This document shows, in pieces, positions 1 to 64,000 of a DNA stretch of 64,000 nucleotides (position 1 is the stretch's first letter; each line of letters starts with the position of its first letter). A model generated the notes under the pieces. It was not told the origin of the DNA, searched no databases, and worked only from the letters and a program-made list of their open reading frames with translations. The stretch is from Anaerotignum sp. (GTDB taxonomy: Bacteria > Bacillota > Clostridia > Lachnospirales > Anaerotignaceae). The DNA lies in assembly GCF_030625865.1 (NCBI RefSeq), contig NZ_DAOUQB010000001.1, positions 62,001 to 126,000 on the forward strand. The letters run 5' to 3'. The translations under genes were made by a program, and so were the position numbers.

Positions 1-145
1 ATGAGCTTTGACCATTCTGGAAAAATAGGGTGTTTCAAGACCTTTTGGTCGCAGGAACACATCTATTTGTTCTTTGCTAACTTGAAAAAAGCTTGAAGGA
101 ACTGCGCTTTTTTAGAGGGGGTCGACCTTATCGGTACCCTGTAAT
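1..145 (-). repeat. dispersed repeat, copy 1 (cut by window edge)
   Basis: The reverse complement of this stretch matches 29402-29548 along nearly its whole length, roughly 80-85% by eye. Shared blocks include the segment around 30-80 (reading out as a T-rich run, then CCTTTTGGTCGCAGGAACAC) and the AAGCTT-containing run near 85-95. Both copies carry a GGG(T/G)GTCGA-type hairpin at one end. Similarity continues to base 1, so the element probably extends left of the window. Bases 146-273 are AT-rich leader of pyrG with no gene that I can see. Confidence 0.75.
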
Positions 146-237
146 TACTCAGGAAAGCGTGGTTATTAATATATATTTTTTTATTATTTATGTAGTGGAC
201 TATGAGAAACTTTAGAAAAAGGGATTTTATGGTCTAA

Positions 238-1872
<1,635 letters not shown>

Positions 1873-1979
1873 AATTGTAAGAAAAACTTAAATAAATTCT
1901 TGCTGTATTCTAAGATTTTTCTGTTAGAATGAAACAAGAAAAGGGGAAATACTCTATTACTATAAGGAGGAGTTCCAAA

Positions 1980-2405
1980 ATGAATACAGAGAAAAATGAA
2001 AAGGTTTTGGTGCTGGCAACTGCACAAAAGAATGCCTTACGGTTAATTGATTATGGTTTTTCAATGGCGTTGGCCAATGACGGAGAATTACATATTTTGC
2101 ATGTACAAAAGGGAAATAGCGTTTTTGATGGAACGGATACACTGAAGCGATTACAGGAATTGATTGATTACGGCGTGCGCTTGGGTGCGTGCATTCATGT
2201 TCTATGCGATAATGATGTGGCTAAATGTATTGGCAATTTTGTTGAGGAGGAAGAAATAACCCGTGTGATTTTGGGGGAACCACCCAAGGGAAAGAATGAA
2301 AAGGTACTTAGCGAATGGGATCGAATTATTGATACAATCCCTGAAGAAGTTAGACTGCATGTTGTGGCGCGAAAAGACGCAAAGCCTCAGCGTATGATTG
2401 TGTAA
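1980..2405 (+). CDS. conserved hypothetical, universal-stress-like fold
   Basis: I do not recognise a named family. The protein has 141 residues and alternating beta/alpha character: KVLVLATAQ near the N-terminus, then LHILHVQKG, and later ITRVILGEPP. This resembles a nucleotide-binding universal-stress-type sandwich, but the ATP-binding glycine motif of UspA proteins is not clear. The start at 1980 is chosen because AAGGAGGAG lies 8 bases upstream. An in-frame upstream ATG at 1929 has no ribosome site. A strong terminator follows directly, so it is probably monocistronic. Function unknown; the fold suggestion is inference. Confidence 0.7.
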   Translation: MNTEKNEKVLVLATAQKNALRLIDYGFSMALANDGELHILHVQKGNSVFDGTDTLKRLQELIDYGVRLGACIHVLCDNDVAKCIGNFVEEEEITRVILGEPPKGKNEKVLSEWDRIIDTIPEEVRLHVVARKDAKPQRMIV

Positions 2406-2411
2406 AAACAT

Positions 2412-2445
2412 AAAGGGAGTCGTTAAAATCGACTCCCTATTTTTA
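2412..2445 (+). terminator. intrinsic terminator
   Basis: Perfect 8-bp stem GGGAGTCG/CGACTCCC (2415-2437) with a TTAAAAT loop, followed by a T-rich tract. Its sequence resembles the hairpins near 18342, 29405 and 56435. Confidence 0.85.
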
Positions 2446-2633
2446 CGGTTTCTTATATGGAATTTTGATTTTTTGTTGCAATCGGAGAAGAATTATATTA
2501 TCATTGCAAAGAGTGGAGAAATCTGCAACTTAATAAGTGCTTTTAGAGGACATCGAGACTTTTGTTTTTTTATGCCGTGGTGTTTTTCGAAGGTATTTCT
2601 TGATAAAGATATGAAATAAAGGAGAGAGAAGAA

Positions 2634-3134
2634 ATGAGTTTATACGAAAGCTGGATGGAAAAGGCTTTTTCTAAGGAAGGAAGAAGCGTGGATGCGGTTT
2701 GGGATGAATATTTGCCTAAGGAACAGCGAATTTATGAATATATAATCGGTGAAAAAGTAAAATCTTTGGAAGGTACAGTAGTGGAGTTGGCAAAGCGTTT
2801 TAACATGACTGCAGAAGAAATTGTTGCTTTTGTAGATGGGATCAACGAGGTTTTGCCTGAAAAATATGAAATGGAAAACCTGACAGAGGAATCTCAGATA
2901 TCCATGCAGATTGACTTTGAAAAATTATATAAGAAGATGGTTGAGTATAAAGCAGAACATCTTTATAACTTAACCCAGTGGAACAGAATTTTTGATGCAG
3001 ATACCCGTAAGAAAATGATGTTGGAACAGAAGAATGCTCGTACAGTAATCAAAGCAGAGAAGATCGGACGCAACGATCCTTGTCCTTGCGGCAGTGGCAA
3101 GAAATATAAAAAGTGCTGCGGAGCAAACCTGTAA
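2634..3134 (+). CDS. SEC-C motif protein
   Basis: A 166-residue protein ending in a SEC-C zinc-binding motif: [18 protein letters not shown] at about residues 145-163, with the CxC...CC zinc ligands all present. SEC-C is the motif at the end of SecA and also occurs alone on small proteins. The rest is mainly acidic and helical with no second domain I recognise. The ribosome site AGGAGAGAAG lies just before the ATG. It is followed after only 3 bases by sua5, so the two are probably co-transcribed. The biochemical role is unknown. Confidence 0.85.
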
Positions 3135-3137
3135 AAA

Positions 3138-4193
3138 ATGAAAACAAAGCTTATAAAAATCAGCACAGAAAACCCGGAACCTCAGCTTGTTGAAGAGGCA
3201 GCACGTGTTTTAAAAGAAGGCGGCCTTGTGGCTTTTCCTACGGAAACGGTTTACGGTTTGGGCGGAAATGGGCTGGATAGCGAAGCTTGTAAAAAAATTT
3301 ATATTGCCAAGGGGCGTCCTTCGGACAACCCCTTGATTTTGCATATTTCCCAAATCAGTGAGTTGCGTCCCATTGTGCGGGAAATACCGCCGGCGGCGCA
3401 AAAACTCATGGACGCCTTTTGGCCCGGTCCCCTTACGATGATTTTCCCGAAATCTGACATTGTCCCGTTGACAACCACTGGAGGGTTGGATACAGTGGCA
3501 GTGCGTTTCCCCTCTCATCCCGTGGCGATTGCCATTATTCGTGCATCGGGTTTGCCCATAGCAGGGCCCAGCGCAAATTCTTCAGGCAAGCCTAGCCCAA
3601 CAAGGGCATCTCATGTGGAATTCGATTTATCTGGTAAGATTGATATGATTGTTGATGGCGGTGCTGCAGAGTGGGGTTTGGAGTCTACCATTGTTGATGT
3701 ATCGGGAGAAGTTCCTGTTATTTTGCGCCCCGGGGCAATTACAAAAGAAATGATGGAGGCGGTGGTGGATCAGGTACTTATTGATCCTGCTATTTTATCA
3801 AAGCCTTCTGATGATTTGCGCCCGAAAGCGCCGGGGATGAAATATACACACTATTCCCCGGTGGCTAAGGTTATTTTGGTAAAAGGGAATACAGAGGCTG
3901 TGATACACAAGGTAAATGCGCTATGTGCAGCAGATAAGGCAATGGGTAAAAAAACCGGCGTTATGGCGACGGAGGAAACAAAAGGGCAGTATGAGGCTGA
4001 TGTGGTACTGTCTTTGGGAAGCAGAGGCAACCTTGAAGAAATTGGTGCAAATCTGTTTAAGTATTTACGCAAGTTTGATTTTCTTGGCGTGGATATGGTA
4101 TATTCCGAGGTATTTACCGAGGAAGGCGAAGGCTTAGCAATTATGAACCGCTTGAATAAGGCGGCAGGTTATAGCCGAATTGATGCAGAATAA
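3138..4193 (+). CDS. sua5: L-threonylcarbamoyladenylate synthase (Sua5/YwlC type)
   Basis: Makes threonylcarbamoyl-AMP from threonine, bicarbonate and ATP, the first step of the t6A37 modification of ANN-decoding tRNAs. At 351 residues it has the long Sua5 form: an N-terminal YrdC/TsaC domain (about 10-205; FPTETVYGLGGNG, KGRPSDNPL, PGPLTM, GPSANSSGKPSPT) and a C-terminal Sua5 domain (about 230-345; APGMKYTHYSP linker). The start lies 3 bases after the SEC-C gene with only a distant GGAG, so translation may be coupled. MtaB (58045-59343), which thiomethylates t6A, is also in this window. Confidence 0.94.
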   Translation: MKTKLIKISTENPEPQLVEEAARVLKEGGLVAFPTETVYGLGGNGLDSEACKKIYIAKGRPSDNPLILHISQISELRPIVREIPPAAQKLMDAFWPGPLTMIFPKSDIVPLTTTGGLDTVAVRFPSHPVAIAIIRASGLPIAGPSANSSGKPSPTRASHVEFDLSGKIDMIVDGGAAEWGLESTIVDVSGEVPVILRPGAITKEMMEAVVDQVLIDPAILSKPSDDLRPKAPGMKYTHYSPVAKVILVKGNTEAVIHKVNALCAADKAMGKKTGVMATEETKGQYEADVVLSLGSRGNLEEIGANLFKYLRKFDFLGVDMVYSEVFTEEGEGLAIMNRLNKAAGYSRIDAE

Positions 4194-4223
4194 GTAATAA
4201 AAAAACGGATAAGGAGAGTTATT

Positions 4224-4652
4224 ATGATAGCTTTAGGTTGTGATCATGGCGGTTTTCCGCTGATGGCAGAAGTAATAAAATATTTAGAAGAGCAAAACAT
4301 TCCTTTTAAAAACTTCGGAACTTTTTCTGATGAATCCGTGGATTATCCCAAGTTTGGAAAGTTGGTTGCCCACGCGGTTGCAGATGGAACTTGTGAAAAA
4401 GGAATTTTAATTTGCGGGACTGGAATTGGGATTTCTATTGCGGCCAACAAGGTAAAGGGCATTCGTGCGGCTCTTTGTGGAGATGTTTTTTCTGCAAAAG
4501 CAACGAGAGAACATAATAATGCCAATATTCTTGCTATGGGGGCTCGTGTTACCGGCCCTGGCTTGGCTTTGGAGATTGTTAAGGCTTTTTTGGAAACGCC
4601 GTTTTCCAATGATGAACGTCATATAAGAAGAATCAATCAAATTGAAGACTGA
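4224..4652 (+). CDS. rpiB: ribose 5-phosphate isomerase B
   Basis: Interconverts ribose 5-phosphate and ribulose 5-phosphate in the pentose phosphate pathway. The 142 residues fit the RpiB/LacAB family. Visible features are GCDHGGF at the N-terminus, the catalytic cysteine in ICGTGIGIS (about residue 66), and [14 protein letters not shown]. The start follows AAGGAGAG. It lies 30 bases after sua5 and 19 bases before upp. It therefore sits in a run that supplies ribose phosphate and salvages uracil. Confidence 0.95.
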
Positions 4653-4671
4653 AGAGAAAGAAGGAACGAAG

Positions 4672-5298
4672 ATGAGTAAACTGTTCGTATCTGAACACCC
4701 TATGATTCAGAGTAAAATGGCTATGTTAAGAAACAAAGAAACTGGTTCAAAGGAATTTCGTGAAATTATTGGAGAGGTTGCTATGCTTTTGTGTTACGAA
4801 GCAACCAGAGATTTGCCTTTGACAGATATTGAAGTGGAAACACCTGTAGCCATGGCACAATGCCGCACCATTGATACGAAGTTGGCAATTGTACCTATTT
4901 TAAGAGCAGGAATTGGTATGACGGATGGCCTTTTGAATTTAATGCCCAATGCGAAAATCGGGCATATTGGGTTATATCGTGATCCTGAAACATTAAATCC
5001 CGTTGAATACTACTGTAAACTTCCTTGTGATGTGGAAGAGAGAACCGTCTTCTTGACTGATCCTATGCTTGCAACAGGTGGTACTGCGGAGGCAGCAATT
5101 GGATTTTTGAAAGACAGAGGCGTAAAAAACATTATTATGCTTTGTATTCTTGCAGCTCCTGATGGTGTAAAAAGAATACAGGAAGCACATCCTGATGTTG
5201 ACATTTATGCGGCTGCTTATGATGGTAAGTTGAACGATCATGGCTATATCGTTCCTGGTTTGGGTGATGCGGGCGACAGAATATTCGGAACAAAATAA
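4672..5298 (+). CDS. upp: uracil phosphoribosyltransferase
   Basis: Converts uracil plus PRPP to UMP (pyrimidine salvage). The product has 209 residues, the family's usual length. The PRPP loop [14 protein letters not shown] is at about residues 123-136 and the uracil-binding C-terminus [12 protein letters not shown] is intact. I place the start at the ATG of [10 protein letters not shown], behind GAAAGAAGGAA. An in-frame TTG at 4642 overlaps rpiB and lacks a site. A terminator follows at 5316. Confidence 0.96.
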
Positions 5299-5315
5299 AA
5301 TGAAGATAAGACAAC

Positions 5316-5356
5316 GGGGATTTTGGTGGATTTGAAAATCCACTTCCCCATTTTCC
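5316..5356 (+). terminator. intrinsic terminator after upp
   Basis: Nested hairpin: outer GGGG/CCCC, inner GTGGATTT/AAATCCAC, followed by ATTTTCC. The T tract is short. Confidence 0.7.
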
Positions 5357-5397
5357 TGTAACGGGAGTTTTCCCAATTGTTAGGAGAGGATTTTTGG

Positions 5398-6435
5398 ATG
5401 CAGCATAATTGGTTATTATATATAGCGGCTTTTGCCAGTGCATTCGCGATTACGCTGGTAACAACTCCTCTTGCAAAGTGGATTTCCATAAAATGCGGAG
5501 CGATTGATTATCCAAAGGATAGAGGTGTCCATAAAAAACCTATGCCCAGAATGGGTGGTGTTGCCATTGTATTGGGGTTCACCATCACTGTTCTAATGGT
5601 ATTTTACTTTGATCGAAGTATGAGCACGAAGCAATTTGTTGGCTTTCTGACGGGCGCGTTGCTGATTGCGGCCCTGGGTGTGCTGGATGATATGAAAAAC
5701 TTACCTGCAAAGCTGAAGTTTTGTGTGCAGCTTGTGGCGGCGCTCATTGTAATTTTTTCGGGAACACAGATACATGTGGTTCTTTGGCCTGTAACAGCTG
5801 CTTTGCAGAAGTTCAGTATTCCCATTACATTAATTTGGATTGTGGGAGTGACGAATGCAGTAAATTTAATTGATGGCTTGGACGGATTGGCGGCGGGGGT
5901 TTCCTCTATTGCAGCTTTGAGCCTTATGGTGCTTTGTATCATGACAGGCAGTAACACGGCGGTTGTTTTAACGGCGGCTCTCGCAGGTGCTTGTTTAGGA
6001 TTTTTACCCAGAAACTTTAATCCTGCTGAAATTTTTATGGGGGATACCGGCTCTACATTCCTTGGTTTTGTGTTGGCGGTTACCAGTATCCTTGGGGTAT
6101 TTAAAGGGTATGCCCTTTTGGCGGTCAGCGTGAGTGTATTATGCTTAGGTTTGCCTGTGTTTGATACGATTTTTGCCATGTTGCGCAGAATGGCAAAGCA
6201 TCAACCTATTATGCAGCCTGATCGTGGCCATTTACATCACCGTTTGATTGATCGAGGTTTTTCTCAAAAACAGGCAGTGCTGATTCTGTATGGGATTAGT
6301 GTCTTTTTGGGAGTTTTGGCTATTTTTATCTCTTTTAAAGACTCCGGAACGATAGTGGTGGTATTACTTACTGTAATTTTGTTAAGCTTTGTTATTTATT
6401 ATTTTAATGTTCATGTGAAGCACAAGAGCAAATAA
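5398..6435 (+). CDS. tagO: undecaprenyl-phosphate GlcNAc-1-phosphate transferase (TagO/WecA family)
   Basis: A polyprenyl-phosphate HexNAc-1-phosphate transferase that should move GlcNAc-1-P from UDP-GlcNAc to undecaprenyl phosphate at the inner face of the membrane, starting teichoic acid or another envelope glycan. The 345 residues form about ten or eleven membrane segments. Family signatures are DDMKNLPAK (about 97), NLIDGLDGLAAG (about 155), MGDTGSTFLG (about 208) and the HLHHRLIDRG loop (about 280). The ATG at 5398 follows TAGGAGAGGA; an upstream TTG at 5377 lies before that site. Substrate choice cannot be read from sequence alone. A terminator follows. Confidence 0.9.
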   Translation: MQHNWLLYIAAFASAFAITLVTTPLAKWISIKCGAIDYPKDRGVHKKPMPRMGGVAIVLGFTITVLMVFYFDRSMSTKQFVGFLTGALLIAALGVLDDMKNLPAKLKFCVQLVAALIVIFSGTQIHVVLWPVTAALQKFSIPITLIWIVGVTNAVNLIDGLDGLAAGVSSIAALSLMVLCIMTGSNTAVVLTAALAGACLGFLPRNFNPAEIFMGDTGSTFLGFVLAVTSILGVFKGYALLAVSVSVLCLGLPVFDTIFAMLRRMAKHQPIMQPDRGHLHHRLIDRGFSQKQAVLILYGISVFLGVLAIFISFKDSGTIVVVLLTVILLSFVIYYFNVHVKHKSK

Positions 6436-6438
6436 AGA

Positions 6439-6480
6439 AAGACTGTCCAAAGACGAATTCCGTCGGTGGCAGTCTTTTCT
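6439..6480 (+). terminator. intrinsic terminator
   Basis: Outer stem AAGACTG/CAGTCTT with an inner GACG/CGTC hairpin, ending in TTTTCT. Confidence 0.75.
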
Positions 6481-6542
6481 TAACCGAAAGGACATGATAT
6501 ACTTAAAGGTACGAAAAGGTTAGGATAGAAGGGGGGATACAA

Positions 6543-7469
6543 ATGGCGAGAGAAATTTGCATAACAAATGAATTCATTGAAAGAGAGTTGCCTCTGGCAC
6601 CGCCGCTGTATGTTTCTATCTATCTGATGACAAAGGCTTTGGAAAGCAGCGATGCATCCGTTATTGCCAAAAGGCTGAATGTTTTAGAGAGTGACGTACT
6701 TCGTGCTTGGCAATACTGGCAGGAGCGGGAGACAGTAAAAACTCATGATGTTCCGCAAACGCGTATATTTATGGAACAAAGACCGGAGTATAGTATGGAA
6801 GAGCTTTCTGAATACATGAAACATCGGGAAATGAAGGCATTACTGCAAACAGCCCAGAAGAAATTGGGCAAACCTTTGACGCAACAGGATATCTGTATGA
6901 TTTATGGGCTCTATGATTGGCTTGGATTTCCTCTTGATGTGATTGAGGTGTTACTTTCTTATTGTGTTTCTGATGGGTTTAAGGGAATGCGATACGTTGA
7001 AAAGGTTGCTATGGCTTGGGCGGAAGAGGGCATTAACACGTTGGAAAAAGCCGCACAATATATAGAAATGCGAAAAACGGGTTTTCATGCAATTATGCGT
7101 GCCTTTGGACAGAGCGGTAGGATGCCTGTAGATGGAGAAGAGGCCTACATGCGAAAATGGATGAAGGAGTATGAACTACCCATTGATGTGATTAAAATGG
7201 CATGTGAAAGAACGGTAATGCAGACAGGGAAAGTCAGCTTTGCTTATGCTGACAGCATTCTTAGAAAATGGAAGCAGGCGGGTGTAAAGACCCAGGCGGA
7301 TATAGAAAATTTGGATCGGGCTTTTGTCGCAAAGAAAGCAGTGCGAAGTGGAGAGACTAAGCCCGTGGCGGCGGCTTCTAAGCAAAACCGATTTATTAAT
7401 TATTCACAAAGACAATGGGATTTTGATAAACTGGAAAAGCTACAGCGGGAAGAAAGAGATAAGTGGTAG
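6543..7469 (+). CDS. dnaD: DnaD-domain replication protein
   Basis: A DnaD-like primosomal protein of 308 residues. It has an N-terminal winged-helix-like part (ITNEFIERELPLAPPLYVSIY...LNVLESDVLRAWQYW). Two DnaD/PhrB-like helical domains follow at roughly 120-190 and 200-265, with the second ending near YADSILRKWKQAGVKT, a typical DnaD C-terminal motif. In Bacillota DnaD helps DnaA and DnaI load the replicative helicase. The pairing with a DnaI-type ATPase 12 bases downstream supports this. The ribosome site AGAAGGGGGG precedes the ATG. Confidence 0.9.
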   Translation: MAREICITNEFIERELPLAPPLYVSIYLMTKALESSDASVIAKRLNVLESDVLRAWQYWQERETVKTHDVPQTRIFMEQRPEYSMEELSEYMKHREMKALLQTAQKKLGKPLTQQDICMIYGLYDWLGFPLDVIEVLLSYCVSDGFKGMRYVEKVAMAWAEEGINTLEKAAQYIEMRKTGFHAIMRAFGQSGRMPVDGEEAYMRKWMKEYELPIDVIKMACERTVMQTGKVSFAYADSILRKWKQAGVKTQADIENLDRAFVAKKAVRSGETKPVAAASKQNRFINYSQRQWDFDKLEKLQREERDKW

Positions 7470-7481
7470 GAGGTGGATGTA

Positions 7482-8477
7482 TTGGCAACGAGGACACAGA
7501 TTTTTCGTGAGATTTTAAGGGAATATGATGGCTTACGCACAGAAAAGGTGGCAGAGTTGCGAGAAAGAAAAGCTATGCTCTATGCAAGACTCCCCCGCTT
7601 GGAGGAAATTGAAAGAGAAATGTCCCTTTTAGGAACAAAAACAGCCAGATTGGTTTTAGGCGGAACGGCAGATCCACAAGAAATGATAGATCAGCTTAAA
7701 AAAGAGCAGAAAATATTGGAGCAAGAACGTTCAGAAATTTTAGCAGCCAATCATTTATCCCCGAAACTATTGGAAGTAGAATATGTCTGCCCAAAATGTA
7801 AAGATACCGGTTATATTGGAACAGAGCAATGCATTTGCTTAAAAAGGCATTTGATGGACAAGCTTTATGATCAGTCTAACGTACGGGATATGATCAAGGT
7901 TGAAAACTTTGATAATTTTGATTTCTCTTTATACAGTGGGGTGCAATCAAGGGAAGAAGGAATTTCTCCCAAAGGGAATGCTGAGAAGCTTTACCGCCGA
8001 GCGTTGGCCTTTGTTGAAGAGTTTGGTAACGGAGCCAACCTTTTGATTTATGGCGGAACAGGTTTGGGCAAGACTTTTCTTTGTAACTGTATTGCCAAGG
8101 ATTTATTGGAAAAGGGCCATACTGTTTTATATCTTACGGCAGGACAGTTATTCCGAAAACTGGAGGAGCAAAGGTTTCATAAAGACGATGACGAGGAAGA
8201 TGCCAAGGATTGGGATCAGGAACTGCTGGAGGCGGAGTTGTTGATTATTGATGACTTGGGCACGGAGTTTTCCACCATTTTTACGGCATCGGAGCTTTTC
8301 CGTATTGTGAATGACAGGAAGTTGGCGAAAAAGGCGGTTGTAATCTCCACGAATTTAGGCCCCACGGAGTTAATGAGTCTGTATTCTGACCGTGTCACAT
8401 CAAGATTTCTGGGGGAATTTGAACAAATGAAGTTTTTTGGTGAGGATATTCGTATTATAAAAAAGTATCAAAGATAA
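7482..8477 (+). CDS. dnaI: DnaI/DnaC-type helicase loader ATPase
   Basis: An AAA+ ATPase of 331 residues that should load the replicative DNA helicase. The N-terminal half holds a zinc-binding-like cluster (CPKCKDTG then CIC, about residues 102-118). The AAA+ core has Walker A GGTGLGKTF (about 190) and Walker B LLIIDDLGTE (about 253), plus an arginine-rich end (SDRVTSRFLG). I choose the TTG at 7482 because AGGAGG (7468-7473) lies 8 bases before it. The in-frame GTG at 7473 overlaps that site. Tightly linked to dnaD; a terminator follows. Confidence 0.92.
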   Translation: MATRTQIFREILREYDGLRTEKVAELRERKAMLYARLPRLEEIEREMSLLGTKTARLVLGGTADPQEMIDQLKKEQKILEQERSEILAANHLSPKLLEVEYVCPKCKDTGYIGTEQCICLKRHLMDKLYDQSNVRDMIKVENFDNFDFSLYSGVQSREEGISPKGNAEKLYRRALAFVEEFGNGANLLIYGGTGLGKTFLCNCIAKDLLEKGHTVLYLTAGQLFRKLEEQRFHKDDDEEDAKDWDQELLEAELLIIDDLGTEFSTIFTASELFRIVNDRKLAKKAVVISTNLGPTELMSLYSDRVTSRFLGEFEQMKFFGEDIRIIKKYQR

Positions 8478-8496
8478 GAGAAAATCAAAATATAAA

Positions 8497-8537
8497 AAGG
8501 AGCCTATTTCCGGTGAGATGGAAAGGTTCCTTTTTTT
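8497..8537 (+). terminator. intrinsic terminator
   Basis: Stem AAGGAGCC.TATTTCC/GGAAA.GGTTCCTT followed by a run of seven T. Good rho-independent terminator after dnaI. Confidence 0.85.
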
Positions 8538-8764
8538 GATTTGCCCCCCAAATGGTAGCCAAATTGTTTGCAATGCATGAAATTCAGAAAAACAATTACA
8601 ATATGAAAATGGACTACACTTGTCTTCAACATCAAAAAAATTAGGCATTAATAGGGTTTTGTGTTATAATAAAAAAATATAAATATTTTAATATATGTAT
8701 GAGCATTTTTCCTATAGAATAAGGCTTTTTTTGAATTTAGTAAAAGTAGTTTTTGAGGTGACCA

Positions 8765-9391
8765 ATGAGGGGATTTTTTATTTCAGTGGAAGGCAGCGAC
8801 GGCAGTGGCAAGTCCACACAAATTAAAAAAATTGAAGTGTATTTAAAAAGTAAGAATCAGGAAGTCCTTTTGACTAGGGAGCCGGGAGGCACAGCGATTT
8901 CCGAAAAAATCCGGGCGCTATTGCTGGATCCTTCTAACAAAGGGATGACGGCTAAAACGGAAATGCTTTTATATGCTGCAGCCAGGGCACAGCATCTGGA
9001 GGAGTTTATACGCCCGAACTTGGAACAAGGGAAAAATGTTTTGACGGATCGCTTTACGGATTCCAGTATTGCTTATCAAGGTTTTGGACGTGAGCTTGGT
9101 GATATTGTGGCAGAGGTGAACTATATCGCAACAGGAGGCGTTTTGCCGGATATTACGTTTTTTTTGGAGCTTTCTCCCGAAGCGGGAATAGCCAGAAAAA
9201 AAACGGAAGAAAACCACAAAATGGATCGATTGGAACTAGAAGAGCAAGAGTTTCATGAAAGAGTATATAACGGATATAAAGTGCTGTGCCATATACACGG
9301 GCGACGTATTTGCCGAATTGATGCAAGCAAAGGGATTGATGCTGTTTTTGCTGAAATACAGGAGAATTTGGATAGATTGTTTGGTTTTTAA
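8765..9391 (+). CDS. tmk: thymidylate kinase
   Basis: Phosphorylates dTMP to dTDP. The product has 208 residues with the P-loop EGSDGSGKST (about 8-17), the TREPGGT motif (about 37) and DRFTDSS (the DRY/F segment, about 97). The LID region is ARKKTEEN. It opens the conserved tmk-darA-holB-ricT-trmN6-rsmI cluster. GAGGTGA lies just upstream of the ATG. A TATAAT at 8665-8670 could be a promoter -10, but no good -35 is paired with it. The long AT-rich gap (8541-8764) holds nothing else clear. Confidence 0.96.
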   Translation: MRGFFISVEGSDGSGKSTQIKKIEVYLKSKNQEVLLTREPGGTAISEKIRALLLDPSNKGMTAKTEMLLYAAARAQHLEEFIRPNLEQGKNVLTDRFTDSSIAYQGFGRELGDIVAEVNYIATGGVLPDITFFLELSPEAGIARKKTEENHKMDRLELEEQEFHERVYNGYKVLCHIHGRRICRIDASKGIDAVFAEIQENLDRLFGF

Positions 9392-9412
9392 AGAGAGACA
9401 GGAGGGGTATTT

Positions 9413-9739
9413 ATGAAGCTCATTATTGCCATAATTCAAGACGAGGACGCGGGAGAGGTAATTTCCAATCTAAACAAAGCGGGTTTTCTTATAACAAGGC
9501 TGGCAACAAAGGGTGGCTTTTTAAGAGCCGGAAATACGACTCTCTTAACTGGAGTTGAAGATGAAAAGGTTGACGAGGTTATGGGAATTATTGAGGAAAA
9601 CAGTAAATCTCGTACACAATATGCGACTTTGCCATCTTCCTGCGGTGCAATGCATGGCTTTATATTGGCACCCATAGAGGTGAATATAGGCGGTGCAACG
9701 GTGTTTGTAGTGGATGTTGAACAATTTCGGAAGTTTTAA
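9413..9739 (+). CDS. darA: cyclic di-AMP receptor, PII-like (DarA/YaaQ)
   Basis: A 108-residue PII-like protein matching the DarA/PstA/YaaQ family, which binds cyclic di-AMP as a trimer. The family pattern is intact: MKLIIAIIQDEDA, LITRLATKGGFLRAGNTTLL (T-loop), and GGATVFVVDVEQF at the C-terminus. It lies between tmk and holB, as yaaQ does in Bacillus. The intervening yaaR gene of that order is absent here. The ribosome site GACAGGAGGGG is strong. What it signals to is not known for the family in general. Confidence 0.94.
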   Translation: MKLIIAIIQDEDAGEVISNLNKAGFLITRLATKGGFLRAGNTTLLTGVEDEKVDEVMGIIEENSKSRTQYATLPSSCGAMHGFILAPIEVNIGGATVFVVDVEQFRKF

Positions 9740-9798
9740 CAAGAAGGGAAAGAAGGGATTTTCTTTCTCGGGTATATGAATGAAAAGGAGTGGACGCT

Positions 9799-10788
9799 TT
9801 GTATACCTTTCAGGAAATTTGGGGCAATCAGCGTCTGCTCCAGCATTTGCGTATGGCGACAAAAAAACAAAAAACCTCCCATGCTTATTTATTTATAGGT
9901 GGGGCTGGTGCAGGCAAACGGTTGATTGCCAAAACTTTTGCAAAATATCTGCTATGCACCTCGAGACAGGAAGAGCCTTGTGGAGTATGTGAGAGTTGTA
10001 GAGTGTTTGACAGCGGGAACCATCCCGATGTGATACATGTCACTTCGCAAAAAAAGACGCTGGGTGTGGATGAAATTAGAGCTCAAATATTAGAAACCGT
10101 TGATATAAAGCCCTATCGATATGACAAAAAAATATATATTGTTCATCAAGCCCATACAATGACGATTCAGGCACAAAATGCATTTTTAAAAACCCTGGAG
10201 GAACCTCCCGGCTATGCCGTTTTTTTGTTATTGGCAGAAACCGGGGATGCTTTTTTGCCCACAATTTTGTCCAGAACGGTCACATTAAAGATAAATCCTC
10301 TTTCTGAGGAAGATATCAGCAATTATTTAGTGGAAAAAGGGGTGGCATCCCATGAAGAAGCTATTTTTTTTGCGGCCTATGGCCAGGGGCGCATTGGGCA
10401 TGCATTGGAATTAATTGAGGATGAAACCTTTCGACAGATGAGGGAAGATATTTTGACCCGGATGAGTCGATTGTCGATGATTCCTTTGTCAGAGGCGTTG
10501 CTTTTAGCAAAGGAATGGGAAATTTATAAAAATGATTATCGTTTTTTAGACATTATCAGTTTGTGGTATCGAGACTTACTGGCGGCAAAAACGTTGCGAG
10601 AAGAACGATTTATTATACAGAAGGACAAAAAAGAATTGATTTTTTCCGCCGCAAATGAATCGGCAGAAGGATTGGCGAAAAAGGCGGCGGCTGTTGCAAA
10701 AGCAAAAGAACGTTTGATGCAAAACGGAAATTTTCGGCTGACCTTGGAGGTTATGCTGATGAAGCTAAAGGAGAATGAAACCCGATGA
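9799..10788 (+). CDS. holB: DNA polymerase III delta-prime subunit
   Basis: A clamp-loader subunit of 329 residues. Visible are the AAA+ P-loop region IGGAGAGKR (about 32-40), the zinc-module cysteines (C at about 51 then PCGVCESC at about 58-65), a sensor-type VDEIRAQI segment, and LKTLEEPPGYAVFLL with the SRT motif after it. I choose the TTG at 9799 because AAGGAG (9785-9790) is correctly spaced. The GTG at 9790 overlaps that site. Its stop overlaps the ATG of ricT by 4 bases. Confidence 0.93.
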   Translation: MYTFQEIWGNQRLLQHLRMATKKQKTSHAYLFIGGAGAGKRLIAKTFAKYLLCTSRQEEPCGVCESCRVFDSGNHPDVIHVTSQKKTLGVDEIRAQILETVDIKPYRYDKKIYIVHQAHTMTIQAQNAFLKTLEEPPGYAVFLLLAETGDAFLPTILSRTVTLKINPLSEEDISNYLVEKGVASHEEAIFFAAYGQGRIGHALELIEDETFRQMREDILTRMSRLSMIPLSEALLLAKEWEIYKNDYRFLDIISLWYRDLLAAKTLREERFIIQKDKKELIFSAANESAEGLAKKAAAVAKAKERLMQNGNFRLTLEVMLMKLKENETR

Positions 10789-11657
10789 TTGAAGTAGTAG
10801 GAATTCGATTTAAAAAAGCAGGAAAAATGTATTACTTTGATCCGGATGGATTAAAGCTGGATAAAGAGGATTATGCAATTGTAGAAACAGTGCGAGGCGT
10901 GGAATATGGCCTAGTAATCAAAGAAAACACTTTCGTTCCCGAAGAAACCATTGTGCCTCCCCTGAAGAAAGTATTGCGTAAGGCAACAAAGGACGATGCC
11001 CGTACGGTGGAAAATAACGACAAGAAAGAAACAGAGGCTTTTCAGATTTGCTTAGGATATATTGCCCGCTTGGGTTTGGATATGAAACTGATTGAAGTGG
11101 AGATGACTTTTGATCGGAATAAGTTAATCTTTTATTTCACATCTGATGGCAGGGTTGATTTTAGGGAACTGGTAAAGGAGTTGGCAGCAACTTTTAGAAC
11201 TCGTATCGAATTACGCCAGATTGGAGTTCGTGATGAGGCAAAGATGCTCAATGGGATTGGAATTTGTGGAAGAACACTTTGTTGCGCTACCTTTTTGGGG
11301 GACTTTCAGCCCGTATCCATTAAGATGGCCAAGGAACAAAGTCTTTCTCTGAATCCTTCGAAAATCAGTGGGATTTGCGGACGTTTGATGTGTTGCTTAA
11401 AATATGAAGAGGACGTATATGAAGAGTTAAACAGTAAAATGCCAAAAGTTGGAGACATTATCTCTACGCCTGACGGAACGGGGGAGATTCTTTCCACCAA
11501 TGTATTGCTTCAGCAGGTAAAAGCCGCTGTGAGAAAGACCGATAATGAGCCGCCGACAATTGCATTTTACTACGCAGACGAAATTAAGATAATCAAATCG
11601 AGAAAAAAGAGAAAACAGGAGACTGTTCCTGAGGAATTAAAGGCATATGAGGACTGA
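10785..11657 (+). CDS. ricT: PSP1-domain regulator RicT (YaaT)
   Basis: A 290-residue PSP1-domain protein. The PSP1 core covers about residues 1-95. A cysteine-rich part follows (GIGICGRTLCCATF about 161-174 and GICGRLMCCLKYE about 197-209), which in Bacillus RicT holds iron-sulfur ligands. In Bacillus it works with RicA and RicF on RNase Y specificity and sporulation/biofilm signalling. Neither partner gene is in this window. It overlaps holB by 4 bases and trmN6 by 11 bases, so the cluster is translationally coupled. Confidence 0.92.
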   Translation: MIEVVGIRFKKAGKMYYFDPDGLKLDKEDYAIVETVRGVEYGLVIKENTFVPEETIVPPLKKVLRKATKDDARTVENNDKKETEAFQICLGYIARLGLDMKLIEVEMTFDRNKLIFYFTSDGRVDFRELVKELAATFRTRIELRQIGVRDEAKMLNGIGICGRTLCCATFLGDFQPVSIKMAKEQSLSLNPSKISGICGRLMCCLKYEEDVYEELNSKMPKVGDIISTPDGTGEILSTNVLLQQVKAAVRKTDNEPPTIAFYYADEIKIIKSRKKRKQETVPEELKAYED

Positions 11658-12402
11658 AATTAAAATCAATGAGTTTGAGCGGGTAGATGATTTGCACCGC
11701 AATGGCTATAAAATTATCCAAGATCCCAAACGGTTCTGCTTTGGTGTAGATGCCGTATTGCTTAGCGGTTTTGCAAGAGTAAAAAAAGGGGAACGCGTTC
11801 TGGATCTGGGAACAGGTACGGGTATTATTCCCATTTTGCTTGCAGCCAAAACAATGGGAGCCCATTTTAGCGGACTTGAAATACAGGAAGAAAGCGTTGA
11901 AATGGCAAGACGAAGTGTGGCATTGAATGAATTGGAGGAAAAGGTATCGATACACTTTGGAGATATTAAGGAAGTTAGCGGCCTTTTTTCCGGACAATCC
12001 TTTGAGGTTGTGACATCCAATCCGCCTTATATGAATGAGGGCGGAGGGATTGTTAACCCCTATAGTGCCAAGGCAATTGCAAGGCATGAGGTGCTTTGTT
12101 CTTTAGAAGATGTAGTGTCTGGGGCGGCAAAGGTTCTGCAAGAGGGCGGTAGATTTTATATGATACATCGTCCCCATAGGCTTACGGATATTATTCTGCT
12201 CATGCGCCAGTATAAACTGGAACCCAAGAGACTGCGTTTTATCCATCCGTTTCAAGATAAGGCACCAACTATGGTTTTAGTAGAGGGCGTGAAGGGCGGA
12301 AATCCCATGATAAAAGTGGAGCCGCCGCTAATTATTTATCTTGAACCGGGAAAGTATACCCAAGAGGCATATGATATATATTATGGAGAGGGGCAGGCAT
12401 GA
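11647..12402 (+). CDS. trmN6: tRNA1(Val) adenine-37 N6-methyltransferase family (YabB/TrmN6)
   Basis: A 251-residue class I SAM-dependent methyltransferase. The SAM motif LDLGTGTGIIPILLA is at about residues 54-68, and the catalytic N6-adenine motif SNPPYMN at about 122. The start overlaps ricT; its stop overlaps the start of rsmI (ATGA), matching the yabB position in Bacillus. The yabA gene usually found before it is missing. The exact tRNA target is assumed from family membership. Confidence 0.88.
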   Translation: MRTEIKINEFERVDDLHRNGYKIIQDPKRFCFGVDAVLLSGFARVKKGERVLDLGTGTGIIPILLAAKTMGAHFSGLEIQEESVEMARRSVALNELEEKVSIHFGDIKEVSGLFSGQSFEVVTSNPPYMNEGGGIVNPYSAKAIARHEVLCSLEDVVSGAAKVLQEGGRFYMIHRPHRLTDIILLMRQYKLEPKRLRFIHPFQDKAPTMVLVEGVKGGNPMIKVEPPLIIYLEPGKYTQEAYDIYYGEGQA

Positions 12403-13259
12403 TGCAGGATATGGCAGGGACATTATATCTATGTGCAACGCCCATTGGTAATTTAGAGGATATTACACTCAGGACATTAAAGCTGTTAGAAAGTGTTGAC
12501 GTGATTGCCGCAGAAGATACTAGAAATACGCTGAAACTCTTGAACCGATTTGAGATAAAAACGCCCATGACCAGCTATCATGAGCATAATAAAACGGGGA
12601 AAGGCCCGGTACTCATAAATAAGCTTCTGGCAGGAGAAAATATTGCGTTGGTAACGGATGCGGGAATGCCGGGTATTTCAGATCCCGGGGCAGACCTAGT
12701 GAAGTTATGTTATGAAGCCGGGGTATCGGTAACTGTCGCACCCGGTGCATCGGCGGCAGTAGTTGCATTGGTGCTTTCTGGGTTAGATACCAGAAGGTTT
12801 GTATTTGAGGGTTTTCTACCCATGGACAAAAAAGAGCGACGCTTGATTTTGCAAACATTGGAAAGAGAACATCGCACTATGATTTTTTATGAAGCCCCCC
12901 ATCGTTTGTTAAACACCTTAGAAGAAATGGAAGGAATTTTTGGTACATCTCGTGAATGTGCCGTAATCCGAGAATTAACCAAAAAGTTTGAAGAAGTGCG
13001 CCGAGAATCCATTGGGAAGCAAAAAGAGCATTTTACTGAAAATTCCCCGAAAGGTGAATTTGTATTGGTAATAGCAGGGCTTTCCCTAGAAGAGCAAAAA
13101 CGAGAAGCCCAAGCTAGTTGGGAAGAAATTTCTGTGAGTGAGCATATACAGAGGTATTTAAGTCAGGGATTAAATGAAAAAGATGCCATGAAGCAGGCAG
13201 CAAAGGACAGGGGCGTTTCCAAACGGGAAATTTATAAAGAATATAAGACAAATCAATAA
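12399..13259 (+). CDS. rsmI: 16S rRNA (cytidine-1402-2'-O)-methyltransferase
   Basis: A 286-residue tetrapyrrole-methylase-fold enzyme that 2'-O-methylates C1402 in the ribosomal P site. Signatures are LYLCATPIGNLEDITLR at the N-terminus, AAEDTRNT (about 34), VTDAGMPGISDPG (about 84) and PGASAAVVAL (about 113). It is the last of the co-linear tmk cluster and overlaps trmN6 by 4 bases. The ATG at 12399 and an in-frame ATG right after it are both usable. The GIY-YIG gene yazA, often beside it in Bacillus, is absent. Confidence 0.95.
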   Translation: MMQDMAGTLYLCATPIGNLEDITLRTLKLLESVDVIAAEDTRNTLKLLNRFEIKTPMTSYHEHNKTGKGPVLINKLLAGENIALVTDAGMPGISDPGADLVKLCYEAGVSVTVAPGASAAVVALVLSGLDTRRFVFEGFLPMDKKERRLILQTLEREHRTMIFYEAPHRLLNTLEEMEGIFGTSRECAVIRELTKKFEEVRRESIGKQKEHFTENSPKGEFVLVIAGLSLEEQKREAQASWEEISVSEHIQRYLSQGLNEKDAMKQAAKDRGVSKREIYKEYKTNQ

Positions 13260-13298
13260 ATTTTTTATGAAACAAAGAGAAGGAAAGGGGTTTTTTAA

Positions 13299-13676
13299 AT
13301 GCTGGATGGTTTTTTTGCGCTTAGTTGGCGAGATATATTCCTTGCTGCTTGTATTGCATATGTAATTTTTTTTGCAATACGTTTTTTGCAAAAGTTATTT
13401 GGCAAAAAAGAGCAAGAACTTGGTTTTAAAGTGAAAAATGTGGATATGGCTGATGTCTATGAAAAATGCAAGGAATTGTTTCCCATACAAAATCTCGATT
13501 TTCATGGAAAAGAGTTTACCCGTGGGATGCGAATCAAAGTTATTACAATTCAGAAGAAGATTATTGAGGGAGAGTTGATCGGTATCAATAAAGTAAACCT
13601 CATATGTATTCGCACCCATAATCAAATCATTGCCCATCAGATTGAAAAAATTGAAGAAATTATTGTGTTAGATTAA
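13299..13676 (+). CDS. small membrane-anchored hypothetical protein
   Basis: I do not recognise this family. It has 125 residues, with one membrane segment at about 11-30 (IFLAACIAYVIFFAIRFL), then a basic turn (KKLFGKKEQE type) and a soluble part of mixed alpha/beta. The ATG follows AAGGAAAGGGG. It sits 40 bases after rsmI and ends at a terminator, so it may be the last cistron of the tmk operon. By charge, the C-terminal part would be cytoplasmic. No motif points to a function. Confidence 0.7.
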   Translation: MLDGFFALSWRDIFLAACIAYVIFFAIRFLQKLFGKKEQELGFKVKNVDMADVYEKCKELFPIQNLDFHGKEFTRGMRIKVITIQKKIIEGELIGINKVNLICIRTHNQIIAHQIEKIEEIIVLD

Positions 13677-13680
13677 AAAA

Positions 13681-13717
13681 GAGGTTATTTCCGTGCGAAG
13701 GGAATAGCCTCTTAATT
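13681..13717 (+). terminator. terminator-like hairpin
   Basis: Stem GAGGTTATTTCC/GGAATAGCCTC (13681-13712) followed by TTAATTT. The hairpin is strong and the U tract weak. Confidence 0.7.
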
Positions 13718-13777
13718 TGCGAAAAAACGGTTATGCCTGTAATGAAAACCTTAACAGGATTTTAGCGGCTTGGGATA

Positions 13778-13805
13778 TTGTAATTCATAGGATTACGCAT
13801 ATAAT
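13778..13805 (+). promoter_or_regulatory. possible promoter for the dehydratase-activator gene
   Basis: TTGTAA, 16 bases, TATAAT, about 200 bases before the GTG start at 14004. The spacing is acceptable and the -10 perfect. The leader between holds no obvious hairpin. Confidence 0.5.
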
Positions 13806-14003
13806 TGAGATTATAAACAACAAAAAAATATAAATAATAAGTAATTTTTTTATAGATCAACTTAATTTTTGCGTGTTGGATTTAGAGACCTTCGTAAAAA
13901 TCTAAGAATGTGAATGACCCGAGTAAGGTTATTGGGAAGATATATATGGAAGGTTATCAGTTGGTGGGATTGGTGGCAGAAGTATATTGAGGGGGTTGTG
14001 CAA

Positions 14004-17000
14004 GTGAAACAGTATCAGAAAGACTTAAGTAATACATGCAAAATGGGTATAGATATTGGCTCCACAACCGTTAAGGTTGTATTGGTAAACCAAAAAGCAG
14101 AAATGCTATTTTGCTGCTATCGTCGGCATTATTCAGAAATCAAGAAAACTGTTATGAACATGATACAGGAGGCGAATGAAGAGCTTGGGGAAGCCGATTT
14201 TTCCGTTATGATTACGGGAAGCGGTGGCGTTTCCTTGGCGAAAAGCATTGGCGTGGAATTTATACAGGAGGTTGTTGCTACGGCAAAAGCCCTTGAAACT
14301 ACGGCGCCTTTAACGGATGTTGCCATTGAGCTTGGTGGAGAAGATGCAAAAATTATATATTTTGATGGTGGCAATGTAGAGCAGAGAATGAACGGTGTTT
14401 GCGCCGGAGGGACGGGTTCTTTTATTGACCAAATGGCAAGTCTTTTGCAAACAGATGCTACAGGTTTAAATGAATTAGCAAAAAAATACAGCGTAATCTA
14501 TCCCATTGCTTCCCGTTGTGGTGTATTTGCAAAAACAGATATTCAGCCTTTGATTAACGAGGGTGCAAAGCGGGAGGATTTAGCGGCATCTATTTTTCAA
14601 GCCGTGGTTAACCAGACCATTGCAGGCCTTGCCTGCGGGAAACCCATTCGTGGACACGTTGCTTTTTTAGGAGGGCCACTCCACTTTCTTTCAGAACTTA
14701 GAAATCGGTTTATTGAAACCTTAAAATTAACAGATGAAACGGCAATTATCCCTGAAAATTCTCATTTGTTTGCAGCATTCGGGACAGCTGTTTCCTGCAC
14801 GGACAGTGGGGATTTCAGTTTTTCTTCAATTCTGAAAAAATTAAAAGAAGAAGGAGAATTGACAGCGGAAGTTGGGCGCATGGAGCCATTATTCCAAAAT
14901 GAGAAGGAATATCAGGTATTTAAAGCTAGGCATGACTGCAATAAAGTAAGGCGTGGGGCGATTTCTACATATCATGGAGATGCTTTCTTGGGAATTGATG
15001 CAGGCTCTACCACAACAAAGGTTGCATTGGTGGGCGAGGACGGGAGCTTGTTATATTCATTTTACGCAGGCAACGAAGGAAACCCTTTGGGAGTCGTAAC
15101 CAAGAATTTGAATGAGATGTATGATTTAATGCCGAAGGATGTGGTAATACGCAATTCTTGCGTCACCGGATACGGTGAGGGGCTGTTGAAAGAAGCTTTG
15201 ATGATTGATTTAGGATATATTGAAACGGTTGCTCACTATAAAGCGGCACAGTTTTTCCGCCCGGATGTAGATTTTATTTTGGATATTGGCGGGCAGGATA
15301 TGAAATGTATTCGCATTAAAGACAATGTGATTGACAGCGTTTTGCTCAACGAAGCTTGTTCTTCAGGTTGTGGTTCCTTCATTGAAACCTTTGCAAAATC
15401 TTTGAATTATAGTGTGGCGGATTTTGCAAAAATTGCCCTTTTTGCAAAGCACCCCATAGATTTGGGTTCCCGTTGTACTGTTTTTATGAACTCTCGTGTA
15501 AAACAAGCGCAAAAGGAAGGTGCTGATGTTTCGGATATTTCAGCGGGCTTAGCATATTCCGTTATTAAAAATGCGTTGTTAAAGGTAATCAAAATTGCAG
15601 ACCCTCAGTCTATGGGAAAATCCATGGTTGTACAGGGCGGCACGTTTTATAACGATGCGGTGTTAAAGAGCTTTGAGATGATTAGCGGTAAGCAGGCTGT
15701 TCGCCCCGATATTGCGGGTATTATGGGTGCTTTTGGTGCAGGGCTTATTGCAAGGGACAAATATGAAGCAGGCTACCAAACAACCCTTATAAGTTGTGAG
15801 GAAATGAATGCACTTGAGGTGCATTCTACCATGGCAAGATGCCAAGGATGTACAAATCATTGCCTTTTGACCATCAATATGTTTAGCGGCGGAAGGCGGT
15901 TTATTACAGGGAATCGTTGTGAACGAGGGCTGGGAAAGGAAAAAATTGAAAATCCGGCTCCCAATCTTTTTGAATATAAACGCCATAGATTATTTGATTA
16001 CGAACCTTTATCTCCAGAGAAGGCAAAACGTGGTACCGTGGGAATTCCTCGGGTATTGAACATGTGGGAAGACTATCCGTTTTGGCATACATTTTTCACA
16101 AAGTTGGGGTACCGTGTGGTACTTTCTCCTTATTCCTCAAAGGGAATTTTTGAAAAGGGAATGGAATCCATTCCAAGTGAATCCGTATGCTACCCTGCCA
16201 AGCTGGTTCATGGACATATTATGTATTTGATTGAGCAGGGAGTGGATATGATTTTCTATCCCGGTGTTGTATATGAAAGAAGAGACAGTATTGCGGCAGA
16301 TAACAATTATAACTGTCCCATTGTGGCATCTTACAACGAAAATATTAAAAATAATGTGGAAGAATTACAGGAAAAGGGAATTCGCTTTATGAATCCGTTC
16401 CTAGCCATGGATAGAATTGAAAACGTTTTGAAGCGTATGACAGAGGAATTTCAGTCTTTGGGATGTAGCCCAAAAGAGATTAAGGAAGCGGTTTATTGTG
16501 GTTGGAATGAATGGTCTGCATTCCGTATGGATATGCATGAAAAAGGGGAAGAAACCTTACGGTATATCGAGGAAAAGGGCATGCAGGGGATTGTTCTAGG
16601 GGGACGGCCTTATCATGCAGATCCGGAAATCAACCATGGCATTCCTGAGTTGATTGCGGGATACCGTATTGCGGTTTTGACAGAGGATAGTGTTGCCCAT
16701 CTGGGAAAGGCAAAACGTCCCACTGTGGTAAGAGATCAATGGACATACCATTCCAGGCTATATGAAGCGGCTGCTTTTGTTACAACCCAAAAGAACCTTG
16801 AATATGTTCAGCTCAACTCTTTTGGTTGTGGTTTGGATGCCGTAACAACCGATGAAGTAAAGGCTATTTTAAATGCTTCGGGCAAAATATATACGGTGTT
16901 GAAGATTGATGAAGTGAATAACCTTGGTGCAGCCCGTATCCGTATCCGCTCTTTAATTGCCGCCCTAGAGGACAGGCGGGAAAAAGGGGTTGTACTAAAG

Positions 17001-18311
17001 AATGGCGATGCAAGTTTGCATAGAGTGTTGTTTACAAAGGAAATGCGGAAAAAATATACCATCCTTTGTCCACAAATGTCTCCCATTCATTTCAACATTT
17101 TACAACCTGCTATGCGTGCATGCGGCTATCAACTAGAGATTATGGATGCCATGGACAGGAGTGCCATAGACACTGGACTAAAATATGTAAATAATGATGC
17201 CTGTTACCCTGCGTTGATTGTGATTGGACAGTTAATGAACGGTTTGTTTTCGGGAAAATACGATTTAAACCGTACTGCTCTTTTGATTTCTCAAACAGGC
17301 GGTGGCTGCAGGGCGACCAATTATATTGCTTTTATTCGTAAAGCCCTGGAAAATGCGGGAATGCCAAATATTCCTGTGATTTCCATTAACCCTGTGGGGT
17401 TGGAGAAAAACCCCGGCTTTAAAATCAGTTTGGGTTTGATGAATAAGGCTTTGCAGGCATTGGTATATGGAGATGTGTTTATGCGGGTATTGTATCGGAC
17501 ACGTCCCTATGAAAAAGTGAAAGGCTCTGCCAATGCTCTTTACGAAAAATGGAACGGAAAAATCAAACAAGATGTTACTGTGGGAAATTTTTATACATAT
17601 GCGGAAAATATCCGTGGAATTATTCGAGAGTTTGACGAGCTTGAACTTCTTGATATAGAAAAGCCCAGAGTAGGTGTGGTGGGAGAAATTCTGGTGAAAT
17701 TTCACCCAACTGCGAATAATGACTTAGTAAACCTCTTGGAAAGAGAGGGGGCAGAGGCGGTGGTACCTGATTTGCTGACTTTTGGTTTGTATTGTTGTTA
17801 TAATGCAACGCAAAAGGAAAAATACTTGGGCGGATCAGGAAAAAGCAGAATGCTTGCTGATGGGGTAGCCCAAATAATTGAACTCTATCAAAAACCTATG
17901 ATCACGGCATTGAAAAAAAGCAGTCGTTTTGATTGCCCTCAAGATATACGGGAACTGGGTAAGTATGCGGAAAAGGTAGTTTCTCTTTGCAACCAAACGG
18001 GAGAAGGCTGGTTCTTAACTGCAGAAATGATAGAGTTGATTCATACCGGTGTTGCAAATATTGTATGTACCCAGCCTTTCGGATGTTTGCCAAACCATGT
18101 GGTGGGCAAGGGGGTTATTAAGGAGTTACGGAAACAGTATCCTTTGTCTAATATCGTTGCTATAGACTATGACCCGGGAGCAAGCGAAATAAATCAGTTG
18201 AATCGCATTAAGCTGATGCTTGCAGGTGCCAATAAGAATTTGGAGGCAAAACGGTCCAATGGACTCAGCAATGCGCATTCTTTGGAACAGGCAGCGTTTC
18301 AAGTCAAATAA
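14004..18311 (+). CDS. 2-hydroxyacyl-CoA dehydratase activator-related fusion protein
   Basis: A 1435-residue protein with two BcrA/BadF-type ASKHA ATPase domains. The first begins [12 protein letters not shown] (about 15) and the second [14 protein letters not shown] (about 330). A CoA-enzyme-activase-like DUF2229 region follows (about 680-900), then 2-hydroxyacyl-CoA dehydratase subunit-like sequence to the end. The second ATPase keeps the CSSGCGSF cysteine motif that holds the [4Fe-4S] cluster in HgdC/LcdC activators. The first reads CAGGTGSF at that place. GTG at 14004 is chosen for AGGGGG 8 bases upstream; an in-frame ATG at 13914 has no site. Such fusions are common in Clostridia, but their substrate is not established. 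Confidence 0.88.
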
Positions 18312-18341
18312 TAAAAATGGGTTTACTTACCTAAGGCTTTT

Positions 18342-18370
18342 GGGTGTCGACGGAGTCGGCACCCTTTGTT
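18342..18370 (+). terminator. intrinsic terminator
   Basis: Stem GGGTGTCGAC/GTCGGCACCC with a 3-base loop, then TTTGTT. Related in sequence to other GGGTGTCGA hairpins in this window. Confidence 0.75.
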
Positions 18371-18389
18371 AAGTCAAATATTTATTTTA

Positions 18390-18434
18390 TTGGAAAAATA
18401 CTTGGCTTGTTAATTAGAAAAAGTATTTTTCCAA
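18390..18434. repeat. perfect 14-bp inverted repeat
   Basis: TTGGAAAAATACTT at 18390-18403 is exactly complementary to 18421-18434, with a 17-base loop. It follows the terminator of the dehydratase-activator gene. It could be a second stem, a processing site or a mobile-element remnant. Confidence 0.7.
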
Positions 18435-18438
18435 ATTG

Positions 18439-18466
18439 AGGCATGGAGAAATCTATGCCTTGTTTT
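18439..18466 (+). terminator. second terminator-like hairpin
   Basis: AGGCAT/ATGCCT stem with a 10-base loop followed by TGTTTT. It would act as a back-up terminator after the long gene. Confidence 0.5.
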
Positions 18467-18588
18467 AATCGTTTTTTATAAATCTTCTTTTTGGGGAATT
18501 TCAAATAATAACAAAAAAAATTTGCTTACTGATTTATGAAAAATTTTGAGAGATTGTATATAAAGAAAAGAAACATGTATTTACAATA

Positions 18589-18618
18589 TTGACAATGAAA
18601 GTAGTAAGAAATTATACT
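18589..18618 (+). promoter_or_regulatory. promoter of hybrid sensor kinase
   Basis: Perfect -35 TTGACA (18589-18594), 18-base spacer, -10 TATACT (18613-18618). Predicted transcript start near 18625, about 50 bases before the ATG. The stretch 18467-18588 upstream is AT-rich and otherwise empty. Confidence 0.8.
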
Positions 18619-18675
18619 TGTGTAATAGGGAAAAGAAGGGTGTGTTTTGTAAACAGGAGAAAGGGGGTATCCGGA

Positions 18676-21600
18676 ATGAATTCAGCACAGAGGGAGAGTT
18701 TTGCGTGTTTGTTAAATGCCATGGGGGAAGTGGCGGTATTTGTTGTTTGTCGGGATACTCAAGCCATATTATTTTGTAACAATGAGGCCAAAAGGCAAGA
18801 AGAAACAGGTGGAAGGCTGAAAGAACATTGGGGGGAATTTTTTCATTGCTTTGAAGACAATATAAATCAAGATGGAAATTATACAAAAACCATCATAGAT
18901 GAAACAGCAAAGAAAGTACTGCGTATGTCTGTAACTAAAATAGTATGGGGAACGGAAGAAATTCCAGCTTTTTCAATTGTATTTACGCCTGTTTTAAGGG
19001 GGAAAGGTGCTGAAATGCATTTTAATTTCTTTGAAAGTTTAGACGTCATACTATCAGAGGGATATGTACACAGCGGCATGGTTAATTTAACAAAAAATGA
19101 ATACAATAATATATTACCTGATTTTTACAGCCAAAAAGCGTTTTTTAATGCTACAAGCTATGATGAAATGATTGAATCACTCAGTGGGCGGGTACATCCC
19201 ATCCATGGGGAACAAATCAAAGAAGTTTATGGCAAAGAACGGTTGATACAGGATTACAATGCAGGAAAAAAAAGAATTAGCCATGATTACTTACTTCAAA
19301 ATGAAAATGAGGTGTACCGCTGGGTAAGAGGCAGTGTGGTATTCCCAAAAAACAGGGGAGATGCAGATGTAAAGGCTGTGATGTTATGGAGGGAAATCGA
19401 AGCAGAAAAGGGGTTTGCACAGCAGCTTTTAATGGAACAAGAGGCGCTTTTTGACAGCCTGCCGGGATATGTACTAAAGATAGCAGTGGGCGAGGAAATT
19501 ACGTTTTTGGAAGCCAGCAAATCATTTTATGACGTTTTTGGGGAAATGAATGATAACTATCATGTGGGAGATAACGTTTTTATTGAAGATAAGGAGTTTG
19601 TAGTTTCGGAAATTAAAGAAAAAGGGAATTTGGGACAGTCTATTTCCTTTGAATGCCGTGTATGCAACAAGGATGGGAAAATCGTTTGGGCTCAATGTGA
19701 AGGAAAATTGGTAGGGCATCAAATGGGAAAACCCATATATTTGATGATTTTGCTTGATATCAGTAATATGAAGGAAGCACAGGCACAGTTAATACAAGAA
19801 AGAGAACGTTATCGTTTAGCAGTAGTAAATATGGCAGATGGGATTTTTGAGTATTATGTAAAAGAGGATTATTTTATATTTCATAGCACCGATAGGTGCA
19901 ATAGAGGAACACTAAGGGTTCGGAATTATGTAAAAAATCTGAAGGAGAATTCTTTTTTTCCCGCAGAAGCAGCCGCATTGCTTATAAAAATATTGCATGG
20001 CGAGGGCGCAGGTGCTGAAATGGAAATCTGCTTGGGGAAACATAAACAGAGAGAATGGTTTTTTTGTCAGGGAATTCCTATATTTCATGAGGGAGCGGTA
20101 AAGAAAGTAGTCGGGACATTCCGCTCCATTGATAGGATAAAAAAGGAACAGCTGCGTGTTGAAGGGGAACTTCAGATTGAACAGAAAAAATGTCGTATGT
20201 CAAATCAAAGGTTTTTGCAAGTAGTGAATCAATTATATGATTTAATTATAGAGGTAGATATAAAAAGCCGAAAAACTTATATTTGGAAGGATGCAGAAAA
20301 TTATTCATTGCTAATTCCTCGAGATGAAACCCTATATGATTTTTTGACAACAGGTTGTTTTGAATTGGTTCATTCTGAGTATTGTGAGTTGGCGAGGGAG
20401 AGGTTTTCTCTTTATTCTTTGATGAAGGAGTTTCACAGGGGGAAAAAAGAGATTATGCTGGAGGTGCCCGGACGTAACAGTATGGGGGTTTATCGTTGGT
20501 ATCGTATTCAAGTTCAACTGATAGAGGAGGATGTGCATTCTAGTCGTGTCATGGTTTACTTTAAAGATATTGATGAGCAAAAATCAAGAGAGGCCTTGCA
20601 GCAAAGTGCCTTAGAAGATGCGCTAAGACTGGCAGAGCGAGCAAATGCAGCAAAAAGCGAATTCTTATCTCGTATATCCCATGATATTAGAACGCCTTTG
20701 AATGCAATCATGGGTATGGTAGCGATTGCAGAGTCAAATTTGGATTGCAAGGAAAAGACAACAGATTGTTTGCACAAAATCAATTCTTCTTCAAGGTATC
20801 TTTTGGATCTAATAAATGATATTTTGGATATGAGCAAAATAGAGAGTGGGAAAATGCCCCTTAATATAAAAGAGTTTGACATTCATGAGTTGCTTCATGG
20901 GCCTATAGTTTATGGTTATACCCAAGGACAAATAAAAGGGCAGGAGTTTATTGTACAGATAAAAGGGGAGGCAGAAGAAGTTTTTGAAGGTGATTTACTG
21001 AGAATTAATCAAATTTTAATGAATCTTTTGAGCAATGCATTTAAATATACTCCGAAAAAAGGGAAAATTTCATTATCAGCTGAAGAAAAACAGTTGGATG
21101 AAAGCAATATTTTGCTTCAAATAGAAGTTGAGGATAATGGAATTGGGATACAAAAGAACTATCTGGAAAAACTTTTCGTTCCTTTTGAGCAAGGAGAAGG
21201 TGGATTGAAATTTGGTGGAACAGGATTAGGACTGGCTATTTCACAAAATTTAGCAATGCTTATGGGCGGACAAATTTTCGTTGAAAGTGAGGAAGGAAGA
21301 GGAAGTGTTTTTCGGGTTGAGATTCCTTTAAAAAGAAAGACAGAAAATGTTCCCTTTTTATCGGACAAAGTGTTATCAGTAGAGGAAGAAAATGTGAATT
21401 TGGGCATAACCGGAGACGGAGTTATGGAAAATAATGAAAAGGCTAGCGTTCTCTTAGCTGAAGATAACGAAATGAATGTGGAAATTGTAAAAACCCTTTT
21501 GGAAATGTGTGACATTACTGTTGATGTGGCAAGAAACGGACTGGAATGTGCTGCAATTTTTCAGCGGTCAGAAGAGGGGAATTACCTTGCTATACTTATG

Positions 21601-21828
21601 GATGTTCAGATGCCGGTTATGAATGGTTATGAGGCAACAAAGATTATTCGTAAAATGAATCGGGAGGACGCGGCTGGTATACCCATTATTGCCATGACCG
21701 CCAACACCTTTTCTTCGGACATTGGGGAGACTTTGGCGGCGGGAATGACGGATCATATCCCCAAGCCCATTGATATGACGGCCTTGCTTGATTTGCTAAA
21801 GAGCTATGAGCAGGCAAAAAGGCCATAA
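18676..21828 (+). CDS. orphan hybrid sensor histidine kinase/response regulator
   Basis: A 1050-residue cytoplasmic-looking protein with no clear membrane segment. The N-terminal 630 residues look like several PAS-type sensor modules in series (e.g. YRWVRGSVVF about 240; a PAS with WAQCEGKLVG about 360; YRWYRIQVQL about 605). HisKA follows with H669 in SRISHDIRTPLNAIMG, then HATPase with N and G boxes (NQILMNLLSNAFKYTP, GGTGLGLAIS). A receiver domain at the end has D976 in LMDVQMPVMNGYEA. The start follows AAAGGGGG. There is no adjacent regulator or output gene. The ligand is unknown. Confidence 0.9.
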   Translation: MNSAQRESFACLLNAMGEVAVFVVCRDTQAILFCNNEAKRQEETGGRLKEHWGEFFHCFEDNINQDGNYTKTIIDETAKKVLRMSVTKIVWGTEEIPAFSIVFTPVLRGKGAEMHFNFFESLDVILSEGYVHSGMVNLTKNEYNNILPDFYSQKAFFNATSYDEMIESLSGRVHPIHGEQIKEVYGKERLIQDYNAGKKRISHDYLLQNENEVYRWVRGSVVFPKNRGDADVKAVMLWREIEAEKGFAQQLLMEQEALFDSLPGYVLKIAVGEEITFLEASKSFYDVFGEMNDNYHVGDNVFIEDKEFVVSEIKEKGNLGQSISFECRVCNKDGKIVWAQCEGKLVGHQMGKPIYLMILLDISNMKEAQAQLIQERERYRLAVVNMADGIFEYYVKEDYFIFHSTDRCNRGTLRVRNYVKNLKENSFFPAEAAALLIKILHGEGAGAEMEICLGKHKQREWFFCQGIPIFHEGAVKKVVGTFRSIDRIKKEQLRVEGELQIEQKKCRMSNQRFLQVVNQLYDLIIEVDIKSRKTYIWKDAENYSLLIPRDETLYDFLTTGCFELVHSEYCELARERFSLYSLMKEFHRGKKEIMLEVPGRNSMGVYRWYRIQVQLIEEDVHSSRVMVYFKDIDEQKSREALQQSALEDALRLAERANAAKSEFLSRISHDIRTPLNAIMGMVAIAESNLDCKEKTTDCLHKINSSSRYLLDLINDILDMSKIESGKMPLNIKEFDIHELLHGPIVYGYTQGQIKGQEFIVQIKGEAEEVFEGDLLRINQILMNLLSNAFKYTPKKGKISLSAEEKQLDESNILLQIEVEDNGIGIQKNYLEKLFVPFEQGEGGLKFGGTGLGLAISQNLAMLMGGQIFVESEEGRGSVFRVEIPLKRKTENVPFLSDKVLSVEEENVNLGITGDGVMENNEKASVLLAEDNEMNVEIVKTLLEMCDITVDVARNGLECAAIFQRSEEGNYLAILMDVQMPVMNGYEATKIIRKMNREDAAGIPIIAMTANTFSSDIGETLAAGMTDHIPKPIDMTALLDLLKSYEQAKRP

Positions 21829-22183
21829 AGAAAGAAAACAAGAATTTTTGATTATTTTATCAAGCTGTTATAGGTATACATAATACAAGTTGAAAATTTT
21901 TGTCTGAAGTGTAATGGCAGGGTACGGTATGAAACAACCAAACTATGGGCTTTATCATCATATAATAAAAAGTGCACCGTGAGTTTATAAGAGGATAGTA
22001 ACGTGGTGAAAATATCGAATTAATGGGGAATTGCTGGAACATAAAATAATCCCCTTACTTTTAAAGGTTATTTATGATAAATTGTAATATAGAGATATAT
22101 TGTGCAAAAACTGTACTTTTCTCGATATATTTTGTATAATGGGGAAAGAAATTTATTCTGACCTATGCTATGGGGGGCAGCAA
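21829..22183 (+). other. intergenic region before walR
   Basis: A 355-base AT-rich gap. I find no gene and no convincing terminator for the kinase. A TGTAAT at 22083 and a promoter near 22112-22140 are the only signals. A weak GGGG...CCCC pairing around 22023-22056 has no T run. Confidence 0.5.
22112..22140 (+). promoter_or_regulatory. likely walR promoter
   Basis: TGTACT, 17 bases, TATAAT (22135-22140), 44 bases before the walR ATG. The -10 is perfect and the -35 weak, as in activated promoters. The -35 is itself TGT-initial, and another TGT hexamer lies 11 bases upstream (22101). This hints at degenerate WalR-type half-sites. Confidence 0.5.
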
Positions 22184-22876
22184 ATGGATAAAAAAATATT
22201 AATTGTAGATGACGAAAAAAATATTGTTGACATTATAGCGTTTAATTTAAAAAAGGAAGGCTACAAAATTTTAAAAGCTGGGGATGGAGCAGAAGGGGTT
22301 AAGCTTACCATGGAGGAAAACCCAGACTTGATCTTGCTGGACATTATGATGCCTAAAATGGACGGTTATGAGGCCTGCAAGAAAATAAGAGAAAAGAAAA
22401 ATACACCCATTATTATGCTTACAGCACGTGCGGAAGAAGTTGATAAGGTTCTGGGGCTTGAACTGGGGGCGGATGACTATGTTACAAAGCCTTTTAGTGT
22501 TAGAGAGCTGATGGCAAGAGTGAAAGCAAATTTACGCCGCCAAATTGTCCGGGAAGAACCGACGCAGGATGAGGCAGAGGGCTGTGTTTTTGGCAGGCTG
22601 AATGTGAATTTGGAAAGATACGAGGTTCGCAAGGATGGGCGGGTACTTGACTTAACTTTGCGTGAGTTTGAACTCTTAAAATTCCTTACCCAACAAAAGG
22701 GGCAAGTTTTTTCCCGAGAAATTCTTTTAGAGAAGGTTTGGGGATATGAGTATTTCGGGGATGTTCGTACGGTAGACGTTACGGTTCGCCGTTTGCGGGA
22801 GAAGCTGGAGGATGATCCGGGAAAGCCACAATATATCCTAACCAAAAGAGGCGTAGGCTATTATTTTGATTGTTAA
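22184..22876 (+). CDS. walR: response regulator WalR
   Basis: An OmpR/PhoB-family regulator of 230 residues, the usual WalR length. The receiver domain (1-120) has the acidic pair DDE near residue 9, phosphoacceptor D53 in [11 protein letters not shown], and the TAR...K switch ([12 protein letters not shown]). A winged-helix domain follows (about 135-230; [18 protein letters not shown]). WalRK controls cell-wall hydrolases and is usually essential in low-GC Gram-positives. Identity rests on the following walK, walH, walI and walJ. The ATG at 22184 follows GGGGGGCAG; upstream in-frame ATGs lack a site. Confidence 0.93.
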
Positions 22877-22887
22877 GGAAGACGGGG

Positions 22888-24675
22888 TTGGAGCCTTTGC
22901 GAAGTATTAAATGGAAGTTAATAATCATGTATCTTGGGCTTGTGCTGATTGTGATGATTGTCAGCGGTTCTTATATTTTGCTGAGCCTTAGAAATATAGA
23001 GATGGAAAAATCCAGGAGTCAGCTGGAATCATATGCAGAAAAGATTGAAGAACAAGTTATCCAAAATAATGACACAGAACATTTTCAGGATAAGATTCTT
23101 GGCGCAGATAGTAATGCCGTGGGGATTCAAGGTAATATTTTGGATGCCAAGGGCAATACCATTGCGTCTACTTCTGTGTTACAGGAGCCATATCCTGTTT
23201 ATACGGATCAGGCCATTATTGCCGCCATGAATGGAACTCCTTCTTTTTCCTCGGGGAAAAAGAGTACGGATTCCTTTGGACTATTGAAGGAATGGATGAG
23301 CTATGCAACGCCCATTCAAGGGACGGATGGTAATGTGTCTTATATCATCTATACCCGCCTGGATGCAGGAGATATGCGCACTAGTTTGGATGAGACAACG
23401 AAAACCATTATTATTGCAGTTGCCATTTCCTTGTTTTTAGCCATTATCATGGGCTATGTATTTGCCCAAACGTTGACAGGCCCTATCTTGGCGTTGACAA
23501 AGGGCGCAAAAAACATGGCTGAGGGAAATTTTGAGCAAAGCTTAAAAGTGCGAAGTTCTGATGAAATTGGACAGTTGACCAGTAGTTTTAATTATATGGC
23601 ATCTGAGTTGACTAAAAATATGTCAGAGATCTATCAGGAAAAGAACCGTTTGGAAATCTTGCTTCATAATATGAGTGATGGCGTCATTTCTTTCAATAAA
23701 GATGGTGGCTTTATGCTTGCCAACACAGCTGCAACGGAAATGCTGGAAGTTGATAAAATTGATATGGATTTTTCTACCTTTATCCGAAAGTATGACATAA
23801 ATTCCGGTGTATATTTGGATATGGGGAGTGAACCGTCTCAAAAAGTAACCTTCCCCGTTGGTAAGCAATACATTAATGCAACCTTTACCCCATATTACAA
23901 TGCGACAGGGCAAATTGAGGGCGTAGTTGTTGTACTGCAGGATATTACAGAGCAGAAGAAGTTGGATGATATGCGCAAAGAGTTTGTGGCCAATGTTTCC
24001 CATGAACTACGAACCCCTCTTACAACAGTGAAAAGTTATACGGAAACACTCATGGATGGCGCGATAGATGACAAAGAAATTGCCATGGAATTTTTAGGTA
24101 TTATTGATAGTGAGGCTGACCGAATGGCTTTCTTGGTTCGGGATTTGCTTCAGCTATCTCGATTTGATAATAAACAGGTGCATTTGGATATTTCGAAAAT
24201 CGAAATGAACGAATTTTTATGTTTAACAGTGAAGCAAAATAAAATTCATGCTGAGGCCAAAAGACAGCAGTTAACTTTTGAACCATACGCGGAACCGGTA
24301 GTGATACATGGGGATAGAGACCGAGTGGGTCAGGTTGTAAATAATATCGTTACAAATGCAATCAAATACAGCCTGGAACAGGCTTCCATTAAAATTTATA
24401 TTACGGAAGATGACACTTATTATAAAATTTCTGTAAAGGATACGGGTATGGGGATTGCACGTGAGGATTTGCCACGTATTTTTGAACGTTTTTACCGTGT
24501 GGATAAAGCCAGAAGCCGCGCCATGGGAGGTACGGGACTTGGGCTTGCCATCGCCAAAGAAATTATGGAAAGCCATGGAGGAAGGCTGATTGCAGAAAGT
24601 GAGTATGGAAAAGGGACAACCATGACCATGTGGTTTCCTAAAAAGTCACCTGAGCTACGCTATACAGAAGGATAA
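22888..24675 (+). CDS. walK: sensor histidine kinase WalK
   Basis: A 595-residue membrane kinase. TM1 at about 7-30, an extracellular PAS/Cache-like domain (about 31-170), TM2 about 172-195, HAMP about 196-248, cytoplasmic PAS about 255-360, HisKA with H372 in FVANVSHELRTPLTT, and HATPase (NNIVTNAIKYS, DTGMGI, GGTGLGLAIAKE). I choose the TTG at 22888 because AAGGAAG (22875-22881) is 6 bases upstream. An in-frame TTG at 22870 overlaps walR's end. The domain order equals that of Bacillus WalK. The gap to walR is 11 bases, so co-translation is expected. Confidence 0.94.
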   Translation: MEPLRSIKWKLIIMYLGLVLIVMIVSGSYILLSLRNIEMEKSRSQLESYAEKIEEQVIQNNDTEHFQDKILGADSNAVGIQGNILDAKGNTIASTSVLQEPYPVYTDQAIIAAMNGTPSFSSGKKSTDSFGLLKEWMSYATPIQGTDGNVSYIIYTRLDAGDMRTSLDETTKTIIIAVAISLFLAIIMGYVFAQTLTGPILALTKGAKNMAEGNFEQSLKVRSSDEIGQLTSSFNYMASELTKNMSEIYQEKNRLEILLHNMSDGVISFNKDGGFMLANTAATEMLEVDKIDMDFSTFIRKYDINSGVYLDMGSEPSQKVTFPVGKQYINATFTPYYNATGQIEGVVVVLQDITEQKKLDDMRKEFVANVSHELRTPLTTVKSYTETLMDGAIDDKEIAMEFLGIIDSEADRMAFLVRDLLQLSRFDNKQVHLDISKIEMNEFLCLTVKQNKIHAEAKRQQLTFEPYAEPVVIHGDRDRVGQVVNNIVTNAIKYSLEQASIKIYITEDDTYYKISVKDTGMGIAREDLPRIFERFYRVDKARSRAMGGTGLGLAIAKEIMESHGGRLIAESEYGKGTTMTMWFPKKSPELRYTEG

Positions 24676-24723
24676 CAATCGTATTTCTGCGAAAAAAACC
24701 GCTTATTTTGCAGTAGAAAAAGT

Positions 24724-24778
24724 TGTTATGAAACTGTAAGCCCGTTGTAACATGAATGTAATATTTCCAGTATATAAT
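24724..24778 (+). promoter_or_regulatory. array of four WalR-type half-sites plus promoter
   Basis: Four direct hexamers at exact 11-bp steps: TGTTAT (24724), TGTAAG (24735), TGTAAC (24746), TGTAAT (24757). Three fit the WalR half-site TGTWAH and the other differs at its last base. Spacing matches the TGTWAH-N5-TGTWAH rule. A perfect -10 TATAAT lies at 24773-24778. The last repeats cover the -35 region, which has no consensus of its own, as expected for a response-regulator-activated promoter. It drives the secreted Ig-like gene and, probably, walH and walI. Confidence 0.8.
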
Positions 24779-24825
24779 AGTAAAGTAACGATATTATTCT
24801 GTACAATGGAATGGAGGTGTCTGGA

Positions 24826-25287
24826 ATGAAACAGAGAAGCAAGAATTTTGTAGTATTTATGATTGCAATGATGCTTTCTTTTTCACCCGTTTGCGCCTTT
24901 GCTGATGAGATAAATAATCCGGCACCGTTTTCAATTACAAGTGGGCTGGGTTTTAACGAAGACGATCAGGATGTTACGTTTGATGATTCTCGTATGGTTT
25001 ATGGGGAGACTGCACCTTTTGCAGGTATTTCCGTGACTGTTTGCCGAATGGATTCGGAAGGAGTTATGTTTGAGGATTACAACGATACTTTGGAAGTAGG
25101 GTCTTTGGGCATTTTTAGTACGGTGCTTCCTCTAGAACTGGGAACCAATTATATCGAAATAACGGTTAACGGTGAGGACTATGAGGAGGAAACTTATTGC
25201 TATGAAGTGAAAAGAAAGCCTCAGGCAGTGAAGGAAGAACTAAAAAGCATGATTGCTTTACCTGGTTTAATGCCAAAATACGAATAA
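24826..25287 (+). CDS. secreted Ig-like beta-sandwich protein in the wal operon
   Basis: A 153-residue protein with a signal peptide: basic MKQRSK, hydrophobic core to about residue 24, and a likely cleavage after AFA. The mature part has the pattern of a single bacterial Ig-like or glucodextranase-B-like domain (MVYGETAPFAGISVTV ... GSLGIFSTVLPLELGTNYIEITV). A positive tail follows (KRKPQAVKEELK). It is not a usual wal-cluster member. GGAGGTG lies just before the ATG; an in-frame start at 24811 overlaps that site. It follows a WalR-type array. A role in sensing or binding the cell wall is inference. Confidence 0.75.
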   Translation: MKQRSKNFVVFMIAMMLSFSPVCAFADEINNPAPFSITSGLGFNEDDQDVTFDDSRMVYGETAPFAGISVTVCRMDSEGVMFEDYNDTLEVGSLGIFSTVLPLELGTNYIEITVNGEDYEEETYCYEVKRKPQAVKEELKSMIALPGLMPKYE

Positions 25288-25320
25288 AAAAATAAATTAT
25301 AGAAAAAGCGGTGGGATCAA

Positions 25321-26730
25321 ATGAAATTATACAAAATTACTAATTTTGTCATTGTTGCTTTGGTCATAGCTGCGGTTTATCAAACAGGAGAGTTATGGCT
25401 TGAGGGAACATCGAGTCATAACTTTTTTAATGTGCTGATGCAGGGAGAATCCCAAATAAGCAAAGAAGCAGATGGAAATGTTCTTTTGGCAACGCGCTAT
25501 GCTGTCGGGGAAGGAGAGGGAACTTTTTCTGTTTATTATCCTGATGAAACAGGAACCAGTAACCTTTTACACGAGGCAAACAGTGTTTTGAATGAAATTT
25601 TATCGGCGAAGGATAGCCAAGCAGAGTTTGTAACGGCCGATTGGAAAGAAATTCTTGCAAAACGTTGTATTGTAATGCAGTATGACTTTATGGTATCTGC
25701 AGATGAATATTTAAGTGATTACAAGCGGCTGAAAAATAACAATAAGATGGATTCTTTTGATTATATTACAATTATTCCCTCTAAGCGTCCAGGGGAAGAG
25801 AGTAAAGCTTTTTTTGTAAATTCCAAAACCAATGAAAGCCTATGTTATACTACAATAAAAAGTCAATCTGCGGCGGATTTTTATGAAAAACTTGTAACGG
25901 ACAAAAATACCATGACATATATTTCCACGGGGCAGAAAACAGGGGCATCCGTCATTTGGCGAAATCTATTTTTACCCCAATGGGCAGATTTACCGTATCA
26001 CTATAGCAGTTTACGTGAAGTTCCCGCTTTTGAGAAAGATGGGGTGGTGAGTCGTGTCAATATGGAAAGTACGGTGAAAGGATTTTTCCGAAACTTTTCT
26101 GTAGACTGGAGCACAAAGGACGAGAGCGGAGACTTTGTTTTTAGTGATGACCAAACAGTGATAAAATATTATCCGAAAATACGGGTTTTGGAGTATTACA
26201 GTTACGAAGCCTATGGGAATGATAAGAATAACACCAGTTTGCTAGAGGGATACCAAATCAGCTGTAATTTTTTGGAAAATGATTCCTCGTTGACTACGGA
26301 TATTTTTTTGGCGGATATTGAGACAAAGAGCAACGAAACAATATATTATTTTGACTATGCCGTGAACAATTTGCCTGTTAATCTTTCTGTGGCATTGCAG
26401 GAAAAAATCGGCAGCAAACATGCAATAACGGTAACCATTCGCAACCAAAGAGTTAAGAAATATCAGCGGTATGTGGTAAATTATGAAACTTCACCTGGAC
26501 AAGATATGGAGTTAGATGTTCAGTTTATTGATGCTTTGGATGAAGCCAATAAAACCTATCAAAAAACGGTGGAGGAAAAAGTTATTACTGATGTAAAAAA
26601 TATTTCTTTGGGCTATTACGTTGATCTTACAGGAAAGCAAGGATTAAAGTGGTTCGTCACACTATATGATTATTTATTTGTAACTGACACCCTAACAGAT
26701 CCCGTTGCTGAAGTGAACAATATTTCGTAG
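25321..26730 (+). CDS. walH: WalRK regulatory protein WalH (YycH family)
   Basis: A 469-residue protein with one N-terminal membrane anchor (FVIVALVIAAVYQTGELWL, about 8-27) and a long extracellular part, as in YycH. The position after walK and before walI is the family's standard order. In Bacillus YycH and YycI bind WalK in the membrane and hold its activity down. Sequence similarity to YycH is diffuse, so the name rests on topology, length and synteny. The ATG follows AGCGGTGGG. The stop lies 52 bases before walI. Confidence 0.8.
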   Translation: MKLYKITNFVIVALVIAAVYQTGELWLEGTSSHNFFNVLMQGESQISKEADGNVLLATRYAVGEGEGTFSVYYPDETGTSNLLHEANSVLNEILSAKDSQAEFVTADWKEILAKRCIVMQYDFMVSADEYLSDYKRLKNNNKMDSFDYITIIPSKRPGEESKAFFVNSKTNESLCYTTIKSQSAADFYEKLVTDKNTMTYISTGQKTGASVIWRNLFLPQWADLPYHYSSLREVPAFEKDGVVSRVNMESTVKGFFRNFSVDWSTKDESGDFVFSDDQTVIKYYPKIRVLEYYSYEAYGNDKNNTSLLEGYQISCNFLENDSSLTTDIFLADIETKSNETIYYFDYAVNNLPVNLSVALQEKIGSKHAITVTIRNQRVKKYQRYVVNYETSPGQDMELDVQFIDALDEANKTYQKTVEEKVITDVKNISLGYYVDLTGKQGLKWFVTLYDYLFVTDTLTDPVAEVNNIS

Positions 26731-26782
26731 GGAAATATTGTCGTTGAAAAAGAGGTTAGGTGCCGAAGAAAGGAGGCAGGTC

Positions 26783-27646
26783 ATGGAATGGGCAGGTGCT
26801 AAGCGCTTTGTAATTGTTTTGCTGCTTATCTTAAATATAATATTGGCTGGGTTAAATATCCAGCAAAAGCGGGATAACACCATGACTTCTGCCCAGGAAA
26901 AGGCGATTTTTGAAGTTTTGTCCCAAAATGGAATTACCTTATATACAGATTTAAATATTGATACAAAGCCTATGTATCGCTTGGAGGCAAAAGTTCCTTC
27001 TTACAGCAAGGAAGATTTGGAGGCTGCTATTTTTGATGGAGAAAAGACAAAAGTTTCTGTAGGTACAAAAACCGTCTATAAAACAGAGAATGAAATTCTT
27101 ACATTAGAGGGAGATAAAGGGACTTTTGTGGATAAAACCGTGGAAAAGGGTTTGATTAATTTAAACAAGGAGGCAGCAATAAAACTGGCAGAACACAAGA
27201 TGCAACAAATGGAACCGATTTTTGGGGAATATGAGCTTTGCTATTCTTTTAAAGAAGAAGATGGATGGCGGATTGATTTTTGCTCCATCTATAAAGACGA
27301 AGTTGTTTTTTCCAATCATTTTTCGTTTTTTGTGTCCGATCAAGGAATTTATCAGCTGGACTTTACATATTGCGAAATAACGGGAATGACCCAGGAAAAG
27401 AAAGAAATTTGCATGGAGGATGAAGCGTTAATGACTTTTATGCAGGAGTGGAATAAACGTGACAGCGCCGAAGATGCAGCAATACAGAAATTGGAGATTG
27501 GGTACGATTTAATGGAACAAGGTCAAGCAGTAATGGGAACGGGGTTATTTTTGGAACCATGTTATCGTATTTATCTTATGGAAGAAAGTGAGCCTTATCT
27601 GGTGAATGCTTACACTTGCCAAATCGTAAAAAAGGATGTAAAATAA
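26783..27646 (+). CDS. walI: WalRK regulatory protein WalI (YycI family)
   Basis: A 287-residue protein with the short YycI-type start, MEWAGAKRFVIVLLLILNI, one membrane helix at about 8-27 and an extracellular remainder. I use the ATG at 26783 because AGGAGG (26771-26776) is 6 bases before it. An in-frame TTG at 26738 would add an unlikely basic leader. In Bacillus WalI and WalH act together on WalK. Its C-terminal region is rich in charged beta-type segments (YPSYSKEDL-like and YLVNAYTCQIV end), consistent with the YycI fold. Confidence 0.8.
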   Translation: MEWAGAKRFVIVLLLILNIILAGLNIQQKRDNTMTSAQEKAIFEVLSQNGITLYTDLNIDTKPMYRLEAKVPSYSKEDLEAAIFDGEKTKVSVGTKTVYKTENEILTLEGDKGTFVDKTVEKGLINLNKEAAIKLAEHKMQQMEPIFGEYELCYSFKEEDGWRIDFCSIYKDEVVFSNHFSFFVSDQGIYQLDFTYCEITGMTQEKKEICMEDEALMTFMQEWNKRDSAEDAAIQKLEIGYDLMEQGQAVMGTGLFLEPCYRIYLMEESEPYLVNAYTCQIVKKDVK

Positions 27647-28005
27647 TCAATAACTTAACGGGCTTTGGGAAGCTTCCTGCTTTTTTAGACAGATATCTTT
27701 TTAAAAAGGATTGTGTAGGAGGACAAGCTTTAGAAGAAATACAACTTGTTGTAAAACGTTTTTCGTTATGTAAAACCATTTTGCCATTGGTCTTGATTAG
27801 AGGGGGATGCCCCTTTTTTCTTCTGTGCAACAGAAAGGCTGAATTTGAAGAGAAGGAAAAAAGACTTTTCTCAATTACTTTTTCATGATATAATTCGAAT
27901 GGCTGGGTCAACAAGAAAAAAATCGGTTGAAACAAAAAAAGAAAGCCCGGCTTTCGTGTACAAAGGGAATATCCTTTGGCAATTCATTGGAAGGATGAAC
28001 GTTTA
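27647..28005 (+). other. intergenic region with terminator and murA promoter
   Basis: A short stem AGGGG/CCCCT with a TTTTTT tail (27801-27819) can end the wal transcript. TATAAT at 27889-27894 is a probable -10 for murA, with only a T-rich -35. A 90-codon open frame at 27616-27888 overlaps walI and the terminator, and is unlikely to be a gene. Confidence 0.6.
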
Positions 28006-29262
28006 ATGGAAAAATTGCTTGTAAAAGGCAGAAAACGTCTTGTGGGCGAAGTAATGATCAGCGGAGCAAAAAATGCAGCAGTGGCAGTATTGCCTGCAGC
28101 AATTATGGCAGGCGGCAAAAGTGTTTTGGAAAATTTGCCTAACATTGAGGATGTAAGCTGTATTTGCCATACAATCGAAAAAATGGGAGGAAAATGCTTA
28201 CATAAAGACAAGCATACCATAGAAATTGATTGTTCAGCTGGACTTGATTACCGCGCTACATTTGAAGAGGTACAGAAAATTCGTGCATCCTATTATTTCT
28301 TAGGCGCACTTTTGGCTCGTTACAAAAAGGCAGAAGTTGCAATGCCCGGTGGCTGCAACTTTGGTAAACGCCCCATTGATTTACACTTAAAAGGTTTTCG
28401 TGCGTTGGGGGCAACGGTGGAGGAAGAATGCGGTCTGGTAAGAGCTTATGCAGATCGATTGGTTGGTGCTTCCATTTATATGGATCAGGTTAGTGTTGGA
28501 GCAACCATAAATATCATGCTGGCGGCAACGATGGCAGAAGGAATTACCACTATTGAAAATGCGGCAAAAGAACCTCATGTTGTGGATACTGCCAACTATT
28601 TGAATATGATGGGAGCAAATATCAAAGGTGCCGGAACAGATGTAATTCGCATCAAAGGTGTAGAAAAGCTGGATGGCGCCCAGTATACAATTATTCCAGA
28701 TCAAATTGAAGCCGGTACATATATGATTGCTGCGGCAATTACAGGGGGAGATGTTCTGGTAAAGAATATTATTCCCAAGCATATGGATTCTTTGACGGCG
28801 AAGTTGGAGGAAATGAAAGTTCGAATGGAAGAAGGGGATGACTCTATTCGGGTTATGGCGAACAAACCCCTACAGGCTGTGAATGTAAAAACCATGAGTT
28901 ATCCGGGTTTTCCCACGGACTTGCAGCCGCAAATGGCGGCACTCTTAAGTATTTGCAAAGGTACCAGCGTTATTACTGAAAACGTATGGGAAAACAGATA
29001 TCAATATATAGAGGAGTTGCGCAAGTTAGGTGCTTGTGTAGATATTAACGGCAGAATTGCCACAATCGAAGGAATTCCTCATTATCAAGGTGCTTGTGTA
29101 GAAGCAACTGATTTAAGAGCGGGGGCAGCAATGATTTTGGCGGCACTGGCTGCGGAAGGAACCACTCAAATTGACGGTGTACGTTATATTGATAGAGGCT
29201 ATGAAGATGTTGAAGCCAAGTTTAATGCTTTAGGGGCAGATATTCAACGTATGATTAAGTGA
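28006..29262 (+). CDS. murA: UDP-N-acetylglucosamine 1-carboxyvinyltransferase
   Basis: Adds enolpyruvate from PEP to UDP-GlcNAc, the first committed step of peptidoglycan synthesis. The product has 418 residues. Visible are SGAKNAAVAVLPAAIMA near the N-terminus (K22/N23 site), the catalytic loop MPGGCNFGKRPIDLHLKG with its cysteine (the fosfomycin target), and the DLRAGAAMILAALAAEG motif near the end. The ATG at 28006 lies 10 bases after AAGGA. A TTG at 27976 gives an extension without a site. It sits inside the wal cluster, which fits regulation of wall synthesis. Confidence 0.95.
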   Translation: MEKLLVKGRKRLVGEVMISGAKNAAVAVLPAAIMAGGKSVLENLPNIEDVSCICHTIEKMGGKCLHKDKHTIEIDCSAGLDYRATFEEVQKIRASYYFLGALLARYKKAEVAMPGGCNFGKRPIDLHLKGFRALGATVEEECGLVRAYADRLVGASIYMDQVSVGATINIMLAATMAEGITTIENAAKEPHVVDTANYLNMMGANIKGAGTDVIRIKGVEKLDGAQYTIIPDQIEAGTYMIAAAITGGDVLVKNIIPKHMDSLTAKLEEMKVRMEEGDDSIRVMANKPLQAVNVKTMSYPGFPTDLQPQMAALLSICKGTSVITENVWENRYQYIEELRKLGACVDINGRIATIEGIPHYQGACVEATDLRAGAAMILAALAAEGTTQIDGVRYIDRGYEDVEAKFNALGADIQRMIK

Positions 29263-29684
29263 AGGAAATGATAAAGAGGGGAATTTGTGTTACGGGTTTG
29301 CAAAGGCGGAATGCTTTGATAACGGTTTAAAAACCAATGGTTTCCCGTCGGTTCCTCTATAAACAATAGGTTTTTCGTAAAGGTAAGCAGGGGAAACCCT
29401 GTCAGGGTGTCGATAAAATCGACACCCTTTGAAAAAAGCTCAGTTTCTTCAAGCTTTTTTTAAGTTAGCAGAGGACAAATAGATGTGTTCCTGCGACCAA
29501 AAGGTCTTGAAACATCCTATTTTCCTCGGATGGGCAAAGCCCATCCTGCGGATTCTACTTGGGAAACTCTTCGTTTCCCAAGCTCTTCCGTTTTTAAAAA
29601 TAGGTTTTTCGACAGTCTGGGCAGGGGAAACCCTGCTTTCTGTATTTTAAAAGAAAGTCATCAAACTGGAATGGGGGAGTTTTT
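29263..29684 (+). repeat. hairpin-rich intergenic repeat island
   Basis: A 420-base non-coding gap with many short palindromes: GGTTT...AAACC (29324-29333), GGGTGTCGAT/ATCGACACCC (29405-29427), GATGGGC/GCCCATC (29526-29542), TTGGGAAAC/GTTTCCCAA (29560-29582) and GCAGGG/CCCTGC. A module with AATAGGTTTTTCG followed by GCAGGGGAAACCCTG occurs twice (about 29364-29402 and 29597-29638). The middle part is copy 2 of the dispersed repeat. I see no protein gene; an open frame at 29485-29766 crosses the hairpins. Confidence 0.7.
29402..29548 (+). repeat. dispersed repeat, copy 2
   Basis: Inverted relative to the copy at 1-145. Begins with the GGGTGTCGAT hairpin, then AAAAAAGCT-rich sequence, then the block ending in CTTGAAACATCC and the GATGGGC hairpin. 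Confidence 0.75.
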
Positions 29685-30479
29685 TTGGCAGTGGAGTTTT
29701 GTACCCTCGCAAGCGGAAGCAGTGGAAACAGCACTTATATCGCTACAAAACATACCCGAATTTTAATTGATGCCGGTGTCAGCGGAAAGAAAATTGAAGC
29801 GGGGCTGGCGGAGTTAAGGGTAACAGGGCATGATATAGATGGATTGTTTATTACCCATGAGCATTTGGACCATATCAAAGGTGCGGGAATTTTCTCAAGA
29901 CGCTTTAATGTTCCCATTTATGCTACCTATGAAACTTGGATAGCGATGGAGGATGGGTTGGGAAAGATTTCACCGGGAAACAAACGCTTTGTTTATCCCG
30001 GCGAGAATTGTATCGTAAATGATATTTGTGTAAAGCCTTTTCACATTCCACATGATGCGGCGGAACCGGTTGGATATAATATCTTTGCAGGGGGGAAAAA
30101 GGTTACCCTTGCCACGGATATTGGGCATATTACCGATGAAATTCGAGAAAATATTGCGGAAAGCGAAATTCTTTTGCTGGAAGCAAATCATGATGAAAAT
30201 ATGGTGCAGACGGGAAGTTATCCCTGGCATTTAAAAAAGAGGATTTTAAGCGATGTAGGACATCTTTCTAACAAAACAGCAGGAGAACTCCTTTCTTCCG
30301 TTGTGGATGGAAAAATGAAGCATGTTTTTTTGGGGCATTTGAGTCAGGAAAATAATGAGCCCCATTTGGCATTTGATACAGTTGAAAAAATTTTGGAGAG
30401 AAACAAAATTCTGGTAGGCAAGCATATAAAAATGGACATGGCATACCGCCATAATACAGGGAAAAAAGTTGAAATATAG
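29685..30479 (+). CDS. walJ: MBL-fold hydrolase WalJ (YycJ)
   Basis: A 264-residue metallo-beta-lactamase-fold protein, with the metal motif THEHLDHIKG at about residues 52-61 and the beginning FCTLASGSSGNSTYI that is typical of YycJ/WalJ. YycJ is a 5'-3' DNA exonuclease with a proposed role in mismatch repair and sits at the end of wal operons. The TTG start is chosen for GGGGGAG 7 bases upstream. It is separated from murA by the repeat island, so it may have its own transcript. rlmH follows after 8 bases. Confidence 0.92.
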   Translation: MAVEFCTLASGSSGNSTYIATKHTRILIDAGVSGKKIEAGLAELRVTGHDIDGLFITHEHLDHIKGAGIFSRRFNVPIYATYETWIAMEDGLGKISPGNKRFVYPGENCIVNDICVKPFHIPHDAAEPVGYNIFAGGKKVTLATDIGHITDEIRENIAESEILLLEANHDENMVQTGSYPWHLKKRILSDVGHLSNKTAGELLSSVVDGKMKHVFLGHLSQENNEPHLAFDTVEKILERNKILVGKHIKMDMAYRHNTGKKVEI

Positions 30480-30487
30480 GTGAGAGA

Positions 30488-30967
30488 ATGAAGATTACCA
30501 TTGTATGTGTGGGAAAGCTTAAGGAGCAATATTGGCGAGGAGCTGTTGAGGAATACAGCAAGCGTTTAGGGCGCTACTTGAAGCTGGAAATTATAGAGTT
30601 ACCTGATGAAAAAGCGCCGGAAACCATGAGTCCGGCTCAGGAGGATGAAGTCCGCCAAAAGGAAGGGCTGCGTATTTTAAAGGCAGTTAAGGATGACGCT
30701 TTTGCTGTGGCCTTAGCCATTGAAGGTAAGAGTCTTTCCTCAGAGGAATTGGCTGATTTTATGGCAGAAAAGGCGGTTCGAGGGGTTAGCCATGTGGCGT
30801 TTATCATTGGCGGTTCTTTGGGATTATCCCAAGAGGTTATGAAAAGAGCTGACTTTGCATTAAGCTTTTCCTCTATGACATTTCCACATCAAATGATGCG
30901 TATTATTTTACTGGAGCAAATCTATCGGGCTGAAAAAATTAATCGAAAAGAGCCTTATCACAAATAA
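30488..30967 (+). CDS. rlmH: 23S rRNA (pseudouridine-1915-N3)-methyltransferase
   Basis: A SPOUT-family methyltransferase of 159 residues, the usual RlmH length. The knot region is intact: AFIIGGSLGLSQEV (about 99-112) and LSFSSMTFPHQMMRIILLEQIYRA near the C-terminus. It methylates helix 69 of 23S rRNA in assembled ribosomes. Directly downstream of walJ (8 bases), as in other Bacillota. The ATG is preceded by GGTGAGAG. Confidence 0.96.
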   Translation: MKITIVCVGKLKEQYWRGAVEEYSKRLGRYLKLEIIELPDEKAPETMSPAQEDEVRQKEGLRILKAVKDDAFAVALAIEGKSLSSEELADFMAEKAVRGVSHVAFIIGGSLGLSQEVMKRADFALSFSSMTFPHQMMRIILLEQIYRAEKINRKEPYHK

Positions 30968-31034
30968 TGATTGTAAATTGTAAGAAAAAAATATACCATA
31001 TGCTTTTATTTCAGATTTGGAAGTGATAGATTTT

Positions 31035-31766
31035 ATGGGACATGACGTTTTTGAAGAAAAAGAACAGGCTTATCTCCAATGCGAGAAAAAATGGATATTC
31101 GCCATATTAATGGCAGTCAGCGGTTATCTTGGTGCCTTCACTGTAATTTTGCGGGGTGGCGTATTTTGCAATGCACAGACAGCAAATTTTGTATTTCTTG
31201 CTGTTGCTGCAGGCAAAGGGGAGTATCGTCACGCTCTTTATTTTTTTATACCTATTATGGCGTATTTCTCCGGTGCTTGTATTTCCGAGTTTATTCCGTC
31301 TAAAATAAAAAGATATATGAGTATCCGTTGGGATACCTTTTTGGTGGGGCTTGAGGTGGTTGTAATCTTATTGTTAGGATTGCTTCCTGAAAGTGCGCCG
31401 GTACAGATTTCTCAAATTTCCATTAATTTTATTTGTTCTATGCAATATAATACATTCAGGCAAGCGGAGCATATTCCCATGGCAACAACTTTTTGCACAA
31501 ACCATTTACGACAGACAGGGGTCTATTTTATGAAATGGCTGAAGCATGGGAAGGACAAAATATACTTACGCAGATTTTTCAGTCATATTGAAATGATTGT
31601 ATTTTTTGTTTCAGGAGGAATTTTATCATCGGTGATGTGTCAAATTCTTCTTGGAAAAGCTTTGTTTGTTGCGGCATTTTTATTGTTTATCGTTTTTTTA
31701 AGTTTATTAGGTGCCGATTTAACGCGAGAAAAAAATATGCTGAATAAAATACCTTTGGGACATTAA
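31035..31766 (+). CDS. YoaK/DUF1275 membrane protein
   Basis: A 243-residue integral membrane protein with about six hydrophobic segments and the DUF1275 start (AVSGYLGAFTVILRGGVFCNAQTANFVFLAV). The family has no settled function. The ATG at 31035 follows GGAAGTGA at 9 bases; a TTG at 31017 lies before that site. It converges with murC and shares a bidirectional terminator. The N-terminal 20 residues are highly charged (VFEEKEQAYLQCEKK). Confidence 0.85.
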   Translation: MGHDVFEEKEQAYLQCEKKWIFAILMAVSGYLGAFTVILRGGVFCNAQTANFVFLAVAAGKGEYRHALYFFIPIMAYFSGACISEFIPSKIKRYMSIRWDTFLVGLEVVVILLLGLLPESAPVQISQISINFICSMQYNTFRQAEHIPMATTFCTNHLRQTGVYFMKWLKHGKDKIYLRRFFSHIEMIVFFVSGGILSSVMCQILLGKALFVAAFLLFIVFLSLLGADLTREKNMLNKIPLGH

Positions 31767-31801
31767 AATGATAAGAAACGTTTTTTTTATATGTTTGTTG
31801 A

Positions 31802-31845
31802 AAAAAAGCCGGGAAACACTTTCGTTTCCTGGCTTTTTTCATTTT
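31802..31845. terminator. bidirectional terminator
   Basis: Stem AAAAAAGCCGGGAAAC/GTTTCCTGGCTTTTTT between the convergent DUF1275 gene and murC. T runs lie on both strands. Confidence 0.9.
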
Positions 31846-31862
31846 TGGCTTACTGATATTTT

Positions 31863-33239
31863 TTATTCGGAAAGAAAAGACTCCCCGATTTTATATACAT
31901 CTCCTGCGCCCACAGTGAGAAGCAGATCTCCCTTTTGACAGTGCTTTTGCAAAAAGGTCAAGATTTCATCAAAATTCCCCACATAATGGGCAGACTTTCC
32001 TGTTTTAGCAATGCGTTTTGCCAACTGAGCCGCACTTACAGTACCATCGTCCGTTTCTCTTGCTGCATAAATATCGGCAATGATAATTTCATCTGCATCA
32101 AAAAATGCATCCCCAAAGTCTTCAAATAAAAATTTCGTACGAGAATAGGTATGGGGTTGGAAAACACACCATGTGGTATTGTGTTTTACCTTTTTTGCAG
32201 CAGCTAAGGTTGCACGAATTTCTGTGGGATGATGGGCATAGTCATCGATAACAAGAACGCCGTTTTTTTCTCCTTTTCTTTGGAAACGTCGGTTTGTTCC
32301 TGTAAAGTGGGCAAGACCTTTGATCCAATCCTCAGGGGGGATTTCCAAAAAGCTTGCAGAGGCAATGGCTGCCAGGGCGTTAGAGATATTGTGGTCCCCC
32401 GGAACATTCAAATGAACGATTGCCTTTTTTTCGTGATGATAAAATACATCGAAGGTGTTTTTCCCGTCTTCGTGATGAATTACATTTTTTGCAGTCCAGT
32501 CGGAATCTTCTTCCATGGAAAAGGTTTCCACTCTACATACCAAATCTTTTGTAATTGCAGCTAGATTGGGTATGGTTTTATTGATAACCAAAACCCCGTT
32601 CTTAGGAATACGTTTTGCAAAGTCATGGAATGAGTGATAAATATTTTCCAAAGAGCCGAAAAAGTCCAAATGGTCACTTTCGATATTCAAAATAACACCA
32701 ACCAAAGGGCTTAAGCGCAAAAAGCTGTTAAAATACTCACAGGCCTCCGCTACAAAATAAGAGGAATTTCCAATTTTTAAATTGCTCCCGATGGTAGGAA
32801 GGACGCCTCCTACGGTGATGGTGGGATCTTTTTCAGCCGCCAGAAGTATTTCTGACACCATAGACGTTGTTGTTGTTTTGCCATGGGTTCCGGAAACTGC
32901 AACGGAATTGCTATGCTCTCCCATAATTTGTCCTAAAAGCTGTGCGCGATCCATAATAATTAAATTTTTTTCTTTTGCCGCTTCTAATTCCGGATTTCCA
33001 TCATGAATGGCTGCCGTAAAAACAACGTGGGTTACATCATCTGTAATGTTTTTTGTATGATGTCCAATATTAATATGGATGCCAATGGATTGGAGATGGT
33101 TTGTTACAGGTGTTTCACGAATATCGGTTCCGGAAACCTTGCATCCCCGCTTTGCCAGAATTTCTGCCAGGCCGGACATGCTAATACCGCCGATGCCGAT
33201 GAAATAAATATGGTCTGAATCTTTAAACATTGTTGTCAT
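31863..33239 (-). CDS. murC: UDP-N-acetylmuramate-L-alanine ligase
   Basis: Joins L-alanine to UDP-MurNAc, the first peptide step of peptidoglycan synthesis. The 458 residues begin with the nucleotide-binding IYFIGIGGISMSGLAEIL and have the ATP loop VSGTHGKTTTTSMV (about 110-123). Mur ligase signatures follow (NIESDHLDFF, DDYAHHPTEI). It is the only gene between 31.8 and 50.6 kb on the minus strand. GAGGCGG lies 6 bases before the ATG at 33239; a second in-frame ATG at 33230 is less likely. A good promoter is upstream. Confidence 0.96.
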   Translation of the reverse strand: MTTMFKDSDHIYFIGIGGISMSGLAEILAKRGCKVSGTDIRETPVTNHLQSIGIHINIGHHTKNITDDVTHVVFTAAIHDGNPELEAAKEKNLIIMDRAQLLGQIMGEHSNSVAVSGTHGKTTTTSMVSEILLAAEKDPTITVGGVLPTIGSNLKIGNSSYFVAEACEYFNSFLRLSPLVGVILNIESDHLDFFGSLENIYHSFHDFAKRIPKNGVLVINKTIPNLAAITKDLVCRVETFSMEEDSDWTAKNVIHHEDGKNTFDVFYHHEKKAIVHLNVPGDHNISNALAAIASASFLEIPPEDWIKGLAHFTGTNRRFQRKGEKNGVLVIDDYAHHPTEIRATLAAAKKVKHNTTWCVFQPHTYSRTKFLFEDFGDAFFDADEIIIADIYAARETDDGTVSAAQLAKRIAKTGKSAHYVGNFDEILTFLQKHCQKGDLLLTVGAGDVYKIGESFLSE

Positions 33240-33298
33240 ATAGTACCGCCTCTATCGTTGTATGAATCGTTAAAAAACCTAACATAATATTGCTTTTC

Positions 33299-33327
33299 AT
33301 TATAGTATACTAAAAAAGGAAAGGCAA
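33299..33327 (-). promoter_or_regulatory. murC promoter
   Basis: Read on the minus strand: TTGCCT, 17-base spacer, TATAAT, about 60 bases before the murC ATG. Confidence 0.75.
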
Positions 33328-33678
33328 TCATTTACAGAGATTTCTATATTTAATTTTATACCAAAATAATGGAAATAAACCAAAAAGTTACGAATCTTTT
33401 GAAAAAAGACGAAGAAGAGATCATTTAGTAAAAATGATGAGAGAAATACCTGTTTTTTTTACAGGCTGAATATGGTATAATTGGGTAAATTCAAAGAAAA
33501 ATGGTATAAAACACAGAGTTTTTTCGTGAGACGAAAAGGTATTGATACCGGGGAAAATGCAAGACTATTTCCTGGTTAACTTTTTTAGAGAGGAAGGTTT
33601 ATTTTAATCTTTAACGGTTTTAATCGCAGCATCTGCATAAGCAGCCATTGTATAAATAAAGGCAGGGGGTAGATACAA
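33328..33678 (+). other. intergenic region before glgC
   Basis: AT-rich. TATAAT at 33476-33481 may be a glgC -10 (T-rich -35), about 200 bases before the gene. A small CCTGT/ACAGG hairpin (33449-33464) lies just upstream of it. No gene seen. Confidence 0.4.
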
Positions 33679-34953
33679 ATGCGTAAAAAAGAAATGATTG
33701 CAATGCTTTTAGCAGGCGGCCAGGGAAGCCGTCTTGGTGTTTTGACACGCAAGGTTGCAAAGCCGGCGGTGGCGTATGGTGGAAAATTCCGAATTATTGA
33801 TTTTCCCCTCAGCAACTGTATCAATTCAGGTATAGACACAGTGGGCGTGTTGACGCAGTATCAGCCCTTACGATTGAATCAGCATATTGGGATCGGGATT
33901 CCTTGGGATTTAGATAAGAAAAACGGCGGTGTGACAATTTTGGCACCTCACGTAAAGGGTGGAGATTCCGGTGAATGGTTTCTGGGCACTGCCAACGCAA
34001 TTTATCAAAATATCGACTATATCGACAGCAATAATCCTGAATATGTATTGATTTTATCAGGAGATCATATTTACAAAATGGACTATTCCAAAATGCTGGC
34101 GTTTCATAAAGAAAAGGATGCAGCAGCAACCATTGCTGTTTTAGAAGTCCCTTTTGATGAGGCAAGCCGTTTTGGTATTATGAATACAAAGGATGATGAC
34201 AGGATTTACGAGTTTGAAGAAAAGCCCGGAAATCCCAAAAGTAATCTGGCATCTATGGGTATTTATATTTTTACTTGGAGCAGATTAAGAGAAGCACTTG
34301 TTGAAGATAGAGAGATTCACCCCGACAGCGATTTTGGTATGCATATTATCCCCAAGATGTTGGATGAAGGGCAGACGATGTATGCATATCGATTTAAAGG
34401 TTATTGGAAGGATGTTGGAACCATTGAATCTTACTGGGAATCCAATATGGAATTGATCAAGGCTTTACCGGAATTTAATTTGTATGAGGATTTTTGGAAA
34501 ATTTATACCAACTCTGACCATCAGCCACCTACGTATACTGCACCTGAGGCTGTGGTAAAAGAATCATTGGTAACCGACGGCAGCGAAATTTATGGGGCGG
34601 TTTATCATTCTGTATTGGGCTCGGAGGTAGTCGTTGGAAAAGGTGCAGTTATTAAAGACTCAATTATTATGGGCAAAACTGTAATTGGAGAGAATGCTGT
34701 GTTGGAACGTTGTATTGTGGATGAGAATTGTGAAGTTGGCAATGGCGTACAAATGGGTATGGGTGAAAACTTACCCAATGAAACGAAGCCCAATATTTAT
34801 AACACCGGAATTACTGTAATTGGTAGTCATACGAAGGTACCCGAAGGCATTGAAGTTGGAAAAAATTGCGTAATCTACGGCTATACAAAAGCAGAGGATT
34901 ATGCGGAAGGTAAATTAGATAGTGGTAAATCTGTTGTTCGGGAGGGGATATGA
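33679..34953 (+). CDS. glgC: glucose-1-phosphate adenylyltransferase GlgC
   Basis: Makes ADP-glucose for glycogen synthesis. The product has 424 residues with an N-terminal nucleotidyltransferase domain ([23 protein letters not shown], about 9-31; [43 protein letters not shown]) and a C-terminal left-handed beta-helix with hexapeptide repeats. It overlaps the glgD region; the two subunits form the mixed enzyme known in Bacillota. Other glycogen genes (glgA, glgB, glgP) are not in this window. Confidence 0.96.
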
Positions 34954-34955
34954 GT

Positions 34956-36074
34956 ATGAAAGCCATTGGTATCATATTAGCAGGCGGTAACAATGAAGGA
35001 CGACTCGGTGTTCTTACCGACCATAGGGCGGCAGCTGCATTGCCTATCGGCAGCAGCTATCGGGCCATAGATTTTACTTTAAGCAATATGTCAAACAGCG
35101 GAATTGGTAAGGTTGCTGTGCTGACGCAGTATAATTCCCGTTCCTTGCGGGATCACTTGACTTCATCCAAGTGGTGGGATTTCGGTAGAAAACATGGAGG
35201 ATTATTTGTGTTTACGCCGTTTACCAGCAGCACCGATTCCAATTGGTTTCGGGGGACGGCTGATTCTATTTATCAGAATATGACCTATCTTTTGAGAAGC
35301 AATGAGGAATATGTGATTATCACCAGTGGTGATTCCATTTACAAAATGGATTATCGGAAGCTGGTTGAAAGCCACGAAGAAAAGGGTGCAGATCTTACCA
35401 TTGTTTATCAAGAGATGGAGCGTGCAGATTTAAACAATTTTGGGATTATGGAAATGGATGAAACGGGACGGTTGGTTGAATTTGAGGAAAAGCCTGAGCA
35501 GCCCAAGTCGAATAAGGCTTCCCTTGGGACATACGTGATTGCCAGAACCCTTTTAATTGATATTTTGAATGAAATTGTGCCCCAAGGTAAGTATGATTTT
35601 GTAAAGGATATTTTAATTGGAAAACGGAAAGAAATAAAGATATACGGATATGAATTCAAGGGGTATTGGAATACCTTGAGTACGGGCATTAGCGCTTATT
35701 ATAATGTTAATATGGATTTTCTCAAAAAGGAAGTTTGGGATGCTTTTGTAAATGAATATCCCTACATTGAAACAAAGGCAAAGGATGAACCACCGGCAAA
35801 ATATAATAAGGATGCGGATGTACGAGATTCTATTGTGGGCAGTGGTACGATTTTTAACGGCAAGGTGGAGCATTCTATCATCTTCCGCAGGGTTTATACG
35901 GAAGAAGGCTCCGTTGTGAAAAATTCTATTCTCATGGAGGGATGCAGAATTGGGAAAAATTGTGTAGTTGAAAATGCAATTTTAGACAAAGAGGTTGTAC
36001 TTTCCCATGGACAGCGGGTGATTGGAAAATCTATTCAGGAGTTGGCTATCCTGAAAAAAGGGACAAGACTATAA
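34956..36074 (+). CDS. glgD: glucose-1-phosphate adenylyltransferase subunit GlgD
   Basis: A 372-residue paralogue of GlgC with the same domain order, starting MKAIGIILAGGNNEGRLG. The adenylyltransferase core is divergent (GDSIYKMDYRKL, FEEKPEQPKSNKASLGTYV), as expected of the regulatory partner subunit. ATG 34956 is preferred because GGAGGGG is 8 bases upstream. An ATG at 34950 lies too close to that site. A strong terminator follows. Confidence 0.92.
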   Translation: MKAIGIILAGGNNEGRLGVLTDHRAAAALPIGSSYRAIDFTLSNMSNSGIGKVAVLTQYNSRSLRDHLTSSKWWDFGRKHGGLFVFTPFTSSTDSNWFRGTADSIYQNMTYLLRSNEEYVIITSGDSIYKMDYRKLVESHEEKGADLTIVYQEMERADLNNFGIMEMDETGRLVEFEEKPEQPKSNKASLGTYVIARTLLIDILNEIVPQGKYDFVKDILIGKRKEIKIYGYEFKGYWNTLSTGISAYYNVNMDFLKKEVWDAFVNEYPYIETKAKDEPPAKYNKDADVRDSIVGSGTIFNGKVEHSIIFRRVYTEEGSVVKNSILMEGCRIGKNCVVENAILDKEVVLSHGQRVIGKSIQELAILKKGTRL

Positions 36075-36085
36075 AATGGGAAAAA

Positions 36086-36117
36086 GCAGGCGAAGCAGAG
36101 CAACGCCTGCTTTTTTT
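36086..36117 (+). terminator. intrinsic terminator after glgD
   Basis: GCAGGCG/CGCCTGC stem with an 11-base loop and seven T. Confidence 0.9.
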
Positions 36118-36266
36118 CCATGATTTTCAATGATGTTCTACGGACTTTTTTAGGAATTTAAGTGGTTTTTTAGTAAATGCGTATATTGAATTTTCGTGTC
36201 AAAAATGAGAAAATATCCAAAGTTGTGTACAGCTTATGAGCAGAAGCTGTGAGAAAGGAGAACTGC

Positions 36267-37643
36267 ATGAAAAACTTAAAGGCTGTTATTTTGGCGGCAG
36301 GAGAAGGCACCCGAATGAAATCAAAAAAACCAAAGGTGCTCCATGAAATACTAAATAAAACAATGATAGATTATGTGATAGATACGGCAAAAGGCTGCGG
36401 TGCGGAAGAAGTTTGTGTTGTTGTGGGGCATAAGGCTGATGAGGTGAAAGCCGCTATTGTGAAAGATGGTGTGTCCTTTGCCTTGCAAGAAAAGCAAAAA
36501 GGCACGGGCCACGCAGTTATGATGGCTGGTGATTTTATTGAACCAAACCGGGATATACTGATTCTTTATGGTGATACACCTTTGATTCAAGGAGATACTT
36601 TGGAAAAATTGGTGGAAAAGCATCGTCAGGAAAGCTTTGGGGCTACTGTAGTTTCCGCCGCTATTGAAAATCCTGAGGGATATGGACGTATTGTCCGTGA
36701 TAGCAACGGGAAGTTTTTGAAAATTGTTGAACACAAAGATGCCACCCAAGAAGAACGTTGTATAAAAGAGATAAACACAGGGATTTATATTTTTAAAGGT
36801 GCTGATTTAATCACTTCTTTGGCAAAATTGGATAACCACAATGTGCAGGGGGAATATTATTTACCGGATTGCTTGGAGCTGATTTTAAAAGCCGGCGGAA
36901 AAGTGGGGGCTGTTGTTGCGGAAGATGACAAGGAATTCTTCGGTGTGAACTCTCGCGTGCAATTGGCGGAAGCAGCAAAAATTATGCAGCAAAGGATTAA
37001 TCGCCGTCATATGGAAAACGGTGTGACTCTTGCAGATCCGGAAAACACTTATATTGACAGGGATGTAAAAATCGGCATAGATACAATCATTCTGCCGGGC
37101 TGTGTATTGGAAGGGAAGACCGAAATTGGTGAGGATTGTAAAATTGGTCCCAATTCCCGTATGACAGATATGCATATTGGAAACGGTGTAACATTTCAAA
37201 GCTCAACAGGCATAGAATCGGAAATTGGGGACAATACTACGGCAGGACCCTTTGCTTATATTCGCCCCAACTGCAAAATCGGCAAGAATGTAAAAATCGG
37301 CGATTTTGTGGAAGTGAAGAATTCAACAGTGGGTAATGGAACCAAGATTCCTCATTTGGCTTACATCGGTGATACAGATGCCGGGGAAAAGGTGAATTTT
37401 GGATGCGGTAGTATTATGGTAAACTATGACGGAGAGAAAAAGCATCGTACTACGGTGGAAGACAACGTTTTTGTAGGTTGCAACGTGAATTTGGTTGCTC
37501 CTGTTACAATAAAAGCGGGTGCATATATTGCAGCCGGCTCTACAATTACAAGAGATGTTTCAGAGGATGTGCTTGCTGTTGCAAGAGCGAGACAGCAGGT
37601 TATTGAGGGCTGGAAAAAGAAGAGAATGAAAAAAGAATCGTAA
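36267..37643 (+). CDS. glmU: bifunctional GlmU
   Basis: Acetylates glucosamine-1-P and then makes UDP-GlcNAc, the substrate of MurA and TagO. The 458 residues have a uridyltransferase domain (VILAAGEGTRMKSKKPKVLHE about 8-28; GTGHAVM; LYGDTPL) and a left-handed beta-helix acetyltransferase domain from about residue 250 (GPFAYIRPNCKIG, GCGSIMVNYDG). The ATG at 36267 follows AAAGGAG; an upstream GTG at 36249 lies before that site. It is followed by prs, as in Bacillus. Confidence 0.96.
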   Translation: MKNLKAVILAAGEGTRMKSKKPKVLHEILNKTMIDYVIDTAKGCGAEEVCVVVGHKADEVKAAIVKDGVSFALQEKQKGTGHAVMMAGDFIEPNRDILILYGDTPLIQGDTLEKLVEKHRQESFGATVVSAAIENPEGYGRIVRDSNGKFLKIVEHKDATQEERCIKEINTGIYIFKGADLITSLAKLDNHNVQGEYYLPDCLELILKAGGKVGAVVAEDDKEFFGVNSRVQLAEAAKIMQQRINRRHMENGVTLADPENTYIDRDVKIGIDTIILPGCVLEGKTEIGEDCKIGPNSRMTDMHIGNGVTFQSSTGIESEIGDNTTAGPFAYIRPNCKIGKNVKIGDFVEVKNSTVGNGTKIPHLAYIGDTDAGEKVNFGCGSIMVNYDGEKKHRTTVEDNVFVGCNVNLVAPVTIKAGAYIAAGSTITRDVSEDVLAVARARQQVIEGWKKKRMKKES

Positions 37644-37674
37644 AAAATGAAGAAATACGGCGAAATACAGTTGA

Positions 37675-37702
37675 AATTGACACGGGATGGGTGTAACATA
37701 TA
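37675..37702 (+). promoter_or_regulatory. prs promoter
   Basis: TTGACA, 16-base spacer, TATAAA, 62 bases before the prs ATG. Confidence 0.75.
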
Positions 37703-37764
37703 AATGATGGGCTGCGTTCAGCCACAGTTGATAAAATGCAAAAGATTAATAGGGGGATATTGAA

Positions 37765-38724
37765 ATGATTAATTCTAATGGTGGCAAAATCAAGATTTTT
37801 GCGTGCAATTCCAACCACATATTGGCACAGGAAATCGCAAAAAAACTAGATATGACACTGGGAAATGCAGAAGTTGAAAAGTTTAGTGACGGCGAAATTT
37901 CCGTAAAAATTAATGAAACCATTCGTGGCGCGGACGTTTACATTATTCAGTCTACCTCAGCTCCTGTGAATGATAATTTAATGGAACTGCTGATTATGAT
38001 TGATGCTATGAAACGTGCTTCTGCGGCAAGAATTACAGCTGTAATGCCTTATTATGGTTATGCAAGACAAGATCGTAAAGCAAGAGCAAGAGATCCCATT
38101 AGTGCAAAATTGGTAGCTAATATTTTGACAACAGCGGGTGCAAACCGTGTACTTACAATGGATTTACATTGTGCACAGATTCAAGGCTTCTTTGATATTC
38201 CTGTAGATAACTTAGTAGGAAGTCCGTTATTAACAAATTATTATATTAATAAATACAGTGATGAATTGGATAACTTTGTTGCTGTGGCCCCTGACCTTGG
38301 AAGCGTTACCAGAACGAGAAAATTTGCAGAAGGTTTGAATATTCCTCTTGCAATTATTGATAAGCGTAGACCCAAGGCAAATGTCAGCGAAATCATGAAC
38401 ATTATTGGTGATGTAAAGGGTAAAAAAGTTATTTTGGTTGACGATATGATCGATACCGCAGGTACAATTACAAATGCGGCGAATGCGCTAAAAGAAAGAG
38501 GCGCTGTTGAAGTTGATGCTTGCTGTACCCACGCTGTGTTAAGTGGGCCTGCGATCAAACGGATTGAGGATTCTGCAATTAATGAATTATTGGTTCTTGA
38601 TACCATTGACCTATCTAAAGACAAGAAGTCTGACAAGATTGTTAGTGTATCTGTCGCTGATATTTTTGCAAATGCAATTAAATGTATCCATGAAGGAAGT
38701 TCCATTTCTCAGTTATTTGACTAA
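37765..38724 (+). CDS. prs: ribose-phosphate pyrophosphokinase
   Basis: Makes PRPP from ribose 5-phosphate and ATP. The product has 319 residues: [16 protein letters not shown] near the start, [20 protein letters not shown] (ATP site, about 98-117), [19 protein letters not shown] (metal site) and the PRPP loop [14 protein letters not shown] (about 222-235). It has its own promoter and terminator. PRPP feeds Upp (4672) in this same window. AGGGGGAT precedes the ATG. Confidence 0.97.
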
Positions 38725-38766
38725 AGACTGAGATTATTCGGATAAGCTTCTATTTGAAGAAGAAAG

Positions 38767-38805
38767 CCCCTATCTACTCTGTTTTGGAGAGATAGGGGTT
38801 GTTTG
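38767..38805 (+). terminator. intrinsic terminator after prs
   Basis: CCCCTATCTACTC/GAGAGATAGGGG stem, then TTGTTT. Strong stem, modest T tract. Confidence 0.8.
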
Positions 38806-38853
38806 CATTGCGAAAAAATATTCCTTTTTTTCTTAGAAATGGGGGCTATTTGG

Positions 38854-38881
38854 TTGTTTTTTTTGGTATATTTGCTATAAT
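38854..38881 (+). promoter_or_regulatory. possible upstream promoter of the dehydrogenase gene
   Basis: TTGTTT, 16 bases, TATAAT. It may give a longer second transcript of the 39135 gene. The 38882-38972 leader holds no clear gene. A 39-codon TTG frame at 38899 is weak, because its ribosome site would lie at or before the expected transcript start. Confidence 0.35.
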
Positions 38882-38972
38882 AAGGGGGAAATAGGCTTTT
38901 GTTCCAAAAAGAAGGTTGGGAACCAGAAGTTTTCCGGTATTTTATGAGAGAAAAGTTGGTGTGTATTAGGCA

Positions 38973-39026
38973 AACTGACAATTTTATGAATTGTCAGTTG
39001 ACAAACTATGATAAATAGATTATATT
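38973..39026 (+). promoter_or_regulatory. operator palindrome and promoter of the dehydrogenase gene
   Basis: A perfect 11-bp dyad, AACTGACAATT and AATTGTCAGTT with a 5-base centre (38973-38999), overlaps the -35 box TTGACA (38998-39003). A 17-base spacer and -10 TATATT (39021-39026) follow. Transcription would start near 39033, leaving a leader of about 100 bases. This arrangement would let a dimeric repressor block RNA polymerase. The regulator is unknown. It does not fit the Rex consensus. Confidence 0.85.
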
Positions 39027-39134
39027 GTTAAAAGTAAAACAAACAAAGCGAACTCTCAATGTGTAAGATGAGATACCGATTTTGTTTCCCAACTAATTTT
39101 ACTATTATTACATAATTTTAGGAGGAGTTTTGAT

Positions 39135-40115
39135 ATGAAAATTGCTTTTTTTGACACCAAGTCTTACTGGAAAGACTCTTTCGGTCCTGTGGCTGAAAAA
39201 TACGGCTATGAAGTTACATTTTTTAACGAAAGACTGACACCTGCAACTGCTCATTTGGCGGCTGGTCATGATGCTACTTGTTCTTTCGTAAACGATGAAG
39301 TGCCTGCAGAGGCGATTCGTAAATTGAAAGAATTGGGAATTAAAGTTCTCTTGTTGCGTTGTGCAGGTTTTGATAGTGTTGACTTGGCAGTTGCAAAAGA
39401 ATGCGGTTTGCCAGTACTTAGAGTACCTGCATACTCCCCTGAATCTGTTGCAGAACAAGGCGCTGCTTTGTTAATGGCTGTAAACAGAAAATCTCATTTG
39501 GCTTATGAGAGATCTACAAAGTTCAACTTTGATATCAATGGTTTGGATGGTATTGCTTTAGTTGGTAGAACAGCAGGCGTTGTTGGTACCGGTAAAATCG
39601 GTCAGTGCATGATTAATATTTTAAAGGGCTTTGGCATGAACATCATTGCTTATGATGCATTCCCTAACCCTAACCTTGGTTTGGAATATGTTGAGTTGGA
39701 TGAACTTTACGCTCGTTCCGACGTTATTTCTCTTCACTGCCCTCTGATGCCTGCAACACGCCATATGGTTGATGCAGAAGCGATCTCCAAAATGAAAGAC
39801 GGCGTAATCTTGGTTAACGTTGCTCGTGGCGGCTTGGTTGATTCCGTAGCTTTGGCTGATGCAGTAGAAGCTGGCAAATTCCGTGGCGTTGGTATGGACG
39901 TTTGCGAAGTTGAGCATGAATACTTCTTCGAAGACAGAAGCAATAAAGAAGACAAAGATCCTACATTGGCAAGATTGCTGGCTAGTGAGAAAGTTGTTCT
40001 TTCCGGTCACTTGGCATTCTTGACAGAAGAAGCTTTGACTTCCATGGCAGAAGTAACTTGCGGCAATGCAAAAGCTTTCTTGGAAGGCACAGAATTGGTT
40101 AATGAAGTAAAATAA
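39135..40115 (+). CDS. D-2-hydroxyacid dehydrogenase (D-lactate dehydrogenase-like)
   Basis: An NAD-dependent D-2-hydroxyacid dehydrogenase of 326 residues. The Rossmann motif is VGTGKIGQ (about 150-157). Catalytic candidates are the arginine of NVARGGLVD (about 235), an acidic residue in DVCEVEHE (about 259-266), and the histidine of SGHLAFLTEEAL (about 295). The family includes D-lactate, 2-hydroxyglutarate and phenyllactate dehydrogenases, so the substrate is open. Codons are strongly biased (many GCT, GTT, GGT, TTC) compared with its neighbours, which suggests high expression. AGGAGG precedes the ATG. It may supply a 2-hydroxyacid for dehydration; that is inference. Confidence 0.88.
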   Translation: MKIAFFDTKSYWKDSFGPVAEKYGYEVTFFNERLTPATAHLAAGHDATCSFVNDEVPAEAIRKLKELGIKVLLLRCAGFDSVDLAVAKECGLPVLRVPAYSPESVAEQGAALLMAVNRKSHLAYERSTKFNFDINGLDGIALVGRTAGVVGTGKIGQCMINILKGFGMNIIAYDAFPNPNLGLEYVELDELYARSDVISLHCPLMPATRHMVDAEAISKMKDGVILVNVARGGLVDSVALADAVEAGKFRGVGMDVCEVEHEYFFEDRSNKEDKDPTLARLLASEKVVLSGHLAFLTEEALTSMAEVTCGNAKAFLEGTELVNEVK

Positions 40116-40132
40116 TTTTACACGATAAATTA

Positions 40133-40159
40133 AGCGGACACGAGAGTGTCCGCTTTTTT
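40133..40159 (+). terminator. intrinsic terminator
   Basis: AGCGGACAC/GTGTCCGCT stem with a GAGA tetraloop and six T. Very strong. Confidence 0.92.
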
Positions 40160-40326
40160 GTGCTGCTCAATTTAAAGTTATATAAATTCTGTTTAAGATA
40201 AATAAAAGAAAAGTAATTTATAAAATCTTTGCATAGCTTACAATTCTTTATGTGGATAGGTGGATTTTGTCATGTTTTTTTGCTGAGAAGAGGAGAAGGG
40301 GGCTGTTTTTAAGGTTACGATTATGC

Positions 40327-40466
40327 TATAATATGAAAGAAAGTAAGAATCTTTTGATATAGAGATTAAGATTCTTGAAGTGATTTTTGTAATATACAAA
40401 AACATGAAATTAAGTAAAAGATGTGCTTAGCTCTAATTCATGAAATTAGGGCTTTTATCTGTTTTT
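40327..40466 (+). ncRNA. candidate small RNA or attenuated leader before pth
   Basis: A -10 TATAAT (40327-40332, poor -35) is followed by hairpin 1, AAGAATCTT/AAGATTCTT (40345-40376). Hairpin 2, AGCTCTAATT/AATTAGGGCT (40429-40453), is followed by TTTATCTGTTTTT, a terminator-like end. A transcript of about 125 bases would end about 100 bases before pth. I recognise no riboswitch class. The rest of the 40160-40569 gap is AT-rich and empty. Confidence 0.45.
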
Positions 40467-40569
40467 ACAACTCCGTGAAGAATTTTTTATAAATAGTTTT
40501 CGTGCAGGGTGCAATAATAAAATTGTTTTTGTAAAATATAGTATTAAGGCTTGGTTACTGGAGGAAGAA

Positions 40570-41259
40570 ATGGGACTTTTCGATAAATTTAAAAAAAATG
40601 ATAAAGGGCAGGATTTTTTTGTGATTGCGGGGCTAGGCAACCCAGGCCCCAAATATGCAGGAACAAAGCATAATGTTGGCTTTGATGTGTTAGATCGTCT
40701 GGGTAAGAAATATAATATAGAAATTGATAAATTTAAACATAAGGCACTGGTAGGCGATGGTATGATAGAAGGTAAAAGAGTTCTTCTTGTAAAGCCCCAA
40801 ACTTTTATGAATTTAAGCGGAGAAAGTATTCGTGAGATTGTTAATTTTTATAAAGTGCCTCAGGATCATTTTGTTGTAATATATGATGATACAAGCTTGC
40901 CCGTGAGCGGTGTGCGTATCCGGGAAAAAGGAAGCCATGGCGGACACAATGGTATTCGGAATATGATTGCTCAGATGGGTACCGATGAATTTTGGCGAAT
41001 TAAAGTGGGGATTGGTGAGAAACCCAACGGATGGGATTTGGCGGATTACGTGTTGGCCAAGTTTGACAAGGATGATTTACCTATGATTGAACAGGGGGCC
41101 GACAAGGCTGTAAAGGCAGTGGAGTTGATTCTATCTCGTGGTATTATGGATGCCATGAATCAAACCAACCAAAAGGCCAAAGCTCCGAAAAAAGAGAAAA
41201 ATGAAAAAACGGCTGAGGTTAAGGATGAAAAAAAACCTCAAGGCGAGGTGAAAGGATGA
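40570..41259 (+). CDS. pth: peptidyl-tRNA hydrolase with extra tails
   Basis: Frees tRNA from stalled peptidyl-tRNA. The core spans about residues 16-200: VIAGLGNPGPKYAGTKHNVGFDVLD with catalytic H34, KPQTFMNLSGES, and YDDTSLPVSGVRIREKGSHGGHNG. At 229 residues it is longer than the usual 185-195. It has a 15-residue basic N-terminal extension (GLFDKFKKNDKG) and a C-terminal lysine/glutamate-rich tail of about 30 residues. It overlaps mfd by 4 bases (ATGA), like the Bacillus pth-mfd neighbourhood. GGAGGAAG precedes the ATG. Confidence 0.93.
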   Translation: MGLFDKFKKNDKGQDFFVIAGLGNPGPKYAGTKHNVGFDVLDRLGKKYNIEIDKFKHKALVGDGMIEGKRVLLVKPQTFMNLSGESIREIVNFYKVPQDHFVVIYDDTSLPVSGVRIREKGSHGGHNGIRNMIAQMGTDEFWRIKVGIGEKPNGWDLADYVLAKFDKDDLPMIEQGADKAVKAVELILSRGIMDAMNQTNQKAKAPKKEKNEKTAEVKDEKKPQGEVKG

Positions 41260-44200
41260 AAGCATTAACTGAGCCTTTACTGGAACTGGAAGGCTATCAG
41301 AATGTATTGGAAGCAATAAGAAAGAACCACACCCCTGTGTTTGCAACAGGGGTCATTGATGTGGAAAAAATGCACTTACTCTATTCTTTAAAAGAGCATT
41401 GTGAAAAACCGCTGTTGATTTTAACTTACAGCGAATTGCGGGCAAGAGAAATATTGGAAGACATTTCATTTTTTTATAAAAATGCCATTTACTACCCTGC
41501 AAAAGATATTCTTTTTTACAGCGCGGATGTTCACAGCACGGAAATGAACCGCCAGCGATTTGCAACAATGGAAAGGCTGCTATCCGGAGAAAGACCTGTT
41601 ATTGTGGCATCCATGGAGGCTCTTTTAGACAGGTATCCGGCAAAAGAAGTTTTTACCCAATTTATTCTGACCTTGAAGGTTGGAGATATTGTGGATATCA
41701 ATAAACTTACAAAGCAACTGGTTTGCTTAGGATATGAGCGTACGGAACTGGTGGAAAGTGCAGGGCAGTTTGCATTACGCGGTGGAATTTTAGATATTTA
41801 TTCCTTAACGGCAGAGGATGCAGTAAGAATAGAATTTTGGGATGATGAGATAGACTCCATTCGTTCCATGGATGCATCCAGCCAACGTTCCGTTGACAAG
41901 TTGGAGCAAACGCACATTTTTCCCATGCGGGAATTGGTTTACGAAGAAAGTATGGTGGAAGAGGCGGCAAATAAAATCAGTAAGGAATTTACCAAGAGTT
42001 TGCAAAATATGACGAAAAAAGGTTTGACGGAGGAGGGGGAAAGGCTAAAAGAAAATATAGGTGAAGATGCAGAGCGGTTACGGATAGAAAAAAATTTAAC
42101 CAATATTGGTTCATATATCACATATTTCTATGACAACACAGTTAGCTTGCTGGATTATATTCCCCATGATACATTACTATGCTTTGACGAACCAGAACGT
42201 ATACGAGAGCACATGGCTACAGTGATGGAAGAATATGGAGAAAGCATGAAGGGGCGGATTGCCCAAGGCTATTTATTGCCGGGACAGGCGAAGTTGTTAT
42301 TTGATTACACGGATATTTTGCGCCAGGGGGAAAGATTCGGTCGGATTTTACTTGCCGGCTTGAATCAAAGAACCGCAGATTTTGCCCCAAAAGTCAAGGT
42401 GGATTTTGCCGTTCGTTCCACGCCTTCCTTCAGTAAAAGAGTGGATCTTTTTTGCGAAGAATTAGAGTACTTAAAGAAAAATGAATACAGAACTTTGGTT
42501 TTAGGCGGAACAGGATCCAGAGCCCAGCGCATGGCAAAGGAGCTTTCGGATATGGGCATTCCTGCGGTTTATATGGAAAATTTGGACGAACAGATACCGA
42601 AAGGAGCCGTTTGGGTTGCTAAGGGGAGTTTATCCAAGGGGTTCTGCTATGAGTATATTAATCTTATGGTTTTTTCGGACAGCGAATTGTTTGGTGGCGG
42701 CGAGAAAAAGCGTAAAAAAAATAAGAGAAAGAACGGCGCAGCCATTGAGAGTTTTACAGATTTAAAAATAGGAGATTTTGTGGTACATGATAACCATGGT
42801 ATTGGGGTGTTTTGTGGTTTAGAAAAAATCTCTGTTGAGGGTATACAGAAAGACTATATGAAAATTTCTTACCGTGACGGTGGTAATCTTTTTGTACCTG
42901 TGAACCAGATGGATTTGGTTCAAAAATATATCGGCAGCGGTGGGGCATCACCAAAATTAAACAAGCTGGGTGGACAGGATTGGGTAAAGGCAAAGGCAAA
43001 AACCCGTGCTGCTATTAAAATATTGGCGGAGGACTTGGTTGCACTATATGCAAAGCGTGTGGCGGCGAAAGGATTTCAGTATACCCTGGATACCGTATGG
43101 CAGAGGGAGTTTGAAGAAGCCTTTCCTTTTGCAGAAACAGAAGATCAGCTAAACGCCATTGAAGATGTTAAACATGATATGCAGAGCGGCAAAGTAATGG
43201 ATCGTTTGATTTGCGGAGATGTGGGCTATGGAAAGACAGAGGTTGCCATTCGTGCCGCTTTTAAGGCGGTACAGGATGGAAAGCAGGTGGCATTCCTTGT
43301 CCCCACAACGATTTTGGCTCAGCAGCACTATAATACGTTTTTACAGCGTATGTCAGGGTATCCTATTACGGTGGAACTGCTTTCCAGATTCCGAACAGCA
43401 AAACAGCAGAAGGAAAGCCTGAAAAAAATGGAAAATGGATATGCTGACATTGTAATTGGCACCCATCGAATCCTGTCTAAGGATGTTGTTTTTAAGGACC
43501 TGGGATTGATTATTGTGGACGAGGAGCAACGTTTCGGTGTTTCTCATAAGGAAAAACTCAAACGATTGCGGGAAAATGTGGATGTATTAACGCTATCGGC
43601 TACGCCTATCCCTCGCACACTGCATATGAGTCTTTCAGGAATAAGGGATATGAGTTTACTGGAAGAACCGCCTCTGGAGAGGCACCCCATTCAAACCTAT
43701 GTTATGGAAAACAATCCTGAATTTGTAAGGGAAGCCATTCATCGGGAGGTTGCGAGAGGCGGACAGGTATATTATTTGTATAACCGTGTGGATTCCATAA
43801 GCGAAGAAGCTTTTCGTCTTCAAAAAATGATACCGGAGGCGAATATTGCCTTTGCCCATGGGCAGATGTCTGAGCGGGAGCTGGAAGGCATTATGGAGGA
43901 TTTTATCAGCGGGGAAACGGATGTATTGGTATGCACTACAATCATAGAAACGGGTATGGATATTTCCAATGCAAATACCATTATTATTCAGGATGCTGAC
44001 CGAATGGGCTTAGCCCAGCTCTATCAGCTTCGGGGTCGTGTGGGACGAAGTAACCGTATTGCCTATGCATATTTGTTATATCGTCGGGATAAAATGCTTC
44101 GTGAGGTGGCGGAAAAGCGTTTACAGACCATTCGTGAATTTACGGAATTCGGTTCCGGCTTTAAAATTGCCATGCGGGACTTGGAAATTCGTGGAGCGGG

Positions 44201-44762
44201 AAATCTTTTAGGGGCAGAACAACATGGACATATGGAATCCGTAGGGTATGATATGTATTGCCGTTTATTAGAAGAAGAAGTTCAACAGCTAAAGGGAGAA
44301 GCGCCAAAAGAAGAGGCATTCGAAACGACGGTGGATTTGAATATCAGCGCATATATTCCGGATTTCTATATTAAAAATCAGGAACAGCGCATGGAATTAT
44401 ATAAAAAGATTGCAAATGTACGCACACAGGAAGAGTATTTTGACATTCAAGAAGAAATGGAAGATCGTTACGGTGATTTACCGAAAAATGTGCAAACTCT
44501 GTTGGAAATTGTGTTGGTGAAAAGTGAAGCGAGACAGTTGGGCATTTCTTCCATCGTGCAAAAGCGGGGAAATATTTTGGTTGAGTTTCGTTCTGATGCA
44601 AAAACAGACCCCGTGAAGTTGACGAAAATAATTTCCGAAGGTCGGGGAAAATATTTATTTACTGCGGGGGCAAACCCATATTTAACAGTAAAATTGCAAA
44701 AAGAAAAGGAAAACAAAGTTTTAGATGAAATTAAATTCTTATTAAATGCAATAAAGGGATAG
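41256..44762 (+). CDS. mfd: transcription-repair coupling factor Mfd
   Basis: An 1168-residue DNA translocase that removes RNA polymerase stalled at lesions and recruits UvrA. It has the N-terminal UvrB-like region, a CarD/RNA-polymerase-interacting domain (FVVHDNHGIGVF, about 507-518), and a RecG-like helicase core with Walker A GDVGYGKTEVA (about 654) and Walker B VDEEQRFG (about 754). Helicase motif VI (QLRGRVGRS) follows, then a TRCF C-terminal domain. Length and order are standard. Translationally coupled to pth by a 4-base overlap. Confidence 0.97.
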   Translation: MKALTEPLLELEGYQNVLEAIRKNHTPVFATGVIDVEKMHLLYSLKEHCEKPLLILTYSELRAREILEDISFFYKNAIYYPAKDILFYSADVHSTEMNRQRFATMERLLSGERPVIVASMEALLDRYPAKEVFTQFILTLKVGDIVDINKLTKQLVCLGYERTELVESAGQFALRGGILDIYSLTAEDAVRIEFWDDEIDSIRSMDASSQRSVDKLEQTHIFPMRELVYEESMVEEAANKISKEFTKSLQNMTKKGLTEEGERLKENIGEDAERLRIEKNLTNIGSYITYFYDNTVSLLDYIPHDTLLCFDEPERIREHMATVMEEYGESMKGRIAQGYLLPGQAKLLFDYTDILRQGERFGRILLAGLNQRTADFAPKVKVDFAVRSTPSFSKRVDLFCEELEYLKKNEYRTLVLGGTGSRAQRMAKELSDMGIPAVYMENLDEQIPKGAVWVAKGSLSKGFCYEYINLMVFSDSELFGGGEKKRKKNKRKNGAAIESFTDLKIGDFVVHDNHGIGVFCGLEKISVEGIQKDYMKISYRDGGNLFVPVNQMDLVQKYIGSGGASPKLNKLGGQDWVKAKAKTRAAIKILAEDLVALYAKRVAAKGFQYTLDTVWQREFEEAFPFAETEDQLNAIEDVKHDMQSGKVMDRLICGDVGYGKTEVAIRAAFKAVQDGKQVAFLVPTTILAQQHYNTFLQRMSGYPITVELLSRFRTAKQQKESLKKMENGYADIVIGTHRILSKDVVFKDLGLIIVDEEQRFGVSHKEKLKRLRENVDVLTLSATPIPRTLHMSLSGIRDMSLLEEPPLERHPIQTYVMENNPEFVREAIHREVARGGQVYYLYNRVDSISEEAFRLQKMIPEANIAFAHGQMSERELEGIMEDFISGETDVLVCTTIIETGMDISNANTIIIQDADRMGLAQLYQLRGRVGRSNRIAYAYLLYRRDKMLREVAEKRLQTIREFTEFGSGFKIAMRDLEIRGAGNLLGAEQHGHMESVGYDMYCRLLEEEVQQLKGEAPKEEAFETTVDLNISAYIPDFYIKNQEQRMELYKKIANVRTQEEYFDIQEEMEDRYGDLPKNVQTLLEIVLVKSEARQLGISSIVQKRGNILVEFRSDAKTDPVKLTKIISEGRGKYLFTAGANPYLTVKLQKEKENKVLDEIKFLLNAIKG

Positions 44763-44878
44763 TCATTTGATGAAAGAATGTGTATACTAGTCATATTAGA
44801 TATTTTTTATATGATATAATACGATTTGAAGAATTTTTGAAAGTACTAATTATTAGAAGGAAAGAGAGAGGGATTATA

Positions 44879-45865
44879 ATGAAGAAAAAGGGACTTCTTT
44901 GCCTGTTGATTGCCGGGGCAATGGCTCTTTCTGCCTGCGGAGGCGGTAGCAATGACGGGAACACCAGCAATTTCAATGACGAGGTGGTTATGAAAATTGA
45001 TGGCAGAGAGATCATGAAATCAGAATATATGGTGTATCTGTATACAACGACAAAGAGTTTTACGACCGTTGGCGGAGAGGATATCTGGACTACGGATTTT
45101 GATGGACAGACGGCGGATGAGTTGGTGGAAGAGCGTACACTTAAGACACTGCAAAGTGTGATTGCAGCAAAAAAATATGCGGAGGATAACGGGATTTCTT
45201 TATCCGACGAGCAGAAGGCAGAAGTTACAAAGGCATGTGAACAGTTTATTACCAATGTGCCCCAGGAAGACATTGCAAAAATGGGGATTGATGCTGAATC
45301 GTTGGCACCCTATATGGAAGGCTCTTATATTTATTCGTTAGCTTATAAAGCATTGGCTGCTGAATGTGAAGTAGATGAGACAGAAATGGCAAATTATTTT
45401 GAGGATAACAAGGCGCAGATGAAGGACGATTATACCGTACTGGATATTGATTCCGTTGTTTTAAACGATTTAGATAAAGCAAACGAGGTCGTAGAAAAAG
45501 CGAAGAATGGTGAAGATTTCCATAGTCTTTTTGAACAATATGATATTGACGAAAATGCCAAGCAAAAAGAGAACGGTGAAAAAATGTCTGTATATAAATC
45601 TCAGTTTAAATCCTCTTTTGGAGTGGAAGACATTCCTGAGGTTGGGCAGATTACAGAACCTATTGATGTGGATGGGACATATTTTGTGTTGCGTTTAAAT
45701 TCTGTCACTGTACCGGAAGACAGTGAAATAAAGACGATGTCAGATGCTGCATTTACAAGCCAGAAGCAGGCGGATTACAGCGATGCCAGATTTGAAGAAA
45801 TGATGTCAGACCAAAAGATTGAGTATGTTGACGAAGTATATAATAACCTTGAAAAATTTCATTAA
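44879..45865 (+). CDS. PrsA/SurA-like lipoprotein foldase
   Basis: A 328-residue lipoprotein with signal peptide MKKKGLLCLLIAGAMALSAC, lipobox LSAC with lipidated C20, and a low-complexity glycine/serine linker. A SurA_N/PrsA-like helical region and a parvulin-type PpiC segment (about 185-290; VVEKAKNGEDFHSLFEQY, FGVEDIPEVGQITEPIDVDGTYFVLRL) follow. It would help fold exported proteins at the membrane surface. The parvulin histidines are not obvious, so it may be a chaperone without isomerase activity. The ATG at 44879 follows GAAGGAAAGAGAGAGG. Confidence 0.85.
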   Translation: MKKKGLLCLLIAGAMALSACGGGSNDGNTSNFNDEVVMKIDGREIMKSEYMVYLYTTTKSFTTVGGEDIWTTDFDGQTADELVEERTLKTLQSVIAAKKYAEDNGISLSDEQKAEVTKACEQFITNVPQEDIAKMGIDAESLAPYMEGSYIYSLAYKALAAECEVDETEMANYFEDNKAQMKDDYTVLDIDSVVLNDLDKANEVVEKAKNGEDFHSLFEQYDIDENAKQKENGEKMSVYKSQFKSSFGVEDIPEVGQITEPIDVDGTYFVLRLNSVTVPEDSEIKTMSDAAFTSQKQADYSDARFEEMMSDQKIEYVDEVYNNLEKFH

Positions 45866-45875
45866 ATAGCATTTT

Positions 45876-45923
45876 AAGAGGAGTTCTTTAATCAAGAAAT
45901 GATTTTGGAGTTCCTCTTTTTCT
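45876..45923 (+). terminator. intrinsic terminator
   Basis: AAGAGGAGTTCT pairs, with wobbles, to GGAGTTCCTCTT across a 20-base loop, followed by TTTTCTTT. Confidence 0.7.
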
Positions 45924-45926
45924 TTG

Positions 45927-45955
45927 TTGAAAAGTAAATGGGGATAGAGTATTAT
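45927..45955 (+). promoter_or_regulatory. promoter of EFR1-type ferredoxin gene
   Basis: TTGAAA, 17-base spacer, TATTAT; predicted start near 45962. Confidence 0.7.
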
Positions 45956-46008
45956 GGAAAGAGAGTTATTTTGGAAGGGAGGAAGGATGCGGAACAGGGC
46001 ATCCGTTG

Positions 46009-46833
46009 ATGATGAAGATAAAAAAAGTTTGGGCAGTTTTTTTCAGTCCTACGGGAGGCACGGAAAAAGTTGCAACGACCGTTGCGCAGACAGTTGCAAT
46101 GGCATTGAATGCGGCTTATGATACATATAATTTTACTTTGCCTCAAAATAGAGAAGGTGAAGTTCATTTCGGTGAGGGGGATCTTGTGGTTTTGGGGACA
46201 CCTGTGATTGCAGGGCGTGTACCGAATCTTTTATTGCCATATTTAAACGATAAAATAAAGGGGAAAGGTGCCCTTGGCGTGCCCGTTGTTTCCTTTGGAA
46301 ACAGAGATTATGACGATGCACTTATTGAATTGAGAAATATTATGGAAAAAAATGAATTTCAAACCATTGCAGGAGGGGCATTTGTCAGCGAACATTCTTT
46401 TTCCCGCAAGTTGGGAGCAGGCAGACCTGATGGGGAGGACATTACAGAACTAAAGGCCTTTGGCCAAAAAATAGCCGAAAAGGTGAAGAGCGGATGGGTA
46501 TACGACGGTCCGGTATATGTAAAAGGGGAAGAACCAATACGGCCATATTTTACACCTCGGGATCGGCATAATGTCGCAATTGATATTCGTAAGGTAAAGC
46601 CCAAAACAGAGGAGGGTTGCTGCGGTTGCGGTGTTTGCGCAGAAAGCTGTCCAATGGGTGCTATTTCCTTTGAGGACCCTACTATGATAACAGGGATTTG
46701 TATAAAGTGTTGCGCTTGCATCAAAAAATGTCCGATAGGAGCAAAACATTTTGATGATCCAGGATTTATTTATCATAAAGAGGAATTGGAAGAACTTTAT
46801 GAAAGAAGAGCGAACAATGCGTACTTTTTGTAA
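46009..46833 (+). CDS. EFR1-family flavodoxin-ferredoxin protein
   Basis: A 274-residue protein joining a flavodoxin-like domain (VFFSPTGGTEKVAT at the FMN loop, about residues 9-22) to two [4Fe-4S] ferredoxin motifs near the C-terminus (CCGCGVCAESCP about 204-215 and CIKCCACIKKCP about 229-240). This is the EFR1 arrangement, presumed to carry low-potential electrons. The start is ATG 46009 or 46012. The ribosome site GGGAGG (45977-45982) is about 27 bases upstream, but a GGATGC/GCATCC hairpin (45985-46004) fills the gap and could bring the two together. A competing ATG at 45987 opens another frame. Confidence 0.85.
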   Translation: MMKIKKVWAVFFSPTGGTEKVATTVAQTVAMALNAAYDTYNFTLPQNREGEVHFGEGDLVVLGTPVIAGRVPNLLLPYLNDKIKGKGALGVPVVSFGNRDYDDALIELRNIMEKNEFQTIAGGAFVSEHSFSRKLGAGRPDGEDITELKAFGQKIAEKVKSGWVYDGPVYVKGEEPIRPYFTPRDRHNVAIDIRKVKPKTEEGCCGCGVCAESCPMGAISFEDPTMITGICIKCCACIKKCPIGAKHFDDPGFIYHKEELEELYERRANNAYFL

Positions 46834-46860
46834 TGAAGAAGCTTGATGACTTTTTCAATG

Positions 46861-46889
46861 GGCACCCTTGTTCATGTAAGGGTGCCTTT
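46861..46889 (+). terminator. terminator-like hairpin
   Basis: GGCACCCTT/AAGGGTGCC stem, 8-base loop, weak TTTA tail. Confidence 0.65.
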
Positions 46890-46895
46890 ATATGA

Positions 46896-46924
46896 TTGCA
46901 CAGATCTTATTTTTCAAGTATGAT
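46896..46924 (+). promoter_or_regulatory. promoter of LysR-type gene
   Basis: TTGCAC, 17-base spacer, TATGAT. The predicted transcript starts about 17 bases before the TTG codon. Confidence 0.65.
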
Positions 46925-46947
46925 AAAAAGAGGAAGGGGGGGTGGAC

Positions 46948-47847
46948 TTGAAGGTTGATGTTTCGTTGGATTTATACCGTGTTTTTTGCTCTGTTGTGCG
47001 CTCGGGTAATATGTCTGCCGCAGCTCGAGAACTATATATTTCACAACCGGCGGTGAGTATGGCAATTCGTCAATTGGAAGACAGAATGGGGAGCCCCCTT
47101 TTGGTTCGTACCGCAAAGGGAGTTTACCCTACTGCGGAAGGAAAATTGCTGTATACTTATCTGGAGCAAGCCTTGGGTCTCATTCATGCGGCGGAGGAAA
47201 AATATTTCCAAATGGTAAATATGGAGATGGGCGAATTGAAAATTAGTGCCAGTGATACGGTTATTGCAAATTTTTTACTGCCCTATCTGGAAAAGTACCA
47301 TAAGCTTTATCCGGATATTAACATTAAGGTGACCAATAAAACTACCTATGAATCTTTGCGCTTGCTGAAAAACGGTAGTGTGGATGTATGCTTTATCAAT
47401 CTACCTATCGGGGATGACGGAGACTTGGAAATAACCCCTTGTATTGAAATTCATGACGTTCTGGTGGGGGGAGAGCGATATAAGCTATTGTCTCAGGTTG
47501 GTTTGGATTTAAAAGATTTGCCTGGGTATCCTTTATTGCTTTTGGAAGATTTGAGTAATTCCAGAAGATATATTGATGGGTATGCAGAAGAGAATGGGGT
47601 GATTTTGAACCCAATTTTAGAACTGGGCAGCAGTGACTTATTAATTAGTTTTGCGCAGATCAATTTGGGTTTGACCTATGTGATAAAGGAATTTACAGAA
47701 GAAGCGTTAAGGGAAAAACGTTTGTATGAAATACCGGTTACACCACCTTTGCCAAAACGCAATATAGGAATGGTTATGCTAAAAAATGTTACGCCGCCCC
47801 ATGCAGTGAAGGGTTTTATTAATCTAATAGAAATTCAGAAAAGTTGA
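46948..47847 (+). CDS. LysR-family transcriptional regulator
   Basis: A 299-residue LysR regulator. The N-terminal helix-turn-helix covers SGNMSAAARELYISQPAVSMAIRQLE (about 20-45), followed by the effector-binding domain (about 85-295). The subfamily resembles the CysL/CbbR group, but the inducer is unknown. It could start at TTG 46948 or GTG 46942; AGGAAGG spacing favours 46948 slightly. Both neighbours have their own promoters and read the same way. No divergently placed target gene is seen, which is unusual for LysR proteins. Confidence 0.85.
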   Translation: MKVDVSLDLYRVFCSVVRSGNMSAAARELYISQPAVSMAIRQLEDRMGSPLLVRTAKGVYPTAEGKLLYTYLEQALGLIHAAEEKYFQMVNMEMGELKISASDTVIANFLLPYLEKYHKLYPDINIKVTNKTTYESLRLLKNGSVDVCFINLPIGDDGDLEITPCIEIHDVLVGGERYKLLSQVGLDLKDLPGYPLLLLEDLSNSRRYIDGYAEENGVILNPILELGSSDLLISFAQINLGLTYVIKEFTEEALREKRLYEIPVTPPLPKRNIGMVMLKNVTPPHAVKGFINLIEIQKS

Positions 47848-47855
47848 AGTGGACA

Positions 47856-47899
47856 TTGACAAAATCGAAATAATGAGTTAATATATGAACATATATTCA
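47856..47899 (+). promoter_or_regulatory. promoter and ArsR/CzrA-type operator
   Basis: TTGACA, 17 bases, TAATAT (47879-47884). A palindrome ATATGAACATATATTCAT overlaps the transcript start. Its core TGAA-N6-TTCA (47886-47899) is the typical 12-2-12-like operator of ArsR/SmtB zinc or cadmium sensors. Confidence 0.85.
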
Positions 47900-47917
47900 T
47901 TTGAATGGGGGGATTCT

Positions 47918-48265
47918 ATGAAAAACTGCCATACTGATTCTGCAGAAGTCAATGTGATTGATGAGTTGGAAAATGATTTTCTTCGTGATGTTGCAGAGTT
48001 TTTTAAGGTTTTTGGCGATGTTACGCGAATCAGAATTTTACAGAGCCTTTTAACCGGAGAAAAAAATGTCACAGAATTGGCGGATTTATTAGACATATCC
48101 CAATCGGCCATTAGCCATCAACTGCGGGTTTTGCGCCAGAATAATTTGGTGAAATATCGAAAAGAAGGAAAAACTGTGTTCTATTCTTTGGACGACGAAC
48201 ATGTGCAAACCATTTTAGAACAGGGCATGGTTCATATTCGCCACAAGCGAGGTTATGCAGAATAA
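47918..48265 (+). CDS. ArsR/SmtB-family metal-responsive repressor
   Basis: A 115-residue winged-helix repressor (EFFKVFGDVTRIRILQSLLTGEKNVTELADLLDISQSAISHQLRVLRQ). The C-terminal helix carries acid and histidine residues (DDEHVQTILEQGMVHIRHK), as in the alpha-5 metal site of CzrA/SmtB/NmtR-type zinc sensors. The N-terminal CxxD residues (NCHTDSAEV) might add a CadC-like ligand. It precedes the P-type ATPase and its own promoter has the matching operator. ATG 47918 follows GGGGGGA; an upstream start would put the operator inside the gene. Confidence 0.9.
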   Translation: MKNCHTDSAEVNVIDELENDFLRDVAEFFKVFGDVTRIRILQSLLTGEKNVTELADLLDISQSAISHQLRVLRQNNLVKYRKEGKTVFYSLDDEHVQTILEQGMVHIRHKRGYAE

Positions 48266-48270
48266 AAATA

Positions 48271-48307
48271 AGGCTGTCTTAAGGCGATACTTAACAGCCT
48301 AATTTTT
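48271..48307 (+). terminator. terminator-like hairpin between repressor and ATPase
   Basis: AGGCTGT/ACAGCCT stem extended by TTAAG/CTTAA, followed by AATTTTT. It could attenuate read-through into the ATPase gene. Confidence 0.65.
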
Positions 48308-48359
48308 GAGAATATATATGAATAAGTAAACATATGAGCAAATATGGGGGTGTTTTTAC

Positions 48360-50549
48360 GTGAAGGTTTATTTAAGAGGATTAACCTGTGCAAATTGTGC
48401 AGGAAAGATTGAAACAGCGGTAGGTGCCTTGGATGAAACCCGTGAAGCGGAGATTAATTTGGTCAAACAAACCATGGAGGTTTCTTTGATACAGGGGACA
48501 GAGGAAGAAAGAGTTTTGGAGAAAATAGAGAAAATTGTACATAAATATGAGCCGGATGTTGAGGTGGCATTAGAAGGGGGAAAACCGATGCAACTTATCG
48601 GTTGTTCCTGTGAACACTGTCACGCAGGTAATCATTGTCAGGATCGTGACAACCACCATCATGATCATGAGCTACATCCCCAGCATGCCAAAGAACATCA
48701 TCATGACCATGGGCATGTTGGGGAAGCGGAGGGAAAAATGATTTGGCTTCGCTTTGGTTTTGGGGGGATGTTGTTTTTAGCCGCAGTGTTTTTGCGTGAT
48801 ACCAGTGCAGCTTTATTCTTATTTTTGGTTGCTTACGGGATTTTTGGCTATGATGTGTTACTGAGGGCATTGAAAAATATTGTGCGTGGTCAGGTGTTTG
48901 ACGAAAATTTCTTAATGTCTCTTTCTACGGTAGGTGCCATTGCCATTGGTGAAATGCCGGAAGCGGTATTTGTAATGATGTTTTATCAGATCGGTGAGGC
49001 TTTTCAGGAGTATGCAGTGCGCAGATCAAGAAAATCTATTACATCATTATTAGATATTCGACCGGACTCTGCTGAAGTGGTTACAGAAAGCGGTATCAAA
49101 CGGGTTCACCCAGATGAGGTTCAAATTGGTGATTTGATTTTGGTGAAAGCTGGAGAAAGAATCCCATTGGATGGTAAAGTAATGGAAGGGCATGCTCTTT
49201 TAGATACAGCGGCTTTGACGGGGGAGGCTTTGCCCAGAGGAGTTGAAGCGGGAAGCGATGTTTTAAGCGGATGTATCAATTTGGATGGAAACTTAAAAAT
49301 TCAGGTTACCAAACCCTTTGGGGAATCTACGGTAATGAAGATTTTGGAAATGGTTGAAAATGCTGCGGGAAAGAAATCAAAAACAGAACGTTTTATTACC
49401 AGATTTGCAAGGGTTTACACACCGGCGGTGGTAGGGTTGGCAGCGGCCCTTGCGGTACTTCCCCCATTATTGGGTTTTGGAGAATTTGAAATGTGGTTTG
49501 GGCGGGCTTTGATTTTTCTGGTTGTTTCCTGCCCCTGTGCTTTGGTACTTTCTGTTCCACTAAGCTACTTTGCGGGTATTGGAGCAGCATCGAAACATGG
49601 TATTTTAGTAAAGGGCGGCGGGGATATGGATACCCTTTGCCATATTACGCAAGCAGTATTTGATAAGACGGGAACATTAACCAAAGGGGAATTTTCCGTA
49701 GTGAAAATAGAAGGGGAAGACAAAGAAGAACTTTTATTTTTGGCGGCTTTGGGAGAAGCTAACAGCAATCATCCTATTGCAGAGGCAATTGTTCGAGAAT
49801 TTCAAAAAACAAAGGAAATCCCCTTGGATTCTGTAGCAGAGTATCAGGAACTAGGCGGGTACGGCATCACTTATCAGATAGATGGGAAATCGGTTTTATT
49901 AGGAAACCAACGCTTGTTAGAGCGAGAGAAGATTGAATTTAAACCTTATTTGGGTGTTGGAGCGGTAGTCTATGTTGCGAAAGGCGGGGAATACAAAGGG
50001 TACATTGTTGTTGCGGACACCTTAAAAGAGGGATGCAGAGAGGCATTAGAGGCATTACGCAGGAAAGGTGTTCAATCTATGGTCATGCTGACAGGCGACC
50101 GTAAAGAAAATGCCGAGGCTATGGCAAAGGAATTAGGGTTAGACAATTTTTATGCAGAGCTTCTACCTGGGGATAAAGTTCGGATTCTTGAGGAATTAAA
50201 GGAAAAGAATGGTCTTGCAAAAACGGCATTTATCGGAGATGGTATGAACGATGCGCCTGTATTGGCGGGAGCGGATTTAGGGATTGCCATGGGCGGCATC
50301 GGTTCGGATGCAGCCATTGAAGCGGCGGATGTTGTACTAATGGATGACGATATTGGAAAAGTAGCAGTGGGAATTCGGATTGCAAAAAATACCAGAACCA
50401 TAGTAAGACAAAATATTGCATTTGCTTTGGGCATAAAGGCTTTGGTTTTAATATTGAGCGCAGTTGGTATTGCAACTATGTGGATGGCGGTTTTTGCAGA
50501 CGTTGGCGTAGCGGTATTGGCAATTTTAAATGCCATGAGGAAGAAGTAA
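48360..50549 (+). CDS. Zn/Cd-type heavy-metal P1B ATPase
   Basis: A 729-residue exporter of divalent soft metals. It has an N-terminal HMA domain with CANC (residues 10-13), then a histidine-rich linker (about 80-122, with runs such as NHHHDHE and HHHDHGH), eight expected membrane helices, the transport motif SCPCAL (C391, C393), phosphorylated D435 in DKTGTLT, HPIAEAI, and GDGMNDAPVL. CPC with a histidine-rich region points to zinc, cadmium, lead or cobalt, not copper. GTG 48360 follows GGGGGTG. Controlled by the adjacent ArsR repressor by inference. Confidence 0.93.
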   Translation: MKVYLRGLTCANCAGKIETAVGALDETREAEINLVKQTMEVSLIQGTEEERVLEKIEKIVHKYEPDVEVALEGGKPMQLIGCSCEHCHAGNHCQDRDNHHHDHELHPQHAKEHHHDHGHVGEAEGKMIWLRFGFGGMLFLAAVFLRDTSAALFLFLVAYGIFGYDVLLRALKNIVRGQVFDENFLMSLSTVGAIAIGEMPEAVFVMMFYQIGEAFQEYAVRRSRKSITSLLDIRPDSAEVVTESGIKRVHPDEVQIGDLILVKAGERIPLDGKVMEGHALLDTAALTGEALPRGVEAGSDVLSGCINLDGNLKIQVTKPFGESTVMKILEMVENAAGKKSKTERFITRFARVYTPAVVGLAAALAVLPPLLGFGEFEMWFGRALIFLVVSCPCALVLSVPLSYFAGIGAASKHGILVKGGGDMDTLCHITQAVFDKTGTLTKGEFSVVKIEGEDKEELLFLAALGEANSNHPIAEAIVREFQKTKEIPLDSVAEYQELGGYGITYQIDGKSVLLGNQRLLEREKIEFKPYLGVGAVVYVAKGGEYKGYIVVADTLKEGCREALEALRRKGVQSMVMLTGDRKENAEAMAKELGLDNFYAELLPGDKVRILEELKEKNGLAKTAFIGDGMNDAPVLAGADLGIAMGGIGSDAAIEAADVVLMDDDIGKVAVGIRIAKNTRTIVRQNIAFALGIKALVLILSAVGIATMWMAVFADVGVAVLAILNAMRKK

Positions 50550-50596
50550 AATGATCAGAATATTCTTGAGTTTGCGTTGCAATAAAAAATAGTAAT

Positions 50597-50647
50597 AAAA
50601 AGAACCTTTTTCATCTTATATATTAAGACAAAAGGTTCTTTTTATTT
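50597..50647. terminator. bidirectional terminator
   Basis: Perfect AAAAAGAACCTTTT/AAAAGGTTCTTTTT stem with a 19-base loop between the ATPase gene and the convergent minus-strand cluster. Confidence 0.85.
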
Positions 50648-50750
50648 GATTTATCATACAGTATTGCAAGCATTCTCTCTGCTGAGATATGAAAAAAGGA
50701 AGTGCAAAATAAATTTTCATATTGCTTTTTAGAGCCATAAAATTAGAAAA

Positions 50751-51233
50751 TTAGGATTCATTTTCAGAATCTTTAATATACTTCTTTGCTAAACGTTCAT
50801 ATTCTTTATAAACATCATCCTTTATATAAGCAGTAATCGTCGTGTCCCAATCAGAATAATATATTATGTGCTGATTAGAACGAAATTCAAAGTTGCCAAT
50901 ACAAAATAGGATTTTACTATTATCTTCTATATGATTTATTTCAAGCTCATAATTACTGGAATCAAAAACCAAATTTTCTGGCAAATCAGGATCAAACTTG
51001 GGATTCATATATTTGATAGATGATATTATCTTTAAAAAAGATTCATAATCAGCCTGATCAATTTGTATATGCTCACTTTCGTTTTTAATACCTGTTTCAT
51101 AAACATATACCTTTACATTTGTTCTAGGAAAGTTATCTAGACCTTGTATCCGTTGGTAGTATGTTGAGAAATAGTAAAATAGGCAAATACATGCAATTAC
51201 AAAACAAACTAAAATTATTTTTAATTTTTTCAT
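50751..51233 (-). CDS. membrane-anchored hypothetical, downstream duplicate
   Basis: A 160-residue protein with one N-terminal membrane helix (KKLKIILVCFVIACICLFYYF) and a soluble extracellular part that begins after YYQRIQGLDN. I recognise no family. It is nearly identical to the next gene upstream, with most changes conservative. It has a very acidic end (KDSENES). Probably transcribed with its twin and the ydcF-like gene (46-base and 28-base gaps). AT-rich and lysine/isoleucine-rich compared with surrounding housekeeping genes, which may mark recent acquisition. Confidence 0.8.
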   Translation of the reverse strand: MKKLKIILVCFVIACICLFYYFSTYYQRIQGLDNFPRTNVKVYVYETGIKNESEHIQIDQADYESFLKIISSIKYMNPKFDPDLPENLVFDSSNYELEINHIEDNSKILFCIGNFEFRSNQHIIYYSDWDTTITAYIKDDVYKEYERLAKKYIKDSENES

Positions 51234-51279
51234 AGTTTACTCCATAGTTATAGTTTTGTTAGATATAGGATTAGAGAAA

Positions 51280-51771
51280 TTAGGATTCATTTTCAGAATC
51301 TTCCGAATCTTTAATATACTTCTTTGCTAAGCGTTCATATTCTTTATAAACGTCATCCTTTACATATGCAGTAATAGCCGTGTCCCAATCAGAATAATAT
51401 ATTATGCGCTGATTAGAACGAAATTCATAGTCTCTAATAAAAAATATGGTTTTACTATTATCTTCTATATGATTTATTTCAAGCTTATAATCACTGGAAC
51501 CAAAAATCATATTCTCTGGCAAATCAGGATCAAACTTGGGATTCATATATTTGATAGATGATATTATCTTTAAAAAAGATTCATAATCAGCCTGATCAAT
51601 TTGTATATGCTCACTGTCGTTGCCAACACTTGTTTCATAAACATATGCCTTTACATTTGTTCTAGGAAAATTATCTAGACCCTGTATCCGTTGGTAGTGT
51701 GTTGAGAAATAGTAAAATAGACCCACGCATACAATTACAAAACAAACTAAAATTATTTTTAATTTTTTCAT
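51280..51771 (-). CDS. membrane-anchored hypothetical, upstream duplicate
   Basis: A 163-residue twin of the protein at 50751-51233: same anchor helix, same core (SFLKIISSIKYMNPKFDPDL, KDDVYKEYERLAKKYIKDSE), and three added residues at the end from the 9-base micro-duplication. The ribosome site TTGGAGTAG precedes the ATG. Differences concentrate in the middle (GNDSEHI against KNESEHI; SKTIFFIRDYEF against SKILFCIGNFEF). This suggests some divergence of the binding face. Function unknown. Confidence 0.8.
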   Translation of the reverse strand: MKKLKIILVCFVIVCVGLFYYFSTHYQRIQGLDNFPRTNVKAYVYETSVGNDSEHIQIDQADYESFLKIISSIKYMNPKFDPDLPENMIFGSSDYKLEINHIEDNSKTIFFIRDYEFRSNQRIIYYSDWDTAITAYVKDDVYKEYERLAKKYIKDSEDSENES

Positions 51772-51799
51772 AAAACTACTCCAATCCCATTTAAAACAG

Positions 51800-52552
51800 C
51801 TACTGTCTCAGTAAAATAAACTTAATATTCGCTAAAAGTTCCCTGATATAGGTTACTGGAGCTAAATACCATTGTATTTTTGCATGCATATAGTTACTAT
51901 TGAACCCTACAACTTTTGAGATCTCTTTTGCTCTATATATATGAAAATCATTTGTTATAAAAATTGTCTTGTATTCGCTTTTAAAATAATCATCTAAAAG
52001 CTTTTTGGATAAAAGAAAATTTTCGTAGGTACTTGTTGCACTGTCTTCCTTTATTATTTTATTTTCAGGAATTCCTTTTGACAGCAAGTACCTTTCCATT
52101 GCCAGGGCTTCCGTTATGGTTTCGTTACGTCCTTGTCCTCCGGATACAACGATAATGGCATTTGGATTTTTATTGAAATATTCTATGCTTTTTTCCAGCC
52201 TATAATAAAGGGGTAAAGTAATCGTTTCGCCATTCAGTCCTGCGCCAAGAACAATGACAGCATCTTCTTTATAAGTTACGGTGTCTATTTTACCAAAGAC
52301 ACCAAGAAATAAAATGGCTGAAAGCATAATTGCGTTACCTATTAAGAATAAATTTTTTATCCACTTAAGAAGGCCTTTTTTTGAAAGAATTTGAATGGTT
52401 TCATAATAGAAACCATAAATTAAATAGGCACCACCAACCATAAACGTTGCAAGAGGACCTATATTAAAACTTGTTAATATTGATAAAAGCAGTGCATCAC
52501 AAACGAAAAATATGCCGAGAATGATAAATAAAGCTTTTTTAAAACGTTTCAA
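51800..52552 (-). CDS. YdcF/DUF218 membrane protein
   Basis: A 250-residue protein with about four N-terminal membrane segments (roughly 7-27, 33-52, 66-87 and the region before 95) and a C-terminal DUF218 domain. The domain has the signatures VIVLGAGLNG (about 98), VVSGGQGRNE (about 134), EDSATSTYEN and ITNDFHIYRA. Relatives include YdcF, SanA and ElyC, tied to envelope functions with no agreed reaction. The TTG start follows GAGGTGGGG at 8 bases; its first bases overlap the stop of a 46-codon minus-strand frame. It heads the probable three-gene operon. Confidence 0.85.
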   Translation of the reverse strand: MKRFKKALFIILGIFFVCDALLLSILTSFNIGPLATFMVGGAYLIYGFYYETIQILSKKGLLKWIKNLFLIGNAIMLSAILFLGVFGKIDTVTYKEDAVIVLGAGLNGETITLPLYYRLEKSIEYFNKNPNAIIVVSGGQGRNETITEALAMERYLLSKGIPENKIIKEDSATSTYENFLLSKKLLDDYFKSEYKTIFITNDFHIYRAKEISKVVGFNSNYMHAKIQWYLAPVTYIRELLANIKFILLRQ

Positions 52553-52689
52553 TGTTTACCCCACCTCTTAAATTCTAAAATAGCCTGTACCAGCTTCTCA
52601 GCAGTACAGCCTGTGGAAAACCTTGATGCCACCCACACCCCATTACTTTTCGTAAAAAGCAAGAACAAAAATGAATGTACAAATCCCAT
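52549..52689 (-). CDS. possible 46-residue open frame upstream of ydcF-like gene
   Basis: A short ATG-started frame with a hydrophobic beginning (FLFLLF) and a charged end (EFKRWGKH). Its TGA overlaps the TTG start of the next gene, suggesting possible coupling. No good ribosome site is seen and no family is recognised. It may be a remnant of a longer gene. Confidence 0.2.
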   Translation of the reverse strand: MGFVHSFLFLLFTKSNGVWVASRFSTGCTAEKLVQAILEFKRWGKH

Positions 52690-53072
52690 GTTATGGGGAT
52701 GTAACAGTCAGGAGAAAAACCCCAAAGTTTTTGACCTTATGTGATCGTAATGCATCAGCAACAGACATTATCTAAGATTTTACATTTAAAATTTAAGAAT
52801 ATCAATTGGTTTAAGAAATGGTACTACTTATTTAAGAAAATTGTAGGATCTCCGTAAACAAGCCTTTCCAAAACACCCCTCTAGGGTTCTACCATGGTGA
52901 GGTGTTTTTATGGAAAGGCTTGTTTTAAATATTATTTTTACAGTATATATAAATCTTTGTTTTCATTTTTAATAAACGTACCATCCTCCATTCAAATATA
53001 ATAGCCTCATTTGGTTCTAGCAAGGAGGCTTATTTTTTATGGAAGGGCTTTCGGTTGTTTAATCAAAATTAT
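52690..53072. other. intergenic region with long nested hairpin
   Basis: Outer stem AACAAGCCTTTCCA/TGGAAAGGCTTGTT (52857-52924), perfect over 14 bp, encloses an inner AAAACACCCCTC/GAGGTGTTTT stem with one bulge. A second hairpin, AGCCTC/GAGGCT (53003-53030), is followed on the plus strand by TATTTTTT. I see no gene. The stems could be transcript ends of an unannotated plus-strand RNA or remnants of a mobile element. Confidence 0.6.
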
Positions 53073-53267
53073 TTATTTTTCTTCTTTGCTTTCAGAAATA
53101 ATTTTTTTTACATTTTTTTCAAATTTTACTCTGGGTAGCATAACCATATGGCCACATCCACAGCATTTCATTCGAAAATCAATACCAACTCGCAAAATTT
53201 CCCACTCATTGGTACCACAGGCATGGGATTTTTTCATTTGCACAATATCTCCAACGGAAAAAACCAT
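53073..53267 (-). CDS. DUF951 protein
   Basis: A 64-residue protein with the DUF951 pattern: FSVGDIVQMKKSHACGTNEWEILRVGIDFRMKC-type sequence with four cysteines (CG...CCGCGH), probably binding zinc. The function is unknown. The gap from mscS is only 3 bases, and mscS-DUF951 pairs recur in Bacillota. The charged C-terminal tail is KKIISESKEEK. Confidence 0.88.
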   Translation of the reverse strand: MVFSVGDIVQMKKSHACGTNEWEILRVGIDFRMKCCGCGHMVMLPRVKFEKNVKKIISESKEEK

Positions 53268-53270
53268 AAG

Positions 53271-54128
53271 TTAGGCCTCCTTTTGCTGCACAATATGAAC
53301 TGTTCTCTGGGGGAAGGGAATTTCAATCCCTTCTTTGTCAAGGCGATTTTTAATACGTCTACGCAATTCTGTTTCAACGGCAAAATTGGTTTTTATTTTG
53401 CATTTTGCTACGATTCGGATAGAAACAGCGGAATCATCTAAGCCAACAACGCCAACGACTACGGGTGTTTCCAAAATGCTTTCTATATCAGTGGTTTGGT
53501 TCATTTCATCCTCTAAAATTGCTAGTACATGGTCAATATTTGCATCATATGCAACGCCTACTGTTACAAGTGCATTGATAAAGTCATTACAGAGGTTTGT
53601 TACAATACCTACGGAGCCATTGGGAATGATATGCATTTTCCCTTGAAAATCTCTGATTTTTGTATAACGCAAGCTTACACCCTCTACAACACCGGTAACG
53701 TTTTGAATTGTAACAATATCTCCTACTGCATAATGGTCTTCAAAAAGGATGAAAAAGCCATCCATCATATCGGAAACGACGCTTTGTGCCCCCAAACCAA
53801 TGGCAACAGAGCCGGCACTGGCGATAACCAGTAAGGAATTGCTATCTACACCTAATATTTTTAGTATGGTAAATAGCCCGATAAAATATATAACATATTT
53901 TAATATACTTGAGCTAATGGAGTTTAAGGTGTTGGCTTTTCTTTCGGATATTGCCAAGCGATGCTTTTGCGTTTGTTTTTTAAAGAACTTGTGTGCCAAA
54001 CCGTTGGCTATACGGATTAAAAACCAACAAAGTACGAATATGCCTATGATTTGCAAAATTTTTATGCCTATACCAGCCCCGGCACTAACCAGTGACTCTA
54101 AACCCAGTATTTCTTGTAAATTTTTCAT
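53271..54128 (-). CDS. MscS-family mechanosensitive channel
   Basis: A 285-residue small-conductance channel that would release osmolytes on sudden dilution. N-terminal membrane helices (about 20-42 and 67-90) are followed by the pore helix VIASAGSVAIGLGAQSVVSDMM (about 106-127). The MscS beta domain (VGDIVTIQNVTGVVEGVSLRYTKIRD) and alpha/beta C-terminal domain complete it. The ATG lies 2 bases after the peptidase C26 stop, with AGGAGG inside the end of that gene, so the genes are coupled. Confidence 0.93.
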   Translation of the reverse strand: MKNLQEILGLESLVSAGAGIGIKILQIIGIFVLCWFLIRIANGLAHKFFKKQTQKHRLAISERKANTLNSISSSILKYVIYFIGLFTILKILGVDSNSLLVIASAGSVAIGLGAQSVVSDMMDGFFILFEDHYAVGDIVTIQNVTGVVEGVSLRYTKIRDFQGKMHIIPNGSVGIVTNLCNDFINALVTVGVAYDANIDHVLAILEDEMNQTTDIESILETPVVVGVVGLDDSAVSIRIVAKCKIKTNFAVETELRRRIKNRLDKEGIEIPFPQRTVHIVQQKEA

Positions 54129-54130
54129 TG

Positions 54131-54829
54131 TTACCTCCTGTTTCTTTGAAATTCTTCAGCCGCACTTAGGAAAGCTGAAAAAAGTTTTCTTTGGTCTTCT
54201 CCCTTCATGGCCTCGGGATGCCATTGTACCCCTAAAACAAAGGGGTTTTCAATATGTTCTATGGCTTCTATTAAGCCATCTTGGCTCTTTGCTGAGATAC
54301 GAAGCCCATCACCCAACACAGCAACTGCTTGGTGATGAAAGGAATTTACTGTTGCTTTTTCTTTACCCCAAAGGGAAGAGAGTAAAGAATTTTTCTCCAT
54401 TATGATACTATGTGTTCCGTAACCACGAGGGGCCTGTTGGCTATGCTTTAGGGTACTGCTTGTTTGTACGGAAATGTCCTGAAAGATGGTTCCGCCCAAA
54501 GCAATATTGATGATCTGCATCCCTCGGCAGATTCCCAATAAGGGAATGTTGTTTTGTATTGCCAGGTGGCACAAGGAAAGCTCAAAGTCATCCCTAAGGG
54601 GCGAAATCTCTCCGCTTTCCCGCAAAGGTTCTTCGTGGAACAGAAGTGGGTCTATATCACCTCCGCCGGTAAACACAATCCCGTCTATAAAAGGTGGCAT
54701 TACAGGCTGGGGAAACAGCATAACAGGGTATCCCCCAGCGGAAATTATAGCAGAAATATAATCTTGATGCACTTTATATCTGCCGGCAATATTATCGTAG
54801 TCTGGCGTAATACCGATTACCGGTTGCAT
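54131..54829 (-). CDS. peptidase C26 / gamma-glutamyl-GABA hydrolase-like
   Basis: A 232-residue class I glutamine-amidotransferase-fold hydrolase. The nucleophile is the cysteine of LLGICRGMQIINIALGG (about residue 107), and the partner histidine and glutamate are in QWHPEAM (about 205-209). FHHQAV matches PuuD-like enzymes. These cleave gamma-glutamyl bonds; the actual substrate here is unknown. The ATG at 54829 fits the family start (MQPVIGITPDYD). A further 31 upstream in-frame residues would cover the promoter. First gene of a three-gene minus-strand operon. Confidence 0.88.
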   Translation of the reverse strand: MQPVIGITPDYDNIAGRYKVHQDYISAIISAGGYPVMLFPQPVMPPFIDGIVFTGGGDIDPLLFHEEPLRESGEISPLRDDFELSLCHLAIQNNIPLLGICRGMQIINIALGGTIFQDISVQTSSTLKHSQQAPRGYGTHSIIMEKNSLLSSLWGKEKATVNSFHHQAVAVLGDGLRISAKSQDGLIEAIEHIENPFVLGVQWHPEAMKGEDQRKLFSAFLSAAEEFQRNRR

Positions 54830-54860
54830 AGAATCAATCCTTTTGATTAGTGTTGCTAAT

Positions 54861-54889
54861 AGTATACAAAAGATGTCATGGTTTTGCAA
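54861..54889 (-). promoter_or_regulatory. promoter of peptidase C26 operon
   Basis: On the minus strand: TTGCAA, 17-base spacer, TATACT, about 32 bases before the ATG. Confidence 0.75.
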
Positions 54890-54914
54890 TGGAAGACAAG
54901 GAGAAAATGTTAGC

Positions 54915-54944
54915 TTGTACAATAAGGTAGGGTTGTGGTATGAT
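54915..54944 (+). promoter_or_regulatory. possible mtnN promoter
   Basis: TTGTAC, 18-base spacer, TATGAT, about 70 bases before mtnN. Confidence 0.55.
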
Positions 54945-55013
54945 TAAATGAATAAATAATTAGGTGAAAATGTAACTACTGAGAAGCATTATATTGAACG
55001 GAGATGACAAAAA

Positions 55014-55712
55014 ATGAAAACCATTGGCATTATTGGAGCAATGGAAGAGGAAATTCTTTGTTTGAAGGAAAAAATTGAAATTGTCACAACAAAGAATGTG
55101 ATTGGCTTATCCTTCTATATTGGCAGATATAAAGGTAATAACGTTGTTCTGGTAAGAAGCGGTATAGGGAAAGTAAATGCGGCCATTTGTACCCAGGCTA
55201 TGATTGATCATTTTGGGGTGGATTATGTTCTTGTGCTTGGGGTTGCCGGGTCATTGATTGAAGATTTAAATATTGGTGATATTGTTATTTCAACAGATGC
55301 GGTGCAACACGATATGGATACATCAGCTTTAGGCGATCCGGTAGGAAACATTCCTCGTATGGCGGAAAGTTATTTTAAGGCTGATGAAGAATTGGTTCGA
55401 TTGGCCCAGGCATCAGCGGCAGAGATTGTCGACGGTTTTCAGGTGATCACAGGCCGTATTGCCAGTGGAGATCAATTTATTTGTACAAAAGAAGGAAAAA
55501 GCAAAATTCGTAAAGATGTGCAAGGCACTTGCGCAGAGATGGAAGGTGCGGCAATTGCCCATGCTTGCTGGCTTAATCGGATTCCTTTTCTCATTGTGCG
55601 TGCTATTTCCGATGGCGCAGGAGAAGAGGCTGGAATTTCTTTTGAAAAGTTTAGTATTTTGGCAGCAAAACGTTGTAGTGAATTAGTGGAAAGAGTGTTA
55701 GAAAAATTGTGA
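55014..55712 (+). CDS. mtnN: 5'-methylthioadenosine/S-adenosylhomocysteine nucleosidase
   Basis: Cleaves adenine from methylthioadenosine, S-adenosylhomocysteine and 5'-deoxyadenosine. The last is a by-product of radical-SAM enzymes such as MtaB, also encoded here. The product has 232 residues: IGIIGAMEEEI at the start, GIGKVNAA, GVAGSL, EMEGAAIAHAC (about 173-183) and the catalytic aspartate of ISDGAG (about 197). ACGGAGAT precedes the ATG. It is divergent from the peptidase C26 operon. Confidence 0.96.
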   Translation: MKTIGIIGAMEEEILCLKEKIEIVTTKNVIGLSFYIGRYKGNNVVLVRSGIGKVNAAICTQAMIDHFGVDYVLVLGVAGSLIEDLNIGDIVISTDAVQHDMDTSALGDPVGNIPRMAESYFKADEELVRLAQASAAEIVDGFQVITGRIASGDQFICTKEGKSKIRKDVQGTCAEMEGAAIAHACWLNRIPFLIVRAISDGAGEEAGISFEKFSILAAKRCSELVERVLEKL

Positions 55713-55751
55713 TTTTTGCATATAATAAGAGAAGGCATACCCAAGAAATAG

Positions 55752-55795
55752 AGGGGATTTAAAAAAAGTCCATTGAAATGGTGTTAATCCCTGAA
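55752..55795. other. hairpin after mtnN
   Basis: GGGGATT/AATCCC outer and CCATT/ATGG inner pairing. No T tract follows, so it is not a standard terminator; it may be a processing or stability element. Confidence 0.4.
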
Positions 55796-55858
55796 CTTGG
55801 ATAAAAAAGTGCCTAAAAAAGCCCTTGATTTTTTTCTTGTTATTCTTCTTGATTTCTC

Positions 55859-55887
55859 TTGTCATAGCTGATTTGTTCCTGTATAAT
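55859..55887 (+). promoter_or_regulatory. promoter of 55964 gene
   Basis: TTGTCA, 17-base spacer, TATAAT (55882-55887). Confidence 0.8.
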
Positions 55888-55963
55888 GCAATCAAGAAGA
55901 GATATTTAGCACACAAAATATTTTTCGACAGGAGAGTAAATTTAAAGAAAGGACGTGCCATCT

Positions 55964-56431
55964 ATGACAGCAAAAACTCATGGATACATTACAAAAGAGA
56001 TCGAACTGGAACAGCTATATCAGTTTGTATTAAAATATTTTGACCCTAGTGCAAAAATAAACCGCTACGAAAATCGTTTTGGAGAAAGCAATGAAATGGC
56101 TGTTTATTTCACTTACAAAGGTGAGGAAAGACGACTTTTTACAATGGTTTACAAAAGCCGTAAATTTTCCAAAAATGGAGAAAAGCATCGAATGATTTTC
56201 TTGGATTTGGATTATTGGGGACATAGTGTAGAAATTATGCGTTCTATTTTGTCTTTCTTCGGCGGTTGGCTGGATGAAAACGATTGTGATAATGAGGAGC
56301 CTTATTATATTGAAGTGCAGGCAGACGGTGTTACGCCCAATATTATTAAGATTACCAGAAGCGAGTTAAACAGACGTTTAGGCGGTATGGTAGTTATTAT
56401 TGAAGATGAAGATGAAACCCAGGTGAAATAA
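55964..56431 (+). CDS. conserved hypothetical acidic protein
   Basis: A 155-residue protein I do not recognise. It starts MTAKTHGYITKEIELEQLYQF. It has alternating strand and helix segments (YFTYKGEERRLFTMVY, RMIFLDLDYWGHSVEIMRSIL) and a very acidic end (IIEDEDETQ). No membrane segment or catalytic motif is visible. I prefer ATG 55964; an in-frame GTG at 55955 is closer to AAAGGA. It has its own promoter and terminator, so it is monocistronic. Confidence 0.7.
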   Translation: MTAKTHGYITKEIELEQLYQFVLKYFDPSAKINRYENRFGESNEMAVYFTYKGEERRLFTMVYKSRKFSKNGEKHRMIFLDLDYWGHSVEIMRSILSFFGGWLDENDCDNEEPYYIEVQADGVTPNIIKITRSELNRRLGGMVVIIEDEDETQVK

Positions 56432-56434
56432 AGA

Positions 56435-56470
56435 GAAGAGTGTCGATAAAATCGGCACTCTTCGTCTTAC
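56435..56470 (+). terminator. terminator-like hairpin
   Basis: GAAGAGTGTCGAT/ATCGGCACTCTTC stem with a 3-base loop. Same GTGTCGATAAAATCG core as the repeat hairpin at 29405. T tract weak. Confidence 0.75.
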
Positions 56471-56575
56471 TTTGGAAAATTAGGAGAAGTTACTCTTTTT
56501 TCAAAAAATAGGGAGTTTGTTAGGCTGAAAGGGGTTTTTCCAACAGGAAGAACTCTTTTCCTTTTCGTGGAAATC

Positions 56576-56605
56576 TTGCAATGATCTTTCGATTTATGGT
56601 ATAAT
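56576..56605 (+). promoter_or_regulatory. promoter of 56663 gene
   Basis: TTGCAA, 18-base spacer, TATAAT (56600-56605). Confidence 0.7.
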
Positions 56606-56662
56606 TTAAAGATATCGTAAGATGACAAAATGGAATATGGGTGTAAGAAGGGTGGGGTCTTT

Positions 56663-57217
56663 ATGGATAAAATTGATTTTTGTCGAAAAGTAGATGAGGA
56701 TATTGACCGTAGCCGTAAAACATGGGATGCTTATTCCTATGATGCAGAAAAGATGTCCGTTTTGTTTCGTTATCTTATGAGTGAATATAAAAGTGAAATA
56801 GATGGTTTTTGTGTTGGGCTTAGCGTAATTCAGCCATATGAACAGACTGCGTTACAGGCAGAGGCGTATCGTGAAAATGTAAAAAAAATGATGGAACGAT
56901 TAGATGGTTTTCGTCAGAATGGTTACCAAAATGAAGGCCTATTGGAGTATTATCTTAAACAAGAGCAAAACGATGTACCGATGGATGTGAATTTTACGCA
57001 ATTGCGTTTGGAATTTGGATTTATGGATCATATTTCCAAACATGAGAAGGATGAAATTATTGATAAATTAGAAGAGATGGAAGAAATATGTTCCCAGGTT
57101 ATATTCAAACGGCAAAAATGGGAATTGATGCGCAAGTATTTGGTTTGGTTGTCAGGCAAAGATGTGGACATTGCGTTAAAAATACTTCCGGCTTTTTTTA
57201 AAATAAATAAGATGTAA
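56663..57217 (+). CDS. helical hypothetical protein
   Basis: A 184-residue, predicted all-alpha protein that I cannot assign. It is rich in glutamate, lysine and methionine, with likely coiled-coil segments at about 65-95 and 120-150 (EKDEIIDKLEEMEEICSQV). No signal peptide is present. ATG 56663 follows GGGTGGGG; an in-frame ATG at 56630 has none. It is 12 bases before the Cof hydrolase gene, so the two probably share a transcript. Confidence 0.75.
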   Translation: MDKIDFCRKVDEDIDRSRKTWDAYSYDAEKMSVLFRYLMSEYKSEIDGFCVGLSVIQPYEQTALQAEAYRENVKKMMERLDGFRQNGYQNEGLLEYYLKQEQNDVPMDVNFTQLRLEFGFMDHISKHEKDEIIDKLEEMEEICSQVIFKRQKWELMRKYLVWLSGKDVDIALKILPAFFKINKM

Positions 57218-57229
57218 GAGGGAATACAG

Positions 57230-58021
57230 ATGGTTAAGTTGATTGTTTCAGATATGGACGGCACATTATTAAACGATGAAAAGAAAATCGACAAAGATAT
57301 TTATAAGATTTTACCAAAATTACAGGAAAATGGAATTCGCTTTGTTGTTGCCAGTGGGCGACAGTACCCAAGCTTGAAAAAACATTTTCATGAACACATA
57401 AAAGATGTTGTTGTGATTGCAGAAAATGGTGCCTTTGTTGTGGATGATGGGAAAGAGCTTGTGGTTGAGCCAATGCGTCATAAGGAAGTGACCCATTGCC
57501 TAGATACCATATTTTCTATGGAAGGGGTGGAGCCCCTCCTCTGTGCCAAATATTGCAGTTATACAAGAAGCCCGGAACTTTTGGAATTCTTGTCTTCTCC
57601 GCTATTTCATTATGAAATGCGTTTGGCAGAGGATTTATTTCATGTGGAGGATGATATTATTAAGGTATCCATGATTTCCCATGAGGGTCAAAGCGCTGAA
57701 AGTTGCTACAAAAAATTACGCCCTTTGCTGGATGACGGTTTAAATCTTGTGATTTCCGGCGATGCTTGTTTAGACACGGGGCTTAACGGGGTAACCAAGG
57801 GAACGGCTGTGGCGGCTTTGCAAAAGATGTGGGGCGTAACGCCGGAAGAGACCCTTGTTTTTGGTGATCAATACAATGATGTGGAAATGTTTAAGCAGGC
57901 TTATTATAGTTATGCCATGCAAGGCGCAGCGGAAGGCGTGAAACAGTTTGCCCGTTTTCAGGCGGGGAGCAATAATCATGGTGGAGTAGTCAAGGCGATA
58001 CGAGAATTAACAGGGCTTTAA
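57230..58021 (+). CDS. Cof-type HAD-IIB phosphatase
   Basis: A 263-residue HAD-superfamily phosphatase of the Cof subfamily. Catalytic aspartates are in VSDMDGTLLND (residues about 6-15). Motif II is VASGRQYPSL, and motif III/IV the lysine in GVTKGTAVAAL and GDQYNDVEMF. These enzymes dephosphorylate sugar phosphates or flavin and pyridoxal phosphates; the substrate cannot be set from sequence. It lies 23 bases before mtaB and probably belongs to the same transcript. Confidence 0.93.
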   Translation: MVKLIVSDMDGTLLNDEKKIDKDIYKILPKLQENGIRFVVASGRQYPSLKKHFHEHIKDVVVIAENGAFVVDDGKELVVEPMRHKEVTHCLDTIFSMEGVEPLLCAKYCSYTRSPELLEFLSSPLFHYEMRLAEDLFHVEDDIIKVSMISHEGQSAESCYKKLRPLLDDGLNLVISGDACLDTGLNGVTKGTAVAALQKMWGVTPEETLVFGDQYNDVEMFKQAYYSYAMQGAAEGVKQFARFQAGSNNHGGVVKAIRELTGL

Positions 58022-58044
58022 ACCCAAAAAGAACGGAGAAAATC

Positions 58045-59343
58045 ATGAAAAAAGCAGCAAGCTATGCCCTTGGGTGCAAGGTGAATCAATATGAGAGCGA
58101 GGCAATTGCCGAGTTATTTGCCGAAAAGGGATATGAAATAGTAGGAATTGATGAAGCAGCAGATGTATATGTTATTAATACCTGTACGGTTACGAATTTT
58201 GGGGATAAAAAATCCAGACAATTAATTCGTAAAGTAAAGCGACAGAATGAAAATGCTGTGGTGGCTGTGGTGGGATGTTATGCCCAAACAGCACCTCAGG
58301 AAATTATGAAGGTAGAAGGCGTAAATCTAATAATCGGTACGAAGGATCGAGGACAGATTGTGGAAATGGTTGAAGACTATAACCCTCAAAATGGGGTGGA
58401 AAACCATGTTTCCGATATTATGAAGGAGCGGGTGTTTGAACCCCTTTCCATTCAGAAATTAGCCAATCGTACCCGTGCATATTTGAAAATTCAAGATGGG
58501 TGCAGCCAGTATTGTTCCTATTGTATTATTCCTTATGCCCGAGGACCCATTCGTAGTCGTGAGCCCAAGGATGTTTTGGAAGAAGTAAGATGTTTGGCGA
58601 AAAATGGATTCAAAGAAGTTGTTTTAACGGGAATTCATGTGGCAAGTTACGGCAAAGACCGTAAAGATACAAGCCTTTTGGATATTTTACGTCAGGTACA
58701 TGAGGTCGAAGGGATCAGCCGTATCCGTTTTAGCTCTATTGAGCCCAATGTGGTGACAGAGGAATTTGCAAAAACAATGGCGGAATTACCTAAGGTTTGT
58801 CACCATTTCCACCTTTCATTGCAAAGTGGATGTGATAAAACCTTAAAAGAAATGAACCGCAAGTATGATACGGAAAAATATCGTCAAGCGGCAGCAATGT
58901 TACGCAAGTATTTGCCGAATGTGGCATTGACAACGGATATTATCGTTGGGTTTCCGGGAGAAACGGAGGAAGATTACCAAGAATCCTTTGATTTTGCTAA
59001 GGAAATTGGGTTTTCTAAAATACATGTATTTCCATATTCTCCTAAGAGGGGCACCCCGGCGGCAGAAAGACGGGATCAGCTTCCTAACAGTGTAAAAACG
59101 GAAAGAAGCCACAAGTTACTTGCCCTCAGCGATGAGATGAGTACTGGGTTTTTGGATGGTTATGTGGGGCAATCCGTTGAAGTTTTGTACGAAAAACAGG
59201 TTACAGCGGGAGTATACGAAGGGCATACATCAAATTATATAAAGGTTCATGGAAGAAGTGAAGAAGAAATCACCAATCGTATTGTTTTGACGAAGATCAC
59301 CCATATTGATGAAGAAAATGCTTTGGGTGAGGTTATTTTGTAA
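58045..59343 (+). CDS. mtaB: tRNA (t6A37) methylthiotransferase MtaB
   Basis: Adds a methylthio group to t6A37 in tRNA, giving ms2t6A. The 432 residues have three domains: N-terminal UPF0004 with cluster cysteines (ALGCKVNQYES, NTCTVTNFGDKKSRQ, VVGCYAQT), radical SAM with CSQYCSYC (C153, C157, C160), and a C-terminal TRAM domain (about 365-432). The YARGPIRSR motif is typical of MtaB and not MiaB. The substrate modification t6A depends on Sua5 (3138). ACGGAGAAAA precedes the ATG. Confidence 0.95.
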   Translation: MKKAASYALGCKVNQYESEAIAELFAEKGYEIVGIDEAADVYVINTCTVTNFGDKKSRQLIRKVKRQNENAVVAVVGCYAQTAPQEIMKVEGVNLIIGTKDRGQIVEMVEDYNPQNGVENHVSDIMKERVFEPLSIQKLANRTRAYLKIQDGCSQYCSYCIIPYARGPIRSREPKDVLEEVRCLAKNGFKEVVLTGIHVASYGKDRKDTSLLDILRQVHEVEGISRIRFSSIEPNVVTEEFAKTMAELPKVCHHFHLSLQSGCDKTLKEMNRKYDTEKYRQAAAMLRKYLPNVALTTDIIVGFPGETEEDYQESFDFAKEIGFSKIHVFPYSPKRGTPAAERRDQLPNSVKTERSHKLLALSDEMSTGFLDGYVGQSVEVLYEKQVTAGVYEGHTSNYIKVHGRSEEEITNRIVLTKITHIDEENALGEVIL

Positions 59344-59448
59344 TGATTCTGTAAGGAGAATATAGTTGCAATCCGCTTTGGTTTATATTATGATGAAGTA
59401 AGATGATAGATGAAGAGCGAATGGATCCAGTGTTGGGGAGTGAGCAGT

Positions 59449-59712
59449 ATGAATAATAATATCAACGAGACACAATATTTTGGAAGATTGGATAAAGAAC
59501 CCGAAAACGAAGCAAAAAAGATCCTCATCGCTGTTAGTACGGCTTTGAAGGAAAAAGGATATAACCCAGTGAATCAGATTGTCGGATATATCTTATCCGG
59601 CGATCCTACCTATATTACCAGCTATATGAACGCTCGTGTGATGATCAGAAAATTGGAGCGGGATGAATTATTGGAAGAATTGGTAAAAGATTATATGGAG
59701 CGGAATGAATAA
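59449..59712 (+). CDS. ireB: IreB-family regulatory phosphoprotein
   Basis: An 87-residue protein of the IreB/YrzL/UPF0297 family: [41 protein letters not shown], and an acidic C-terminus. In Enterococcus, IreB is phosphorylated by the PASTA kinase IreK and acts on cephalosporin resistance. No such kinase gene is in the window. The ATG at 59449 gives the family start; an in-frame ATG at 59410 would add 13 residues. It heads the conserved ireB-ruvX-DUF1292 trio. Confidence 0.93.
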
Positions 59713-59727
59713 GAAAGAGGAAATCAT

Positions 59728-60156
59728 TTGCGTATTTTAGGATTAGATTATGGCGATAAAACCATTGGTGTTGCGGTAAGCGATCCCTTGGGTTGGACAG
59801 CGCAGGGGGTGGAGATTATTCGTAGAGAGAACCCTGCCGAATATAAAAAAAGCTTGAAACGCTTATCGGAATTGGTTGACGAATATAACCCAGAGGTTAT
59901 AGTAATGGGTTACCCCAAAAATTTGGATAATTCCGAAGGGGAGCGTTGCATCAAAACAAAGGCTTTTGCGGAGCGGATTGAGAAACGCTTTCCCAAGATA
60001 AATTTAGTTTTTTGGGATGAACGTTTTAGCACGATTGCTGCTGAGCGTGCGTTGCGTGAGGCAGAACTGAGCCATGAAAAAAGAAAAAGTGTAATTGACA
60101 AGATGGCTGCCGTGCATATTCTTCAGGGCTATTTAGACAGCAGAAACAGAGGATAG
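59728..60156 (+). CDS. ruvX: Holliday junction resolvase-like RuvX (YqgF)
   Basis: A 142-residue RNase H-fold nuclease of the YqgF family. Acidic active-site residues are in ILGLDYGDKTIGVAVSDPLG (about 2-21), in the VFWDERFST region (about 95), and in the C-terminal KMAAVHILQGYLD segment. Roles in pre-16S rRNA processing and Holliday-junction cleavage have been reported for the family. It starts with TTG; AGAGGAAA precedes it. It lies between ireB and DUF1292, the standard order. Confidence 0.92.
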   Translation: MRILGLDYGDKTIGVAVSDPLGWTAQGVEIIRRENPAEYKKSLKRLSELVDEYNPEVIVMGYPKNLDNSEGERCIKTKAFAERIEKRFPKINLVFWDERFSTIAAERALREAELSHEKRKSVIDKMAAVHILQGYLDSRNRG

Positions 60157-60196
60157 AAGCGGTGGCAAACGGAGCGTAAAAGGAGCAAAGAAAAGA

Positions 60197-60499
60197 ATGG
60201 CAGATATTTTTGATGAAGTAAATGAGTATGAGTTTGAAACAGTGACAATGGCTGGGGAAGATGGTTCCGAAGTTGAATTTTCTATTATTGATAACGTCGC
60301 TTGCGGCGGTGAACGATATTTGTTGGTCGTGGAAACAGAATTGATGGACGATGATGAAACAGAAGCCCTTATTTTAAAGGAAACTTCTATTAATACAGAT
60401 GACGTAACTTATGAATTGGTTGAAGATGATGCAGAATTTGACCGTGTGGCGGATTTATTTGCTCAAAAGGGTGAAGATTACGAGGTTGAAATCGATTAA
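60197..60499 (+). CDS. DUF1292 protein (YrzB family)
   Basis: A 100-residue, strongly acidic protein with the DUF1292 pattern (FETVTMAGEDGSEVEFSIIDNV, YLLVVETE, EALILKET). The function is unknown. It is always small and often found beside ruvX and ireB. AAAGGAGCAAAG precedes the ATG. A weak stem AAATTTGT/ACAATTT with T tail (60503-60537) may end its transcript. Confidence 0.9.
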   Translation: MADIFDEVNEYEFETVTMAGEDGSEVEFSIIDNVACGGERYLLVVETELMDDDETEALILKETSINTDDVTYELVEDDAEFDRVADLFAQKGEDYEVEID

Positions 60500-61120
60500 A
60501 AAAAATTTGTATACAGATGATTTTATCACAATTTTTTAGGCAGACAGGAACCACTTTAGATCAAAGAAAATAGTCTTAGTTCCCAAGATGGAAAGTTTGT
60601 GTCAAATAGAATGAAAATTTTTTTGCCGGATTGAATAAAGTCTTTTGGAATGAGAGAGAATATGAAAAAGTAAAAGAATAAATCGAAAAAGTATGAAGTG
60701 TTATCCAATAGATTGGTAGGGTAATTAACTTTTTACCAATGAGAAACATAATTGTTTCTTACTCTTTGTTTACAAAAAGAATTGTCAAACAGAGTGTTTT
60801 TGTAATTTTTAATTATGATCAAAAACGTATTTATTAATACGTTTACGATAGATGAGGGGCTAATTGCCTAATCATCATGTGCGGAAAAAAGAAGAAAACA
60901 GAATACGTATGACTTGGCAGAGCCTTTGGAAGGAAAACATGGGACGGGAGAGATGTTTTTAAAGATATGGGTGACCTGCCTTCTTAACGTATACCCAAAA
61001 AGAGATGAAAGAGATTTTTATCTGTATGGGTTTTGTTTTTGCGGTTTAAACTGCGCTTTTTTGCGGCATAATAATGGAATAAGTAAATCGGAAAAACGAA
61101 AAGTAAAGGAGGTGTGTTTT
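60500..61120 (+). promoter_or_regulatory. long structured leader before RNase J
   Basis: A 620-base AT-rich gap without a credible gene. It holds several hairpins: AGAAACA/TGTTTCT (60742-60759), a perfect AAACGTAT/ATACGTTT dyad (60823-60844), a GATGA..GGC/GCC..TCATC stem (60851-60876), and GCGGTTTAAACTGCGC followed by TTTTTT (about 61038-61060), which is terminator-like. An in-frame extension of rnjA (60914-61120) is open but has no ribosome site. This could be a self-regulated 5' leader. Confidence 0.5.
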
Positions 61121-62803
61121 TTGGCAGGAAGAAAACCAAAACCCAAGGCTAAGCTTAAAGTTGCTGCTTTGGGGGGGTTGGATGAAATCGGGAAAAATAT
61201 GACTATGTTGGAATACGGAAATGATATTATGATTATTGACTGTGGCCTGGCATTCCCTGAAGACGATATGCTGGGAATTGACTTAGTTATCCCCGATATA
61301 ACTTATCTGACTAAAAACATCGACAAAGTAAGAGGTATTGTATTAACCCATGGGCACGAGGATCACATAGGCGCATTGCCTTATGTTTTAAGGCAGCTAA
61401 ATGTACCTGTGTTTGGTACACTTTTGACATTGGGATTGTTGGAAAACAAACTTAGAGAACATAAAATGCTGGATAAAACTGTTTTGCATACCGTGGTTCC
61501 CGGAGAACGGGTGAAGTTAGGGCTGTTTAATGTGGAATTTATCCACACGAACCATTCTATTGCAGATGCTGTTGCATTGGCAATTCATACGCCCATTGGA
61601 ACAGTTGTGCATACAGGGGATTTTAAGATAGATTATACTCCCATTGATGGGGATATTATTGATCTTCAGCGTTTTGGAGAGTTGGGAAAAGAAGGCGTTC
61701 TGCTTTTAATGAGTGACAGTACCAATGCGGAAAGAAAAGGCTTTACCATGTCAGAAAAAAATGTGGGTAAGGTTTTTGAAAAGATTTTTGAGGAGTCTCC
61801 TAAAAATCGTATTATGGTTGCGACTTTCTCATCTAATATTCATAGAATACAGCAGGCGGTAAATGCAGCCCATATGTATGGTCGAAAGGTTGCCATTATC
61901 GGTAGAAGCATGGTAAATGCGGTAAAAACGGCATCTGAATTGGAGTATTTGGATTTACCGCCTCGTACCATTATTGATATTGGCGAGATTAAAAACTATC
62001 GCGATGAGCAACTTGTTATTATTACAACCGGCAGTCAAGGGGAAGCCATGTCTGCTCTTTCCAGAATCGCAATGAACGAGCATAAGCAGGTGAGCATTAA
62101 GCCTGAGGATAAAATTATCATTAGCGCATCTGCAATTCCCGGTAATGAGAAGAATGTAATTCGTGTTGTAAATGAGCTGCTGAAAAAGGGTGCAAATGTT
62201 ATTTATGGGGATATGGAGGAAATTCATGTTTCCGGGCATGCAAGACAAGAGGAGCTCAAGCTGATGCTTGCATTGACAAAGCCAAAGTTTTTTATGCCTG
62301 TGCATGGTGAGTTTATGCATCTTGCCAGCCACAGAGATTTGGCCATTTCCATGGGAATAGAGAAAAAAAATATTTTTGTTATGAAGTTAGGCGAGGTGCT
62401 GGAAGTATCACGAAACGAGGCGAAGGTCAATGGAACTGTACCTGCGGGACAGGTTATGGTAGACGGCCTTGGCGTTGGTGACGTGGGCAATATTGTCCTG
62501 CGAGATAGAAAGCATTTATCCCAGGATGGTCTGATGGTGGTTGTTGTTACCATGGACCGGGAAAATGGTAATATTGTTGCCGGACCTGATATTATTTCCA
62601 GAGGTTTTGTATACGTTCGTGTTGCAGAAGACCTTATGGATGAAGCAAAAAAAGTGGTAATGGAAGCTTTGCTAAAATGCGAAGAAAAAAATATTACCAG
62701 CTGGAATTATATTAAGGGTATCATTAAAGATACGCTGAAAAACTTCCTTTGGCAAAAAACCAAAAGAAGCCCTATGATTCTACCTATCATTATGGAAGTA
62801 TAA
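61121..62803 (+). CDS. rnj: ribonuclease J
   Basis: A 560-residue metallo-beta-lactamase/beta-CASP RNase with 5'-3' exonuclease and endonuclease activity on mRNA and rRNA precursors. The metal motif HGHEDHIGALPY is at about residues 80-91, with HTGDFKID and MSDSTNAERKG of the beta-CASP type, and the ending TKRSPMILPIIMEV is typical of the family. TTG at 61121 is chosen because AAAGGAGGTG is 6 bases upstream; an in-frame TTG at 60914 lies in the leader. One copy only in this window; whether a second RNase J exists elsewhere cannot be seen. Confidence 0.95.
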   Translation: MAGRKPKPKAKLKVAALGGLDEIGKNMTMLEYGNDIMIIDCGLAFPEDDMLGIDLVIPDITYLTKNIDKVRGIVLTHGHEDHIGALPYVLRQLNVPVFGTLLTLGLLENKLREHKMLDKTVLHTVVPGERVKLGLFNVEFIHTNHSIADAVALAIHTPIGTVVHTGDFKIDYTPIDGDIIDLQRFGELGKEGVLLLMSDSTNAERKGFTMSEKNVGKVFEKIFEESPKNRIMVATFSSNIHRIQQAVNAAHMYGRKVAIIGRSMVNAVKTASELEYLDLPPRTIIDIGEIKNYRDEQLVIITTGSQGEAMSALSRIAMNEHKQVSIKPEDKIIISASAIPGNEKNVIRVVNELLKKGANVIYGDMEEIHVSGHARQEELKLMLALTKPKFFMPVHGEFMHLASHRDLAISMGIEKKNIFVMKLGEVLEVSRNEAKVNGTVPAGQVMVDGLGVGDVGNIVLRDRKHLSQDGLMVVVVTMDRENGNIVAGPDIISRGFVYVRVAEDLMDEAKKVVMEALLKCEEKNITSWNYIKGIIKDTLKNFLWQKTKRSPMILPIIMEV

Positions 62804-62809
62804 AAGGAA

Positions 62810-62858
62810 AAACCCCGAGGATACTGATAGAATCAGCATTTTTCGGGGTTTGTTTTTT
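62810..62858 (+). terminator. intrinsic terminator after rnj
   Basis: AAACCCCGA/TCGGGGTTT outer stem, inner CTGAT/ATCAG hairpin, then GTTTTTT. Strong. Confidence 0.9.
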
Positions 62859-62927
62859 GTTGGCGTACCGTGGAAAATACGAAATAATTTTAACAATTGG
62901 TTTGAATGTTTTTTTGCTGTTTTATGA

Positions 62928-62933
62928 TATAAT
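62928..62933 (+). promoter_or_regulatory. possible -10 of rnhB-yraN
   Basis: TATAAT 24 bases before the ATG, with a T-rich upstream part and no good -35. It implies a very short leader. Confidence 0.35.
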
Positions 62934-62957
62934 TATTTAAGGAAAGGCGGGAAAAAC

Positions 62958-64000
62958 ATGCAGTCAATTAAACAAATCAAAGATTATTTACAACATTGCC
63001 CTATGGAACAGCTGAATCAAGGGATTGAGAAGTTTGCCTTGGATGAGCGAAAAGGGGTGCAAAGTGCTATTGCATCGGCAATGAAACGAAAGGATGCTTA
63101 CGAGAAAGAACAGATCCGTCTGGAAGGACTGCTGGAATATGAGAAATCCTGTTATGAACAGGGGTACGATTTGATTGCAGGGGTGGACGAGGTTGGTCGA
63201 GGCCCATTGGCGGGACCCGTTGTTGCTGCAGCAGTTATACTCCCCAAAAATTGTAAAATAGAGGGCGTAGATGATTCCAAAAAGCTTTCGGCAAAGAAAC
63301 GGGAAAGTCTTTATGAAGAAATATTGGAAAAAGCCATTTCCTATGGAATTGGCGTGATTTCATGGGAAAGAATAGATGAGATTAATATTTTGCAGGCGAC
63401 CTATGAGGCCATGCGTCAGGCAATTGCTGATTTGAATCCTGTACCTAGATTTATTTTGGCGGATGCAGTGACCATTCCTGGAATTTCTATCCCCCAAAAG
63501 GGCATTATAAAAGGAGATGCTAAGAGTCTTTCCATTGGTGCGGCAAGTATTGTAGCAAAGGTGTATCGGGACAGGCTGATGGAGACCTATGACGAATTAT
63601 ATCCTGCATATGCTTTCGCTTCAAACAAAGGCTATGGCTCGGCGCAACATATTGCGGGGATTCGTGTTCACGGAATCTGCCCCATTCATCGTAAAAGTTT
63701 TATAAAAAATTTTTTGAATCCAGAAGATAATCAAACAAAAGGTATTTATGGTGAGGAGCTGGCGGTAAAAGAGATGCGTCGCTTGGGCTATGAAATTTTG
63801 GAAAGAAATTATCGTAGTCTGGGAGGAGAAATAGATATTATTGCAAAAAAGGATACATACATCATCTTTACTGAAGTAAAATATAGGGCAGGGCGAAAAA
63901 AAGGGGAGCCGGCAGAAGCGGTAGACAAACGTAAGCAGGAGCATATTATCCGTACTGCGAAAGCTTATATTGCTGAAAACGGTCTCGATTGTGATTTTCG
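62958..64000 (+). CDS. rnhB: RNase HII-YraN fusion (3' end outside window)
   Basis: One uninterrupted frame of at least 347 codons. Residues 1-72 are a helical N-terminal extension. RNase HII follows at about 73-252: AGVDEVGRGPLAGPVVAAAV with the acidic active site, DDSKKLS, KSLSIGAASIVAKVYRDRLM, and a GYGSAQH...GICPIHRKSF end. A short linker (LNPEDNQTKG) leads directly into a YraN/UPF0102 domain from about residue 263 (GEELAVKEMRRLGYEILERNYRS, GGEIDIIAKKD, FTEVKYR), a restriction-endonuclease-like fold. No stop or second ribosome site lies between them. RNase HII removes ribonucleotides from DNA. The frame is open at the window end. Confidence 0.92.
   Translation, partial: MQSIKQIKDYLQHCPMEQLNQGIEKFALDERKGVQSAIASAMKRKDAYEKEQIRLEGLLEYEKSCYEQGYDLIAGVDEVGRGPLAGPVVAAAVILPKNCKIEGVDDSKKLSAKKRESLYEEILEKAISYGIGVISWERIDEINILQATYEAMRQAIADLNPVPRFILADAVTIPGISIPQKGIIKGDAKSLSIGAASIVAKVYRDRLMETYDELYPAYAFASNKGYGSAQHIAGIRVHGICPIHRKSFIKNFLNPEDNQTKGIYGEELAVKEMRRLGYEILERNYRSLGGEIDIIAKKDTYIIFTEVKYRAGRKKGEPAEAVDKRKQEHIIRTAKAYIAENGLDCDF

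Follow-up and report, generated by a model that had tools for sequence, protein, structure and literature searches.

A four-half-site WalR-type array at the promoter of a separable IgL-walH-walI unit recurs across the order of Anaerotignum

The window analyzed here, a 64,000-nucleotide stretch of Anaerotignum sp. DNA, carries a wal gene cluster in the order walR, walK, IgL, WalH-like gene, walI, murA, a walJ-like metallo-hydrolase gene, and rlmH. Between walK and the IgL gene lie four WalR-type half-sites followed by a -10 element (Table 1). The nearest named WalK is that of A. neopropionicum (90%).

Table 1 The array at 24724-24778 and the genes and features around it
Feature	Position	Strand	Basis or remark
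walR, YycF family	22184..22876	+	Bit score 339.4, just under the cut-off of 340
walK	22870..24675	+	Profile matches
Half-site 1, TGTTAT, first half of the proposed upstream dimer site	24724..24729	+	T/G/T/W/A conserved in 33-34 of the 34 loci aligned
Half-site 2, TGTAAG, second half of the proposed upstream dimer site	24735..24740	+	G kept in 28 of 34, first base variable
Half-site 3, TGTAAC, first half of the proposed downstream dimer site	24746..24751	+	Column alignment of 34 loci
Half-site 4, TGTAAT, second half of the proposed downstream dimer site	24757..24762	+	Start 16 bp before the -10; seventh-position A in 33 of 34
-10 element, TATAAT	24773..24778	+	Predicted transcription start at about 24784-24785
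Gene of IgL, a secreted Ig-like protein of 153 aa, heading the regulated unit	24826..25287	+	Model pLDDT 84.7
walH-like, membrane-anchored protein, 469 aa	25321..26730	+	Position; weak YycH match of a relative
walI	26738..27646	+	PF09648 (YycI), E = 6.6e-10
Intrinsic terminator-like stem followed by a T-run, between walI and murA	27799..27818	+	Probable unit end

The WalH-like gene is named walH by its position, that is, by synteny with the YycI gene (PF09648). The WalH-like protein of the window has no match to the YycH profile PF07435, and the N-terminal 120 amino acids of a relative's WalH reach a sub-threshold E of 0.0056 against it. IgL has no match in Pfam or NCBIfam. Its model, built from a 39-sequence alignment, consists of a signal-peptide helix, a beta-sandwich, and a C-terminal helix, and a Foldseek search with this model returned only generic Ig-like and macroglobulin matches with TM of about 0.4-0.5. 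Of 196 genomes sampled from the order, 113 encode the protein, nearly always in a single copy.

The original prediction placed four hexamers and a TATAAT here, and re-reading the sequence confirmed all five at their predicted coordinates. The hexamers are TGTWAN words in exact 11-bp steps, and TATAAT starts 16 bp after the start of the last word. Their earlier description as TGTWAH half-sites holds for TGTTAT, TGTAAC, and TGTAAT but not for TGTAAG, which has G at position 6. A strict scan for TGTWAH-N5-TGTWAH, the direct repeat with a 5-bp spacer that WalR binds, matches the array only at the 24746/24757 pair; the 24724/24735 pair conforms to it except for the last-base G. TGTAAG fits the second half of TGTHH-N6-WGTNDD, the motif obtained by ChIP-seq for S. 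aureus WalR (PMC10746227). No -35 hexamer is recognizable 16-18 bp from the TATAAT at 24773-24778, and the promoter listing has no entry there. Just 5′ of the array, at 24676-24720, is an inverted-repeat-like element, TGC(G)AAAA...CCGCTTA...TTTTGCA, which is not terminator-like on the + strand and has similar counterparts in nearby Anaerotignum loci.

The genome-wide scan for the 11-bp array that the prediction had proposed was run. The array at 24724-24762 is the sole perfect four-fold match in the 2.75-Mb genome, where about 0.001 would be expected from base composition, and the next best site has two mismatches. Matches to two half-sites, on the other hand, number 36 against 40 for a control pattern, with no excess over chance. 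Because the genome is AT-rich and such matches stay at the control level, two-half-site pairs are uninformative. The four-fold array goes beyond chance; two-fold matches do not. The plain two-half-site scan was dropped as a regulon finder for want of enrichment over the control pattern, and two half-sites plus TATAAT with three mismatches, tried as another search pattern, also matched at the control level.

Conservation was examined with an array score that includes the -10 and has a maximum of 26; 2000 shuffles peak at 21. In the region 3′ of walK from 50 relatives, 35 loci score 22-26 and 15 loci score 17 or less, and this split coincides with the presence of IgL directly after walK, which the high scorers have. 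Where walK runs straight into walH (L025, L031, L036, L041, L043, L045, and L049), the array and IgL are each found in 0 of 7 loci. Where IgL-walH is displaced from walK, the array is kept in six of seven cases (L147, L148, L149, L150, L153, and L156), the exception being G044 with no clear array. A further 60 genomes came from families of the order to which the window does not belong; 55 of them score at least 20, compared with 0.7% of shuffles. In total, the region upstream of IgL was readable in 105 genomes of the order, and the array is present in 98 of them: 37 with the cassette in place, six of the seven with a displaced cassette, and 55 of the 60 further genomes, while G043 lacks it. 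This figure counts genomes and not independent events. The exceptions group in a single family (f9), whose IgL is divergent.

In an alignment of 34 loci, the near-invariant columns are TGT.A (half-site 1),.GTAA(G) (half-site 2), TGTAAY (in both half-site 3 and half-site 4), and TATAAT. The spacers vary except for AA at offsets 8-9 (33-34 of 34), and A is found at the seventh position after half-sites 3 and 4 in 28/34 and 33/34, respectively. In the window and in those relatives that were tested, array scores upstream of walR are at the shuffle level and no WalR sites were found at its promoter. Because of this comparative evidence, namely conservation and co-movement with the cassette, the array is taken as a functional element. 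It is judged to be the promoter of a separable IgL-walH-walI unit that travels with the cassette, and not an autoregulatory element of walRK. What had been described as a promoter inside the wal operon is supported by the comparison as one serving IgL, walH, and walI, but it does not belong to the wal operon proper.

As measured on genome records, E. coli pstS shows the identical spacing of 11/11/11/16, and phoA shows 11/16; in relatives, the phase of the array to its -10 is the same as in the window. The 11-bp repeats stand in place of a -35, and the last half-site is 16 bp start-to-start from the -10, which is class II geometry. PhoB-activated promoters need strict spacing between the pho box and the core promoter (PMC10294691). 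WalR of the window matches the PhoB profile TIGR02154 with E of about 1e-68, close to the same subfamily. From the pstS-like spacing, the missing -35, the PhoB spacing rule, and the PhoB-like subfamily, we infer class II activation by two tandem WalR dimers as the best account of the geometry.

In this mechanism, two phosphorylated WalR dimers would bind head to tail, one to half-sites 1 and 2 and the other to half-sites 3 and 4. The downstream dimer would replace the -35 element and, like PhoB at pstS, hold RNA polymerase via sigma region 4, by which WalR~P would activate the IgL-walH-walI unit. The genes walR and walK themselves are outside the control of the array. We consider it likely that 24724-24778 is the promoter of this unit (24826-27646, with a terminator near 27800) and is activated by two WalR~P dimers. 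As for the earlier claim that WalR activates the Ig-like gene, walH, and walI, a WalR-type array does sit on their promoter, and the activating sign is suggested by the geometry.

The array could instead be a site of repression, where bound WalR blocks RNA polymerase at an otherwise weakly active promoter. In S. aureus, WalR positions between or downstream of the -35 and -10 go with repression (PMC10746227), and half-site 4 falls in this interval, ending 10 bp before the -10. However, there is no -35 here to be blocked, the array has the phase of the PhoB-activated pstS and phoA promoters, and half-sites strictly phased to the -10 across the order are what one would expect from an activator that contacts sigma, making repression rather unlikely. 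A chance match without function would agree with the chance-level number of two-half-site matches in the genome, but it is refuted by an array that is unique in the genome, conserved order-wide, and moving together with the cassette; we give it practically no weight.

The binder of the array is likely WalR, whose DNA-binding domain in the window carries the recognition helix of the solved WalR/VicR structures. The first half-site pair, TGTTATgaaacTGTAAG, resembles the VicR site TGTTATagaacTGTAAT that was footprinted at S. mutans gcrR (PMC4168254). The same genome encodes further OmpR-type regulators, among which the paralogous WalR-like regulator at G000:C47:54526 might bind instead of WalR, or share the site with it. 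Its recognition helix differs from that of WalR at few positions (DVHV for DVTV), and its kinase is full-length in nearly all tested array-bearing genomes. Co-occurrence does not separate WalR from the paralog, which is nearly universal in the same genomes. Nevertheless, the unit under the array encodes the accessory proteins of WalK, the half-site is the WalR consensus, the helix of WalR matches that of solved WalR/VicR domains, and no clear array lies upstream of the paralog, so we view a role of the paralog as improbable. A phosphate regulator of the PhoP/PhoB type would use the same promoter geometry, as PhoB-type regulators bind 11-bp direct repeats. Yet the pstS promoter of the same genome, a single and thus suggestive case, has TTTAAC repeats, a different half-site, which the phosphate regulator appears to use there; its use of the wal array is very improbable.

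The system of the paralog (L166) is a second WalRK-like system with a near-identical recognition helix, nearly universal in the order, which adjoins comEA and is divergent from dacF, a D-alanyl-D-alanine carboxypeptidase gene. At pstS (L277, G000:C82), the last TTTAAC repeat is 16 bp before TATACT, which is the geometry of the wal array with the other half-site.

Array-like sites recur in the genus 5′ of a small peptide gene (C16), a CAP-domain protein gene (C29), and genes of S-layer-like proteins (C79). At the C16 site (G000:C16:14376-14435, L127:2877-2936), six half-sites stand in 11-bp register ahead of the gene for a 59-aa peptide, exported or single-span. This gene sits between rplQ and an ECF-type transporter, and an array is at the same place in L139, L140, L141, and L145. 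The C79 proteins carry Cu_amine_oxidN1 domains, and their array is in reverse orientation. A reversed TGTAAY-N5-TGTAAT-N5-TGAAA lies about 280 bp upstream of each of two paralogous S-layer-like genes in L137 (G000:C79:15500-25500), and one of these genes has a TATAAT promoter between the array and the gene. Further array-like sites in the genome of the window are by a G5/3D protein (C60) and a SpoIID protein (C65). All these sites lie by envelope functions, as expected of WalR, and serve as regulon leads, not as proof.

We conceive that the output of the WalRK pathway could determine how much of its sensor-accessory complex is made, the complex comprising WalH, WalI, and the exported Ig-like partner. 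The fuller reading is an order-wide hard-wired loop where WalR~P, via a pstS-like double-dimer promoter, would activate IgL, WalH, and WalI, with IgL as a new extracellular partner of WalK; we hold the balance on it to be about even. The sign of the loop was predicted to be negative, a point that does not carry over as such, because the effect of WalH/WalI differs between species. They are inhibitors of WalK in B. subtilis (PMC7299342), and in S. aureus they are activating or neutral (PMC5013275, PMC4801191). Negative feedback would require that WalK is inhibited by WalH/WalI here too, as it is in B. subtilis.

If the loop is true, the level of this sensor complex is governed by the WalRK pathway itself. 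The array at the promoter of the helper genes suggests that WalRK, an essential control system of the cell wall, adjusts its own set point, and feedback on this controller becomes directly testable. The array also points to an uncharacterized exported partner, IgL, and offers a sharp promoter signature for finding WalR regulons in anaerobic gut Clostridia. In a search of mostly open-access papers, we found no description of accessory genes with a WalR-type promoter of their own that is conserved order-wide, and no literature on WalR in Lachnospiraceae.

Compared with the WalR/VicR sites of B. subtilis, S. aureus, and S. mutans, the array shares the half-site sequence and the 11-bp repeat, and the seventh-position A of high-affinity VicR sites is kept after half-sites 3 and 4. 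Unlike known TGTWAH-N5-TGTWAH sites, it consists of two tandem pairs that share one register and keep a fixed phase to the -10, and its half-site 2 is conserved as NGTAAG. With E. coli pstS, where PhoB binds two tandem pho boxes, it shares four half-sites in 11-bp steps and the distance of 16 bp from the start of the last one to the -10; phoA is the two-half-site form with likewise 16 bp to the -10. In contrast to the window, however, the half-site of pstS is TGTCA rather than TGTWA, its regulator is PhoB rather than, probably, WalR, and it feeds phosphate uptake, whereas the array in the window feeds the accessory proteins of the sensor. The walRKHI(J) operons of Bacilli share walR-walK, then walH, walI, and later a walJ-like gene, which here comes after murA. 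The walK and walH genes of S. aureus share an 8-bp overlap, and a WalR site was not found at the promoter of that operon. The wal operons of B. subtilis, S. aureus, and C. difficile have been reported not to be autoregulated, from which order-wide WalR-type control of the accessory half alone appears to differ. The window departs from the Bacilli operons in that walK is separated from walH by an additional gene, for a secreted protein, and by a promoter of its own.
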